The notes under the pieces: generated by a model | What the model was told of the DNA's origin: nothing | What the model saw: the letters and a program-made list of their open reading frames with translations, nothing else | Databases searched by the model: none | Part shown: positions 1-58,899 of the stretch, piece by piece | Position numbering within the stretch: the first letter of the stretch is position 1 | Layout of the letters: each line of letters begins with the position of its first letter | Translations under genes and position numbers: made by a program | Assembly (NCBI GenBank): GCA_031262365.1 | Contig: JAISHW010000062.1 | Span: 1 to 58,899 of the forward strand | DNA from: Lentimicrobiaceae bacterium | GTDB lineage: Bacteria; Bacteroidota; Bacteroidia; Bacteroidales; F082 | Length of the DNA: 58,899 nucleotides | Direction: 5' to 3'

Positions 1-1500
1 GGCGATGTGGAAATACAAAAGGAAGTGGATACCATTCTCCGAGATAAAGAGCAATCCCTAACATTCAAAGACAAAGATGGCAAATGGAATGTGCGCCGTT
101 TCTTCTTCTCCAAGTGGACGCTATGCGAGGGTTGGGACAATCCGAATGTTTTTGTCATCACCAAGCTGCGCTCCTCCGGTTCCGAAATTAGAAAGCTGCA
201 GGAAGTAGGGCGTGGCTTGCGCCTGCCATTTGATGAGAACGGCGTGCGTATCAGCGATGAAGAGTTCTATCTTACCTACATCATCGACTATTCGGAGCAC
301 TCGTTTGCCAAAAAGCTGGTCGGCGAAATCAATGCCGATGGTGGTACATTGGAGAGTGGCAAAATTACTGATGAAATATTGAACCTATTAGTTAAGGCGG
401 AATATGCGCCTAATGCAAATGCGGCATTCTTCAAATTGGGTGGCGAAGGTATCATTGATGCAAATAAGAATATTCTTGATACCGAAAAGCTCTTCGCACT
501 TTTGCCAGAAAGCAGCAACCTGAAACTGAAGGCGGGTAAGATTATCGGCGAAGACCTTCCCGAGAAACCGCAAGTGCGCCTCAACAAAGAGAACTTCGAG
601 AAGCTACGCGACCTTTGGAATGAAGTGACCAAACGTTACCTTTTGCATTTTGAAGCTATTAAAGATAACGAGCTACACAGTATCCTTGTACGTGTATTTT
701 CTGATGATTCGGTTTTTATCGCTCCTACCGTTCAAATAGTGGAAGAGCAGCTAACGACAAACGATAGTGAACATATTGGATTGGTAAGCAGTGGATACAA
801 ATCGGCGAACTCCATGTTGAGCGTTATTCCTTATGGCGAGTTTTTGAAGCGGATAAGTCGTCAAACCGATTTGCCTGTATCGTTGCTTCATGCCAGTATA
901 GTAGAAGCAAGAAAAGGGAAAGATACGTCAAACGAACTGTTCAATATGATTTCATTGGACAACACTATTAAGAAGTTCAACGAAGAATTTGTGGCGTGGT
1001 TTGCCCAAAAGTTTTCCTATACGCCATTGGACTATACCGCCCGCACCACTTTGTTTACGGTAGAAGGGAACTTTGTGGATACGCTTGCACAAGGCATCGT
1101 TGGTGAAATAGAAGCCAAAGATATCTTGCGTGACAAGGAGAATTACCTCTATGACAAGTACGTTTACGACACCGAGATAGAGCATCAAGTACTCAAGGTG
1201 AATCCACCGACAGAAGTCATCGCCTACGGAAAATTACCGCGCCGCAGTATCAAACTACCGACCTACACCGGTGGAACGACCAGCCCGGATTTCGTCTATG
1301 CCATTCGTAACGCGCGAACTGACGCTACGACCTTGCATCTGATTGTCGAGACCAAGAGCGATAACCCGCGACTCTCTGACAAAATTGCCGTAGATGCTCA
1401 ACAGAAAGCCTTCGAGAATATCGCCAACATTGAATGGCGTATGGAGACGGATGTACGGGAGTTTGAGAAGGAGTTGAGGAGGATGACGGACAAGCTATAA
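1..1500 (+). CDS. Type III restriction endonuclease Res subunit, C-terminal part (5' truncated by window edge)
   Basis: The frame is open from base 1, so the N-terminal helicase part lies outside the window. The visible part begins near the end of a superfamily 2 helicase domain: a motif VI-like QEVGRGLRLP at about residues 67-76, preceded by CEGWDNPNV, typical of type III Res subunits. A C-terminal nuclease domain follows, with a PD-(D/E)XK pattern: SPDF at about 430 and VETKSD at about 447-452. Res subunits translocate on and cut DNA in complex with a Mod methyltransferase, which should lie upstream. Sampled lines are 32-55 percent GC, several clearly above the neighbouring genes, which fits an acquired defence island. 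It ends 52 bases from a convergent gene. Family certain; activity unknown because the Walker motifs are not visible. Confidence 0.9.
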   Translation, partial: GDVEIQKEVDTILRDKEQSLTFKDKDGKWNVRRFFFSKWTLCEGWDNPNVFVITKLRSSGSEIRKLQEVGRGLRLPFDENGVRISDEEFYLTYIIDYSEHSFAKKLVGEINADGGTLESGKITDEILNLLVKAEYAPNANAAFFKLGGEGIIDANKNILDTEKLFALLPESSNLKLKAGKIIGEDLPEKPQVRLNKENFEKLRDLWNEVTKRYLLHFEAIKDNELHSILVRVFSDDSVFIAPTVQIVEEQLTTNDSEHIGLVSSGYKSANSMLSVIPYGEFLKRISRQTDLPVSLLHASIVEARKGKDTSNELFNMISLDNTIKKFNEEFVAWFAQKFSYTPLDYTARTTLFTVEGNFVDTLAQGIVGEIEAKDILRDKENYLYDKYVYDTEIEHQVLKVNPPTEVIAYGKLPRRSIKLPTYTGGTTSPDFVYAIRNARTDATTLHLIVETKSDNPRLSDKIAVDAQQKAFENIANIEWRMETDVREFEKELRRMTDKL

Positions 1501-1552
1501 AGTTACCTTGAAATTCTTTTTTTTTGATAAAACAGTACGTTGCGACATTCAA

Positions 1553-2095
1553 TTAAAAAAAATCGTCTTCTTTAAAACTTAAATTTGTTACGGAATCTTG
1601 AATCTGATGTATAACAGATAGAATTACAGCAAGTTTGTATCCCCAATGCAATCGAAAGTTTTCAGAACAAAGTGCAATTGCGTTTTCGCGCGCAGCATAA
1701 CTGTTTCTTTTGTATAACAAAAGAAAGTTTTTGATGTCTTGATAGGTGTCGGCTAAATTTTCGGCAACGCTTCCTTTAATTGTTTCGGAAAAAGAAGAAA
1801 GGTTATCGTTTACATACCAAAATTCATCTTGACTTCCTGTAAGATTTCTTAAAGCGTAAAAAATTGATTCCCACTGTTCTTCGTTCACGAAATATTCGGC
1901 GGCTTCGGGAAACTCGGGTGTAATTTGTGGCAACAAATGTCCTCGAAGATAAAGCAGTGGAATCAAACCTTGTAAAGTTCTATAAAAATCGTTTTGCGAA
2001 TGTGTGTTGCACCTTTCCAAAAAAGCACAAAACTCTTCGGCTACTATTGTCATTTCTAATACGTTGCGCGACAGTGTTATATCGTTTTCAGGCAT
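1553..2095 (-). CDS. DUF5063 family protein
   Basis: A 180-residue soluble, mostly helical protein with no signal peptide, resembling the Bacteroidetes DUF5063 family (conserved VAEEFCAFLE near the N-terminus, then ANDTYQDIKN-like and LHWGYKLAVILSVIH-like helices towards the end). Function unknown. I chose the ATG at 2095: a longer frame opens at a TTG at 2122, but that codon overlaps a TAnnTTTG -7 element (2120-2127), so it would lie upstream of the transcript start. It is convergent with the restriction gene and stands 93 bases downstream of the Omp85-like gene, with its own promoter. Family assignment is from recalled pattern and is moderately sure. Confidence 0.75.
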   Translation of the reverse strand: MPENDITLSRNVLEMTIVAEEFCAFLERCNTHSQNDFYRTLQGLIPLLYLRGHLLPQITPEFPEAAEYFVNEEQWESIFYALRNLTGSQDEFWYVNDNLSSFSETIKGSVAENLADTYQDIKNFLLLYKRNSYAARENAIALCSENFRLHWGYKLAVILSVIHQIQDSVTNLSFKEDDFF

Positions 2096-2119
2096 TGTTT
2101 TGTACAAATTGATAGTTTG

Positions 2120-2127
2120 CAAAAGTA
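2120..2127 (-). promoter_or_regulatory. Bacteroidetes -7 element upstream of DUF5063 gene
   Basis: TACTTTTG on the minus strand fits the TAnnTTTG consensus. Expected transcript start is near 2113, giving a leader of about 18 nt to the ATG at 2095. No clear -33 TTG is seen. Confidence 0.5.
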
Positions 2128-2188
2128 CAATTCAAAAATAGATTTTGAAAAGAAATGAGCGATGAAAAGAAAAATAAGTTTGCCGCAA

Positions 2189-4126
2189 TTATTTGAACTC
2201 GAATATTGCAGGTGCTCCCGGAGTGAAGCTCTTAAATAAATGTTCGTTGGTGTCGAGCAAATCAAAAGCAAAACTTTTTATACCGGAAGGCATATTCGGA
2301 TAATACATGAGGCGAAGCTGAATGTTGGCAAAAACTAAGTATTTGTTGTACAGACGAATACCAAAGCCATATCCCGAAACAAGTCGGCGTTCGAAAAGGG
2401 CTTCTTTCGCATCGGATATAAATCCGGCGTTTAACGAAATAAAAGGTGTAAACCGAAAACCGACGAATTTACAAGGTGTGTAACATTGAACTTGTATCAT
2501 GCCATTCAGTCGGTGTTCGCCACGAAATTTATAACTGTTCAAACCTAAAATTCCGAATTGATTGTTGAGATACAAACTATCATACAAGTTTCGGTTGATA
2601 CCAAGCGTGTAACTGATTGAACTCAAAAAACGTATTTGGTAATTGTCGGTGATTTTAATCTTTGGACTATAATGTGTTACATCTAATTTCAACAGCCCGT
2701 CTTTCATTTTTTTATTATAAATATGTGTCCCAAATTGTGCCATTGTTGCAAGATAGCTCGAAACTCCTGATACGCTTCCTGTTTTAAACTCAATGCCGAA
2801 ATAAGGCAAAGTACGAAATTCGCCAAACACAAGTCCTGTAGTGAATGTTGTGCTGAATCCTGTTGGAAGCGTGATAACATGTCCTTGGTCAAGGAGCGAA
2901 AATGTGTTTACAAAAGATTGCGAAACGAACGATATGCTTCCTAATACGCCCGTATAATTCGATACGAAAAGATTGGTATCAGCTGCTATGTAAGGTCGTT
3001 TGTCGTAATATTTGTTGTTTAAACCAACTGCCGGAATAAGAAATTTAGGTGTTTTGTCTTTTTTTATGTTTTTTAATTGAATTTGATAACCGACCCAAGC
3101 ATTGGCAGCATAATATAGGGCTTTATTATCAAGTATTTTCGGGTTAATCCAGTTGGGTAATAAATAGTTGCGCGCTTCAAAATTAAAACCGCCCCCCAAG
3201 TTTACAACAGATGGAATATAAGTGCGTTCTGACGTGAATGAGAACGATTCGCTTTCAGTTGATCTTTTATAATGTAAATCAGCCGTGATGAAATTTTTAC
3301 GAAAGTTATTGATTTTATAGTACATCTCACTCAAAAACACTTTGGGATCATCATTTTGGTTGTGTTCGACTTTTAATCCGAATTCATTGCCTAATCCTAA
3401 TAAGTTTGAGTTCCAAAGTTTGATATTTTGTTTTTTTTCGGAAATGATATTTACATTGAATCCGTAAGAAAATTTATCTTTTACAACGAGTACTATTTCT
3501 GCACTGTCACCTATTTGATTTATGTAAAAAAAAGCGTCGTCGATATAATTCAAGTTTCTAATAATTCTTTTGTTTTCAGCTAATATATAAGGGTTTAAAG
3601 AGTCTCCTACTTTGAATAACAGCTGCGAATGTATGACACTTTCAGCTGTTGATCGGTGTAAGTTGTTAATGAAATGAGTCATTTTCGAATCCTGAAGTTC
3701 GTTCAGCGTCGTGTCATAAACAGACGATCCAATAAGTTTAAGGGTTTTAATGCGGATATTTTTGATGATAAGCCCTGAATAATTCTCAAAATCTTCGATG
3801 CTTTTTGAGAAATCTTTTCCATTTTCAGCATCTTTACGCGGATTTATTTGTTTTGTTAAAGCAAGTCTTGCTAATTCGCGTCCAAGTGCTGTTGTGTTTG
3901 TTTTGTTGCGAATAGTGCCGTAAAAATATTCTTCACTGTCGATTTCTTTTACTAATTGATCTTTTCGAGTGATGATTAGTGTATCGTTTGGAAAATGAAC
4001 ATACACACTGTCGATAAGAAAAAAAGAATTGGCTTTTATTTGAAGCGTATCACTTAAACGAGTAGGCAATCCGAATATTTCGATTGCTAAAAACAAGAAA
4101 GAGAAGAAGATAATCGTTTTTTTCAC
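2189..4126 (-). CDS. Omp85/BamA-like outer membrane protein with POTRA domain
   Basis: A secreted protein of 645 residues. With the GTG at 4126 it starts MKKTIIFFSFLFLAIEIFG, a clean signal peptide. A longer GTG start at 4150 overlaps the -7 element (4150-4157) and is rejected. A POTRA-like segment (GDSLNPYILAENKRIIRN, around residues 185-202) is followed by a long region of alternating aromatic and polar strands ending in a short C-terminal FEFK, as in 16-stranded Omp85 barrels. Likely outer membrane located. BamA, TamA and patatin-linked surface antigens share this layout. The single visible POTRA and modest length argue against the main BamA. Substrate unknown. It stands alone between two terminable units: pgm upstream ends in a terminator at 4162-4196. 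Confidence 0.7.
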   Translation of the reverse strand: MKKTIIFFSFLFLAIEIFGLPTRLSDTLQIKANSFFLIDSVYVHFPNDTLIITRKDQLVKEIDSEEYFYGTIRNKTNTTALGRELARLALTKQINPRKDAENGKDFSKSIEDFENYSGLIIKNIRIKTLKLIGSSVYDTTLNELQDSKMTHFINNLHRSTAESVIHSQLLFKVGDSLNPYILAENKRIIRNLNYIDDAFFYINQIGDSAEIVLVVKDKFSYGFNVNIISEKKQNIKLWNSNLLGLGNEFGLKVEHNQNDDPKVFLSEMYYKINNFRKNFITADLHYKRSTESESFSFTSERTYIPSVVNLGGGFNFEARNYLLPNWINPKILDNKALYYAANAWVGYQIQLKNIKKDKTPKFLIPAVGLNNKYYDKRPYIAADTNLFVSNYTGVLGSISFVSQSFVNTFSLLDQGHVITLPTGFSTTFTTGLVFGEFRTLPYFGIEFKTGSVSGVSSYLATMAQFGTHIYNKKMKDGLLKLDVTHYSPKIKITDNYQIRFLSSISYTLGINRNLYDSLYLNNQFGILGLNSYKFRGEHRLNGMIQVQCYTPCKFVGFRFTPFISLNAGFISDAKEALFERRLVSGYGFGIRLYNKYLVFANIQLRLMYYPNMPSGIKSFAFDLLDTNEHLFKSFTPGAPAIFEFK

Positions 4127-4149
4127 TTCGAAAAATACATGTTTACTCA

Positions 4150-4157
4150 CAAAGATA
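4150..4157 (-). promoter_or_regulatory. -7 element upstream of Omp85-like gene
   Basis: Minus-strand TATCTTTG matches TAnnTTTG. It overlaps the longest possible start codon of the downstream gene and so supports the GTG start at 4126, with a leader of about 17 nt. Confidence 0.5.
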
Positions 4158-4161
4158 AACG

Positions 4162-4196
4162 AAAAAGGATGCCATAAGTTTTTTGTAGCATCCTTT
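4162..4196 (-). terminator. Rho-independent terminator after phosphoglucomutase
   Basis: A 9-bp stem (AAAGGATGC at 4164-4172 paired with GCATCCTTT at 4188-4196) is followed on the minus strand by a run of five T. It separates pgm from the Omp85-like gene. Confidence 0.7.
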
Positions 4197-4220
4197 ATAT
4201 AACGTAAACAAGATTAATTT

Positions 4221-5960
4221 TTATGCAATGTTTAACGAATTAATAATTGCAATGATTTTTTTGTCTAATTCAGACAAAACAGTGTTCGCTTCTTTGTTGT
4301 CTAATGAGGCTTTTACACCAAAATAGAATTTTATTTTAGGTTCTGTTCCCGAAGGTCTTACGCTGATTTTGGATCCGTCTTCGGTGAAAAATTGCAATAC
4401 ATCGGATTTTGGCAAATCAATTTTTGTTTGTTTTCCGCTCGCTAAATCAGTCGCTATTTGTTCTTTGTAATCGCGTATTTCGACGAGTTTCGAACCGGCA
4501 ATTTCTTTTGGTGGATTTTTTCTGAAATTTTCCATCATGTCTTTGATTTCTTCAACACCACTGATTCCTTTTTTTGTTAACGAAATCAAATGCTCTTTGT
4601 AAACGCCAAATTCGCGATAAATTTCCAATAAGATTTGATAAAGTGTTTTTCCTTGTTCTTTTGCCCACGCAGCAGTTTCGGCAATCATGGCGCACGACAT
4701 CACAGCATCTTTGTCGCGAACAAAATCGCTGATCAGATAACCGTAACTTTCTTCGCCGCCGGCAATAAATGTTTTTTTGCCTTCGTTTTTTAAAATAATG
4801 TCGGCAATAAATTTGAATCCGGTAAGTACATCATAACAAGCCACATCGTATTGCGAAGCGATGTCTTTCAGTAATTCTGTTGTAACGATTGTTTTGACAA
4901 TGTATTCGTTTCCGGTTAGTTTATTCAGTTCGCTCCAACGTCTTAATAGATAATAGATTAGAATCGAAGCTGTTTGATTTCCATTGAGTAAGATAAACTC
5001 GCCGATATCGTTTTTTACAGCGATTCCAACCCGATCGGCATCGGGATCGGTAGCCATAACAAGCTCCGCATCAACTTCATGGGCTTTTTTTATAGCAAGT
5101 TCTAAAGCGGCAGGTTCTTCAGGATTTGGCGATACCACAGTAGGGAAGTTTCCGTCGATAACCATTTGTTGTTCAACGGTAAACACGTTTTCAAAGCCAA
5201 ATTTTTTCAATACTTGCGGCACGAGTTTGTAGCCGGTTCCGTGTATCGGCGTGTAAACGATGGGCAAATGTGCTTGTTTTTTGATGATTTCGGGCGATAA
5301 ACTTAATGAAGCAATTTTCGATAAGTAAATAGTATCAAAATCTTCGCCTAAAATGTGAATGAATTCCGGTTTTTTGTCGAAATGAACGAGCGAAGGATTG
5401 GTGATTTTTTCGACTTCGGCAATTACATTTTTGTCGTGCGGACTGATTAACTGTCCGCCATCGTTCCAATATGCTTTGTAACCGTTGTATTCTTTCGGAT
5501 TGTGCGAAGCTGTGATGACGATGCCGCTATGACATTTTAGTTCGCGAATGGCAAACGAAAGTTCGGGAGTAGGGCGGAGGCTGTCGAAAAGATAAACTTC
5601 GATGCTGTTTGCCGACATAACTTCGGCTGTAATTTGCGCAAACTCACGACTGTTATTTCGCGAGTCGTATGCAATGGCTACACGCAGTTTTTCACCATCG
5701 AACATTTTTTTGATGTAGTTTGCCAATCCTTGCGTAGCCATTGCAACGGTATATTTATTCATACGGTTTGTTCCAACTCCCATGATACCGCGCAAACCTC
5801 CTGTGCCAAATTCGAGGTTACGGTAAAAACTTTCTTTCAACTCAACAGGATTGTTTTGAATCATTTCGACAACTTCTTCTCTTGTGCGGTTGTCGAAAGG
5901 TGCTTTTGTCCATTCGATAGCGCGCTCCAAAATGTGAGAATCTATTTGATGTTTGTTCAT
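4221..5960 (-). CDS. Phosphoglucomutase/phosphomannomutase family phospho-sugar mutase
   Basis: 579 residues, the usual length of the bacterial PgcA-type long phosphohexomutases. It interconverts hexose 1- and 6-phosphates. Visible motifs: phosphoserine loop TASHNPKEYNGYK (Ser152), metal-binding DPDADRVGIA (about 305-314), sugar-specificity loop GGEESYGY (about 398-405), and C-terminal phosphate-binding RPSGTEPKIKF. It ends the unit uxs-rmlD-pgm, 19 bases after rmlD, and is followed by a terminator. With the UDP-sugar enzymes upstream it probably supplies glucose 1-phosphate for nucleotide sugars. Whether it prefers glucose or mannose cannot be read from sequence. Confidence 0.92.
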   Translation of the reverse strand: MNKHQIDSHILERAIEWTKAPFDNRTREEVVEMIQNNPVELKESFYRNLEFGTGGLRGIMGVGTNRMNKYTVAMATQGLANYIKKMFDGEKLRVAIAYDSRNNSREFAQITAEVMSANSIEVYLFDSLRPTPELSFAIRELKCHSGIVITASHNPKEYNGYKAYWNDGGQLISPHDKNVIAEVEKITNPSLVHFDKKPEFIHILGEDFDTIYLSKIASLSLSPEIIKKQAHLPIVYTPIHGTGYKLVPQVLKKFGFENVFTVEQQMVIDGNFPTVVSPNPEEPAALELAIKKAHEVDAELVMATDPDADRVGIAVKNDIGEFILLNGNQTASILIYYLLRRWSELNKLTGNEYIVKTIVTTELLKDIASQYDVACYDVLTGFKFIADIILKNEGKKTFIAGGEESYGYLISDFVRDKDAVMSCAMIAETAAWAKEQGKTLYQILLEIYREFGVYKEHLISLTKKGISGVEEIKDMMENFRKNPPKEIAGSKLVEIRDYKEQIATDLASGKQTKIDLPKSDVLQFFTEDGSKISVRPSGTEPKIKFYFGVKASLDNKEANTVLSELDKKIIAIINSLNIA

Positions 5961-5979
5961 GTCGGTATTTTTTTGTTGG

Positions 5980-6846
5980 TTATTGCTGCTTATTTAATTC
6001 GTTGAGACATTTTTCTAAACTGTCGCGCCAATAAGGAATTGTAATTCCTGTAAATTGTTTGAATTTTGTTTTGTTCAACACACTATAAAACGGACGTTTT
6101 GTTGGTGTCGGAAAATCTTTCGATTCGATAGGATTTATTTTACAATCAAGCTGTTGTATTTCGATGATTGCTTTGGCAAAGTCGTACCAACTGGCAACGC
6201 CTTCGTTCGAAAAATGGAATATTTCTCGAATATTTTCTTTTCCGAATTTATCGATTACGTACATAATTGCCACAGCCAAATCAAAAGCCCAAGTTGGTGT
6301 GCCGATTTGGTCTGAAACAACGTTAATTTCGCCGCGTTCTTTAGCTAATCGGGTCATTGTTTTTACGAAGTTGTTTCCCGAAGCGGCGTATAGCCATGAA
6401 GTTCGCATGATAACGTAACGATTTGCTTTTTTTATTACATTTTCTTCTCCTTTGGCTTTCGAAAAGGCATAAGCCGATTTTGGACAGACAGGATTTTCTT
6501 CAATATAAGGTTTGTAATTTTCGCCGTCGAAAACATAATCGGTCGAAATATGAACCAAAAAAGCATCATTTTTGTAACAAGCATGAGCTAAAATTTCAGG
6601 AGCTTCTGCGTTGATTAATAGTGCTTTTTCGGGTTCTTCTTCCGCTTTATCAACGGCAGTGTAAGCTGCACAATTGATGCAAACTTCGATGTTTTTATTC
6701 GTGAAAAAGTGTTCAATTTGTGTGCGACTTGTGATGTCGAGCGTATCGATATCGGTAAAATACCAGTTGTGAATTTTGTCGGTAGCGGCAATTTTCTGAA
6801 GTTCCGTTCCGAGTTGCCCATTAGCACCTGTTACAAGGATATTCAT
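5980..6846 (-). CDS. rfbD: dTDP-4-dehydrorhamnose reductase
   Basis: 288 residues, an extended short-chain dehydrogenase. The N-terminal nucleotide loop is TGANGQLG (6-13), the catalytic pair is Tyr126/Lys130 in YAFSK, and STDYVFDG (101-108) is the RmlD hallmark. It reduces dTDP-4-keto-L-rhamnose to dTDP-L-rhamnose for surface polysaccharide. Its ATG overlaps the stop of the UDP-glucuronate decarboxylase gene by 4 bases, showing translational coupling. The other dTDP-rhamnose genes (rfbA, rfbB, rfbC) are not in the window. Confidence 0.92.
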
Positions 6847-7778
6847 TTTACAATAGTTCTGAAAAATTCAATTGTTTTTGTTAATCCTTCGTCGAGTTTG
6901 ATTTTAGGTTCCCAACCAAGTTTTGCTTTGGCTAAATCAATATTTGGTTGTCGTTGCATCGGGTCGTCGGAAGGCAATGGCATGAAGGTGATTTTTGATT
7001 TTGATTCGGTAAGTTTAATCACTTTTTCGGCTAATTCTATCATTGTAAATTCGCCGGGATTTCCGATGTTTACAGGTCCTATGAAATTTTCGTCGGAATT
7101 CATCATGCGAATCATTCCTTCAATTAAATCGTCGACATATTGAAAACTACGTGTTTGTTTTCCATCGCCATAAATTGTTATTGGTTCGTTTTTCAACGCT
7201 TGAACGATAAAATTCGAAACTACACGTCCGTCGTTCGGATGCATTCGAGGTCCGTAAGTATTGAAAATACGAATGATTTTGATGGCAACATTGTTTTGTT
7301 GGTGGTAATTCATGAACAATGTTTCGGCACAGCGTTTTCCTTCGTCGTAGCATGAACGTATGCCAATCGGATTGACGTGTCCCCAATAGGATTCGACTTG
7401 AGGATGTATTTCGGGATCGCCGTAAACTTCGCTTGTTGAGGCTTGTAAAATTTTTGCACGCACACGTTTTGCCAAACCTAACATATTAATGGCTCCCATG
7501 ACGGAGGTTTTAACCGTTTTGATAGGATTGTATTGATAATGGATAGGAGAGGCAGGACAAGCCAAATTGTAAATTTGGTCTACTTCGACAAAAAACGGTG
7601 TTGTTACATCGTGTCGGATAAGTTCGAAATAAGGATTTTCTAGTAAATGAACTACATTTTTCTTTTGTCCGGTAAAGTAATTGTCTAAGCAAATTACTTC
7701 ATTTCCTTCGTTTAACAGTCGCTCGCATAGGTGCGATCCAAGAAAACCGGCTCCTCCGGTAACAAGAACTCTGCTCAT
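6843..7778 (-). CDS. UDP-glucuronate decarboxylase (UDP-xylose synthase)
   Basis: 311 residues, extended SDR fold. Nucleotide loop TGGAGFLGS (7-15); [11 protein letters not shown] (31-41) is typical of UXS; active-site Ser/Thr region TSEVYGDP with Glu117; catalytic Tyr144/Lys148 in YDEGK. The enzyme oxidises and decarboxylates UDP-glucuronate to UDP-xylose. Its substrate is made by the UDP-glucose dehydrogenase encoded immediately upstream, and a terminator (7793-7827) lies between the two. The call is clear; end product (UDP-xylose or 4-keto-pentose intermediate) is inferred from family. Confidence 0.92.
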
Positions 7779-7792
7779 GGTTATTATTATTT

Positions 7793-7827
7793 AAAAAAAG
7801 CACTCGATGCTGAATTACATTGAGTGC
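7793..7827 (-). terminator. Terminator after UDP-glucose dehydrogenase
   Basis: A GCACTC/GAGTGC stem (7800-7805 and 7822-7827) is followed on the minus strand by seven T (7793-7799). It sits between the ugd stop and the uxs start. Confidence 0.65.
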
Positions 7828-7850
7828 CTTTGTGTATTAAAATTCAATTT

Positions 7851-9176
7851 TTATTTTTTCGTATTGATGCCAATGCAATAATAATCAAAACCTTCTGACT
7901 TTATTTCTTTCGCATCGTAAATGTTTCTTCCGTCGAAAATGACCGGTTTTTTCAATAGTTGTTTTATCACTTTGAAACTTGGAAACTTAAATTCCGACCA
8001 TTCGGTAACGATAATCAATGCGTCAGCTTCTACAAGTGGCTCATATTGATTATTATAGAAATGAACTGTGTCGCCAAAAATTCGTTTTCCTTCTTCCATG
8101 GCAACCGGATCGTAAACTTTAACACACGCTTCTGCTTCCAATAATTTTTCGATAATTACACGTGAAGGTGCCTCGCGCATGTCGTCGGTATTGGGTTTGA
8201 ACGAAAGTCCCCAAATAGCAATGACTTTTCCTTTTAAGTTTCCTTGGTAATAGTTGTCTAATTTACGATACAAAATCGATTTTTGATCTTCGTTGACATC
8301 TTCTGCCGATTGTAGTACGCGGAGATCGTATCCGTATTGTTTTCCTGTTTTTATCAGTGCTTTGACATCTTTCGGGAAACATGAGCCGCCATAACCGGTT
8401 CCGGGGTAGATAAAATATTGTCCGATACGACGATCCGATCCGATTCCTTTCCGAACCAAATTTACATCTGCACCTACGATTTCGCACAAGTTAGCAATGT
8501 CGTTCATGAAACTGATTTTTGTTGCAAGCATGGCGTTAGCGGCATATTTGGTCATTTCGGCAGAAACGATGTCCATAAAAATCACCGGATGCCCGTTCAT
8601 CGTAAATGGTTTGTAGAGTTTTTGCATCAATTCTTCAGCTCTTTTAGTATCAACTCCAACAACGATTCGATCCGGTTTTAGAAAATCTTCAACTGCTGCA
8701 CCTTCTTTTAAAAATTCGGGGTTTGAAGCGACATCGAATGGAATATTTAAGCCTCTGGCATCAAGTTCTTCTTGAATTGCTTTGCGAACTTTTTCGGCTG
8801 TTCCGACAGGCACGGTACTTTTGGTTACTACCAAAACATAGTCATTAATATTGCGACCAACACTACGCGCTACATCTAAAACGTATTTCAGATCGGCACT
8901 ACCATCTTCATCGGGAGGCGTGCCAACAGCACTAAAAATGACTTGACATCCGGGTAATGTAGAAACGATATCTGTTGTAAAGAACAAACGTTTTTTTTCA
9001 ACATTACGCATGACGATTTCTTCGAGTCCGGGTTCGAAAATAGGGATGATGCCTTTGTTTAGATTAGCTATTTTATTTTTGTCAATGTCAACACAATGGA
9101 CTTCAATTCCGACTTCGGCAAAGCAAGCTCCTGTAACAAGGCCAACATAGCCGGTTCCTACGATAGTAATTTTCAT
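7851..9176 (-). CDS. ugd: UDP-glucose 6-dehydrogenase
   Basis: 441 residues from the ATG at 9176, which gives the canonical family N-terminus [14 protein letters not shown] 21-codon extension upstream has no family match and is rejected. Rossmann loop GTGYVG (7-12), STVPVGT (120-126), NPEFLKEG (152-159) and the active-site Cys266 in [10 protein letters not shown] are all present. It oxidises UDP-glucose twice with NAD to UDP-glucuronate. It feeds the UDP-glucuronate decarboxylase downstream. Complete and unremarkable. Confidence 0.95.
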
Positions 9177-9257
9177 TTTTGTTGTATTTGTTTTTAGATT
9201 AGAAAAACGAGGCAAGGTACTAAAAAAAATGTTGTACAATGAAATGTGATTGATATT

Positions 9258-10439
9258 TTATGTGAAACTGTAGGTGAGACCGATTCCGAGTGATTCTTTA
9301 AATTGGAGTCGCGGACTTTCTCCTACTTTTACATCAACACCGTCAACAGTTTCGTATATGGGTATTTTGGTGTCGTGATCGTATTTGAAATGAAAAAACA
9401 GAATGGTCGAAACACGTTTGTTAATCGTGAAATTAATCGTTGTTTCCCAGTCGACATCGATGTTCCATCTGTTTTTGTTATTTTCGTCTAAGTAGTTGTT
9501 ATACAAGTTTAAAGTAGATAAAAGTTCGATGTTTTTTCCTAAAGGCTGTCTAAAATTCGCTAAAACATTAATACCAAATTCGACAAGATGATTTTTTCCT
9601 TTCATAATTTTATTTCCTGCCGTATCGTAAACAGCCGGTTCGACACCAAAAGCACCCTTATCAGCCAATTCTTGAATGCCGACAAAAGTAAATTTGCCAG
9701 ATGATGGACTTAAAAATAACGTGAAACGATCATCTTTTTTGTAACGATAACCTAATGAGAGGTTTAAATATGCCGGAGCACAAAATCCGGATATAATCGT
9801 AGAATCGTTAGGATATTTGTAACCATTGGCAAATTGCGTTTTAAATGTAACGACACCGGCAAATGTCCAATGTTTTATCGTTCTGCGTGTTACGGTTGCC
9901 GAAATGTCGATACGGTCGTCTATTTTTTCAATGCGATTGTTTTTGTAGTTAGCCATTCCGTAGGCAAACTTTCCGGTAATGTCGTATTCAACGAATTTAG
10001 AACAAGCTATAATTCGGATGTCGGAAAATACTTTTCCGGAAGCCGAACTTTCGCCTCCAGCTGCCCAATTCGATAATTGCAATTGGTTCAGCGAGATTCC
10101 TGATGATCCGCTAAATTTGTAATTCAATCTCCTATCTACTTTGCTCGCTGATTTAATACTGACGGTGGTATCGGTCGAAATCATGCTTAACTTAGGCACA
10201 ATAGTATCTTTCGAAATTAAAATTAATTGAGGAGGTAAAATTGTGTCGAGTAAGATAATCGACTGGTTAATAATTGGTTTAAGCAAAATAGTATCTTGTA
10301 AAAGATGCTGTTGATTTTTTGTCAAACTATCTGGATTGGGATCGGATAAAATTGACGAAAAAACCTTTAAATAGCTGCTTGTCAATATCAAAAAAAGAAA
10401 CAAAAATCGAAAAAAGTTTAAATACAAAAAACGCGACAT
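9258..10439 (-). CDS. DUF3078 outer membrane beta-barrel protein
   Basis: 393 residues with a hydrophobic signal segment (about 8-28). It then has a low-complexity linker rich in DTI/ILL (about 45-95), and a DUF3078-like core beginning at SLNQLQLSNWAAGGESS (about 116-132). Alternating aromatic strands (for example KWTF- and FHFKYDH-type) run to a C-terminal GLTYSFT ending in F-T, typical of barrels. Predicted outer membrane location; function unknown. It lies 81 bases upstream of ugd on the same strand, without clear evidence for cotranscription. Confidence 0.8.
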   Translation of the reverse strand: MSRFLYLNFFRFLFLFLILTSSYLKVFSSILSDPNPDSLTKNQQHLLQDTILLKPIINQSIILLDTILPPQLILISKDTIVPKLSMISTDTTVSIKSASKVDRRLNYKFSGSSGISLNQLQLSNWAAGGESSASGKVFSDIRIIACSKFVEYDITGKFAYGMANYKNNRIEKIDDRIDISATVTRRTIKHWTFAGVVTFKTQFANGYKYPNDSTIISGFCAPAYLNLSLGYRYKKDDRFTLFLSPSSGKFTFVGIQELADKGAFGVEPAVYDTAGNKIMKGKNHLVEFGINVLANFRQPLGKNIELLSTLNLYNNYLDENNKNRWNIDVDWETTINFTINKRVSTILFFHFKYDHDTKIPIYETVDGVDVKVGESPRLQFKESLGIGLTYSFT

Positions 10440-10530
10440 TTATGAGCCAAAATTATTATGTAGTGTTGAAATTAACGAAATATTGTAGTTCATAGTATAA
10501 GCTAAGTAGCAAGCTGCAACATTTTTTAAC

Positions 10531-10660
10531 AAGTGGGAACTTTTAAAAATCCCAATCTCTGCGTTACGCTTCTTCAACAAAATGCTCATTTACGCCAAGT
10601 AAACTCCGCTTTTGTTTCAGTCGCAAGCCTTGATATTGAAATTTTTAGAAGTCCCCAAGT
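10531..10660. mobile_element. 122-bp MITE-like element, copy 1 (with 4-bp target duplication)
   Basis: The element proper is 10535-10656. It begins GGGAACTTTTAAAAATCCCA and its far end, read on the other strand, begins GGGGACTTCTAAAAATTTCA; 18 of the outer 22 positions agree. It is flanked by AAGT at 10531-10534 and 10657-10660, read as a target-site duplication. The second copy at 51585-51706 has the same length and differs at only 3 positions. The whole element is an imperfect palindrome and encodes no transposase. It ends 12 bases after the duplication from the stop codon of the S9 peptidase gene, so it is in that gene's 3' region. Confidence 0.8.
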
Positions 10661-10672
10661 AATTTTTAGATT

Positions 10673-12775
10673 TTATTTAAGCCATTTATCGAGCCAATTA
10701 AAGAACCTGCGTTGCCATAAGATGCCATTCTGAGGTTTTAAAACCCAGTGATTTTCATCTGGAAAGAAAAGCAATTCGGCAGGAATACCTTGTAAAAGAG
10801 CGGCGTTATATGCTTGAAATCCTTGTGAAGATAAGATTCTGTAATCTTTGTCGCCATGAATAACCAAAATTGGTGTGTTCCAGTTTTGAACAAATTTGTG
10901 TGGCGAATTGGCATACGACCATTGTGCTCTTTTGTTGTTTTTGTCCCAAAATGGTCCGCCTAAATCCCATTCAACAAAAAACAGTTCTTCAGTCTCTAAG
11001 TATTGTGCTTCGAGATTAAACATGCCATCGTGTGCAATGAAGGCTTTGAAACGATTTTCGTGATTTCCGGCTAGCCAATATACCGAAAAACCGCCATAAC
11101 TCGCTCCAACAGCACCTAAACGGTTTTCGTCGACAAAGTCTTCTTTTGCAATCGCATCGATAGCTGCTAAATAATCGCGCATATTTTGTCCACCGTAATC
11201 GCCACTGATTTGTTCTTTCCATTCCTGACCAAATCCCGGTACGCCACGTCGATTCGGTGCTACGATAATGTAATCATTTGCTGCCATTATTTGAAAATTC
11301 CAACGATACGACCAAAACTGACTCACGCCACTTTGAGGACCGCCTTGACAGTAGAGCAAGGCAGGGTATTTTTTTGTAGGATCGAAATTTGGCGGATAAA
11401 TGACCCATGTCAGCATTTCTTTTCCATCGCTAGTCGGAATCCAACGTTTTTCCACTTTCCCTAATTGAAGATTTTTTATGACATAGGTGTTGATATGTGT
11501 CAGTTGTACAATTTCTGAATAATCATATAATGTAATTTTAAACATTTCAGATGGGTTACTCATCGATTGACGTACGCCAATCAAAAAATTACCGGCATAA
11601 TGTACCGAAGTGTAATCAAATGTGCCGTCGGTAATTTTTTCGATTTTGCGTGAAGTTATATTTAAGCGATAAATGTGTTCTTCGGCATGGTGGTTGCTTA
11701 TGAAAAAAAGTTTTTTACTGTCGGTCGACCAGCTTAAACCATGTACATCTTGATCGAAATTAAGCGTATAATCTTCTTTTACACCTGTTTTGAGGTTCAG
11801 AATAAAAAGTCTGTTTTTGTCGGCTTCGTAACCATCGCGTTCCATGCTTTCCCAAGCTAATAATGTTCCATCGGGCGAAAACGCAGCATTTAAGTCATAA
11901 CCCATCATACCTTCGGTTAGATTAACCGTCTTTTTTGTTTCGATTGTATATTGATACAAATCGGTGTTTGTCGATTCGGCGTATGCTTTTCCAATTAATT
12001 TTCGCGATGAATACACGATCGATTTGCTGTCGGGACTCCAGCAGATTTGCTCCATACCACCAAACGGGCGCACGGGGGCTTCCCATTTTTCACCTTCCAT
12101 AATATCGACCGAATTGCTGATGGATTTTCCGTCGTAATCGGCAATAAAAATATGGCTGTAAGTATCAACCCAATGGTCCCAGTGGCGGTACATCAAGTCG
12201 TTAATGATTCGTCCGCTGCTCAATGGCAAATCAGGATAAATATCTTTTACCGTTTCAGTAAGCTTTAAATCGGTGCTATAAAGAATCTTTGTTTGGTCGG
12301 GTGCATATTCGAATCCCGAAATACCGCCATCGATGTTCGATATTTGTTTACGTCCAGTGCCATCAGGATTGATTTCCCAAAGTTGCATGCTGCCGCTTTC
12401 GGCAGTTAAAAATCCGATTTTTTTGCTATCGGGGCTCCATCTGATGTTGTATTCGCTAAAGTCTGTGTTTGTAAGTTTTTTGTTGTTGCTTCCATCGGAG
12501 TTCATGATATACATTGCCGTGTTTCCTTTATTTTGTTTCACGCTGTAATAAGAAACACTATAAGCAATTTGCTTGTTGTCGGGCGAAACGCTGACTTCTC
12601 CCAAACGTCCCATCGACCATAATATCTCAGGAGTAAGCACATCAGATTCCCAATTGATTTCTTGAGGTCCGATTGCGGTAGATAAAGAAACGTTTTCTTT
12701 ATCCATATTTAATTTACACGAATTGAATATCAGACAGATAAACAAAACGCTACAAATAAAAGTGTATTTTTTCAT
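10673..12775 (-). CDS. S9 family peptidase (prolyl oligopeptidase / dipeptidyl peptidase type), exported
   Basis: 700 residues. N-terminal signal ends in FNSC at about 20, a weak lipobox, so a lipoprotein is possible. A beta-propeller made of TolB/WD40-like repeats (repeated WSPDSK and SPD motifs, roughly 60-420) gates a C-terminal alpha/beta hydrolase. Catalytic triad by motif: Ser559 in GASYGGF, Asp644 in HGDKDYRI, His676 in ENHWV. Such enzymes release dipeptides or acylated amino acids from peptides and usually act in the periplasm. The gene stands alone and a MITE-like element lies directly downstream. The exact specificity (DPP4, DPP5 or acylaminoacyl) is not readable. Confidence 0.9.
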   Translation of the reverse strand: MKKYTFICSVLFICLIFNSCKLNMDKENVSLSTAIGPQEINWESDVLTPEILWSMGRLGEVSVSPDNKQIAYSVSYYSVKQNKGNTAMYIMNSDGSNNKKLTNTDFSEYNIRWSPDSKKIGFLTAESGSMQLWEINPDGTGRKQISNIDGGISGFEYAPDQTKILYSTDLKLTETVKDIYPDLPLSSGRIINDLMYRHWDHWVDTYSHIFIADYDGKSISNSVDIMEGEKWEAPVRPFGGMEQICWSPDSKSIVYSSRKLIGKAYAESTNTDLYQYTIETKKTVNLTEGMMGYDLNAAFSPDGTLLAWESMERDGYEADKNRLFILNLKTGVKEDYTLNFDQDVHGLSWSTDSKKLFFISNHHAEEHIYRLNITSRKIEKITDGTFDYTSVHYAGNFLIGVRQSMSNPSEMFKITLYDYSEIVQLTHINTYVIKNLQLGKVEKRWIPTSDGKEMLTWVIYPPNFDPTKKYPALLYCQGGPQSGVSQFWSYRWNFQIMAANDYIIVAPNRRGVPGFGQEWKEQISGDYGGQNMRDYLAAIDAIAKEDFVDENRLGAVGASYGGFSVYWLAGNHENRFKAFIAHDGMFNLEAQYLETEELFFVEWDLGGPFWDKNNKRAQWSYANSPHKFVQNWNTPILVIHGDKDYRILSSQGFQAYNAALLQGIPAELLFFPDENHWVLKPQNGILWQRRFFNWLDKWLK

Positions 12776-12899
12776 GATGTATTTGTTAAAAAAGATTTGA
12801 AGGGATAAAATTAGGACTTTTTTTGTTCGGTGTTATTCGAACGATGTTTAAATCATGTATAAAGCAAAAAAACTGCCTGATTAAAAATTTGTCCTGTTT

Positions 12900-12947
12900 G
12901 CCAATAAGTTACATTTTATGTTTTTTTTTCTTTTGTAACTTATTGGC
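12900..12947. repeat. Perfect 13-bp inverted repeat downstream of tRNA-Met
   Basis: GCCAATAAGTTAC (12900-12912) and its exact complement (12935-12947) flank a 22-base T-rich loop. It lies 19 bases after the tRNA 3' end on the minus strand, before the S9 peptidase gene. No T run follows the stem on either strand, so it is not a standard intrinsic terminator. Confidence 0.7.
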
Positions 12948-12966
12948 AATAAGATAATTTGATGTG

Positions 12967-13040
12967 TAGCGAGATCGAGAATTGAACTCGAGACCTCCGG
13001 GTTATGAATCCGACGCTCTAACCAACTGAGCTACCTCGCC
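12967..13040 (-). tRNA. tRNA-Met (anticodon CAT)
   Basis: Minus-strand cloverleaf of 74 nt: acceptor GGCGAGG pairs with TCTCGCT (two G-T pairs), D arm GCTC...GAGC, anticodon loop TTCATAA with anticodon CAT, T arm TCGAG TTCAATT CTCGA, discriminator A. CCA is not encoded. The acceptor starts G-T at 1:72, and the anticodon stem has an A-C at 31:39. Elongator Met is the best call; an Ile tRNA with lysidine-modified CAT cannot be excluded without a profile search. Confidence 0.9.
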
Positions 13041-13051
13041 ATTTTAGGGTG

Positions 13052-13081
13052 CAAAAGTAAAAATACTTTTTAAATTGGCAA
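13052..13081 (-). promoter_or_regulatory. Promoter of tRNA-Met
   Basis: Minus-strand -7 element TACTTTTG (13052-13059) and a -33 TTG (13079-13081) are spaced by 19 bases, the expected Bacteroidetes geometry. Transcription would start about 5 bases before the mature tRNA. Confidence 0.7.
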
Positions 13082-13118
13082 GAAGTTTTTTTTGTCAAAA
13101 TAATCGCAATTAGCACAG

Positions 13119-13146
13119 TTGCTAATATAAATAATTTGTAATTTTG
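13119..13146 (+). promoter_or_regulatory. Promoter of DUF1573 gene
   Basis: TAATTTTG (13139-13146) fits TAnnTTTG, with a TTG at 13119-13121 spaced by 17 bases. The leader to the ATG would be about 35 nt. Confidence 0.5.
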
Positions 13147-13187
13147 TTCGGTTTTACGAACATGATTTAGTTAAATAATCAATTATC

Positions 13188-13655
13188 ATGAAAAAGTTAT
13201 TATTTATTATTGGCGTATTATTGTTTTCTGTAGGAGCTCTTTACGCTCAAAACGGAACAAATACAAGTCCTATTAATGGTGCTGTGATTCAGTTTGAAAA
13301 TACGGTACACGATTATGGCGATGTGCCATTGAATGGAAACGGCGAGTGTGAATTTGAATTTACAAACACCGGAAATGAACCTTTGATTCTTTCGCGTCCG
13401 ACATCTTCATGTGGTTGTACGGTTCCGTCGTGGCCAAAACAACCTATTTTGCCGGGCGAAAAAGAAAAAATTAAAGTAACCTACAATACCAAAAAAGCAG
13501 GTCCGATTAACAAAACTGTTACCGTTACGTCGAACGATAAAAACGGAACAAAAGTCGTGCTACGCATCAAAGGACGCGTGTTAGAAGAAGCAAAATCAAA
13601 CGATTTTACAATCGACAAGAATACTTCTGGTGCTCCTTTCAATAATCAACATTAA
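13188..13655 (+). CDS. DUF1573 domain-containing secreted protein
   Basis: 155 residues: signal peptide (1-20, ending LYAQ), then one DUF1573 domain of the ASH/immunoglobulin-like type. The domain begins FENTVHDYGDVP (about 31-42) and carries the conserved SSCGCTVPSWP (about 68-78), with KVTYNTKKAGPINKTVTVTSND after it. Single-domain secreted DUF1573 proteins are very common in Bacteroidetes; function unknown. It has its own promoter and a strong terminator, so it is monocistronic. Confidence 0.9.
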   Translation: MKKLLFIIGVLLFSVGALYAQNGTNTSPINGAVIQFENTVHDYGDVPLNGNGECEFEFTNTGNEPLILSRPTSSCGCTVPSWPKQPILPGEKEKIKVTYNTKKAGPINKTVTVTSNDKNGTKVVLRIKGRVLEEAKSNDFTIDKNTSGAPFNNQH

Positions 13656-13678
13656 AAAATTGGAAATCAGATAATTAT

Positions 13679-13704
13679 CCCGACTTTCGGTCGGGATTTT
13701 TTTT
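13679..13704 (+). terminator. Terminator after DUF1573 gene
   Basis: CCCGAC/GTCGGG stem (13679-13684 and 13690-13695) with a 5-base loop, followed by eight T. Confidence 0.85.
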
Positions 13705-13732
13705 ATTTTAAAACAAAAAAAGTAACCGCATT

Positions 13733-14932
13733 ATGCCAAGTATTTCGAAAAAAGGCGCAAATATGCCACAATCACCAATCAGAAAATTGGTTCCATTTGC
13801 AGAAAAAGCAAAGCAAAAGGGGATAAAAGTTTATCACCTTAATATAGGACAACCCGATATTGCAACACCAGATGCCGCTTTAAATGCCATTCATAACTAC
13901 AATGAAAAAGTTATTGAATACAGTCATTCGGCAGGTATGCTTTCGTATCGAAAAAAGTTAGCCGCGTATTACAAAAAAATCGACATCAATATTACAGCCG
14001 ACGATATCATCGTAACAGCAGGTGCTTCAGAAGCTTTATTGTTTGCTTTTCAATCGATTATGGATCCGGAAGACGAAGTGATTATACCAGAACCTTTTTA
14101 TGCAAATTACAATGGTTTTGCCGTAAACGCGGGAATTAAAGTTACGCCGATTTTCTCTTCGATTGAGACCGGTTTTGCGTTGCCTCCGATTGCCGATTTC
14201 GAAAAAGTAATTACGCCACGTACAAAAGCCATTTTGGTTTGTAACCCCAACAATCCGACCGGTTACTTGTATTCGGAAGAAGAACTTCAAACGCTTCGCG
14301 AATTGGTTTTGAAATATGATTTGTATTTGATTGCTGACGAAGTTTACAGAGAATTTTGTTATGATGGAAACGTACATCATTCGACCATGCATCTGAAAGG
14401 CATAGAAAACAACGTCATTTTAATTGATTCTGTATCAAAACGTTATAGTGCTTGCGGTATGCGCATTGGTTGTATGATTTCGAAAAATAAAGAATTAATG
14501 GCAACAGCAATGAAATTTGCACAGGCACGTTTGAGTCCACCAACCTATGGGCAAATTGCATCAGAAGCTGCACTTGATACGCCCGATTCGTATTTTACGG
14601 AAGTTATTAAGGAGTACAAACAACGCAGAGATGTTGTTGTTGAAGCAATTAACAAAATGGAAGGAGCTTTCTGCCCGAATCCAAAGGGTGCGTTTTATGT
14701 TGTGGCACGTCTTCCGATTGACGATTCCGACAAATTCTGCCAATGGCTGTTAGAAGATTTTAATTTTGAAGGCAAGACGGTAATGTTAGCACCTGCAAGC
14801 GGATTTTATTCGACAAAAGGCTTAGGAAAAGACGAAGTTCGTATTAGTTACGTTTTGAATGTGAATGATTTGCGCGAATCGATGCGTTTGCTCGAACAAG
14901 CGTTGAAAGTATACCCCGGAAGAACGCTATAG
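13733..14932 (+). CDS. Pyridoxal-phosphate aminotransferase, class I/II
   Basis: 399 residues, the usual length for fold-type I aminotransferases. Substrate-loop LNIGQPDIATP (36-46), TAGASEAL (95-102), NPNNPTGYLY (171-180), ADEVYREF (201-208) and the Schiff-base Lys236 in SVSKRYSACGMRIG are all in place. The family includes aspartate and aromatic aminotransferases, and the substrate is not readable. The gene follows the DUF1573 terminator; its own terminator lies inside the 3' end of the convergent namZ gene (14953-14988). Confidence 0.9.
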   Translation: MPSISKKGANMPQSPIRKLVPFAEKAKQKGIKVYHLNIGQPDIATPDAALNAIHNYNEKVIEYSHSAGMLSYRKKLAAYYKKIDINITADDIIVTAGASEALLFAFQSIMDPEDEVIIPEPFYANYNGFAVNAGIKVTPIFSSIETGFALPPIADFEKVITPRTKAILVCNPNNPTGYLYSEEELQTLRELVLKYDLYLIADEVYREFCYDGNVHHSTMHLKGIENNVILIDSVSKRYSACGMRIGCMISKNKELMATAMKFAQARLSPPTYGQIASEAALDTPDSYFTEVIKEYKQRRDVVVEAINKMEGAFCPNPKGAFYVVARLPIDDSDKFCQWLLEDFNFEGKTVMLAPASGFYSTKGLGKDEVRISYVLNVNDLRESMRLLEQALKVYPGRTL

Positions 14933-14946
14933 AAATGTTTTTTTTA

Positions 14947-16149
14947 TCACAAATCAGGGTAAAGCAAATACTTTATCCTGATTTTTTTATACGCATCTAA
15001 ACCTTTTTGCCAACTTTCGCGAATTTGTTCGGAGGTAGCTCCCGATTCAATTTGTTTGCGAAGTGCTGATGTCCCTGTGAGTTTCTCAAAATAATTGAGA
15101 AAAAAGCTGTTTTCGTTCATCGCTTTATACGCATCAAGTAGCCAATCCAATTGCAATTCGTAAGGTTTATTATTTTGAAAATTGCAAGCGTAGGTTCTTA
15201 AATCCAAACCGTAGCAGCGTTCACCTTCGAATTTTGGTTTCGAAGCACCTTGTTTTTGTTGTGGAACAAACGAAAAGTCGTAAGTTTTCAGATTTGGATG
15301 ACCGAAAACCTGAAAAGGAAAATCGGTGCCGCGCCCCACGCTCAACACGGTTCCTTCGAACAGGCAAAGTGAAGGATAGAGGTAAATCGATTCGTAATTT
15401 GGAAGATTTGGTGACGGACTCACAGGAAATTTATCAATCGTATAGCGGTCGTAATCTGTCATCGGGATAACAGTTAGCGCACATTTCAGATTGTTTTCTA
15501 ACCAACCTTCGCCATTGACCATCAAACTGTATTCGCCAATTGTTAAACCGTAAACAATCGGAACGGCGTGTAATCCGACAAACGAACGGTGTTGCGGCTC
15601 TAAAATAGGTCCGTCGATATAATAACCATTTGGATTGGGGCGATCGAGTACGATTACCGGAATGTTTTGTTCGGCACAAGCCTCCATCACATAAGTTAAA
15701 GTCGAAATATAAGTGTAAAAACGAACGCCAACATCCTGTAAATCAAATAATAAAATATCGATTCCTTTTAAATCATCAGCTGTCGGTTTTTTGTTGTTTC
15801 CGTAAAGCGAAACAATGGGAAGTGCTGTTTTTGTATTGGTCGAATTTTTGATCAATGCGCCGGCATCAGCTGTTCCTTTGAAACCATGTTCTGGCGTGAA
15901 AATCTTGACGATCTTGATGTTATGCGTCAACAGTGTATCAATCAAATGTACATTGTAAACCAAACTCGACTGATTGGCTACAACACCCACTTTTTTACCT
16001 ATTAAATAGGGTTTATACGCATCGATTCGAGCCGCAGCACCTTGAGTTTCGCCGGCTTCTTTCAGTTGAAGCATTTTAGATTGTTGTGCATTGCAACATG
16101 GCGTTCCGAAAAGCAAAACAACAAATAAGAAAATGATGGGCGTTCGCAT
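14947..16149 (-). CDS. namZ: DUF1343 / NamZ-type exo-beta-N-acetylmuramidase, exported
   Basis: 400 residues with a signal peptide (1-22, CCNAQQ cleavage zone). The DUF1343 core shows VGVVANQSSLV (54-64), FTPEHGFKG (about 85-93), LFDLQDVGVRFYTY (about 132-145) and LDRPNPNG (about 168-175), the hallmarks of the family. Characterised members (Bacillus subtilis NamZ/YbbC) release N-acetylmuramic acid from the non-reducing end of peptidoglycan fragments. That points to cell wall recycling in the periplasm. The start is supported by a -7-like element abutting that of the divergent permease gene. The last codons double as a terminator for the convergent aminotransferase gene. Confidence 0.88.
   Translation of the reverse strand: MRTPIIFLFVVLLFGTPCCNAQQSKMLQLKEAGETQGAAARIDAYKPYLIGKKVGVVANQSSLVYNVHLIDTLLTHNIKIVKIFTPEHGFKGTADAGALIKNSTNTKTALPIVSLYGNNKKPTADDLKGIDILLFDLQDVGVRFYTYISTLTYVMEACAEQNIPVIVLDRPNPNGYYIDGPILEPQHRSFVGLHAVPIVYGLTIGEYSLMVNGEGWLENNLKCALTVIPMTDYDRYTIDKFPVSPSPNLPNYESIYLYPSLCLFEGTVLSVGRGTDFPFQVFGHPNLKTYDFSFVPQQKQGASKPKFEGERCYGLDLRTYACNFQNNKPYELQLDWLLDAYKAMNENSFFLNYFEKLTGTSALRKQIESGATSEQIRESWQKGLDAYKKIRIKYLLYPDL
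14953..14988 (+). terminator. Terminator of aminotransferase gene, embedded in the namZ coding end
   Basis: A 12-bp stem with one G-T pair (14953-14964 and 14971-14982), loop of 6, then seven T on the plus strand (14982-14988). It overlaps the last dozen codons of the convergent namZ gene. Confidence 0.75.
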
Positions 16150-16163
16150 GGCGTTATTTATTT

Positions 16164-16171
16164 TACTTTTG
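16164..16171 (+). promoter_or_regulatory. -7 element of LolC/E-like permease gene
   Basis: TACTTTTG matches TAnnTTTG and directly abuts the minus-strand element at 16172-16179. The leader to the ATG at 16188 would be about 10 nt. Confidence 0.55.
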
Positions 16172-16179
16172 CAAGGATA
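16172..16179 (-). promoter_or_regulatory. -7-like element of namZ
   Basis: Minus-strand TATCCTTG differs from TAnnTTTG at one position. It places the transcript start near 16165, about 16 nt before the ATG at 16149. Confidence 0.4.
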
Positions 16180-16187
16180 AGAAAAAT

Positions 16188-17411
16188 ATGAAACCGGCCG
16201 CCTTTATTGCTTCTCGAATTTTTTCGCTTTCGCGCTATGACATCTCATCGACAGTGATGCGGATTGCTGTTATCAGTGTGGCAATAGGACTTGCCGTAAT
16301 GCTTGTTTCGGTAGCAATCGTTATGGGATTTAAAAATCAGATTCGCGAAAAAGTATTGGGATTTGTAGCACCCATTCATATTCAACGCCTGAACAATAAC
16401 GAAACGATTGAAGAAACGCCTATTGTTTTTGATAGTTTGTTGATCCATCAATTGGAACAAGTCGAAGGAATTGATTTTATGCAATGTACGGCACACAAAA
16501 TGGGCATTATCAAAACCGATGACCAAATTCAAGGATGTATTCTGAAAGGTGTCGGAAGCGATTACAATTGGCTGTATTTCGAGAAAAATTTGGTTTCGGG
16601 AACGATTCCTGAATACCATGACACAATGCGTTCCGATAAAATTTTAATCTCAAAAAAAATAGCCGAAAAACTCACCTTGGATATCGATGATCCGGTGCGT
16701 ATGTGGTTTATCGACAACGCACAGCAGGCGAGGGGACGTCGTTTTATTGTATCCGGAATTTACGAAACGGGACTGACGGAGTTCGACGAACGTTATTTGT
16801 TTGGCGACATGAATCAAATTCGACGTTTGAACGAATGGAACAACGATGCTGTTGGCGTAATCGAAATCTGGACAAAATCACTTGCCGATGTCAACCGTGT
16901 GAACGAAGCTATTTATTTCAGTTTGCCCATCGAATTGGCTTCATACTCGGCAATGGAAACTTATCCACATATTTTTGACTGGCTCGATTTGCAAGATATG
17001 AACGTAGTTATCATCATTATTTTAATGGTTTTGGTTTCGGGAATCACGATGATAAGCATGTTACTCATTATTATTTTAGAACGCACATCGACAATCGGTT
17101 TGCTGAAATCGTTGGGTGCAACAAATGGTTTGATTGCTGAGATTTTTTTGTTTCGATCGTTTAAAATTCTGCTTTACGGCTTGTTGTTGGGCAACTTTAT
17201 AGGAATCGGATTTTGTTTGTTGCAACATTACACCGGTTTTATCAGCTTACCGTCCGATTCGTATTACCTTTCATCGGTACCTATCGACCTTTCTATTGGG
17301 TCGGTACTTATTATCAATGCTTCCGCTTTATTGCTTTGGTTTTCCTTGCTTTTGATTCCGACTACGGTTATAAGTAAAATTGTCCCATCAAAATCATTGA
17401 AGTTTGATTAG
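16188..17411 (+). CDS. LolC/LolE/FtsX-like ABC transporter permease
   Basis: 407 residues with the MacB/FtsX layout: one N-terminal transmembrane helix (about 25-48), a large periplasmic domain (50-270), then three helices (about 278-300, 322-345, 370-395). The motif ILERTSTIGLLKSLGATNGLIAEIFLFRS (about 295-323) marks the coupling region of FtsX permeases. Members of this family extract lipoproteins (Lol) or expel substrates. No ATPase gene lies next to it, so the partner is encoded elsewhere. Bacteroidetes commonly have such orphan permeases. Monocistronic as far as seen. Confidence 0.85.
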   Translation: MKPAAFIASRIFSLSRYDISSTVMRIAVISVAIGLAVMLVSVAIVMGFKNQIREKVLGFVAPIHIQRLNNNETIEETPIVFDSLLIHQLEQVEGIDFMQCTAHKMGIIKTDDQIQGCILKGVGSDYNWLYFEKNLVSGTIPEYHDTMRSDKILISKKIAEKLTLDIDDPVRMWFIDNAQQARGRRFIVSGIYETGLTEFDERYLFGDMNQIRRLNEWNNDAVGVIEIWTKSLADVNRVNEAIYFSLPIELASYSAMETYPHIFDWLDLQDMNVVIIIILMVLVSGITMISMLLIIILERTSTIGLLKSLGATNGLIAEIFLFRSFKILLYGLLLGNFIGIGFCLLQHYTGFISLPSDSYYLSSVPIDLSIGSVLIINASALLLWFSLLLIPTTVISKIVPSKSLKFD

Positions 17412-17534
17412 ATGCAATGTCATTTAGTCAAAGTATGAAAGCAAATCACTTGCACCACATTGCAAATTATTTCCTTGATATTGCATTATAAAAAATGGCA
17501 GTATCCCAAAAAGTGTGTAAAGTGTTTCATTTGC

Positions 17535-17563
17535 ACAATGGATTCCGAGCTTCGTCGGAATGA
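17535..17563. repeat. REP-like palindromic repeat, copy 1
   Basis: ACAATGGATTCCG...CGGAATGA with stem ATTCCGA/TCGGAAT (17542-17548 and 17555-17561). Close relatives occur at 58463-58493, 58507-58538 and 58566-58596. Confidence 0.65.
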
Positions 17564-17571
17564 ATTTTCAT

Positions 17572-17606
17572 AAAAACAGGGTAAATCTGATGCTGATTTA
17601 CCCTGT
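17572..17606 (-). terminator. Terminator after acyl-CoA dehydrogenase
   Basis: Perfect 12-bp stem (ACAGGGTAAATC at 17576-17587 and its complement at 17595-17606), loop of 7. On the minus strand it is followed by T-rich sequence. May also stop plus-strand transcription from the permease gene. Confidence 0.7.
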
Positions 17607-17648
17607 TCTTAAATAGATTCCTAATAGGATAGGATAGGATAGAATAGA

Positions 17649-19424
17649 TTAGAACGTATAATCGTTATCTTCGATCAATTTGTCGGCAATACGACGGCGT
17701 GATTCTTTCACATTTGTTGGTTTCACATAACAAAGTTTGTTTAAAGCGTTGATGTAGTTTTCTTGTTGTGCCTGATCGGCAAACGAAACAACAGCATCAA
17801 GAGCTGCTTTATGAATAATAGCAGCTGATTCGTGTGTTAATACATCAAGAATGTTGCGGTAAAGCATGTTAGCCGCTTCGCCGTTCATGTTTTCCAATTT
17901 TTTTATACGTAAAGCAGTCGATTCCAATATGTAAATTTGCATCAACATATCGGCAAGGTTCATCATCACTTCTTCTTCTTCGCCGATGGTGCGTCCAAAA
18001 GCTTCGTTTACGCCCGGAATAAGCATCAACAAAGATTTTTTTAAGTTACGAATAACGGCAAATTTATCGTTATAATAATTGCCTGTTTGTGCTTCGGCAA
18101 CAGGATTTGCAGCTGTTTTTTTTGCGATGTCGAACAATGGAAAAGTGCTGTCTTTCATGCCTTTTTTCAAAAGTGCATCGATAGCTAACAAACGGTTGAT
18201 TTCGTTCGTTCCTTCAAAAATCCGATTGATACGCGAATCGCGATAGGCTCTATCGACAGGTGTTTCAGCCGAAAATCCCATTCCACCATAAATTTGAACG
18301 GCTTCGTCGACAATGAAATCAAGCGATTCGGAACCATAAACTTTCAAAAGCGCACATTCGATAGCATAATCCGCAACACCTTCAATAGTTGCTTTGCTAT
18401 GATCAACTCCTTGCTTTTCTTTGATCGCGATATTGTCTTGAATGTCTTTGCTTGCACGGTAAATTGCTGATTCTGTAGCAAATGTTTTTACAACTTGTTG
18501 CGCTAATTTATGTTTGATAGCTCCAAATTCCGACAATAATTTACCAAATTGTTTGCGCTCGTTTGCGTAATTAACAGAATGATATACAGCACGTTTCGAT
18601 CCTCCTACTACAGTAGCACCTAATTTAATACGTCCTAAATGCAAGATATTCAAAGCAATACGAAATCCTTCGCCTCGTTTTCCCAGCAAATTCTCAACAG
18701 GAACTTTTACGTCGTTATAGAATATTTGGCGTGTCGACGAGCCTTTGATGCCCATTTTGTTTTCCTCGGGGTTCATCGTTACGCCTTCCCAGTCGCGTTC
18801 GACGATGAAAGCACTCAAAACGCGATCGTTGTCTATCTTGGCAAAAACTGTTTGCACATCAGCAAATCCGCCGTTTGTGATCCACATTTTTTGACCATTC
18901 AAAATATAATGTTTTCCGTCTTCTGACAACGTCGCTTTTGTGCGTCCCGAGTTGGCATCTGATCCGGCTCCCGGTTCAGTCAGGCAGTAGCAAGCCATTA
19001 ATTCGCCCGATGCCAAACGTGGAATATAACGCTGTTTTTGTTCATCATTTCCGTAATAAAGAATCGGCAACGTTCCGATTCCGGTATGGCACATAATAGC
19101 TACTGAAAAAGAGTAACCTGCTCCAAGTGCTTCGTTGGCACGCATTACGGTAAGAAACGATTGTTCGAATCCTTCTAAATCTTCGGGAACCGACAAGCCA
19201 AGCAAACCTAGTTCGCCAGCCTTTTTTAATGTGGCAGGCATCAAACCATCTTCTTTATGATCAATACGATCTAAAATAGGGTATACTTCTGCATCGAGAA
19301 AATCTTTGCAGGTTTTGGTAATCATAACAGTTTCTTCATCAAATTCTTCAGGAATGAAAATGGCTTCTATATCAACATCTTTGATCAGAAATTCACCACC
19401 TTTTAATGCAACTTCTTTGTTCAT
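17649..19424 (-). CDS. Acyl-CoA dehydrogenase
   Basis: 591 residues, longer than the classical 380-residue enzymes because of a C-terminal extension (about 430-591) found in a common bacterial subgroup. FAD/substrate motifs: CYCLTEPGAGSDA (about 142-154), KMWITNGG (about 174-181), RKQFGK (about 288-293), YGGMGF (about 383-388) and RIFEGTNEINRLL (about 404-416), whose Glu aligns with the catalytic base of short-chain enzymes. It catalyses the first dehydrogenation of fatty-acid or branched-chain acyl-CoA oxidation. No etfAB or thiolase gene is in the window. It has its own promoter and terminator. Substrate chain length unknown. Confidence 0.9.
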   Translation of the reverse strand: MNKEVALKGGEFLIKDVDIEAIFIPEEFDEETVMITKTCKDFLDAEVYPILDRIDHKEDGLMPATLKKAGELGLLGLSVPEDLEGFEQSFLTVMRANEALGAGYSFSVAIMCHTGIGTLPILYYGNDEQKQRYIPRLASGELMACYCLTEPGAGSDANSGRTKATLSEDGKHYILNGQKMWITNGGFADVQTVFAKIDNDRVLSAFIVERDWEGVTMNPEENKMGIKGSSTRQIFYNDVKVPVENLLGKRGEGFRIALNILHLGRIKLGATVVGGSKRAVYHSVNYANERKQFGKLLSEFGAIKHKLAQQVVKTFATESAIYRASKDIQDNIAIKEKQGVDHSKATIEGVADYAIECALLKVYGSESLDFIVDEAVQIYGGMGFSAETPVDRAYRDSRINRIFEGTNEINRLLAIDALLKKGMKDSTFPLFDIAKKTAANPVAEAQTGNYYNDKFAVIRNLKKSLLMLIPGVNEAFGRTIGEEEEVMMNLADMLMQIYILESTALRIKKLENMNGEAANMLYRNILDVLTHESAAIIHKAALDAVVSFADQAQQENYINALNKLCYVKPTNVKESRRRIADKLIEDNDYTF

Positions 19425-19453
19425 AATGTACTTGCAGTTTTAAAATTTGCCGA

Positions 19454-19461
19454 CAAAAATA
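19454..19461 (-). promoter_or_regulatory. -7 element of acyl-CoA dehydrogenase gene
   Basis: Minus-strand TATTTTTG matches TAnnTTTG, about 30 bases before the ATG at 19424. Confidence 0.45.
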
Positions 19462-19514
19462 ATGAAAAAACTCTGATTTTCTTTTCAATCGTGAATAGGG
19501 CTTTCGTATTTAAC

Positions 19515-19545
19515 AAAAAAAAGCACCAACAAAAGTGTCGATGCT
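19515..19545 (-). terminator. Terminator after clpC
   Basis: Nine-pair stem AGCATCGAC/GTTGGUGCT (19537-19545 and 19522-19530, with G-T pairs), followed on the minus strand by seven T (19515-19521). Confidence 0.65.
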
Positions 19546-19572
19546 TTGCTAAAAGTTAATGAAATCAGCGTT

Positions 19573-22095
19573 TTACACTTCTTCTTTCTCGGCTTTTTTA
19601 CGTGCTTTGGGTTTCTCGACAAGAGCAACAATGTCTTCTGTTTTTTCGTCTAAATCAAGAACAATCGAATCGTTTACTTTCATTTTTGTTCTGATAATTT
19701 GATCAGCCAACACATCTTCGACATATTTTTGAATGGCTCGTTTCAACGGGCGGGCACCAAATTGTTCGTCCCAACCTTTTTCAACAATAAAATTTTTCGC
19801 TTTGTCTGTAAGTCGAAGTTTGTATCCCATTTCTGCAACACGTTTGTATACATGTGCCAACTCAATATCGATGATTTTATGAATATCTTCAATATCAAGC
19901 GAATCGAAAATAACTACATCGTCGATACGGTTCAAAAATTCAGGTGTGAAAGAGCGTTTCAAAGCGTTTTCGATGACTCCCTGTGAGTATGACGCTTTCT
20001 CTTTTTTACGCGCCGTTGTTCCGTAACCAATTCCTTGACCAAATTCTTTCAGTTGTCTCGAACCGATATTCGAAGTCATGATAATAATCGTGTTTTTAAA
20101 GTCGACTTTACGACCTAAACCGTCTGTTAATTGCCCGTCGTCTAAAACTTGTAATAAAATATAGAACAAATCGGGATGCGCTTTTTCAATTTCGTCGAGC
20201 AACACGATAGAGTAGGGTTTACGACGTACTTTTTCGGTGAGCTGACCACCTTCTTCGTAACCAACATAGCCGGGAGGTGCTCCAACCAGACGCGATACGG
20301 CAAATTTTTCCATGTATTCGCTCATATCAACACGAATCAGCGCGTCTTCGGAGTCGAATAAATATTTTGCCAATACTTTTGCTAAATAGGTTTTCCCAAC
20401 GCCTGTCGGACCTAAAAATATAAACGTTCCGATCGGTTTGTTCGGGTCTTTCAATCCAGCTCTATTACGTCGAATGGCTCTCACGACTTTTTTAATTGCA
20501 TCGTTTTGACCAATTACCGAGCCTTCGAGTTCTTGTTCCATATTGATCAAACGTTCGCCTTCGTTTTGTGCTATTCGCTGTACCGGAACACCTGTCATCA
20601 TTGCTACAACTGCCGCAATATCTTGTTCGGTAACGGGTTTGCGATTATTCATTGTTTCTTCGTCCCATTTCCGCATCGTATCTTCCAATTGCTTGCTGAG
20701 TTTCAACTCCTCATTCCGATATTCCGAGGCTTCAGCAAATCGTTGTGCTTCAACGGCTTTTTTCTTACGTTTTTTAGCTTCATCAATACTTGTTTCGAGT
20801 ATTGTAATTTCTTCAGGAACATTAACGTTGCTGATATGCACGCGGGCACCAGCCTCATCTAAAGCGTCAATTGCTTTGTCCGGAAGATAGCGGTCGGAAA
20901 TATACCGATCGGTCAATTTTACACAAGCTTCGATGGCTTCTGGTTCATAAACAACGGAGTGATGTTCTTCGTATTTACTTTTAATGTTATTCAGAATTTC
21001 GACTGTTTCTTCCGGAGAAGTCGGTTCGACCAGAATTTTCTGGAAACGGCGTTCCAAAGCACCGTCTTTTTCGATATATTGACGGTATTCGTCTAATGTT
21101 GTCGCTCCGATACATTGGATTTCGCCGCGAGCAAGTGCCGGTTTGAACATATTGCTGGCATCGAGCGAACCGGTAGCGTTTCCGGCTCCAACCAAGGTGT
21201 GAATTTCGTCGATAAACAGAATTACATTTGGATTCTTTTCTAACTCTGTAAGCATCGATTTTACGCGTTCTTCGAATTGTCCTCTGTACTTTGTTCCTGC
21301 TACTAATGAAGCCAGATCAAGCATGACAATACGTTTGTCGTACAACGACCGATTGACTTTTTTTTGCACAATGCGCATTGCAAGTCCTTCGGCAATTGCC
21401 GATTTACCAACGCCGGGTTCGCCAATTAGGATAGGATTGTTCTTTTTACGACGACTTAAAATTTGTGCCACACGATCCAACTCTTTTTCACGACCAACAA
21501 TAGGGTCGAGTCTGTTTTCGCGAGCAGCTTTTGTTAAATCACGTCCAAAATTGTCAAGCACAGGTGTTTTTGTTTTGCTCGAAGATGCCGTTTCCTTTTT
21601 TGAAAAAGGATCTTCGCTATGAAACAGATCTTCCTGTTCTTCGTCGTCTTCGCCATAATTTGCCTGATATTTTGTCAGGCTTTCTTTATAAGTTTGATAA
21701 TCGACATTTTGTCGGCTAAAATGTTGTGAAACAATATTATTTTTGTCTCTCAAGATAGAAAGCATCAGGTGTTCAATATCTACGACATCGCTTTTAAACT
21801 CTTTGGCAACCAGATAAGTGAACTTCAAAATACGTTCGGCTTGCTTAGTAAGCGGAAGATTTGTCAGTTCTTCAACGCTTTCATTCACATTTCGAATCAA
21901 TGTTTCAAGGTGTCGCCTGAACGCTTCGATGTCAACTCCTAAATCAATCAGTGCTGTATAGCCTTTTCCTTCGCCACCACGAACGACTCCAAGAAAAAAA
22001 TGCTCTACGCCTATGTATTTGTTTCCCAGTCGTATAGCTTCTTCTCTACTGTAATTTAAGACATTGTTCAATTGTTTTGAAAACTTTGCATCCAT
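19573..22095 (-). CDS. clpC: ATP-dependent Clp protease ATP-binding subunit ClpC
   Basis: 840 residues from the ATG at 22095, giving [20 protein letters not shown], the expected N-domain start. The eight codons from the upstream GTG lack family support. Layout: Clp N-domain with two repeats (about 5-140), AAA+ domain 1 with Walker A GEPGVGKS (225-232), a UVR/linker helix region (about 410-480), and AAA+ domain 2 with Walker A GPTGVGKT and DEIEKAHPD. It unfolds substrates for ClpP in the cytoplasm. It is divergent from gyrA across a 210-base region with a 16-bp palindrome. No McsA/McsB/CtsR neighbours, unlike in Firmicutes. Confidence 0.94.
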
Positions 22096-22144
22096 ATATG
22101 TTTTGTTTGATTTTATCACGTTTTTCTGTATGAGAAATAATTTG

Positions 22145-22152
22145 CAAGAGTA
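22145..22152 (-). promoter_or_regulatory. Possible -7 element of clpC
   Basis: Minus-strand TACTCTTG is one base off TAnnTTTG; a TTGG lies 16 bases further upstream. Weak. Confidence 0.35.
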
Positions 22153-22195
22153 TAAATCAAAAATCAGTCCAATAAAAATACCATGTCAAAAATAT

Positions 22196-22211
22196 TAACA
22201 TTCGAATGTTA
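22196..22211. promoter_or_regulatory. Perfect 16-bp palindrome between clpC and gyrA
   Basis: TAACATTCGAATGTTA is its own reverse complement. It lies about 60 bases upstream of both predicted transcript starts, a place where a dimeric regulator could bind. No matching regulator is known to me. Confidence 0.5.
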
Positions 22212-22255
22212 GTCAATCAACAATAAAAAACGATAAAATTTTAAAGCAAATTTAT

Positions 22256-22263
22256 TACCTTTG
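22256..22263 (+). promoter_or_regulatory. -7 element of gyrA
   Basis: TACCTTTG matches TAnnTTTG, 43 bases before the ATG. Confidence 0.5.
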
Positions 22264-22305
22264 CATACCTTTTAAAAGAGGGTATAAATTTACAATAAAT
22301 ACCGA

Positions 22306-24849
22306 ATGGAAGAGAATTTTGAAAACGAGAAGACAGAAAAGATTATAAAAATCAACATAGAGAGTCAGATGAAATCGGCTTACATTGACTACTCAATGTC
22401 GGTCATTGTTTCGAGGGCTTTACCCGATATCCGCGATGGAATGAAACCCGTTCATCGTCGTATTTTGTATGGCATGGCCGAAATGGGTGTTTATGCCAAC
22501 CGACAAGTCAAAAAAAGTGCACGTATCGTAGGAGATGTCATGGGAAAATACCATCCTCATGGCGATTCATCAGTTTATGATGCCATGGTACGTATGGCTC
22601 AAGAATGGTCGTTGCGTTATCTTTTAGTCGAAGGGCAAGGAAACTTTGGATCGGTCGATGGCGATAGCGCGGCTGCAATGCGTTACACCGAAGCACGACT
22701 ACAAAAATTATCGGAAGAAGTTTTAGCTGATTTAGATAAAGATACCGTTGATTTTAAACCAAACTATAGCGGTGAATACAACGAGCCGACCGTATTAGCG
22801 ACCAAAGTTCCCCTATTGCTCGTAAATGGAGCAAGTGGTATCGCTGTTGGTATGGCGACTAATATGCCGCCTCACAACTTGACAGAAGTCATTGACGGAA
22901 CAATTGCTTACATCGACAATCGCGATATTACGATTACCGAATTGGCGCAATACATTAAAGCACCTGACTTTCCTACAAAAGGAATCATTTATGGTTACGA
23001 AGGCGTACGCGAAGCGTTTGAAACGGGTAGGGGACGCGTTGTCATGCGCGGCGAAGCAACAATCGAAGAAGTCGACAATCATGAACGAATTATAGTAACC
23101 TCGATTCCTTATCAAGTCAACAAGGCTGAAATGATAAAAAAAACAGCTGACTTGATAAATGATAAGAAAATAGAAGGAATTTCTGATATTAGAGATGAGT
23201 CCGACAGACAAGGTATGCGTATCGTGTACGAATTGAAACGTGATGCCGTATCAAGTGTCGTTTTGGCTAAGTTATACCAAATGACGGCATTACAAACATC
23301 GTTTAGTGTAAACAACGTCGCGCTTGTTAACGGTCGTCCGCAAACATTAAACCTAAAAGAACTGATTCATTATTTTGTCGAACATCGCCACGATGTAGTC
23401 GTTCGACGCACCAAATTTGAATTAAACGAAGCCGAAAAACGCGTACATATTCTCGAAGGATTAATCATTGCAAGCGACAACATCGACGAAGTCATCAGCA
23501 TCATCAGAAGCTCGTCAAATACGGATGTTGCTCGCGAATCGCTTTCGCAAAGATTCAACCTTTCCGAAATTCAGTCGCGTGCAATCGTCGAAATGCGTTT
23601 ACGTCAGTTAACAGGACTCGAACAAGACAAACTCAGAGCTGAATTTCAAGAAATAAAAGACCTTATAATAAAGCTAAAAGCTATTCTAGCTGATGAATCA
23701 CTTCAATACGAAATCATCAAAGAAGAACTGCTCACCATCAAAGAAAAATATGGCGACGAAAGAAGAACATCTATCGTTTATTCGCCCGACGATTTCCGTA
23801 TCGAAGATTTGATTGCCGATGAAGCAGTTGTCGTTACAATTTCGCATTTAGGTTATATCAAACGGACACCGCTTAGCGAATACCGCCGTCAGAGTAGGGG
23901 AGGCCGCGGCTCAAAAGGATCCGAAGCACGCGATGAAGATTTTATCGAACACTTGTTTGTCGCTACAAACCACAACTACATGCTTTTCTTCACTGAAAAA
24001 GGAAAATGTTTTTGGATGCGCGTGTTTGAAATCCCGGAAGGAACGAAAACCAGTAAAGGAAGAGCTATTGTTAACATGATAAACATTACTGCAGACGATA
24101 GAGTTAAAGCCTATATTAACATCCAAGATCTTAAAGATCAGGAATATATCGACAACAACTTTATTATTCTTGCAACAAAAAAAGGAACTATCAAAAAAAC
24201 AAGTTTGGAAGCTTATTCGAGACCACGCCAAAATGGCATCAACGCCATTACGATTCGCGAAGGAGACGAATTGCTTGAAGCCCGTTTAACAAACGGAACT
24301 GATGAAGTCATTATGGCATTAAAATCGGGTAGGGCTATTCGATTCAACGAATCGACCGTCAGACCAATGGGACGTAATGCTTCCGGAGTTCGTGGAATCA
24401 CTTTAGCTTCCGAATCAGACGAAGTTGCTGGAATGATCTGTATCAGCGATCCGCAAACCAATATCTTGGTCGTTTCTGAAAAAGGATATGGAAAACGATC
24501 CGATCTCGATGATTACCGTATCACAAATCGAGGTGGAAAAGGAGTTAAAACACTGAATATCACTGAAAAAACAGGAAATTTAATTGCTATAAAAGACGTT
24601 ACAGATAGTGATGACTTGATGATTATCAACAAATCAGGCATCGCCATTCGTATGGCAGTAGCTTCATTGCGCATTATGGGACGTGCAACACAGGGTGTGC
24701 GACTTATCAACCTGCGCGATGAAGATGAAATTGCTGCCGTAGCAAAAGTTTCCCAAGAAGATGAAAACATCGAAGAAGATGAAAACAAGGATATTTCAGT
24801 TGAAAATTCAAATGAAGAACAAACTTCAGAAAATATAACCGAAGCATGA
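22306..24849 (+). CDS. gyrA: DNA gyrase subunit A
   Basis: 847 residues, full length. The breakage-reunion domain begins with [20 protein letters not shown] (26-45). The catalytic tyrosine is Tyr127 in [10 protein letters not shown]. The quinolone-determining region reads [10 protein letters not shown], so the residues matching E. coli Ser83 and Asp87 (Ser88 and Asp92 here) are the susceptible type. A six-bladed C-terminal domain (about 510-820) wraps DNA. Its GyrA box reads QSRGGRG rather than QRRGGKG. An acidic Glu/Asp/Asn tail (about 820-847) follows. Subunit A cuts and rejoins DNA in the gyrase tetramer with GyrB, which is not in the window. Topo IV ParC is unlikely given the complete pinwheel domain and GyrA box. 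Confidence 0.94.
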
Positions 24850-24851
24850 AA

Positions 24852-24859
24852 TAATTTTG
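24852..24859 (+). promoter_or_regulatory. Possible -7 element of TPR protein gene
   Basis: TAATTTTG matches TAnnTTTG directly after the gyrA stop, about 77 bases before the ATG at 24936. No clear -33 box. Confidence 0.35.
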
Positions 24860-24935
24860 GTACAATTATCGTTTAATTAAGTTAAAAAAAATAAGAACAT
24901 TAACAATTAAAGCTTCATAATTAAAAACACAAGCT

Positions 24936-26075
24936 ATGAAAAAAATTGTCATATTATTAGTTGCTCTGTTTTCGATAAACGCAGCAATAGCACAAAAACA
25001 AGAGCGTACAAACGCCTTTATGTACAATAAAAACGGACAGTACGATAAAGCAAAAGAATCGATCGACAAAGCTGCTACAAACGAAAAAACGATTAATGAT
25101 TCGCGTACATGGTTCTATAGAGGAATGATTTACTTGAACATCGTTTCGTCGGAAGAATTTGCCGGTCTCGACCCTGACGCATTAGGAAAAAGTTACGAAT
25201 CTTTCAAAAGAGCTATCGAACTTGATCCGGACGACAAAGAACAACAGCGAGAAGAAATTCTTCCTCGTATTCAAGTCATTGGTATTACTTACTTTCAAGA
25301 AGGCGTAAATAACTTCAATGAAGCGCAATACGGATTCGCTGCTGCTAATTTCAAAAAAGCATACGATGTAGCCTTAACTATCAACAAAGTCGACACCTTG
25401 GCACTTCTTAATGCTGCATTAGCTTCGACAAGAGGCAACGAATTCGAAATAGCACTCAGCTATTATCAAGAACTAAAACAAATGGGCGTAAACGACCCCG
25501 ATTTATACAAAAACTTGGCATCTATTTATCGAAGTCTCGAAGACAGAGAAAGCATGATGGCTGTTTTAGACGAAGGTTTAATGAAATTTCCAGGAGATCC
25601 GGGATTGGTATTAGAAAAAATCAATGCCTATTTAGTGCTAGGAAGAGGTGAAGAAGTTATTGAAGAACTCAAATTGATGGTTGAAAAAGATCCGTCGAAT
25701 CACACCATTTTCTTCGTTTTAGGAACAATTTACGGAGACGAAGAAAACAATCCCGATATTTTCAATAAAGATACCGCTATCGAATACTATAAAAAAGCAA
25801 TTGCTATTAAACCGGATTACTTCGATGCCGTATACAATCTTGGAGCTTTGTACATTAACGAAGCAAACAAAATTACAGCTACCGCAAACGAATTGCCACT
25901 CGAAGAGCAAAAAAAATATGAAGAAATGACCGAAGAAGCTGCTGAAATTCTGCGCACAGCTTTGCCTTATGTAGAAAAAGCACACGAATTAGATCCGAGC
26001 GATGCCACTAAAGCTGCTTTGTTAGGAATTTATTCAACTCTCAAAATGAATGACAAAATAGAATTATTAAAATAA
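24936..26075 (+). CDS. Secreted tetratricopeptide repeat protein
   Basis: 379 residues. Signal peptide (1-19, ending INAAIAQ), then helix-turn-helix repeats. TPR-like signatures are visible around 66-100 (ALGKSYESFKRAIELDPDD), 128-160, 195-225 (LYKNLASIYRSLED), 225-260 and 285-312 (AIEYYKKAIAIKPDYFDAVYNLGALY). A helical tail ends with ALPYVEKAHELDPSD and a shorter final repeat. TPR proteins are scaffolds; no partner can be inferred. It follows gyrA on the same strand and ends in a terminator. Confidence 0.88.
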   Translation: MKKIVILLVALFSINAAIAQKQERTNAFMYNKNGQYDKAKESIDKAATNEKTINDSRTWFYRGMIYLNIVSSEEFAGLDPDALGKSYESFKRAIELDPDDKEQQREEILPRIQVIGITYFQEGVNNFNEAQYGFAAANFKKAYDVALTINKVDTLALLNAALASTRGNEFEIALSYYQELKQMGVNDPDLYKNLASIYRSLEDRESMMAVLDEGLMKFPGDPGLVLEKINAYLVLGRGEEVIEELKLMVEKDPSNHTIFFVLGTIYGDEENNPDIFNKDTAIEYYKKAIAIKPDYFDAVYNLGALYINEANKITATANELPLEEQKKYEEMTEEAAEILRTALPYVEKAHELDPSDATKAALLGIYSTLKMNDKIELLK

Positions 26076-26088
26076 ACTTCAAAGAAGG

Positions 26089-26114
26089 AAAGACCTCAAA
26101 AAGGTCTTTCTTTT
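26089..26114 (+). terminator. Terminator after TPR protein gene
   Basis: AAAGACCT/AGGTCTTT stem (26089-26096 and 26102-26109), loop of 5, followed by CTTTT. Confidence 0.7.
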
Positions 26115-26162
26115 AAAAAACACTATTTAACATAATATATATTATGATTCAAATATATTTCA

Positions 26163-26192
26163 TTGAATTTATATATACTTTTAGTATATTTG
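26163..26192 (+). promoter_or_regulatory. Promoter of DUF3127-kdsA unit
   Basis: TATATTTG (26185-26192) matches TAnnTTTG and a TTG (26163-26165) lies 19 bases upstream, the expected spacing. Confidence 0.65.
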
Positions 26193-26228
26193 CAATGAAA
26201 ATATCGAAACAATTAAACACAATATACA

Positions 26229-26606
26229 ATGGAAATTACAGGAAAAGTCGCACAACTTGGCACTCGCATGGAAGGTCAAGGTGCTCGTGGTCCTTGGGTC
26301 AAACAAGAACTAATTATAGAAACCGAAGAACAGTATCCTAAAAAAGTTTGTCTTATTTGCTGGGGCGATCGCGTAGCCGAAGCCAATAACTTTATAATTG
26401 GACAAACGATTAAAGCCAGTGTCAATATCGAGTCGCGCGAATTTAACGGCAAATGGTATACTGACATTCGTCCATGGCGTTTCGAAGTTATTGGCGCGCA
26501 ACAACAGGCAAATTCACAGCCACATTACGATCCTATGGCTGCTACCGATGTGCCACTACCTACCGATTTGTCGATTTCAGACGAAAGCGACGATTTACCC
26601 TTTTAA
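26229..26606 (+). CDS. DUF3127 domain-containing protein
   Basis: 125 residues. The first 90 match the DUF3127 pattern (MEITGKVAQLGTRMEGQG at the start, KQELIIETEEQYPKKVC, FNGKWYTDIRPWRFE at about 75-89). The fold is expected to be a single-strand-binding-protein-like OB barrel. The tail (95-125) is rich in Gln, Pro and acidic residues and ends DESDDLPF, which resembles the acidic C-terminal tip of SSB proteins. A role in nucleic-acid binding is plausible but inferred. It lies 23 bases upstream of kdsA, so they are probably cotranscribed. Confidence 0.85.
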   Translation: MEITGKVAQLGTRMEGQGARGPWVKQELIIETEEQYPKKVCLICWGDRVAEANNFIIGQTIKASVNIESREFNGKWYTDIRPWRFEVIGAQQQANSQPHYDPMAATDVPLPTDLSISDESDDLPF

Positions 26607-26629
26607 TTTAACATAATATTCATGGTTCT

Positions 26630-27445
26630 ATGAATGTTGATAATTTTTCTTTCTTGAAAAATCTTCGAAAAGATCGTTTCTTTTTGTTAGCTGGTCCATG
26701 TGTTATCGAGGATAAAGAAATGCCCTATTTAATAGCCGAGCAACTGCTTAAAATTACAAAAAAGCTTGAAATACCTTATGTTTTCAAGGCTTCATATCGC
26801 AAAGCAAATCGTTCAAGACTTGACTCGTTTACAGGAATCGGTGATTTGGAAGGATTAAAAATTTTAAAAGATATCAAGAACACCTACAACATTCCGGTTG
26901 TTACCGACATCCATACCGCTGAAGAAGCGGCTCTTGCAGCTGAATACGTTGATATACTTCAAATTCCGGCTTTCCTTTGTCGACAAACAGATTTGCTTGT
27001 GGCTGCCGCAAAAACAGGAAAAATTGTTAACATAAAAAAAGGACAATTTTTATCTGGAAAATCAATGCAATTTGCTGTAGATAAAGTTGTTACATCGGGG
27101 AATAATCAAGTAATGCTAACCGATCGCGGTAATATGTATGGTTATCAAGATTTGGTGGTAGATTTTCGTAATATTGCTGATATGCAACGTTTTAATATTC
27201 CTGTAATTATGGATATCACACATTCGTTACAACAGCCAAATTCCGAATCAGGCATTACCGGTGGCAATCCAGAAATGATTAGTCTGATTGGCAATGCAGC
27301 CATTGCCGCAGGAGCTGACGGAATTTTTATGGAAACCCACCCTACTCCATCATGCGCTAAGTCAGATGGTGCCAATATGCTCAGGATTGATTTAGCTGAA
27401 AGTTTACTCGAAAAATTTGTAAGAATTAAAGAAGCTATCAGTTAA
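26630..27445 (+). CDS. kdsA: 3-deoxy-8-phosphooctulonate synthase (Kdo-8-P synthase)
   Basis: 271 residues, standard length. It condenses phosphoenolpyruvate with arabinose 5-phosphate to Kdo-8-phosphate for lipopolysaccharide. Motifs: AGPCVIED (21-28), FKASYRKANRSRLDSFTG (about 53-70), VTDIHTAEEA (about 95-104), LQIPAFLCRQTDLL, and THPTPSCAKSDG near the C-terminus. Position 24 is Cys, as in metal-dependent enzymes (E. coli, which needs no metal, has Asn here). The gene overlaps the convergent DUF4831 gene by 8 bases at the stop codons. Located away from gmhA/gmhB but in the same core-sugar pathway. Confidence 0.95.
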   Translation: MNVDNFSFLKNLRKDRFFLLAGPCVIEDKEMPYLIAEQLLKITKKLEIPYVFKASYRKANRSRLDSFTGIGDLEGLKILKDIKNTYNIPVVTDIHTAEEAALAAEYVDILQIPAFLCRQTDLLVAAAKTGKIVNIKKGQFLSGKSMQFAVDKVVTSGNNQVMLTDRGNMYGYQDLVVDFRNIADMQRFNIPVIMDITHSLQQPNSESGITGGNPEMISLIGNAAIAAGADGIFMETHPTPSCAKSDGANMLRIDLAESLLEKFVRIKEAIS

Positions 27446-28556
27446 ATTTCCGCTTCTTATTTGTAGTATTATGAAAATCAATGATTTGACCACTTTTTGT
27501 GTTAAAAATGAGTGTGGTGTTTGTGTCTATTGGGACAAGCGATAATGCGCCTAATTGACTTATTAAAACCTTCTCGTTAACCAACGTTTTGTCTTTCATC
27601 GTTACTTTTACTTGTGCGTAATCGGGTGTACGATAGAATAATTTGTTGTTGTATTTTGTCGTTTCGACAGCCGAACTGCTGGGGAGGTTTATATTTGCCG
27701 TATTATTTTGAGGCACAACACGAATTGCAATAGCATATCCACTCCTACTTTCAATACCAACAATACCGGTCGCATCAGAATATTTTGCGAAAACAGCACT
27801 TAAATTATCATGATTCGGTACAAAATAGACAGTTTGTGTAACGATTTTTGTTGTTTCTTTTCCTAAAAACAAACTTAAATATTCCGTCTCTAACTGTCGT
27901 AATTGCTCATTCATATAAGCCATTGCCTCTCCATAATTAATTTCTTGATAACCAGAAAGTAATTTTATTCTACTTTCACGAATGGTTTCAATGAATTTTG
28001 CGGCTTCTTGCGCTTTTTGTTCGGTATTTCGGTTCGAAAAAGCCGTCTCAAAAATACCAAGAGTGTTTTCTTTTTCCAATAAAGCGTTTTGTATCGAATT
28101 TATTCTGTCGAAAACGTCTTTTTCAAAAGATTGTGAGTCGTTTGCGTGATCCGTTTCCGTTACTTTCCCTGCCGAAAGAATGACACCGTCATTTTGTAAA
28201 TTGAAAGCGAACGGCATTTTTGCATCGCAAGCAACAAAAAACACGGCATCAGGATCGGCTTCGGCTTCTACCGTCATTACAACATCTAAAAGCTCGTAAG
28301 CCACAGCATCAACATCAATATAGTTTTTTACACCCAATAAGAACTGTGCATACTCGGCATAAGGTCCTTTTTGTTGATTTTTTTCGGCTAAAATAAAATC
28401 AAAACGCAATACATTACGCGGCAAAGCATAATAGATTCCATCGGCCTGCCCTATGTTTGTTATTTTTGAATGTGTTGTAACATATTGAGCTTGAATATTT
28501 AATGCCGCAAATGATGTTATTAAAAACATTAAAATGAAAATATAATTCTTTTTCAT
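27438..28556 (-). CDS. DUF4831 family secreted protein
   Basis: 372 residues from the ATG at 28556, giving MKKNYIFILMFLITSF and a signal peptide ending near NIQAQ. A nine-codon upstream extension is rejected since it puts the hydrophobic signal late. The core follows the Bacteroidetes DUF4831 pattern: YYALPRNVLRFD (about 42-53), DAVAYELLDVVMTVEAEADPDAVF and GYQEINYGEAMAYMNEQL. Secreted, function unknown. Its last codons overlap the kdsA stop. The upstream TACTTTG lacks one base of the -7 consensus, so the promoter is unclear. Confidence 0.82.
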   Translation of the reverse strand: MKKNYIFILMFLITSFAALNIQAQYVTTHSKITNIGQADGIYYALPRNVLRFDFILAEKNQQKGPYAEYAQFLLGVKNYIDVDAVAYELLDVVMTVEAEADPDAVFFVACDAKMPFAFNLQNDGVILSAGKVTETDHANDSQSFEKDVFDRINSIQNALLEKENTLGIFETAFSNRNTEQKAQEAAKFIETIRESRIKLLSGYQEINYGEAMAYMNEQLRQLETEYLSLFLGKETTKIVTQTVYFVPNHDNLSAVFAKYSDATGIVGIESRSGYAIAIRVVPQNNTANINLPSSSAVETTKYNNKLFYRTPDYAQVKVTMKDKTLVNEKVLISQLGALSLVPIDTNTTLIFNTKSGQIIDFHNTTNKKRKFN

Positions 28557-28615
28557 ACGAATCGTTTTTTGTTCAAAGTACAAAAGAAACGTGATTTTGT
28601 TTTATAAATTGTCAA

Positions 28616-30085
28616 TTAGTTTTCTATCGTTACTGCTTTTTTCTGAAATAAGCTAATCAAAAACAATCCAATAAATGTAATTAATCCATTGACTATCAAT
28701 ATTTCAAATCCAAATTTATACCCGTTGAAAAGCATTTCGGAATTGGCATCAATCAGATAACTTAATAAAGGCGAAATCAAACAAACAATCGGTACTAATT
28801 TGTCGCGAAGACCGCGTTTTGTAAATAAGCCATAAGCAAATAAGCCCAAAAGCGGTCCGTAAGTGTAACCGGCAATCGTGAAAAGTTTTTTAATGACCGC
28901 TTCATTGTTGATTTCGCGAAACAAAATGATCAGAAACAAAATGGTTAACGAAACAAAAAAGTTGACAATATAGCGTGTTTTCACGGTGTTTTTTCTTTTT
29001 TGTTCTTCTTTTTCAAATCCTAAGAAATCAACACAAACCGAAGTTGTTAAGGCAGTGATAGCACTATCGGCACTCGAATAAGCAGATGCAATTAATCCGA
29101 TAAAGAAAACCAATCCGGCTATCGTACCAAAATGATTAATAGCCAATTCGGGAAAAATATTGTCAGACATTTCCGGAAGCGAGATATTGAATTTTGCTGC
29201 GTAAATTAACAATGTAGCACCTAAAAATAAAAAAATGAAATTGACAGGAATAAACAAAAAACTTAAAACAGTCATGTTTTTCTGCGCATCTTTCAGGCTT
29301 TTACAACTCAGATTTTTTTGCATCATATCCTGATCCAATCCCGTCATTACAATGGTGATAAACATACCACTTAAAAATTGTTTGATGTAAAAAGTATCGC
29401 TGCGCCAATCAATATCAACGATTTTTGCATAACTGCTATCTTTTACCTGCTGAATCATTTCTGGCAGATTGACATCCATGTGTTTCAGTACAATAAAAAT
29501 GGTAATAATTAGCGAAGCCAACATAAAAGTCGTTTGTAACGTGTCGGTCCAAACAATGGTTTTGATTCCGCCTTTGTACGTATAAACGGTAATTAACAAC
29601 AAAAATAAACATGTTGTAAACCAGAAAGGTACTCCAAAATGATCGAAAATAAAAATCTGCAACACATTGATTACAAGATACATCCGAAATGATGCGCCAA
29701 TCATTCGAGAAAGCAAAAAATAGAACGATCCGGTTTTATATGAAAAATTTCCAAAACGTTTTTCGAGATATGTATAAATCGATGTCAGTTTTAAACGGTA
29801 ATAAAGAGGCAATAGAATTAATGTAATGGTTGCATAACCAAGTAGATAGCCAAACACGACCATCATATAAGTAAACTGTGAGGCACCAACATATCCTGGA
29901 ACAGAAATAAATGTAACTCCCGAAAGCGATGTGCCTAACATACCATAAGCAACTAAAAGCCAAGGTGATTTCCTATTTCCAAGAAAATAACTTTCGTTGT
30001 TCGTTCTGCGCGATGTAATGTATGAAACGATAAAAATGAGTGCTGTATAGCCTAAAAAAACAAGTAGAATATGCTGTGGTTTCAC
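28616..30085 (-). CDS. Sodium:solute symporter (SSS family)
   Basis: 489 residues, about 13 transmembrane helices, the LeuT-like SSS fold. FLGNRKSPWLLVAYGMLGTSLSG (34-56) holds the TM1-2 signature, and GLIASAYSSADSAITALTTS (about 325-344) carries the serine-rich Na2 region of TM8. It starts at a GTG (30085) with AGAGGATAAG, a purine-rich ribosome site, 7-8 bases upstream, inside the end of gmhB; the gene gap is 6 bases. It is the last gene of gmhA-gmhB-symporter. The solute (sugar, amino acid, sialate or other) cannot be told. Confidence 0.88.
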   Translation of the reverse strand: MKPQHILLVFLGYTALIFIVSYITSRRTNNESYFLGNRKSPWLLVAYGMLGTSLSGVTFISVPGYVGASQFTYMMVVFGYLLGYATITLILLPLYYRLKLTSIYTYLEKRFGNFSYKTGSFYFLLSRMIGASFRMYLVINVLQIFIFDHFGVPFWFTTCLFLLLITVYTYKGGIKTIVWTDTLQTTFMLASLIITIFIVLKHMDVNLPEMIQQVKDSSYAKIVDIDWRSDTFYIKQFLSGMFITIVMTGLDQDMMQKNLSCKSLKDAQKNMTVLSFLFIPVNFIFLFLGATLLIYAAKFNISLPEMSDNIFPELAINHFGTIAGLVFFIGLIASAYSSADSAITALTTSVCVDFLGFEKEEQKRKNTVKTRYIVNFFVSLTILFLIILFREINNEAVIKKLFTIAGYTYGPLLGLFAYGLFTKRGLRDKLVPIVCLISPLLSYLIDANSEMLFNGYKFGFEILIVNGLITFIGLFLISLFQKKAVTIEN

Positions 30086-30091
30086 AATATC

Positions 30092-30640
30092 TTATCCTCT
30101 ATTTTTGAGTATTTTAGCAAATTCGGATAGACTATTACAGTTCAAATCCGCCTTTAAATTTATTTGTTCGTTGCCTATCAAAACGGTCTTCATTCCGGTT
30201 TTTTTTCCAAAAAGAATATCTGATTCGGTATCTCCTACCATAATCGATTTCGAAAAATCAATTTCCGGATACATTTCTTTTGCCATGAAAGCCATTGTTG
30301 GTGCCGGTTTTCGGTAGTTATCCGGTTCCGTTGCCAATTGTGGGCAAATAAAAATGGTATCAATATGTCCGTTTTCTTTTTCTATTTCCGAAAGCATGTA
30401 TTGATGCACGGAATCAAGCTGTTTGGAGGTCATTATTCCTTTTCCGATGCCTTGCTGATTGCTGACGATAATGATGCGATTGAAAATTTGATTAAAAAAA
30501 TGAATCGATTCCAATGCGCCCGGTAAAAAGTTAAATTCTGTTGCTGATTTTACATAATCATCTGATAATCGCTCGTTTATCACACCGTCTCTGTCAAGAA
30601 ACAACGTCCAAGTGTGTGAAACGAAACGAATCCAATCCAT
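30092..30640 (-). CDS. gmhB: HAD-family D-glycero-D-manno-heptose 1,7-bisphosphate phosphatase (GmhB-like)
   Basis: 182 residues of the HAD histidinol-phosphatase/GmhB group. Nucleophile motif FLDRDGVIN (14-22), motif II VSNQQGIGKG (about 58-67), motif III RKPAPTM and motif IV MVGDTESDI (about 137-145). It would remove the C1 phosphate in heptose precursor synthesis. The zinc loop is degenerate: where E. coli GmhB has CxH...CxC, this protein keeps one Cys (CPQ) and lacks His and both later Cys. It lies 4 bases after gmhA, which supports the pathway. Another HAD role is possible. Confidence 0.85.
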   Translation of the reverse strand: MDWIRFVSHTWTLFLDRDGVINERLSDDYVKSATEFNFLPGALESIHFFNQIFNRIIIVSNQQGIGKGIMTSKQLDSVHQYMLSEIEKENGHIDTIFICPQLATEPDNYRKPAPTMAFMAKEMYPEIDFSKSIMVGDTESDILFGKKTGMKTVLIGNEQINLKADLNCNSLSEFAKILKNRG

Positions 30641-30644
30641 GATG

Positions 30645-31220
30645 TTATTCTTTTGGAAAAATACGCGATTCGATCATTTCGCATAAAATATGACCAATCA
30701 TGATGTGCGATTCTTGAATGTAAGCCGTTATCGTGCTCGGAACTTGAATAAGAATATCGCAGATTTCAGCTAGTTTTCCGCCTCCTTTGCCTGTCATTGC
30801 AACAACGTACATTGCTTGTTTTTTCGCCTGTTTTGCTGCTTTGATAATGTTTTCCGAATTTCCCGAAGTCGAAAGTGCAATCAGTATGTCTTTTGGCTTA
30901 CCGCAAGCTTCAACCATTCGGCTATAAACGACATCAAATCCGTAATCGTTTGCTACGGCTGTCATATAGCTGCTGTTTACGTGCAATGCTTCGGCGTATA
31001 AAGGCGGACGATCGTAACGAAACCGTCCGGATAATTCAGCAGCAATATGTTGCGCATCTGCGGCACTTCCGCCATTACCGCATAACAAAACTTTTCCATT
31101 ATTTGTAAGTGTTTCGATGCAATAATCGGCAGTTTGACGAATGGATTCTTTAAAACTCTCATCGTTAAGAAGTTGCTGTTTGATCGAAATAGATTGTGCA
31201 ATATGATTTTCGATTGACAT
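30645..31220 (-). CDS. gmhA: Phosphoheptose isomerase
   Basis: 191 residues, one SIS domain. CGNGGSAADAQHIAAELSGRF (49-69), LSTSGNSENI (about 115-124) and ITAYIQESHIMIGHILCE (about 167-184) hold the active-site Glu and His. It turns sedoheptulose 7-phosphate into D-glycero-D-manno-heptose 7-phosphate, the first step to the heptose of lipopolysaccharide. ATG at 31220 is chosen over the adjacent GTG at 31223. It leads gmhA-gmhB-symporter; no hldE homologue is in the window. Confidence 0.93.
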   Translation of the reverse strand: MSIENHIAQSISIKQQLLNDESFKESIRQTADYCIETLTNNGKVLLCGNGGSAADAQHIAAELSGRFRYDRPPLYAEALHVNSSYMTAVANDYGFDVVYSRMVEACGKPKDILIALSTSGNSENIIKAAKQAKKQAMYVVAMTGKGGGKLAEICDILIQVPSTITAYIQESHIMIGHILCEMIESRIFPKE

Positions 31221-31237
31221 CACGAAATCGTTTTCAG

Positions 31238-31245
31238 CAAAAATA
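31238..31245 (-). promoter_or_regulatory. -7 element of gmhA unit
   Basis: Minus-strand TATTTTTG matches TAnnTTTG; a leader of about 11 nt is predicted. Confidence 0.5.
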
Positions 31246-31297
31246 CAAAATCAATTTGGCATGACGACAGAAACTTCACACGAGAAAAGCGATGAGT

Positions 31298-32914
31298 TTA
31301 GTTTTCAGGTTCAATTTTTACCTTTCTCAAATCGAGCAAATTAGTAGGATTCGTTTTGAAGTTCTGTACTCGTTGGTTTACAAAGCGTAGTATTTCGTCA
31401 TAAAACAGAATAACAACCGGAGCTTCCGACATAAGAATACTGTCCATTTGGCGATAAATCAAGAAACGCTCATTATCATCCGACAAAGTCATTGATTTTT
31501 CGTACAGCACATCGAATTCCGTATTTGAAAAATGTGTATAATTTGGTCCGTAAGGACTTTTGTTAGGCGAATAGAACAATGATAAATAATTTTCAGGATC
31601 GGGATAATCAGCAACCCAAGAAGCTCTAAAAAACGGCAAACTTCCTATTGCCCGCATTTGGCGCATCGTTGCAGAGGGCATCACTTCAACCGATACATTC
31701 AATCCAAGTGCAGATAGTTGCGCTTGTACGTATTTTCCTAAATCGACATATTCGGCTGTTGTCGACAAACTTAATCTCGTGCCTGAAAGTTGATTTTCTT
31801 GAATTAATTTAATTGCAAGTTCAGGTTTAAATGAATAACCATAATTTGCTGTTTTAAAATCTTTTAACATTGATATAGGAATCATTCCTGCATGTCCCGG
31901 AATTCCAATTCCGTTTCGTAAAAAACGAATCATTTTTTCACGGTCAATCGCATAATTCACAGCTTTGCGAAGTGCTAGATACTGTTTTTTGTTCAGGTTA
32001 GCGTATTCGGGAACATAAAAGCCGATGTATTCTGTGTTAAAAAATGGTTCGCGAAATAACTGAATGCGGTTTTCATATTTTTTTCGCAACGTTCCATCGA
32101 AAGTCAACAATTCATCTTTATAACGTGCATCTATTCCCGACATAAAATCGAAATTTCCTTTAATAAACTCCATGAAAGCAATTTGTTTGTCAATCAGGAA
32201 GCTAATCGAAACAGCGTCAATATGAGGGAGTTGCTCGTTGTTTTCTTTTTCGAAATAATTCGGATTTTTACGTAAAACCATACGCACGCCTTCTTTCCAA
32301 TACGTAAATACAAAGGGACCTGTGCCTACCGGATTGTTTCGAAAATTGTCGCCATAAAAACTTACGGCTTCATGCGGAACTATCGAAGCATACGTCATTG
32401 AGAGCATGCCTAAAAAAGGCGGAAAAGGTTTTTCTAATTCAACTTGAAAAACAGTGTCGTTCAATGCTTTGAAAGCATATCCCGTTGAATCTTTTTTTAC
32501 GGAAGAAAAAATCCAACTTCCCGGTGCGTTCAGTTTCGGATCGACCAACCGATTGAAAGAATACACGACATCATCAGCTACAACAAGACGTGTTGAGTCA
32601 ATAAACACCTGATTTTTATGAAAAAAAACATCGTTACGTAAATAGAAAGTATAAGTAGTTCCATCTTCACTTATTTCCCAACTTTTAGCAATAGCAGGAA
32701 TGATTTCCATTTGTTCGTCCAACGAAACTAAACTGTTGTACAATTGATTTGCGATCCAAATATGTGGCAAATCTTTTGCAAATGCCGGATCGGTAGTCAA
32801 AACACCGGCAGATTCGTTGTAACGGAAAATAGCCAAATTTTCATCGTTATCGGCTTTCTTTTCGCAAGAAATGCAAAACAGTATTAAAATAAACAGAACA
32901 ATAGAGTTTTTCAC
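31298..32914 (-). CDS. Peptide-type ABC transporter substrate-binding lipoprotein
   Basis: 538 residues from the GTG at 32914. An upstream TTG (32935) falls inside the -7 element and is rejected. The GTG start gives MKNSIVLFILILFCISCEKK, a lipoprotein signal with lipobox CISC. The rest is an SBP_bac_5 (DppA/OppA) fold: LYNSLVSLDEQMEIIPAIAKSWEIS (about 42-66) and YTFYLRNDVFFH, then GTGPFVFTYW (about 190-199). It would bind oligopeptides or similar solutes outside the inner membrane. No permease or ATPase genes adjoin, so it is an orphan. Substrate unknown. Confidence 0.88.
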   Translation of the reverse strand: MKNSIVLFILILFCISCEKKADNDENLAIFRYNESAGVLTTDPAFAKDLPHIWIANQLYNSLVSLDEQMEIIPAIAKSWEISEDGTTYTFYLRNDVFFHKNQVFIDSTRLVVADDVVYSFNRLVDPKLNAPGSWIFSSVKKDSTGYAFKALNDTVFQVELEKPFPPFLGMLSMTYASIVPHEAVSFYGDNFRNNPVGTGPFVFTYWKEGVRMVLRKNPNYFEKENNEQLPHIDAVSISFLIDKQIAFMEFIKGNFDFMSGIDARYKDELLTFDGTLRKKYENRIQLFREPFFNTEYIGFYVPEYANLNKKQYLALRKAVNYAIDREKMIRFLRNGIGIPGHAGMIPISMLKDFKTANYGYSFKPELAIKLIQENQLSGTRLSLSTTAEYVDLGKYVQAQLSALGLNVSVEVMPSATMRQMRAIGSLPFFRASWVADYPDPENYLSLFYSPNKSPYGPNYTHFSNTEFDVLYEKSMTLSDDNERFLIYRQMDSILMSEAPVVILFYDEILRFVNQRVQNFKTNPTNLLDLRKVKIEPEN

Positions 32915-32932
32915 GCGATTTGTTTTTCGAAA

Positions 32933-32940
32933 CAAATATA
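32933..32940 (-). promoter_or_regulatory. -7 element of substrate-binding protein gene
   Basis: Minus-strand TATATTTG matches TAnnTTTG and overlaps the rejected upstream TTG start; a leader of about 12 nt is predicted. Confidence 0.55.
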
Positions 32941-32953
32941 CTTATTCCTGGAT

Positions 32954-32982
32954 AAAAAAAGCGCACTTTTGGCAAAGTGCGC
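32954..32982 (-). terminator. Terminator after lon
   Basis: Perfect 9-bp GC-rich stem GCGCACTTT/AAAGTGCGC (32961-32969 and 32974-32982), loop of 4, then seven T on the minus strand. Confidence 0.85.
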
Positions 32983-33004
32983 TCTATTTTTCAAGTTAAA
33001 ACAT

Positions 33005-35518
33005 TTAATTTTTCGTGTAATTTTCTTTCGGGATTTCGAAATCAATTGCCGTGCTCACTTTTTCTTTTTCCAACACAAAATCGACCACATCAATCATGTG
33101 TTCAAAGAAATGGAAATTAACTCCTTTGATGTACGCTTCGCTAATTTCGTCAAAATCGCGCTTGTTTGCCGACGACAGCATGATATCCGTAACATTGCTT
33201 CGTTTTGCGGCAAGAATTTTTTCTTTGATGCCACCAACGGGAAGTAATTTTCCTCGCAAGGTAATTTCGCCTGTCATTGCAATGCGCGGTTTTACTTTTC
33301 GTTGTGTAAATACTGATATTAAAGCAGTTAACATCGTTATTCCTGCCGAAGGTCCATCTTTTGGCGTTGCGCCTTCGGGCACATGAATATGCACATTCCA
33401 ATGTGAAAATATGTCGGGATTGATAGCGAAATTCGACGCATGAGCTTTCAGAAATTCGTATGCAATAGTCGCTGATTCTTTCATTACATCGCCTAAATTT
33501 CCGGTCAGTTTCAGCTCTCCTTTTCCTTTACTCAAACTTACTTCAATAAATAAAATTTCGCCTCCGATTGGTGTCCAAGCAAGCCCCGTTACAACACCCG
33601 GAACATCTGGAATGACATCTTCTTCGCGTTGGTAATTACCAATTCCTAAAATCTTTTTCAAGTCTTTCGACTCGATTTTTTTGTTGTAAGTTTCTCCGGA
33701 AGCTATCAGACGAACTCGATTTCGAATCAAACGTGCGATTTGACGTTCAAGCATACGCACGCCGGCTTCGCGTGTGTAAGAAGTAATTATTTCTTGAATA
33801 ATTTTATCCGAGAAAAGTACGTCTTTCGGCTTCAGTCCGTGTTCGCTTATTTGTTTTGGAATTAAATGATGTTTGGCTATTTCTATTTTTTCTTCCACTA
33901 AATAGCTGTTCAAATCGATAACTTCCATTCGGTCTCTCAATGCCGGATGAATTGTACTCATTGTGTTTGCCGTAGCAATGAACAGAATTTTCGACAAGTC
34001 GTAATCCATTTCAAGAAAGTTGTCGTAAAAAGCGTTGTTTTGTTCCGGATCCAATATTTCCAACAAAGCTGCTTGTGGATCGCCGCTGATGTTGTGACCG
34101 CTCACTTTGTCGATCTCATCTAAAACAAACACCGGATTCGACGATTGTACTTTGCGCAAATTTTGAATAATGCGCCCCGGCATGGCACCTATATAGGTTT
34201 TTCGGTGTCCACGAAGTTCCGATTCGTCGCGGAGACCGCCAAGAGACATGCGAATATATTTTCGATTTAATGCGTGCGCAATTGATTTTCCCAAAGACGT
34301 TTTTCCGACTCCCGGAGGACCAACCAAGCACAAAATAGGTGCTTTCATGTCTTTTTTTATTTTCAACACCGAAAGATGTTCTAAAATACGATCTTTTACT
34401 TTTTCAAGTCCAAAATGGTCTTTGTCAAGGACTTTCTGTGCGTTTTTGATGTTGAAATTATCTTTTGTAAATGCGTTCCACGGCAAATCGACTAAATATT
34501 CGAGATAGTTGTGTTGTATGGCATAATCGGCTGCTTGTGGGTTCATGCGTTGAAATTTGTTCAATTCACGCTCGAACACTTGTGCCACCTGATCGTTCCA
34601 TTTTTTCTTTGCAGCTTTTTCGCGCAACTCTTTAATATCGATTTCGTTTGGTGTGCCACCAAGTTCTTCTTGAATTGTTTTCAGTTGCTGATTCAACAAA
34701 AAATTGCGTTGTTGTTGCTCAATATCGCTTTTTACTTTGCTGTGTATCTGATTTTTAAGATCAAGCATTTGAAGTTCGTGTGTCAAAATTGCATGCAATT
34801 TTAAAGCACGTTTTTTAACGCCCATTGTTTCGAGCAATTCTTGTTTTTCTTCAAGCGATCCAAGCTCTAATCCGGAAAGTGTCAGCCCTATGAGAATGTC
34901 TACATCTTTTGCGTTTTTAATTGGAAAAGCTGCGTCTTTTGATAAATGAGGCGATTTATCGACAATTTGTTTTGCCGTTTCTTTAAGAAGATCAAGCAAT
35001 GCGTTCATGTCTTTATCTTCGCTTTCAGAAGTTTCTCTTTCAAAAAGTTGCACTTTTGCTTTAAAATAGGGTTCTGTTTGCGTAAACTTGAGCAATTCAA
35101 AACGCATACGTCCCTGAATAATAATGGTTGTGTTTCCGCCTGGCATTTCTAATGCCTTGAGTATGACGGCTATTGTTCCTACTTTGTAGAGATCATCGAA
35201 ACCAGGGTCTTCGACCGTAGGATCAATTTGAGAAACGACACCAATAAAATTGTTTTTTTTATAAGCGTCGTTGATTAGTTTCAACGATTTGCTTCGTCCG
35301 ACTGTGATCGGAATAATCATTCCGGGAAATAATATTGAGTCACGAACGGTTAAAATAGGAAGTTCTTCCGGTAATTCTTCAGCTGAAACAAATAAATTAG
35401 CATCTGGTGAGCCTATCGGAATGTATTCGCTTTCTGAATCCAATATTTCGATGAAAGTATTTTTTCGTTTACCTTTATAATCAAACATATATGTTTTTCT
35501 CCCTTTCTTTTGAGACAT
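33005..35518 (-). CDS. lon: ATP-dependent Lon protease
   Basis: 837 residues, slightly longer than E. coli Lon (784). N-terminal substrate domain begins near LPILTVRDSILFPGMIIP (about 53-70), coiled-coil helices at about 220-310, AAA+ domain with Walker A GPPGVGKTSLGKS (about 392-404), and the C-terminal protease with Ser724 in PKDGPSAG and Lys767 in GGIKEK. It degrades damaged and regulatory proteins in the cytoplasm. The extra length is a charged N-terminal extension of about 50 residues (KKGRKTYMFDYKGKRKN start). No clear -7 box; a terminator follows. Confidence 0.95.
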   Translation of the reverse strand: MSQKKGRKTYMFDYKGKRKNTFIEILDSESEYIPIGSPDANLFVSAEELPEELPILTVRDSILFPGMIIPITVGRSKSLKLINDAYKKNNFIGVVSQIDPTVEDPGFDDLYKVGTIAVILKALEMPGGNTTIIIQGRMRFELLKFTQTEPYFKAKVQLFERETSESEDKDMNALLDLLKETAKQIVDKSPHLSKDAAFPIKNAKDVDILIGLTLSGLELGSLEEKQELLETMGVKKRALKLHAILTHELQMLDLKNQIHSKVKSDIEQQQRNFLLNQQLKTIQEELGGTPNEIDIKELREKAAKKKWNDQVAQVFERELNKFQRMNPQAADYAIQHNYLEYLVDLPWNAFTKDNFNIKNAQKVLDKDHFGLEKVKDRILEHLSVLKIKKDMKAPILCLVGPPGVGKTSLGKSIAHALNRKYIRMSLGGLRDESELRGHRKTYIGAMPGRIIQNLRKVQSSNPVFVLDEIDKVSGHNISGDPQAALLEILDPEQNNAFYDNFLEMDYDLSKILFIATANTMSTIHPALRDRMEVIDLNSYLVEEKIEIAKHHLIPKQISEHGLKPKDVLFSDKIIQEIITSYTREAGVRMLERQIARLIRNRVRLIASGETYNKKIESKDLKKILGIGNYQREEDVIPDVPGVVTGLAWTPIGGEILFIEVSLSKGKGELKLTGNLGDVMKESATIAYEFLKAHASNFAINPDIFSHWNVHIHVPEGATPKDGPSAGITMLTALISVFTQRKVKPRIAMTGEITLRGKLLPVGGIKEKILAAKRSNVTDIMLSSANKRDFDEISEAYIKGVNFHFFEHMIDVVDFVLEKEKVSTAIDFEIPKENYTKN

Positions 35519-35649
35519 TTTGTCACTACTATTAACACACTTATTAAAACAAATAAAAGTGGTTATTTATTCTATTCGACTGAATACCTTTGTTTTAAAC
35601 AATAATACCAGCAAATGACATCGAATTAAGTCAATTAATATGCCAATTA

Positions 35650-36834
35650 TTATAAATTGCGATTTGCGAATGTTTGTTCATATACGGCTTCTAAAATATT
35701 GCGATCTTGTTCCGAGAACTCGATATTTCTTCGTTTATAAACAGCTTGAGCGACTTTCAATGCTTTTTTTATATTGAATTCGATAAATCCCTTGGCTCCA
35801 CCCCATGAAAATGACGAAATAAAATTGCGCGGAAATCCCGATCCAAAAACATTAGCACTTACTCCGACAATTGTTCCTGTATTGAACATTGTATTAATGC
35901 CTGATTTTGAGTGATCTCCCATGATGAGTCCGCAAAACTGAAGTCCTGTCGGAACAAATGTTTCATCAGCATACGACCAAAGTTTTACTTCTTCGTAGTT
36001 GTTTTTCAAATTCGATGTATTCGTATCAGCACCCAAATTGCACCATTCACCTAAAACAGAATTTCCTAAAAAGCCATCATGAGCTTTGTTCGAGTAGCCA
36101 AAGATTACCGAATTACTCACTTCGCCTCCAACTTTCGAATAAGGTCCTATTGTTGTGCCTCCGTAGATTTTAGCGTCCATTTTCAGCACAGCATGTTCGC
36201 CTAACGCAAAAGGTCCACGAATTTTACAATCTTCCATTACTTCGGCATGAGCACCAATATATATTGGTCCTTCAGAAGCGTTTAGTATCGAAAATTCGAC
36301 TTTAGCACCTTCTTCGATGAAGATGTTTTCTTTGTTCAGACAGCGGTTTGTATCGGAAATCGGATGTGATTTTCTTCCGGTTGTCAACAAAACAAAATCG
36401 TCGTTAATTGCTTGAGCATTGTATTTGAAGATATCCCATGTATTGGCAATATAGATAAAATTGCTTGTTGTTTCGACAATTTCCGAATCTTTGCTTTCTT
36501 TGTCGAAACTTATCACGGAATCGCTGTCTAAGTAATCGGCAATTAAAATTTCGTCTTTAAAAAGTGCTTGTCCCGGTTTGAGTTCTTTTATCTGATCCAC
36601 TAACTCTTTAGTCGGACAAACACTTCCATTTATCAACATGTTTAATTCGGCTGTTGCAATAGGAAACTTTTTACTCAAATAATCTTCTGTCAAAAAAGAA
36701 GTTTTTGCACCAAGATATTGTTCCCATTTTTCGCGAATTGTTAGAATTCCTATGCGAATTTCGGCTGTCGGACGCGTAAAAGTCAACGGAAACAAATTGG
36801 TTCGGTTTGTATCATCAAAAAGAATGTAATTCAT
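35650..36834 (-). CDS. Alternate bacterial GlmU-like sugar nucleotidyltransferase/acyltransferase
   Basis: 394 residues. The N-terminus (MNYILFDDTNRTNLFPLTFTRPTAEIRIGILTIREKW) is the signature of the Bacteroidetes protein proposed as an alternate GlmU. A C-terminal left-handed beta-helix of hexapeptide repeats (about 175-340: SEGPIYIGAHAEVMEDC, GPYSKVGGE and so on) carries the acetyltransferase half. Proposed to make UDP-N-acetylglucosamine from glucosamine 1-phosphate for peptidoglycan and lipopolysaccharide. Function is inferred from family. It lies upstream of lon on the same strand with a 131-base gap in which I see no terminator. Confidence 0.8.
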   Translation of the reverse strand: MNYILFDDTNRTNLFPLTFTRPTAEIRIGILTIREKWEQYLGAKTSFLTEDYLSKKFPIATAELNMLINGSVCPTKELVDQIKELKPGQALFKDEILIADYLDSDSVISFDKESKDSEIVETTSNFIYIANTWDIFKYNAQAINDDFVLLTTGRKSHPISDTNRCLNKENIFIEEGAKVEFSILNASEGPIYIGAHAEVMEDCKIRGPFALGEHAVLKMDAKIYGGTTIGPYSKVGGEVSNSVIFGYSNKAHDGFLGNSVLGEWCNLGADTNTSNLKNNYEEVKLWSYADETFVPTGLQFCGLIMGDHSKSGINTMFNTGTIVGVSANVFGSGFPRNFISSFSWGGAKGFIEFNIKKALKVAQAVYKRRNIEFSEQDRNILEAVYEQTFANRNL

Positions 36835-36892
36835 AATAAAAAATTTAATGTTGTGGTGTTGTACACAAATTTCGCACCATATTTGATAGACA

Positions 36893-36930
36893 ATAAAAAA
36901 TCACCTTACCCCTATTAGGTAAGGTGATTT
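36893..36930 (-). terminator. Bidirectional terminator after rpmE
   Basis: Perfect 13-bp stem AAATCACCTTACC (36898-36910) with its complement (36918-36930), loop of 7, A run before and T run after, so it can stop both strands. Confidence 0.85.
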
Positions 36931-36960
36931 TTTTATAAAAACGTTCAATTTGTGTGAAAA

Positions 36961-37224
36961 TTATTTACGAGAATCGTAATGTTTTTGATATCTGTTTTTA
37001 AACTTATCTACACGACCTGCCGTATCAACAAGTTTCATCTTACCTGTGTAGAACGGATGCGATGTGTTCGAAATTTCCAATTTTACCAGTGGGTACTCTA
37101 CACCGTCTTCCCATACAATAGTTTCTTTCGTGTTGATTGTTGAACGTGAAATAAAACTATGTTCATTCGACATGTCTTTGAAAACTACAAGACGGTAATT
37201 CTTTGGATGAATATCTTTTTTCAT
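36961..37224 (-). CDS. rpmE2: 50S ribosomal protein L31 type B
   Basis: 87 residues. It starts [20 protein letters not shown] and lacks the CxxC zinc motif of type A, so it is the type B (zinc-free) form. The signature [24 protein letters not shown] (about 52-75) is conserved. Bacteroidetes often carry only this form. Single gene with its own promoter and bidirectional terminator. Confidence 0.95.
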
Positions 37225-37249
37225 TGCTAAACTTAATTTTTTGAGGTTG

Positions 37250-37257
37250 CAAAAGTA
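37250..37257 (-). promoter_or_regulatory. -7 element of rpmE2
   Basis: Minus-strand TACTTTTG matches TAnnTTTG, about 26 bases before the ATG. Confidence 0.55.
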
Positions 37258-37345
37258 CTATCTTTCAAATAAATATCCTAATCTTTTTAAAAAACTTTTT
37301 TCGTTGGTCATTTTCAGATAAAAAAGCTGTTTTTTAGACTACGAT

Positions 37346-38410
37346 TTACCTTATTTTGTGGTGCAACGAAAGTAAAAATTGCATGATATCAACATTATCT
37401 GCATAATGCTGTACATCAGGTTTTTGTGCCATTCCAAAATCAAATGAATTTAGTAAAAACGCATTTTTCGAAACCACACATTGAATTTTTTCTTGATGAT
37501 TGTTTAGTAAATCCAATACTTGATTTATCGAATCGTAATAGCGGTAATGAAGCACCGAAATCGGTGTGTTAAGTTGGTCGGATTGTGTCAAAAGTAGGCA
37601 ACCGTTGTCAAAATGAGATACTTTGTTTATTAGAAATACAGCTTTATTGTATTCGTAATTATTGAAATAGCGTGCATGATTAATTACGTTAGCTCGGTTC
37701 GAAAAAATTTCTAATAACGATGTAAAATCATAAGCAGTTGGCACAAGTAAAGTGGAGACCGAACGACATCCCAAACCAAAATAGGCGAAAACATCGTCAG
37801 CTAATTTTTCAAAATCAGCATTCGTTTCTTTGCCTGTAAGTACCGCTACACTGTTTCTGTTTTTTCGAATCAAGTTCGGATATTTTCCAAAGTAATAATC
37901 GAAATAACGAGCTGTATTGTTGCTACCGGTAGCAATAATCGCATCGAAATCTGAAAGTCGTTCGGTTGTAAAACTGATGCTATCCGAAAATTCCGGTTCG
38001 ATTTTTTGCAACATCTCGGCAAGAGCCGGCAGCAAGTATTGATCGTCGTGCGATAGTTTTCCAAAAAAACGATTGCCACTCATCAACACACACAAAAAAT
38101 CGTGAAAACCAACCAATGGAATGTTTCCTGCCATTACCACTCCTATTGTTAAAGGCTCTTTTTCGTCGTTCATTGCATAATTTGCCACCCATTTTCGAAG
38201 TGAATCTTCATGTAGCATTTCGATAAGATTCGAAACTGCTAAATTGATGTTTTCGGACGTAAACCACGGATTTGTTTGCGAAGATTTTTGCATTGCTGAT
38301 ACAAAGGCTTTTTGATCCACATTCAACGTTTCATAATCTGTTTCAATAATGTTTTTCAAGTGATTAGCTAACGTACTAAAGGCTTTGATTTTACGATCCG
38401 TTGTAAGCAT
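37346..38410 (-). CDS. LuxC-like acyl-CoA reductase
   Basis: 354 residues from the ATG at 38410; the TTG at 38428 has no support. It is an aldehyde-dehydrogenase fold of the LuxC type: VVMAGNIPLVGFHDFL (about 92-107), ATGSNNTARYFDYYFG (about 160-175), RNSVAVL, and the likely catalytic Cys215 in FGLGCRSVS. LuxC reduces activated fatty acids to aldehyde in bioluminescence, but no lux genes are near and the natural substrate here is unknown. It is divergent from serC across a 134-base region. Family sure, role unsure. Confidence 0.82.
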   Translation of the reverse strand: MLTTDRKIKAFSTLANHLKNIIETDYETLNVDQKAFVSAMQKSSQTNPWFTSENINLAVSNLIEMLHEDSLRKWVANYAMNDEKEPLTIGVVMAGNIPLVGFHDFLCVLMSGNRFFGKLSHDDQYLLPALAEMLQKIEPEFSDSISFTTERLSDFDAIIATGSNNTARYFDYYFGKYPNLIRKNRNSVAVLTGKETNADFEKLADDVFAYFGLGCRSVSTLLVPTAYDFTSLLEIFSNRANVINHARYFNNYEYNKAVFLINKVSHFDNGCLLLTQSDQLNTPISVLHYRYYDSINQVLDLLNNHQEKIQCVVSKNAFLLNSFDFGMAQKPDVQHYADNVDIMQFLLSLHHKIR

Positions 38411-38488
38411 ATTTCTTTTGTTCCTCAAACGGTTGCGAAATTAATATTTTTTATCGGCAAAATTCAGACTAAGTTACCCTTTTTATGC

Positions 38489-38496
38489 TACCTTTG
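38489..38496 (+). promoter_or_regulatory. -7 element of serC operon
   Basis: TACCTTTG matches TAnnTTTG. It covers the ATG at 38485-38487 region of the longest frame, so that start is upstream of transcription and the ATG at 38545 is used (leader about 42 nt). Confidence 0.6.
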
Positions 38497-38544
38497 CCCC
38501 AATTAGAACTTAAAATTAAACATTTTTACAAACATAATTTTATC

Positions 38545-39615
38545 ATGAAAAAGTATAATTTTAACGCAGGTCCTTGCGTGCTCCCTAAACAAGCTATTGA
38601 ATCGGCTATCGATGCAATCAAAGATTTCGACGGGACAGGAATCGGAATTTTAGAAATTTCTCACCGCACACCGGGTTGGGAACGTATTATGGCTGAAACC
38701 GAACAACTTTGGAAAGAGTTATTGCACATTCCGGAAGGCTACAGAGTTCTTTTCTTAGGCGGTGGTGCAAGCACACAATTTTGTTACATTCCGTTCAACT
38801 TGATGAACAAAAAAGCTGCTTATTTACAAACCGGAGTTTGGGCAAAAAAAGCCGCAAAAGAAGCTAAACTATTTGGCGAAGTCGAAATTATTGCTTCTTC
38901 GGAAGATGCAAACTTCAACTACATTCCAAAAGGTTACAAAGTACCAACGGATGCCGATTATTTCCACATCACAACAAACAACACAATTTACGGAACTGAA
39001 ATCCATGAAGATATGGATTGTCCTATAAATTTAGTTGCCGATATGTCATCGGATATTATGAGCCGTCCGGTCGATGTTTCGAAATACGCACTGATTTACG
39101 GTGGCGCACAAAAAAATGTAGGTCCCGCCGGCGTTACATTCGTCATTGTTCGCGAAGATATTTTAGGAAAAGTAGAACGTCAAATTCCTACAATGATTGA
39201 TTATCGCACACATATTAAAGAAAGTTCGATGTTCAATACACCTCCCGTATTCGCCATTTTTGTCATGCACGAAACATTGAAATGGATAAAAGAATTGGGC
39301 GGACTTGAAGTCATGTACAAAATAAACAAAGAAAAAGCAGACGTGCTTTACAACGAGATTGACCGCAATAAAATGTTTGTCGGAACGGCAAAAAAAGAAG
39401 ACCGATCGTTGATGAATGTTTGTTTTGTAATGACCGAAGAATATAAAGACAAAGAAGCCGATTTCATGGCATTTGCTAAAGAACGCGGCATGGTCGGAAT
39501 TAAAGGACATCGTTCGGTTGGTGGTTTTCGCGCGTCTATTTACAATGCTTGTTCAAAAGAAAGCGTACAAGCATTAATTGATTGCATGCAAGAATTTGAG
39601 AAAAAAAATAATTAA
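38545..39615 (+). CDS. serC: Phosphoserine aminotransferase
   Basis: 356 residues from the ATG at 38545 ([14 protein letters not shown]), the normal family start. Motifs: [10 protein letters not shown] (about 39-48), [10 protein letters not shown] (about 71-80), and the Schiff-base Lys in [16 protein letters not shown] (about 190-205), then [15 protein letters not shown] near the C-terminus. It converts 3-phosphohydroxypyruvate to phosphoserine, using the product of SerA downstream. First gene of serC-serA-DUF1015; a terminator-like hairpin sits between serC and serA. Confidence 0.95.
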
Positions 39616-39622
39616 TCATATC

Positions 39623-39668
39623 AAATTGCAACGGTTACTTCTAAAAAATAATCGTTGCAATTTTCTTT
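39623..39668 (+). terminator. Intercistronic terminator-like hairpin between serC and serA
   Basis: 11-bp stem AAATTGCAACG (39623-39633) with its complement (39653-39663), loop of 19, then TCTTTT. May attenuate serA expression or protect the serC transcript. No separate serA promoter was found. Confidence 0.55.
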
Positions 39669-39683
39669 TAAAAATATACCATT

Positions 39684-40598
39684 ATGAAAGTATTAGTTGC
39701 TACCGACAAACCTTTTGCTAAAGTTGCCGCTGACGGCATCAAAAAAATCTTCGACGAAGCGGGATACGAATGTGTTTTTCTTGAAAAATACACTGATCAA
39801 GCTGATTTTGTAAAAGCAGCTGCCGATGTTGACGCAATCATCGTAAGAAGTGATTTAGCTACAAAAGAAGTCATTGACAATGCTAAAAACCTGAAAATCA
39901 TTGTTCGCGCTGGTGCAGGATACGATAATGTTGATTTAGCAGCAGCCACAGAAAAAGGCGTTATTGTAATGAACACACCCGGACAAAACAGCAATGCTGT
40001 TGCCGAATTGGCTTTTGGTATGATGATTTACCAAATCAGAAACCATTTCGACGGCTCGTCGGGAACAGAATTGTTAGGCAAAACAATCGGAATTCACGCT
40101 TACGGAAATGTCGGAAAAAATGTAGCGCGTATTGCACGCGGCTTCGGTATGAAAGTGTATGCTTTCGATCCTTTTGTAGCAAAAGAAGTCATTGAAAACG
40201 ACGGTGTTGAAGTTGTTGAATCAGTTGAAGAATTGTATAAAAAATCACAATTTGTTTCGTTGCACATTCCGGCAAACGATAAAACAAAAAAATCGATCGG
40301 AACAGCATTACTAAACTTGATGCCGAAAAACGCTGTTTTAGTCAACACAGCGCGCAAAGAAGTCATCAATGAAGAAGAATTGAAACAAGTTTTAGCCAAT
40401 CGTCCTGATTTTTGTTATGTTTCTGATATCGAACCCGGTAACAAAGCCGAACTTGTCGAATTTGAAAAACGCATCTTCTTCACACCTAAAAAGATGGGCG
40501 CGCAGACTTCGGAAGCCAATACCAACGCCGGACTTGCCGCAGCACGTCAAATCATCGGTTTTCTAAATAATAACGATACAACATTTAAAGTAAATTAA
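39684..40598 (+). CDS. serA: D-3-phosphoglycerate dehydrogenase, short form
   Basis: 304 residues, lacking the ACT and ASB domains of long SerA, so serine feedback by ACT is not expected. Rossmann loop reads HAYGNVG (138-144), with Ala at the first Gly of GxGxxG. Arg224 in NTARKE and Glu250 in DIEPG are the expected catalytic residues. The catalytic His of the usual TPHxG motif is missing: the sequence is TPKKMGAQTSEA (267-278). Oxidises 3-phosphoglycerate with NAD; the operon supports this role. Confidence 0.9.
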   Translation: MKVLVATDKPFAKVAADGIKKIFDEAGYECVFLEKYTDQADFVKAAADVDAIIVRSDLATKEVIDNAKNLKIIVRAGAGYDNVDLAAATEKGVIVMNTPGQNSNAVAELAFGMMIYQIRNHFDGSSGTELLGKTIGIHAYGNVGKNVARIARGFGMKVYAFDPFVAKEVIENDGVEVVESVEELYKKSQFVSLHIPANDKTKKSIGTALLNLMPKNAVLVNTARKEVINEEELKQVLANRPDFCYVSDIEPGNKAELVEFEKRIFFTPKKMGAQTSEANTNAGLAAARQIIGFLNNNDTTFKVN

Positions 40599-40618
40599 TC
40601 GAAAAATAGAAATAGAAA

Positions 40619-41872
40619 ATGGCAATCGTAAAAGCATTTAAAGGACTTCGTCCACCAGTAGAAATAGTAGAACAATTAGCTTCGCGTCCGTACGACGTTC
40701 TCAATTCGGAAGAAGCAAGAGAAGAAGCAAAAGGCAATCAATATTCATTATTGCACGTAACAAAAGCGGAAATTGATTTTCCGGCAGGTATTGACGAACA
40801 CAGCAAAGAAGTGTATGATAAAGTTGTAGAAAACTTCAACAACTTCAAAAAACAAGGTTGGTTAAAGCAAGATGCCGAGCCAAAATTATATGTCTATGCA
40901 CAAACAATGGACGGACGGACTCAATACGGAATTGTTGGTGCGGCACATATCGACGATTATTTCAACAACAACATCAAAAAGCACGAACTGACACGCAAGG
41001 ATAAAGAAGACGACCGCATGATTCACGTGAACATTACTAATGCAAACGTAGAACCGGTATTTTTTGCTTATCCGGCACACAAAGAAATTGATGCAATTGT
41101 TGAAAAAATCGTAAAAAACAACAAACCTATTTACGATTTTGTAGCCGAATACGATGGTTTTGGACATCATTTTTGGGTAATCGACGACAAAGCAACCATC
41201 AAGCGCATCGAAGATATTTTCCAAAACGAAATTCCTGCATTGTATGTTGCTGACGGACACCACAGAACTGCTGCTGCTGCTCGTGTTGGACAAGAAAGAA
41301 AATCAAAAAATTCAAATCACAATGGAACAGAAGAATACAACTACTTCATGGCTGTTATATTTCCCGATAATCAATTGAAAATCATTGATTACAACCGCGT
41401 TGTGAAAGATTTGAACGGATTATCGAAAGAGCAATTCATTACGAAATTGGAAGAATCGTTTATCGTAACAAAAGAAGGCTCTGAAATTTACAAACCTGCA
41501 AAATTGCACGAATTCAGTATGTATATTGATGGTGCATGGTATAAATTAACTGCAAAACCCGGAACTTACAACGATAGCGACCCAATAGGCGTGTTAGACG
41601 TTACAATCTTATCGAACTTGGTTTTAGATAAAATACTGGGAATTTCCGACTTAAGAACATCGAAAAGAGTTGATTTCGTTGGCGGTATTCGCGGCTTAGG
41701 TGAATTAAAACGTCGTGTCGACAGTGGCGAGATGGTAGCAGCATTTGCGTTGTATCCTGTTTCGATGAAACAATTGATCGACATTGCCGATACCGGAAAT
41801 ATCATGCCTCCAAAAACAACTTGGTTCGAACCAAAACTTCGTTCGGGTCTGGTTATTCATGATTTAGATTGA
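40619..41872 (+). CDS. DUF1015 family protein
   Basis: 417 residues. The family signature is clear: FKGLRPP (7-13), RPYDVLN (23-29), YSLLHVTK (42-49) and the strongly conserved VADGHHRTAAAARV (210-223). The DGHHR motif recalls the nucleotide-handling motif of ParB/sulfiredoxin-fold serine kinases (SerK, SbnI), so a kinase-like or nucleotide-dependent role in serine metabolism is possible but unproven. It lies 20 bases after serA, so it is cotranscribed. The operon context gives the best hint of function. A 23-bp inverted repeat follows its stop. Confidence 0.88.
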   Translation: MAIVKAFKGLRPPVEIVEQLASRPYDVLNSEEAREEAKGNQYSLLHVTKAEIDFPAGIDEHSKEVYDKVVENFNNFKKQGWLKQDAEPKLYVYAQTMDGRTQYGIVGAAHIDDYFNNNIKKHELTRKDKEDDRMIHVNITNANVEPVFFAYPAHKEIDAIVEKIVKNNKPIYDFVAEYDGFGHHFWVIDDKATIKRIEDIFQNEIPALYVADGHHRTAAAARVGQERKSKNSNHNGTEEYNYFMAVIFPDNQLKIIDYNRVVKDLNGLSKEQFITKLEESFIVTKEGSEIYKPAKLHEFSMYIDGAWYKLTAKPGTYNDSDPIGVLDVTILSNLVLDKILGISDLRTSKRVDFVGGIRGLGELKRRVDSGEMVAAFALYPVSMKQLIDIADTGNIMPPKTTWFEPKLRSGLVIHDLD

Positions 41873-41878
41873 CTTTTT

Positions 41879-41953
41879 GTCTTGTCCTAAAATAGGTTTA
41901 CACAAAAAAGAATAAAAATAGATCAAAAGAGTAAACTTATTTCAGGACAAGAC
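41879..41953. repeat. 23-bp inverted repeat with short loop (75 bp)
   Basis: GTCTTGTCCTAAAATAGG (from 41879, arm to 41901) pairs with the complement at 41931-41953; 21 of 23 positions match across a 29-base loop. It may be a terminator-like end of the ser operon or a remnant of an insertion sequence/MITE. No target duplication is clear. Confidence 0.6.
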
Positions 41954-41968
41954 ACCATTTATTTAGCC

Positions 41969-41976
41969 TATTTTTG
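41969..41976 (+). promoter_or_regulatory. -7 element of arginine deiminase gene
   Basis: TATTTTTG matches TAnnTTTG, 38 bases before the ATG. Confidence 0.5.
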
Positions 41977-42014
41977 TTGACTGAAAAAAAATTCTTATAA
42001 ATTCACATAAAGTA

Positions 42015-43280
42015 ATGACTATCAATAAAATAAATATAAATGTTAATTCTGAAATCGGGAAGTTAGAAGGTGTTATCGTACATACTCCGGGTCATGAAGT
42101 AGAAAATATGACACCAGAAAATGCCGAAAGATCCCTTTACAGCGATATTTTGAATCTCAATGTGGCGTTAAAAGAATACAACGAATTCAGTCAGGTTCTT
42201 AAAAAACTTACTAATGTTTTCGAAGTAAACGATTTACTTCGTGATATTCTTGAAAACGAGAAGGTTAGAACAAATTTGATTCATCGTATTTGCCAAAATG
42301 AACAGAAAAGCGAACTGATTGCATACCTTTCGTCGCTCAACAACGCTGAGCTGGCATGTCAACTCATCGAAGGTGTTGAAATGAAGAAAGATACGTTAAC
42401 AAAATACCTCGACAAAGAACGCTTTTCACTCAGTCCGCTTCCAAACTTTTTCTTCACGCGCGACGCTTCCATTTCGATGAATGACAACGTGATAATTAGC
42501 CGTATGGCAAATAAAGTGCGTGAACGCGAATCGCTTATCATGGAAAGCATTTTCGATTTCCATCCGATGTTTTCTGTCAACACATTTAATCCTGTAAAAA
42601 CATACGATGTTTCCGGAAAAGCAACTATCGAAGGCGGAGACGTGCTCATTGCTCACGAAAACATTATTTTGAGCGGTATCAGCGCACGTACAAACAGTCA
42701 GGGAATCGACTCAATATTGGAATATTTTAAAACAAAACCAGGCGTTAAGCATCTCATTTTACAAGAGTTACCTCTAAAACCGGAATCGTTCATTCACCTC
42801 GATATGACGTTCACGTTTTTAGATTTCGATAAATGTATGGTTTTCGAGCCATTGATTCTTCAATCGAACCGTTATTTTACCATTCATATTACTGTCGATG
42901 GCGATAAAGTAGCGAGCATCAAAGAAGAGAAAAACATACTTGAAGCGTTGAAAAAATTAGGAATCGACCTTAAACCGATTTCTTGCGGCGGACGCAATGA
43001 TATTTATTTCAAAGAACGCGAACAATGGCAAAGCGGTGCGAACTTTTTTGCTTTAGCTCCCGGAAAAATAATCGGATACGGGCGCAACATTCACACGATA
43101 AACGAACTCAACAAAAACGGTTTTGAGGTGATTAGAGCTTGTGATGTTGTCGAAGAAAGAGTCAATCTTGATAATTACGAAAAATATGTCATCACGATTG
43201 AAGGCAATGAATTGTCGCGTGGTGGCGGAGGTGCACGTTGTATGACAATGCCGATTGCACGTCAAGCTATTAAATGGTGA
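42015..43280 (+). CDS. arcA: Arginine deiminase
   Basis: 421 residues. Guanidino-modifying fold with active-site motifs: FFTRDASISMND (about 145-156), HLDMTFTFLD (about 260-269), GGRNDIYFKEREQWQSGANFF (about 325-345) and the catalytic Cys409 in GGGGARCMTMP. It hydrolyses arginine to citrulline and ammonia, for energy or acid tolerance. No arcB or arcC is nearby, so the full ADI operon is absent here. Own promoter; hairpins after the stop at 43275-43302 and 43319-43353. Confidence 0.93.
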   Translation: MTINKININVNSEIGKLEGVIVHTPGHEVENMTPENAERSLYSDILNLNVALKEYNEFSQVLKKLTNVFEVNDLLRDILENEKVRTNLIHRICQNEQKSELIAYLSSLNNAELACQLIEGVEMKKDTLTKYLDKERFSLSPLPNFFFTRDASISMNDNVIISRMANKVRERESLIMESIFDFHPMFSVNTFNPVKTYDVSGKATIEGGDVLIAHENIILSGISARTNSQGIDSILEYFKTKPGVKHLILQELPLKPESFIHLDMTFTFLDFDKCMVFEPLILQSNRYFTIHITVDGDKVASIKEEKNILEALKKLGIDLKPISCGGRNDIYFKEREQWQSGANFFALAPGKIIGYGRNIHTINELNKNGFEVIRACDVVEERVNLDNYEKYVITIEGNELSRGGGGARCMTMPIARQAIKW

Positions 43281-43302
43281 TTTAAGAAAAAAAATCACCA
43301 TG
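43275..43302. other. 10-bp hairpin overlapping the arcA stop
   Basis: ATGGTGATTT (43275-43284) pairs with AAATCACCAT (43293-43302). No T run, so it is unlike a terminator; it could stabilise the 3' end. Confidence 0.4.
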
Positions 43303-43318
43303 TCAATTCTTTAAAACA

Positions 43319-43353
43319 AAAAGGCAACGAAAAAGTATAATCGCTGCCTTTTT
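43319..43353 (+). terminator. Terminator after arginine deiminase gene
   Basis: AAAAGGCA-CGA / TCG-TGCCTTTT stem with one mismatch (43319-43330 and 43341-43353) followed by T-rich sequence. Confidence 0.7.
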
Positions 43354-43356
43354 CTG

Positions 43357-43364
43357 TATATTTG
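43357..43364 (+). promoter_or_regulatory. -7 element of GT-C glycosyltransferase gene
   Basis: TATATTTG matches TAnnTTTG, 33 bases before the ATG at 43397. Confidence 0.5.
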
Positions 43365-43396
43365 TCAACGATTCGTTAGTCCGTAATTAAAAATAA

Positions 43397-48803
<5,407 letters not shown>

Positions 48804-48829
48804 ACGTAAATAAATTTAAAAACACATAA

Positions 48830-48867
48830 AAAAAAGACTGTTTTCCAAAGAGAAAACAGTCTTTTTT
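48830..48867 (-). terminator. Strong bidirectional terminator between the secreted pair and the CPRC protein gene
   Basis: A 16-bp perfect stem, AAAAAAGACTGTTTTC (48830-48845) with its complement (48852-48867), loop of 6, T-rich after it on both strands. Confidence 0.85.
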
Positions 48868-48878
48868 ATAAAATCATT

Positions 48879-49301
48879 TTAATTTAAAATAATGTCATCA
48901 GCCGTTATACTTCTGATTGTTTCTTCAGATGAAAATTGAGTGGGTAAAACAAGTACTCCTTGTAAGAGTATTGTATTTATCAACTGTTCTTCATCATCGT
49001 AAAGATCAACTACAACCGGAAAATTCGGAATACCAGGGTTGCCCGGTTCATTACTTTTAAACAAATAGTTCCATATATCCTTAAAAGATATTTCGACAGA
49101 AGCACATTTCTTAAAAGCAAATCCCGGACAAATTTTCCAAGAACCATTTTCATATACAGCTCCTGCTTTTCCGTACATAGGAATGCTTACTGTTTCTTCT
49201 GGTATTTCACTCTGAGCTAAAGAGTGATTAGCACTCAGCATTAAACAGACAAATAAAATAAGTAAGAAAAACCATTTCAGATTATTGTTCGCTTTCTTCA
49301 T
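48879..49301 (-). CDS. Small secreted protein B, paralogue of the upstream gene
   Basis: 140 residues, unknown family. Signal peptide (about 9-29, ending HSLAQ). The mature start is acidic (SEIPEE), then VSIPMYGKAGAVYENGSWKIC (38-58), a CP-x6-CA motif with Cys58 and Cys66, and a beta-rich C-terminal part with PVVVDLYDDEE (about 95-105). The YGK-G and CPx6CA motifs match the adjacent 122-residue protein in order and spacing, so they are duplicates that diverged. The genes overlap by 20 bases and form one unit ending at the terminator. Two fixed Cys suggest a disulfide, or a target for the downstream CPRC protein. Confidence 0.65.
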   Translation of the reverse strand: MKKANNNLKWFFLLILFVCLMLSANHSLAQSEIPEETVSIPMYGKAGAVYENGSWKICPGFAFKKCASVEISFKDIWNYLFKSNEPGNPGIPNFPVVVDLYDDEEQLINTILLQGVLVLPTQFSSEETIRSITADDIILN

Positions 49302-49650
49302 CTATTGCATTTTTTAAATAGTTTTTAACTTCCGAAAGTTTTAACTTTACTGTTTTCTGTTCATCATGAAAATACACTTCCAACGAAGGATCGTAATCAT
49401 CTCCTGGTGTAAATACAGCATTCTGTATAATATCACCAACTTCCTCCACTTCTAACCTAGCACATACATCAGTAGATGGCGTTGGACAAACCTTTACAGA
49501 GGTGCTGCCATTTGGACTAACGACAATAGATGTACCCCCCTTACCATAAATTGTTACAGTTACAGGACCTGCCATTGTTTCCGATAAAGACACAAACATA
49601 AATGCGGTAAAAAGCATTACCGCGATTCCAATTTTTTTAACATTTTTCAT
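49282..49650 (-). CDS. Small secreted protein A with YGKGG and CPx6CA motifs
   Basis: 122 residues, unknown family. Signal peptide (about 5-27, LSETMA|GP). Mature protein begins with TVTIYGKGGTSIVVSPNGS (31-49), then CP-x6-CA with Cys55 and Cys63, VEEVGDII, and a C-terminal strand LEVYFHDEQKTVKLKL (about 90-105). Same motif order as the next gene. The ATG at 49650 follows a -7 element (49703-49710) by about 50 bases. It is the first gene of the pair; an upstream control zone carries direct repeats and a palindrome. Mature form would be under 100 residues. Confidence 0.65.
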   Translation of the reverse strand: MKNVKKIGIAVMLFTAFMFVSLSETMAGPVTVTIYGKGGTSIVVSPNGSTSVKVCPTPSTDVCARLEVEEVGDIIQNAVFTPGDDYDPSLEVYFHDEQKTVKLKLSEVKNYLKNAIDEESEQ

Positions 49651-49686
49651 TTTAAAAATTTTTAAATTAATACTTAATTTGTTTAA

Positions 49687-49699
49687 CGATTTAAAATCG
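49687..49699. promoter_or_regulatory. 13-bp palindrome near the predicted transcript start of the secreted pair
   Basis: CGATTT-A-AAATCG, just downstream of the -7 element at 49703-49710 on the minus strand, in an operator-like place. Confidence 0.4.
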
Positions 49700-49702
49700 C
49701 TT

Positions 49703-49710
49703 CAAATTTA
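49703..49710 (-). promoter_or_regulatory. -7 element of the secreted pair
   Basis: Minus-strand TAAATTTG matches TAnnTTTG; leader about 46 nt. Confidence 0.45.
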
Positions 49711-49730
49711 CAATTATTTTTTAAATAAAA

Positions 49731-49760
49731 GTTTGTTAAAAACAAGTTAATGTTTGTTAA
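49731..49760. repeat. Direct repeat GTTTGTTAA, two copies 21 bp apart
   Basis: Copies at 49731-49739 and 49752-49760, spaced by two helical turns and 25-60 bases upstream of the -7 element of the secreted pair. Suits an activator site. Confidence 0.4.
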
Positions 49761-49782
49761 ACAATTAATTGGAATAAAAATT

Positions 49783-50955
49783 TTATTCATAACTTTCAAA
49801 AGTTTGTTTTAATTGTAGCAAAGCCTGCTTAACTGTTTGCAATGGGCATCCAAGATTCATGCGGTAAAATCCGGATCCGTTTGAGCCAAATTCAATGCCT
49901 GAATTAAAACCTAATTTCGCTTTTTCAATAAGCATCGAACGAATATCATTGTCTGTCAATCCATACGCGTTAAAATCGAGCCAAACCATATAAGTTGCTT
50001 CGGGGCGAAAAACTTTAATTTTAGGTAAGTGTTTCGATAAAAAATCACAAACTTCGTCTACATTACGATTCACATATACCAACAATTGTCGCAACCATTC
50101 GTCACCTTTTTCGAAAGCCGTTTGTGTAGCCACAATTCCAAATAAGTTTCCCATATCGACGTGCAAGTTTTCAATATATGTTTTGACTGTTTCGCGTAGT
50201 TTTTCGTCTGAAATAATAATCGATGATGTTGAAAGTCCTGCCAAGTTGAAGGTTTTGCTGGCAGCATGCAACGTAATCGTTCGTGCTGCTATTTCGGTGT
50301 TCAGCGAAGCGAATACGGTATGTTTGTTTGGAGGCAACACCAAATCGCAATGAATTTCATCAGAAATGATTAACAAATCATTTTTAATACAAATTTCTGA
50401 AAGTCGTTGCAACTCATCGGTTTTCCACGAGCGTCCAACCGGATTGTGCGGATTGCACAAAATGATCATTTTAGCTGTTTTAGCTTGTTTTTCAAGCAAA
50501 TCGAAATCCATTCGATAACCTTGTTCGGGCAAAATCAAATTATTGTAAACCAAGCAACGTTTGTGATTTTTTACAGCCGTAAAAAATGGAAAATAAACAG
50601 GTGGTTGGACAATAATTTCATCGTTCGGATTGGTAAGTGCCAACACAATCATGTTTAAAGCGGCTACAATTCCGGGTGAAAATAAAATCCAATCTTTTGT
50701 TATTTTCCAGTTATGATGCCTTTTTTGCCAATCGACAATACTTTTGTAATAGGCATTGGAACGAAAAGTATAGCCATAAATGAGATGGTTAGCACGTTCG
50801 ACAACAGATTTTCGGATAAAATCGGGCGTTTCGAAATCCATGTCGGCAACCCACATTGGAAGCACTTCTTCGCTGCCAAACAGCTGTTTTCGAAGGTCAT
50901 ACTTCACACTATTGGTACCTTGTCGTTCAATAATTTTATCAAAATCGTAATGCAT
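49783..50955 (-). CDS. patB: MalY/PatB-type pyridoxal-phosphate C-S lyase
   Basis: 390 residues. N-terminus MHYDFDKIIERQGTNSVKYD (1-20) and LPMWVADMDFETP (32-44) are MalY/PatB hallmarks. NPHNPVGRSW (168-177), ISDEIHCDL (197-205) and the Schiff-base Lys234 in HAASKTFNLAGL complete the fold-type I active site. Such enzymes cleave cystathionine or cysteine conjugates to homocysteine or thiol, pyruvate and ammonia. The exact substrate is not clear. It sits upstream of the small secreted pair on the same strand. Its -7 element (minus-strand TACTTTCG, 50967-50974) has one mismatch. Confidence 0.9.
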   Translation of the reverse strand: MHYDFDKIIERQGTNSVKYDLRKQLFGSEEVLPMWVADMDFETPDFIRKSVVERANHLIYGYTFRSNAYYKSIVDWQKRHHNWKITKDWILFSPGIVAALNMIVLALTNPNDEIIVQPPVYFPFFTAVKNHKRCLVYNNLILPEQGYRMDFDLLEKQAKTAKMIILCNPHNPVGRSWKTDELQRLSEICIKNDLLIISDEIHCDLVLPPNKHTVFASLNTEIAARTITLHAASKTFNLAGLSTSSIIISDEKLRETVKTYIENLHVDMGNLFGIVATQTAFEKGDEWLRQLLVYVNRNVDEVCDFLSKHLPKIKVFRPEATYMVWLDFNAYGLTDNDIRSMLIEKAKLGFNSGIEFGSNGSGFYRMNLGCPLQTVKQALLQLKQTFESYE

Positions 50956-50966
50956 ATTTTTTTCTA

Positions 50967-50974
50967 CGAAAGTA
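50967..50974 (-). promoter_or_regulatory. Possible -7 element of patB
   Basis: Minus-strand TACTTTCG is one base off TAnnTTTG, 12 bases before the ATG. Confidence 0.35.
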
Positions 50975-50987
50975 CTAAAAGCCTATA

Positions 50988-51006
50988 TACATTTGTTGTA
51001 CTTTTG
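50988..51006 (+). promoter_or_regulatory. Tandem -7 elements of DUF456 gene
   Basis: TACATTTG (50988-50995) and TACTTTTG (50999-51006) both match TAnnTTTG, 11 bases apart, giving two possible starts. Confidence 0.5.
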
Positions 51007-51025
51007 AACTTCTCAACAAACAAAA

Positions 51026-51550
51026 ATGCTCGAAATTTTCTTATTTGTCATAGCCTATATTTTAGCACTTGTTGGAATAGCAGGCGCCATTATTCCGGGA
51101 ATTCCGGGTCCGCCGATTAGTTTTGCGGCTATTTTAGTGTTTCATTTTACCAAAAGCATCGAATTGTCGGAGCAATTTATTGGAATAATGGCATTACTTG
51201 CTTTCGGAATCACGCTTTTAGATTATTACATTCCCATTTACGGAACGAAAAAATTCGGAGGAACGAAGTATGGTATTTGTGGAAGTATAATTGGTCTGAT
51301 TATCAGCTTATTTATACTACCTATTTTAAGTATTACAATAGGACCATTCGGTCTTTTTGGAATCATTTTAGGTCCTTTTATTGGTGCTTTCGTTGGCGAA
51401 CTTATCGGCAATCAAAGCAGCGACAAAGCGTTTCGATCGGCAATCGGTTCGTTTTTGGGTTTTTTAGCCGGAACGCTGGCAAAGATTGTGTATAGTCTTG
51501 TCGTACTTGGATTTATGATTTGGGATAGCGTTATGATTTTATTGAATTAA
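51026..51550 (+). CDS. DUF456 family membrane protein
   Basis: 174 residues with about five hydrophobic segments (2-22, 28-40, 52-68, 82-125, 138-170). DUF456 signature GIAGAIIPGIPGPPISF (about 17-33) and the glycine-rich GPFIGAFVGELIG (about 116-128). Inner membrane protein; function unknown. Divergent from patB. A terminator hairpin begins inside its stop codon, and the second MITE-like copy lies directly after that. Confidence 0.88.
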   Translation: MLEIFLFVIAYILALVGIAGAIIPGIPGPPISFAAILVFHFTKSIELSEQFIGIMALLAFGITLLDYYIPIYGTKKFGGTKYGICGSIIGLIISLFILPILSITIGPFGLFGIILGPFIGAFVGELIGNQSSDKAFRSAIGSFLGFLAGTLAKIVYSLVVLGFMIWDSVMILLN

Positions 51551-51583
51551 ACTATTTTCGGCTTTTAGCCGAAAGTAGTTTAA
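51547..51583 (+). terminator. Hairpin after DUF456 gene, at the MITE insertion point
   Basis: TTAAACTA (51547-51554) pairs with TAGTTTAA (51576-51583), with an inner TTTTCGGCT/AGCCGAAAG arm. It ends at the target duplication (51581-51584) of the MITE-like element. Confidence 0.6.
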
Positions 51584-51710
51584 TGGTAACTTCTAAAAAT
51601 CCCAATCTTTGCGTTACGCTTCTTCAACAAAATGCTCATTTACGCCAAGTAAACTCCGCTTTTGTTTCAGTCGCAAGCCTTGATATTGAAATTTTTAGAA
51701 GTCCCCTAAT
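51581..51710. mobile_element. 122-bp MITE-like element, copy 2 (with 4-bp target duplication)
   Basis: The element is 51585-51706 and differs from copy 1 (10535-10656) at three positions, all within the first 26 bases. It is flanked by TAAT (51581-51584 and 51707-51710), read as a target duplication. The ends are imperfect inverted repeats and the whole element can fold on itself. It lies 2 bases after the duplication from the stop of the C69 dipeptidase gene. Confidence 0.8.
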
Positions 51711-51712
51711 TT

Positions 51713-53452
51713 CTATTCCGGTAGTTTAAATTTTGTTCCGGTTTCATTTATCAATGCTTTTTTATACGAGTCGGGATAACCCGGAAAAGAAGGCGATTGC
51801 GGATAGCCATACGGATTGCGTAAAAATTGTCCGTTTTCCTCTTTCTTTACATTCCCGTCTAAGTATTTTACTAACAGATAATCAGACAATTCTTTCCAAC
51901 GATTGATGGTCATATTTGCCATGTTGCACGAATAATCAGTCAGAAATGTTACAGCCAATTCGGGATCTTGCTTATACAATTCTAAAGCTCCTTTATCAAC
52001 TGCTGTTGTGTAGTTTACAAACTTTGATTCAAGTTCTTGTTGCACACTTTTTATATCCGGCATTACACGGTTGTAAAACAAATAAGCGAAATGTGCTACA
52101 CGGTTAAAAACCCAAAAAGCTGCATTGTCGGAATATGTCAACATATCGCCGTTTCCTTCTGCATAAGTTTCCGGGATTTTTGTTATCGAACAATAAAAAG
52201 GCACATAAACAGCTGTTCCGGCATCGTCGACACTAAACCAAAAAATGCCACCTATCGGATTGGGAAGCCAGTTGCGCATTTGTGCCACAAACGAAAATCC
52301 GGTTTGTTGCGTAACAGTTACTCTTTCGTGAAAATACATTTCGTCTTCATATTTCCAAGTCAACGGTCGCCAACGATAGGGTAATCCGAATGGTCCTGCT
52401 CCAACATCTTGACTCATATCAAGTTCTGTTCCTTGCATGTAATTTCGTTTGAAATGCATTAAATCGGTCGCACTAATTTTACGATTTGGACGGATATAAA
52501 GAGGCATGCGCGGTTTCGAAATATCGATTCCTGTTGCATAATCCCAATATTGCGACATCTCATCGCTCACTTCGTTAAACATTGCCCAAACACGTAAATC
52601 GCAGAAACGTGCGCCTTGAAAATTGATCGGATTGTAAGCATCGCAAAAACTAAATTGAGAATCTTCGCCATCGAAATAACCTTTTGCACGTGCAAAATCG
52701 ATGATATCAGCGGCATAAATGACTTCTACCGCGTCATCATTTAGTTTGTCCCATTGCTTATTGGTAATCGATTTTACACCATCGGCAAGTTTAAACTGCG
52801 CAATACGCGCCTGATTGGCGTGAGCCGATATGTAACCATCGGGAATACGGATAGCAATCCAAACAGCACCTTTGTTTGCATTGACAAGTTTTTTTGTTTT
52901 ACGATCTTTTTTCAAATCAACTCCTTTTCCAATCAGTTCCATGTACCACACTTCGTTCGGATCGCCAATCGAAAACGATTCGCCGGTGCTCGCATAGCCA
53001 TATTCTTCGACCAAATCAGCAATCACTTTGATAGCTTCACGTGCTGTTTTGGCGCGTTGCAAAGCCAAAGACATCAAACTACCGTAATCAACAATTCCAG
53101 TTGAATCGAAAAGTTCCGAACGACCGTCGAATGTACTTTCACCAATAGCAAGTTGGTGTTCGTTCATGAAACCAATTGTTTGGTACGTGTGTGCTATTTG
53201 CGGAATTTCGCCCAAAGGTTTTGCCGATCCACGATCATAAAGCGTTATCATCGTTCCTTCGGACCAATCAGCAGCGGGACGAAAATACAACTCACCATAA
53301 CGAATATGTGAATCAGCAGCGTATGTTACCATTGTTGAACCGTCGACAGAAGCACCTTTTGTTACCATAAAATTGGTACACGCATGCGTTTCGATATTAG
53401 CAAAAGAAAAGAATAAAAAAGCGAAAGTTAAAAGTCGAAATTGATACATCAT
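51713..53452 (-). CDS. C69 family dipeptidase, exported
   Basis: 579 residues from ATG 53452 (ATG 53449 is equally possible). Signal peptide ends ETHA before Cys25-Thr-Asn-Phe, the N-terminal nucleophile of C69/U34 peptidases of the Ntn fold, exposed by cleavage. GYASTGESFSIGDPNEVWYMELIGKG (about 150-175) and VDYGSLMSLALQRAKTAREA are family features. It would cut dipeptides in the periplasm. A longer frame to 53503 starts upstream of the -7 element (53476-53483) and is rejected. A MITE-like element follows its stop. Confidence 0.9.
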   Translation of the reverse strand: MMYQFRLLTFAFLFFSFANIETHACTNFMVTKGASVDGSTMVTYAADSHIRYGELYFRPAADWSEGTMITLYDRGSAKPLGEIPQIAHTYQTIGFMNEHQLAIGESTFDGRSELFDSTGIVDYGSLMSLALQRAKTAREAIKVIADLVEEYGYASTGESFSIGDPNEVWYMELIGKGVDLKKDRKTKKLVNANKGAVWIAIRIPDGYISAHANQARIAQFKLADGVKSITNKQWDKLNDDAVEVIYAADIIDFARAKGYFDGEDSQFSFCDAYNPINFQGARFCDLRVWAMFNEVSDEMSQYWDYATGIDISKPRMPLYIRPNRKISATDLMHFKRNYMQGTELDMSQDVGAGPFGLPYRWRPLTWKYEDEMYFHERVTVTQQTGFSFVAQMRNWLPNPIGGIFWFSVDDAGTAVYVPFYCSITKIPETYAEGNGDMLTYSDNAAFWVFNRVAHFAYLFYNRVMPDIKSVQQELESKFVNYTTAVDKGALELYKQDPELAVTFLTDYSCNMANMTINRWKELSDYLLVKYLDGNVKKEENGQFLRNPYGYPQSPSFPGYPDSYKKALINETGTKFKLPE

Positions 53453-53475
53453 AATTTTATCTATTTTAATTGAAG

Positions 53476-53483
53476 CAAATGTA
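53476..53483 (-). promoter_or_regulatory. -7 element of C69 dipeptidase gene
   Basis: Minus-strand TACATTTG matches TAnnTTTG; leader about 17 nt to ATG 53452. Confidence 0.55.
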
Positions 53484-53700
53484 GTTAAAAACAACGAAAC
53501 CATTCACCTATCCCCAAATCAAAACGTTACAATCCCATTATTGGAATGTTTCAAATACGAATAAGCTTATTGTAAGTTTTTAAAAACCAATATAAACCTG
53601 TATATCAATAAAGTTTAATAACATTAAACAAATTAGGCATAATTTTTGAGCATGGATTTGGCTTTTAATTGGGTAGTCCCTCTCTTGATTGTTTGTATTT

Positions 53701-55041
53701 ATGCTTTTTAATATATTTTCTCTTCTTTTTGTGATTGCATGGCAAGAAATTGTTGTTGTATTGCTTGCCGGCGCAATTGCCATTCTTGTTGTATTGCTTT
53801 TAAACTTTCGAAAGAAGGAAACCGCTTTGCGAAAAGAAAACAAAAAATATGAAACCGATATTCAAGCAATCAAACAAATTGTTAGAAACAAACAAAATGC
53901 TAATTTCTCTGACAACTTTGCTTTAGACCTCGAAATCAAACTTAAAGACCGTTTTATATCGACTCTCGGGCACGAAATCAGGACACCTATCAACGGCATG
54001 CTTGGCTTGCTTTCAATTATTAAGCAATCAGATGATTACTCGTTAGAAGAAAATCAGAGCATTTACTTAGAAATCGAAAGTCTTACAAGACAGCTTTTTT
54101 CGTCGATAAGCGACTTGCTTGATTACATTAAACTGAACAACAATGTATTGTTCTTAGAAAAAATCAATTTCAACATATACAACGAGTTAGGCGAAGCGTT
54201 GCGTGTAATCGAAAATGATGCTGAAAACAAAAAAATTTCGATCAAACATGATTATTTTGATCCGAATAAACAAGTCTATGTCATAGGCGACTCGGCACGT
54301 CTTAAACAAATCATTACAAACGTCATTCAAAACGCCTATTCGTTCCATAAAAAAGACGATGTACACATCGAATATAGTTTAAAAGAGTTCGACAGCAACC
54401 ACTTTGAATTCAGTCTCAACCTACATTATTTTGGCGAAAAAGTAAAAGATATTGACGAACTTGACTGTTTATCTTTAGGATCAAACATTATTGATCATGT
54501 CTACAATAGTATTGGGTTAAGCATTGGGCTTAATATTTCAAAAAGACTTATCGAATTAATGGGCGGATCGCTTTTGATCGAAAAAAACAAAAACGGCGTT
54601 ACGGATATTCGTTTCAATGTTATTTTAGAAAAAGGATTGGAACCTGATTTTAACAATAAAAAACAAAAATTGATTCTTCTTGTCGAAGACAATGCTATCA
54701 ATCAAAAAGTTTCGCTTTTTGCGTTAAACAAATTAGGATACGATGTTGATATTGCTCCGAACGGAAAAATTGCAATTGAAATGTTTCAATCTAAAAACTA
54801 CGATCTTATTTTAATGGATATTCAAATGCCTGTAATGGACGGAATTACAGCAACAAGACATATTCGCGAAATCGAATCGCGAAACAACGTTACGCACCCG
54901 ATCGGCATTATAGCAATCACGGCAAACACCATTAAAGAAGACCGTGAACGTTGCTTTGCTGTTGGCATGAATGAATATGTGAGCAAACCTTTCTGCTTAG
55001 AAAAATTTCCGGAAATCTTATCCAAATTCGAGCGCAAATAG
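53701..55041 (+). CDS. Membrane hybrid histidine kinase/response regulator with degenerate ATP-binding domain
   Basis: 446 residues from the ATG at 53701 (an upstream TTG at 53689 is weaker). One N-terminal transmembrane segment (about 5-35) without a large sensor domain, then a coiled coil (about 36-85), a HisKA dimerisation helix with His91 in LGHEIRTPINGMLG, a HATPase domain (about 155-310), and a receiver domain with LLVEDNAINQK, phospho-acceptor Asp373 in LILMDIQMPVMDG and YVSKPF. The N box (NVIQNA, about 207-212) is present, but the usual DxGxG of the G1 box is not seen: the region reads LNLHYFGEKV. Kinase activity is therefore uncertain. Partner unknown; stands alone. Confidence 0.85.
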   Translation: MLFNIFSLLFVIAWQEIVVVLLAGAIAILVVLLLNFRKKETALRKENKKYETDIQAIKQIVRNKQNANFSDNFALDLEIKLKDRFISTLGHEIRTPINGMLGLLSIIKQSDDYSLEENQSIYLEIESLTRQLFSSISDLLDYIKLNNNVLFLEKINFNIYNELGEALRVIENDAENKKISIKHDYFDPNKQVYVIGDSARLKQIITNVIQNAYSFHKKDDVHIEYSLKEFDSNHFEFSLNLHYFGEKVKDIDELDCLSLGSNIIDHVYNSIGLSIGLNISKRLIELMGGSLLIEKNKNGVTDIRFNVILEKGLEPDFNNKKQKLILLVEDNAINQKVSLFALNKLGYDVDIAPNGKIAIEMFQSKNYDLILMDIQMPVMDGITATRHIREIESRNNVTHPIGIIAITANTIKEDRERCFAVGMNEYVSKPFCLEKFPEILSKFERK

Positions 55042-55088
55042 CAATAATTTATCCGCGTGAATTTCGTTTTTATTCCAATAATCTAACG

Positions 55089-55096
55089 TACATTTG
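55089..55096 (+). promoter_or_regulatory. -7 element of rarA operon
   Basis: TACATTTG matches TAnnTTTG. It overlaps the start of the longest frame (55094), so the ATG at 55115 is used. Confidence 0.55.
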
Positions 55097-55114
55097 AACG
55101 TAAATATTTCGTTT

Positions 55115-56401
55115 ATGAAATTTGGCTCTATTCCTTTGGCAGAACGTTTACGTCCCAATTCGTTACACACCTATATCGGACAGGAACATTTGGTAGGCGA
55201 AGGTGCCATTTTGAAACACGCTATTGATTCGGGAAGAATACCAAGCATGATTTTTTGGGGACCTCCCGGCGTTGGCAAAACAACATTGGCATCTATTATT
55301 TCGAAACAAGCAGAACGTCCTTTTTTCGTTTTAAGTGCCATCAATAGCGGCGTAAAAGATGTTCGCGACATTATTGATCGTGCCAAACAGCTTCCTCAAG
55401 CACCCATACTTTTCATCGACGAAATTCACCGTTTCAACAAATCTCAACAAGATTCGCTATTATCGGCTGTCGAAAAAGGAATCATCACATTGATTGGTGC
55501 TACAACCGAAAATCCGTCGTTTGAAGTTATCGCCCCACTCCTATCGCGTTGTCAGGTCTACATACTCAAACCACTTGAAAAAGAACATCTTGAAAAATTA
55601 TTAGATTCGGCAAAAGAAACTTTAGAAAGCGATTTGAGAAAAGAAATCGTTTTCGAAGAAAACGAAGCTCTGATACAAATAAGCGGCGGCGATGCTCGAA
55701 AACTATTAAACGCTATCGAACTTGTAACCAGTATTTTAGTAGAAGAAAACGCAGCTGCAGAACGATTAATTATTACCAATGAAATTGCCAAACGCTGCAT
55801 TCAAAATAATTTATCGAAATACGACAAAAAAGGCGAACAACATTACGACATCATCTCGGCTTTTATCAAATCGATACGTGGTAGCGACCCAAATGCCGCC
55901 GTATATTATTTGGCTCGAATGTGTGATGCAGGCGAAGATCCACTTTTCATTGCCCGCCGCATGCTTATTTTAGCCTCCGAAGACATCGGAAATGCCAATC
56001 CAAACGCCTTATTATTGGCAAACGTCTGTTTCGATGCCGTAAATAAAATCGGTTGGCCCGAAAGCCGAATAATTCTTTCACAAACAGCTATTTATCTGGC
56101 TTGTTCGGCAAAAAGCAACGCTTCGTACATGGCGATAGAAACAGCACAAGGCATGATTCGTAAAACGGGCGACTTGAGTGTTCCGTTGCACTTGCGCAAT
56201 GCACCTACAAAATTGATGAAGGAAATCGGTTACGGACAATTTTACAAATATGCACACGATTTCAATAATAACTTCGTTGAACAAGAATTTTTACCCGACG
56301 AAATACAAAATACAAAATTTTACGACCCGGGCAATAACACACGCGAAAATGAAATGCGAAAATCATTGAAAACACGTTGGAAAGAAAAATACGGCTATTA
56401 A
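55115..56401 (+). CDS. rarA: Replication-associated recombination protein A
   Basis: 428 residues from ATG 55115 (MKFGSIPLAERLRP). AAA+ ATPase of the RarA/MgsA/WRNIP1 group: PLAERLRPNSLHTYIGQEHLVG (about 7-28), Walker A GPPGVGKT (49-56), Walker B FIDEIHRFN (about 98-106), sensor ATTENPSFEV, and the C-terminal tetramerisation domain (about 250-420, DPNAAVYYLARM, SEDIGNANPNAL). It acts at stalled or gapped forks. Leads rarA-radical SAM-GyrI-like-DUF2750, with gaps of 7, 9 and 29 bases. Confidence 0.94.
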   Translation: MKFGSIPLAERLRPNSLHTYIGQEHLVGEGAILKHAIDSGRIPSMIFWGPPGVGKTTLASIISKQAERPFFVLSAINSGVKDVRDIIDRAKQLPQAPILFIDEIHRFNKSQQDSLLSAVEKGIITLIGATTENPSFEVIAPLLSRCQVYILKPLEKEHLEKLLDSAKETLESDLRKEIVFEENEALIQISGGDARKLLNAIELVTSILVEENAAAERLIITNEIAKRCIQNNLSKYDKKGEQHYDIISAFIKSIRGSDPNAAVYYLARMCDAGEDPLFIARRMLILASEDIGNANPNALLLANVCFDAVNKIGWPESRIILSQTAIYLACSAKSNASYMAIETAQGMIRKTGDLSVPLHLRNAPTKLMKEIGYGQFYKYAHDFNNNFVEQEFLPDEIQNTKFYDPGNNTRENEMRKSLKTRWKEKYGY

Positions 56402-56408
56402 ATCCTGT

Positions 56409-57290
56409 ATGAAAAGCATCAAAACCAACACCATACTTTCGAAACATAAATACAAAAATATGTGGTTCAACATCGACTACATAATGAATCTTTACCGGGG
56501 ATGTTGCCATGGTTGCATTTATTGCGATGCTCGAAGCGATTGCTATCAAATAACTGATTTCGACCAAGTAACCGTAAAAGAAAATGCCATTTCGATTCTG
56601 GAAAAAGAATTAAAAGCCACGCGCAACAAAGGAATTATAGGAATCGGATCGATGTCGGACACATACAATCCTTTCGAAAAAAATCAAACTATTACCCGTC
56701 AGGCTTTGTTGCTACTGGCGCGTTATGGTTTTGGTGTTTCTCTGGTTACAAAAAGTGATTTGATTGTCCGAGATATTGATGTGTTGAAAGAAATACAAAA
56801 ACACGCGCCCATCATCTGCAAACTCACCATTACCACAATTGACGACACGTTGAGTAAAAAAATCGAACCCAATGTCTGTTGTTCATCAAATCGATTCAAC
56901 GCCTTAGAAAAATTAACTTCAGAAGGCATTTTTTCGGGTATCATGCTCATGCCAATTCTTCCTTATATTACTGATAACGAGCAACAAATCATCAGTTTGA
57001 TTCGACGTGCTCACGAATGTGGAGCTCGTTTCATTTATCCGGCTTTCGGAATGACTTTACGTGCCAATCAACGTGATTATTATTACGAACAACTTGACCG
57101 AATTTTTCCGAATTTAAAAGAAAAATACGTCCAACAATACGGCGATGCATATAATTGTCAGGCAGAAAATTCGAAAAAACTTTATCATATATTTGTCTCC
57201 GAATGTCAAAAAACCGGTTTGTTATTTCAAATGAAAGACATCATCGCTGCTTATATGCAACACACACCACAACAATTGAAATTATTTTAA
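56409..57290 (+). CDS. SPL/COG1533-type radical SAM protein
   Basis: 293 residues. The 4Fe-4S motif is C32-x3-C36-x2-C39 in YRGCCHGCIYCDAR, with an extra Cys33. GIGSMSDTYNPFEKNQTITRQAL (about 76-98) is the typical second half of the COG1533 signature. C-terminal part (about 190-290) has no clear extra cluster motif. The family includes spore photoproduct lyase-like and uncharacterised enzymes, and no substrate can be named. It lies 7 bases after rarA, so it is cotranscribed with a fork-repair protein. Confidence 0.88.
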   Translation: MKSIKTNTILSKHKYKNMWFNIDYIMNLYRGCCHGCIYCDARSDCYQITDFDQVTVKENAISILEKELKATRNKGIIGIGSMSDTYNPFEKNQTITRQALLLLARYGFGVSLVTKSDLIVRDIDVLKEIQKHAPIICKLTITTIDDTLSKKIEPNVCCSSNRFNALEKLTSEGIFSGIMLMPILPYITDNEQQIISLIRRAHECGARFIYPAFGMTLRANQRDYYYEQLDRIFPNLKEKYVQQYGDAYNCQAENSKKLYHIFVSECQKTGLLFQMKDIIAAYMQHTPQQLKLF

Positions 57291-57299
57291 AACTATATT

Positions 57300-57860
57300 A
57301 TGAAATACAGAGTACTTAAAATTACAGCTATCATCGTAGCGTTGTTTCTAATGCTTATTTTCGGACAATACGCCTATTTAGGAGGATTTTCGAAAATCAA
57401 ATTTCAAACCATCGAATGTGGCAACGAAATTCTTGTTTACGAAAAAATGACGGGTAGTTATAGCGAAACGCCACGTGTAATGGATTCTATTTACTACCGA
57501 TTGCTTCACGAATTTGGCATCGAAACAGGAAAAGGATTTGGAATTTATTACGACAATCCGCAATACGTCGAAGCCGAGAAATTGCGTTCGGAAATTGGCG
57601 TTATTTTAGAACCAAAAGATCGTAATCGAATCAGCGAAATAGACTCGACGTTTTGTGTCAAAACACTTCCTGTCGAAATGTATCTCGTCGCCGAATTTCC
57701 TTTCAAAAGCCCTTTATCCATCTTTATCGGTATGTCAAAAGTATATCCGGCAATGACGAAATATGTCGCGCAACATCAACTAAACGACGGGCTTGTAATG
57801 GAAATTTACGACGTACCAAATAAAAAAATCATTTATCGCAAATTGATTCAATCTGAATAG
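57300..57860 (+). CDS. Membrane-anchored GyrI-like protein
   Basis: 186 residues. One N-terminal transmembrane helix (about 7-27), then a soluble domain with GYSETP, EFGIETGKGFGIYYDNP (about 70-86), EIGVIL and TLPVEMYLVAEFPFKSPLS (about 121-139). This pattern resembles the GyrI/SOUL small-molecule binding fold with a membrane anchor. Function unknown; the fold assignment is from pattern only. 9 bases after the radical SAM gene. Confidence 0.65.
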   Translation: MKYRVLKITAIIVALFLMLIFGQYAYLGGFSKIKFQTIECGNEILVYEKMTGSYSETPRVMDSIYYRLLHEFGIETGKGFGIYYDNPQYVEAEKLRSEIGVILEPKDRNRISEIDSTFCVKTLPVEMYLVAEFPFKSPLSIFIGMSKVYPAMTKYVAQHQLNDGLVMEIYDVPNKKIIYRKLIQSE

Positions 57861-57889
57861 TTTTATTTACTCATAAACATATTACATAA

Positions 57890-58231
57890 ATGAATGATAA
57901 CGAACGTTTTGAATTATTCGTAACAACAATTAGACACCATCGAACCATTTGGCTTTTAGAAGCCAAGCCAGGGCTTTTTGCCATGCTCGAAGACAATAAC
58001 GAAAACGCTTATATCCCCATTTGGCACACCGAAGCCGAAGCTCAAAATGCTGTGCAAGGCGATTGGCAAACGTACAAAGCCTCTCCGATGGCTTTCGACG
58101 AACTTCATGAATGGCTTAAAGAACTCGAAACCGATGCCATCGACATTGCTGTTTTTCCAGATGGAAACGGAAAAATTTTACCGTTGAAACCATCGCAACT
58201 GAAACAGTTTATTGAATCTGTCAAAAGTTAA
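57890..58231 (+). CDS. DUF2750 family protein
   Basis: 113 residues, soluble. Core matches the DUF2750 pattern: FVTTIRHHRTIWLLEAK (about 10-26), PIWHTEAEAQNAVQGDW (about 43-59), FDELHEWLKELETDAIDIAVFPDGNGKIL (about 69-97). Small immunity-like or uncharacterised proteins of this family are widespread; function unknown. Last gene of the rarA unit. No terminator is clear and a repeat-rich, gene-free stretch follows. Confidence 0.85.
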   Translation: MNDNERFELFVTTIRHHRTIWLLEAKPGLFAMLEDNNENAYIPIWHTEAEAQNAVQGDWQTYKASPMAFDELHEWLKELETDAIDIAVFPDGNGKILPLKPSQLKQFIESVKS

Positions 58232-58462
58232 TTTCATTCCGTCATTTTCTTCCTGTGTCATCTCCGTAAATGACGAATAGGTATAAAAAATACTTGCCGA
58301 TATCTTTTTACAAATACATACAAACCTGAGTTTTGGATAGGACCCTATCAAATACATGTCGTTAGATATGTTATATTGGTAGAAATCAGATACATACAAG
58401 AACCACGCATCCCATTCGGGATGCAACCTGACGGAATTGTTGTGTAAGGAATTTGTGTTTAT

Positions 58463-58493
58463 TACAATGGATGCCGGTCTTCAGCGGCATGAC
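58463..58493 (+). repeat. REP-like repeat, copy 2
   Basis: TACAATGGATGCCGG...CGGCATGAC with imperfect palindromic arms; same family as 17535-17563. Confidence 0.6.
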
Positions 58494-58506
58494 AAGTACG
58501 GAAAAT

Positions 58507-58538
58507 GTCATTCCGACGAAGGTCGGAATCCATTGTAC
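58507..58538 (-). repeat. REP-like repeat, copy 3 (inverted)
   Basis: GTCATTCCGACGAAGGTCGG... reading into CCATTGTAC, the family in the opposite orientation, facing copy 2. Confidence 0.6.
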
Positions 58539-58565
58539 AAATAAGCAATACCTTATCCTTTTCTT

Positions 58566-58596
58566 TACAGTGGATTCCGTCCTCCGACGGCATGAC
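58566..58596 (+). repeat. REP-like repeat, copy 4
   Basis: TACAGTGGATTCCG...CGGCATGAC, same direction as copy 2. Confidence 0.6.
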
Positions 58597-58718
58597 TGGA
58601 GGATGGTAACGGCACGCTGTGGTTGATTATTTGCATCATTTCTACCAATATAGAATCCCTAACGGGATTCCTATCTTATAACCTGAGTTCGGGATAAGCC
58701 CGTGGCTTGAAAAGCCAT

Positions 58719-58884
58719 ATTTTCATAACCACAGGTAAGCAAAAGCGTAACCTGTGGAGGGAAATATAGGACAAACGCTACCTGAAAGGCAGAACATATA
58801 AGTCGTTTGTAAGTTGTTCTGCTTTTCAAGCAGCGTTATTTATGGCATTTTACCTTAGGTCGTTGACCGTAAGGTTATGAAAAT
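58719..58884. repeat. Nested inverted repeats
   Basis: Outer arms ATTTTCATAACC (58719-58730) and its exact complement (58873-58884) enclose CCACAGGT/ACCTGTGG (58729-58736 and 58750-58757) and a 21-bp pair with 3 mismatches (58775-58795 and 58816-58836). The arrangement can fold as a multi-armed cruciform. Confidence 0.6.
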
Positions 58885-58899
58885 TAAGCCCATTCGGGC

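What the first reader, a model, noticed from the sequence alone, without database searches (positions are those of the whole stretch)
10531..10660. A hairpin-forming 122-bp MITE family, copy 1
The element has terminal inverted repeats (18 of 22 outer positions), a 4-bp AAGT duplication, no coding capacity, and a nearly full-length imperfect palindrome. The same element occurs at 51585-51706 with 3 differences and a different 4-bp duplication, which shows transposition. I cannot assign it to an insertion sequence family.
Basis: seen in the sequence. Interest (0 to 1): 0.65.

Follow-up and report, generated by a model that had tools for sequence, protein, structure and literature searches.

The report
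Hairpin MITE with a cross-phylum core
A short jumping DNA element without genes sits in at least 65 places in this Bacteroidales genome, and its central hairpin also occurs in green sulfur bacteria and Proteobacteria, which suggests that the folded shape itself matters.

Summary
A 122-bp non-coding element lies at 10535-10656 (AAGT duplication) and 51585-51706 (TAAT), with 3 differences, TIRs matching at 18 of 22 positions and unrelated flanks. The genome has at least 65 complete copies with readable flanks. A flush 4-bp duplication flanks 39 of 65 (3.5 expected, maximum 11 in 5,000 shuffles), with 18 or more different target words. It is a MITE. The transposase is not in the assembly, whose contigs stop about 117 bp inside a candidate IS. 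Candidate IS ends (GGGCACYTCTAAWAAT) match 14 of 16 TIR bases, and one MITE copy carries such an end.

Unexpected: the central hairpin (AAAATGCTCATTTACnnnAAGTAAACTCCGCTTTT) is conserved far beyond this family: Chlorobiaceae-like genomes (inferred), Rikenellaceae, gamma- and alphaproteobacteria, Mariprofundales, with different TIRs. Its pairs covary (7 of 13), and one strand folds better in 66 of 68 distinct elements. Copies prefer stop codons (22 of 47 against 11.1). Chlorobiaceae-type copies also show 4-bp duplications; Rikenellaceae copies do not, but sit just after stop codons in one orientation. No description was found in Rfam or the papers searched. The element is ordinary; the cross-phylum hairpin module is what is new.

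The parts
10531..10534 (.). left copy of the 4-bp target duplication AAGT
10535..10656 (+). MITE copy 1, 122 bp; + orientation = strand reading AAAATGCTCATTTAC in the core
10535..10556 (+). left terminal inverted repeat (GGGAACTTTTAAAAATCCCAAT), 18 of 22 matching the right one
10579..10613 (+). conserved central hairpin core AAAATGCTCATTTAC-GCC-AAGTAAACTCCGCTTTT
10552..10640 (-). match to covariance model R1 of the shared hairpin, 85.5 bits, on the strand that folds better (the window sequence is one of the 62 the model was built from)
10635..10656 (-). right terminal inverted repeat (GGGGACTTCTAAAAATTTCAAT read on -)
10657..10660 (.). right copy of AAGT; the stop codon of the minus-strand S9 peptidase gene (10673-12775) lies 12 bp further on
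51581..51584 (.). left copy of the 4-bp target duplication TAAT
51585..51706 (+). MITE copy 2, 3 differences from copy 1, between converging DUF456 (51026-51550 +) and peptidase C69 (51713-53503 -) genes
51629..51663 (+). central hairpin core of copy 2, identical to copy 1
51602..51690 (-). match to covariance model R1, 84.4 bits
51707..51710 (.). right copy of TAAT, 2 bp from the stop codon of the peptidase C69 gene

Best explanation
[quoted passage not shown] The likely helper is an IS with GGGCACYTCTAAWAAT ends living in the same genome. Multiple insertions, TIRs and 4-bp target duplications are shown; the helper IS is inferred and its transposase was not seen. Insertions accumulate at stop codons, where they leave the gene intact; that bias is shown, its cause is inferred. 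The centre is an older module: an imperfect hairpin whose base pairs covary and which recurs in Bacteroidia, Chlorobiaceae-type genomes and Proteobacteria with other terminal repeats. It is most likely kept because one strand (minus) must fold as single-stranded RNA or DNA, for example as a binding or processing hairpin; this last step is inferred.
For: At least 65 complete copies with flanks, mostly 121-122 bp with a minority of 164-203 bp; flush 4-bp duplications at 39 of 65 against 3.5 expected (maximum 11 in 5,000 shuffles); no comparable excess at other lengths. Candidate IS ends share 14 of 16 TIR bases, and copy C79:576-697 (L025) carries GGGCACCTCTAAAAAT at one end with its 4-bp duplication intact. 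In a Chlorobiaceae-type genome the homologous element has GGGCACCTCTATTTATTTG ends and flush 4-bp duplications TCAA, TCTG, ATAA, TTTA, TGTA. Stop-codon preference: 22 of 47 against 11.1 expected within the same intergenic gaps, 0 of 5,000 simulations as high. Hairpin: 7 of 13 pairs with changes on both sides, 97.4% of cells paired, 0 of 500 shuffles as high, slid controls far lower. Minus strand folds better in 66 of 68 distinct elements, also with the core replaced (62 against 2), and in 19 of 25 decided TIR clusters.
Against: No transposase with matching ends was found: IS1595-family DDE gives no hit in the own genome, the only DDE_Tnp_1 gene has unrelated ends, and the IS bodies behind the matching ends are absent from the assembly. 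26 of 65 copies lack a flush duplication (decay or recombination is assumed). No empty site in a close relative could be shown. In Rikenellaceae the homologous hairpins show no excess of duplications, so the shared module is not always a mobile element. The core matches from genome contigs were selected with an exact core pattern, so core conservation in those rows is partly by construction.
Confidence: 0.85

Rival explanations
1. It is a REP/BIME-type palindrome spread by a RAYT (Y1, HUH) transposase through single-stranded DNA, without target duplication.
For: Imperfect hairpin with a strand preference and extragenic position near gene ends, as REPs have (PMC3733652, PMC2817692).
Against: Clear 4-bp target duplications, 122-bp size with TIRs, and GGGAAC/GGGGAC rather than GTAG, GGAG or CGTC at the hairpin foot.
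Confidence: 0.04
2. It is a 3' untranslated-region RNA element (terminator, RNase III site or mRNA stabiliser) kept for its function; apparent mobility is secondary.
For: Insertion at stop codons; Rikenellaceae copies sit just after the upstream stop codon in one orientation (25 against 5, p = 3e-4; 22 of 61 within 12 nt against 9.2 expected; 0 of 41 on the other side) without duplications; covarying hairpin.
Against: In this genome orientation is not biased (+E+ 11, -E- 15), copies are 94-99% alike at unrelated genes, duplications are still intact at most copies, no terminator-like site was found in or beside the two window copies, and 4 copies lie inside ORFs.
Confidence: 0.1
3. It is a by-product of the IS1595-type element found inside one copy, which would be the autonomous parent.
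For: At C4:20099-20269 the MITE left end runs straight into an IS1595-like ORF start; I first took it for the parent.
Against: The same IS start occurs at other sites without any MITE sequence (C90, C8, C101), so the IS simply inserted into a MITE copy.
Confidence: 0.01

Closest known systems
Bacterial MITEs in general, e.g. MITEAba12 (113 bp, mobilised by ISAba12; PMC6382973)
   Same: Size, no coding capacity, TIRs, AT-rich target duplications seen at part of the copies (40% there, 60% here), multiple copies.
   Different: MITEAba12 makes 9-bp duplications, shares its TIRs with resident ISAba12 copies and was reported within Moraxellaceae; here 4 bp, helper unseen, and the core recurs across phyla.
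BrickBuilt of Porphyromonas gingivalis (IS5-like TIR GAGACCTTTGCAAAA; PMC4596501)
   Same: Bacteroidales MITE; TIR resembles ours at about 10 of 15 positions (compared by eye); 4-bp duplications (GAAA, AAAA) reported at two sites.
   Different: Contains a 23-bp minisatellite; the hairpin core studied here is not mentioned in the passages read; IS5 origin was inferred there from the ends, and is not tested for our element.
REP/BIME palindromes with RAYTs (PMC3733652, PMC2817692)
   Same: Imperfect hairpins outside genes, high copy number.
   Different: 20-40 bp with a tag tetranucleotide, spread by Y1 transposases; ours has TIRs and 4-bp duplications.
hupL MITE of Ca. Thiomargarita nelsonii (PMC4853749)
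   Same: Widespread MITE whose parent IS could not be found.
   Different: 10-bp direct repeats and 19-bp inverted repeats; its sequence was not compared here.
NEMIS of Neisseria (transcripts are RNase III substrates; cited in PMC10969869)
   Same: MITE that can fold in transcripts next to genes; a model for the RNA rival.
   Different: Different genus and different sequence as far as known; RNase III cleavage is not tested here.

Membership tests
MITE | short (under about 500 bp), no transposase coding | tested here: met
   122 bp, only chance ORFs of 20-66 aa crossing it
MITE | terminal inverted repeats | tested here: met
   18 of 22 outer positions; 26-nt arms 81% complementary
MITE | target-site duplication of fixed length at different targets | tested here: met
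   39 of 65 flush 4-bp repeats against 3.5 expected, 21 different words
MITE | multiple copies at unrelated sites | tested here: met
   at least 65 complete copies, at least 40 at 94% identity or more
MITE | autonomous parent with the same ends | tested here: inconclusive
   IS-like ends GGGCACYTCTAAWAAT found at contig edges, transposase not assembled
IS5-derived MITE | parent transposase of the IS5 family | not testable with these tools
   helper IS body missing from the assembly; TIR and 4-bp duplication are only suggestive
IS1595-derived MITE | parent is the IS1595-type element joined to one copy | tested here: not met
   the IS start occurs without MITE sequence elsewhere
REP/RAYT element | GTAG/GGAG/CGTC tag at the hairpin foot and no target duplication | tested here: not met
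   feet are GGGAAC and GGGGAC; 4-bp duplications
integron attC site | RYYYAAC and GTTRRRY boxes | tested here: not met
   neither box on either strand
Rfam RNA family | match at or above a gathering score | tested here: not met
   no element match in the window, in six other core loci or in nine CM-hit loci
intrinsic terminator | G+C-rich stem followed by a T run | tested here: not met
   none in 10400-10800 or 51450-51850

The most novel reading that the evidence does not exclude
The central hairpin is an ancient, structure-selected single-strand module (RNA or ssDNA of one strand) that different mobile elements across phyla have carried with unrelated terminal repeats, and that in Rikenellaceae became a fixed 3' element placed just after stop codons. 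It would be an undescribed structured nucleic-acid family with a host or transposition partner still to be found.
Probability: 0.3. Interest if true: 0.75.

Novelty: new variant of a known kind. Interest (0 to 1): 0.5.

Why it matters
MITEs are usually species- or genus-bound leftovers of a local IS. A hairpin core that keeps its base pairs, its internal loop and its strand preference between Bacteroidia, Chlorobiaceae-type genomes and Proteobacteria, while the ends change, implies that something recognises the fold. That makes a concrete question testable: what binds or cuts this hairpin, and does it help the element spread or serve the host gene whose stop codon it follows. The strong stop-codon siting also offers a case of insertions that do not damage genes.

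Tried and rejected
IS1595-type parent: rejected, it is nested inside a MITE copy. PF12762 in the own genome: no hit. PF01609: one IS4-like element with unrelated ends. Candidate helper IS (L062 type) in 295 genomes of the order and in plasmids: no full element. Chlorobiaceae-type single ends fetched to find an IS: no transposase between ends, only ordinary genes and solo ends. MITE in plasmids and phages by blastn: no match with the window copy, although relatives of the core hit Pseudomonas, Halomonas and Fukatsuia plasmids. A relaxed core pattern in viral contigs gave 19 hits, about what chance gives, so it was not used. Literature searches for the core letters, for stop-codon MITEs and for structured MITEs found no description.

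Full report
Observation. Both copies are exactly as described: 122 bp at 10535-10656 and 51585-51706, 3 differences, TIRs matching at 18 of 22, AAGT and TAAT duplications, no flank homology. No ORF belongs to the element. The minus strand folds as RNA with z -5.9, the plus strand with z -4.8; as DNA the minus strand z is -2.5.

Genome-wide copies. The window is contig C87 of a 2.23-Mb, 119-contig genome. The search returned 40 matches at 94% identity or more, its scoring cap, out of 135 candidates, and 175 end-like 16-mers against 0 in the control. From searches and fetched stretches I assembled 65 non-redundant copies with both ends and 60 bp of flank: mostly 121-122 bp, six of 164-203 bp. 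The longer form has an extra internal palindrome at the hairpin tip. Many contigs end inside an element, so the repeat breaks the assembly and the count is a lower bound.

Target duplications. A flush 4-bp repeat flanks 39 of 65 copies; shuffling right flanks among copies gives 3.5 on average and never more than 11 in 5,000. Other lengths show no comparable excess (on a slightly redundant set of 77). There are 21 different words, mostly T/A-rich (TTTA, TAAA, TTTT, TTAT).

Helper. Two IS-like ends in the genome, GGGCACTTCTAATAAT and GGGCACCTCTAAAAAT, resemble the MITE ends, and one MITE copy (C79:576-697) has the second as one of its own ends. They run off contig ends after about 117-312 bp or belong to short degenerate repeats, so no transposase could be read. 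An IS1595-type element first looked like the parent but is only inserted in one copy. The sole DDE_Tnp_1 gene of the assembly has other ends. The IS family therefore stays open. The TIR resembles the IS5-type TIR reported for BrickBuilt (PMC4596501), which is a lead only.

The core reaches other phyla. blastn against 60 relatives found weaker matches covering the centre but not the ends. Chance expectation for that pattern in 257 Gb is far below one. A covariance model from 62 distinct sequences hit 43 of 396 Bacteroidota-phylum genomes, 39 of them in one family (f136) outside the class of the window. There the element is about 142 bp with GGGCACCTCTATTTATTTG ends, and flush 4-bp duplications flank several copies (TCAA, TCTG, ATAA, TTTA, TGTA). 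Relatives with the core occur on Pseudomonas, Halomonas and Ca. Fukatsuia plasmids; one Halomonas copy has GGAGCCTC ends and a TTAA duplication, read by eye. Rfam has no such family.

Structure. In the alignment 97.4% of cells pair; 7 of 13 pairs have double changes, 43 such cells, against 1.9 pairs and 13.6 cells in shuffles, 0 of 500 as high; sliding the partners by one to three columns drops pairing to 28-48%. The rows picked by the exact pattern cannot vary in the inner core, so changes there come from the unbiased rows. In some Chlorobiaceae-type copies the tip stem is replaced while the flanking CTCA/ACTCC loop stays. The minus strand folds better in 66 of 68 distinct elements. With the core replaced by a fixed hairpin the outer arms alone still favour the minus strand, 62 against 2. 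For the outermost 24 nt, grouped into 26 TIR clusters, it is 19 against 6, p = 0.015. Shared ancestry inflates the first two counts; the last is the fairest test and is modest.

Position. In this genome 22 of 47 usable copies lie within about 6 nt of a stop codon, against 11.1 for random placement in the same gaps (0 of 5,000 simulations as high), and orientation is unbiased. Copy 2 lies 2 bp past its duplication from the stop codon of a C69 peptidase gene, copy 1 lies 12 bp from that of an S9 peptidase gene. In the mostly Rikenellaceae set, 22 of 61 lie within 12 nt of the upstream stop codon (9.2 expected) and 0 of 41 near the downstream convergent one (6.2 expected), with a 25 to 5 orientation bias among co-directional genes. 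Those copies show no excess of target duplications and are often followed by a terminator-like hairpin. Gene calls are simple ORFs of at least 100 aa, so some neighbours may be wrong.

Verdict. The window element is an ordinary MITE in its mechanism, with an unassigned 4-bp-duplicating helper. What is not ordinary is the shared, covarying, strand-biased hairpin core. I rate the finding a new variant of a known kind, with moderate interest.

Noticed in passing
L299 (Staphylococcus aureus plasmid record NZ_CP077935.1, 237975-241007), 1501-1533: The same hairpin core (94% over 33 bp, CM 50.6 bits) lies in what looks like a 16S-23S spacer just before a 23S start, without the MITE arms. It could be chance, an old insertion or an independent use of the fold.
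   Followed up: partly
G000 C22, C2, C41, C65, C107 and others (L061, L206-L217): A second repeat family with GGGCACCTCTAAAAATTGATTTTT ends and a TATC microsatellite, about 31 matches in the genome.
   Followed up: partly
G000 C3, C14, C71, C78, C85, C91 (L062, L200-L205): An IS with GGGCACTTCTAATAAT end and an ORF starting MSRTTNYKPSGRI, identical at six contig edges, body missing from the assembly.
   Followed up: partly
L068/L080 (C4:20119-20269): An IS1595-like element inserted inside a MITE copy; the same IS start occurs at three other sites.
   Followed up: yes
L101, L112, L118, L122, L136, L145, L177 and similar Alistipes loci: The hairpin is followed about 10 nt later by a strong terminator-like hairpin whose sequence recurs between loci (GGGGATGACAAATTTACTTTTTAGTCATCCCC), as if hairpin and terminator were copied as one 3' cassette.
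   Followed up: no
L265 236-400 and L077 about 1700-2000: Repeats of the type GGATTCCGGCCTTCGCCGGAATGAC next to TTGACAAAGTCAG, resembling dRS3-like short palindromes known from Neisseria (from memory).
   Followed up: no
window 51550-51580: A 14-nt inverted repeat (AACTATTTTCGGCT/AGCCGAAAGTAGTT) right at the 3' end of the DUF456 gene, ahead of MITE copy 2; probably that gene's own terminator or 3' hairpin.
   Followed up: no
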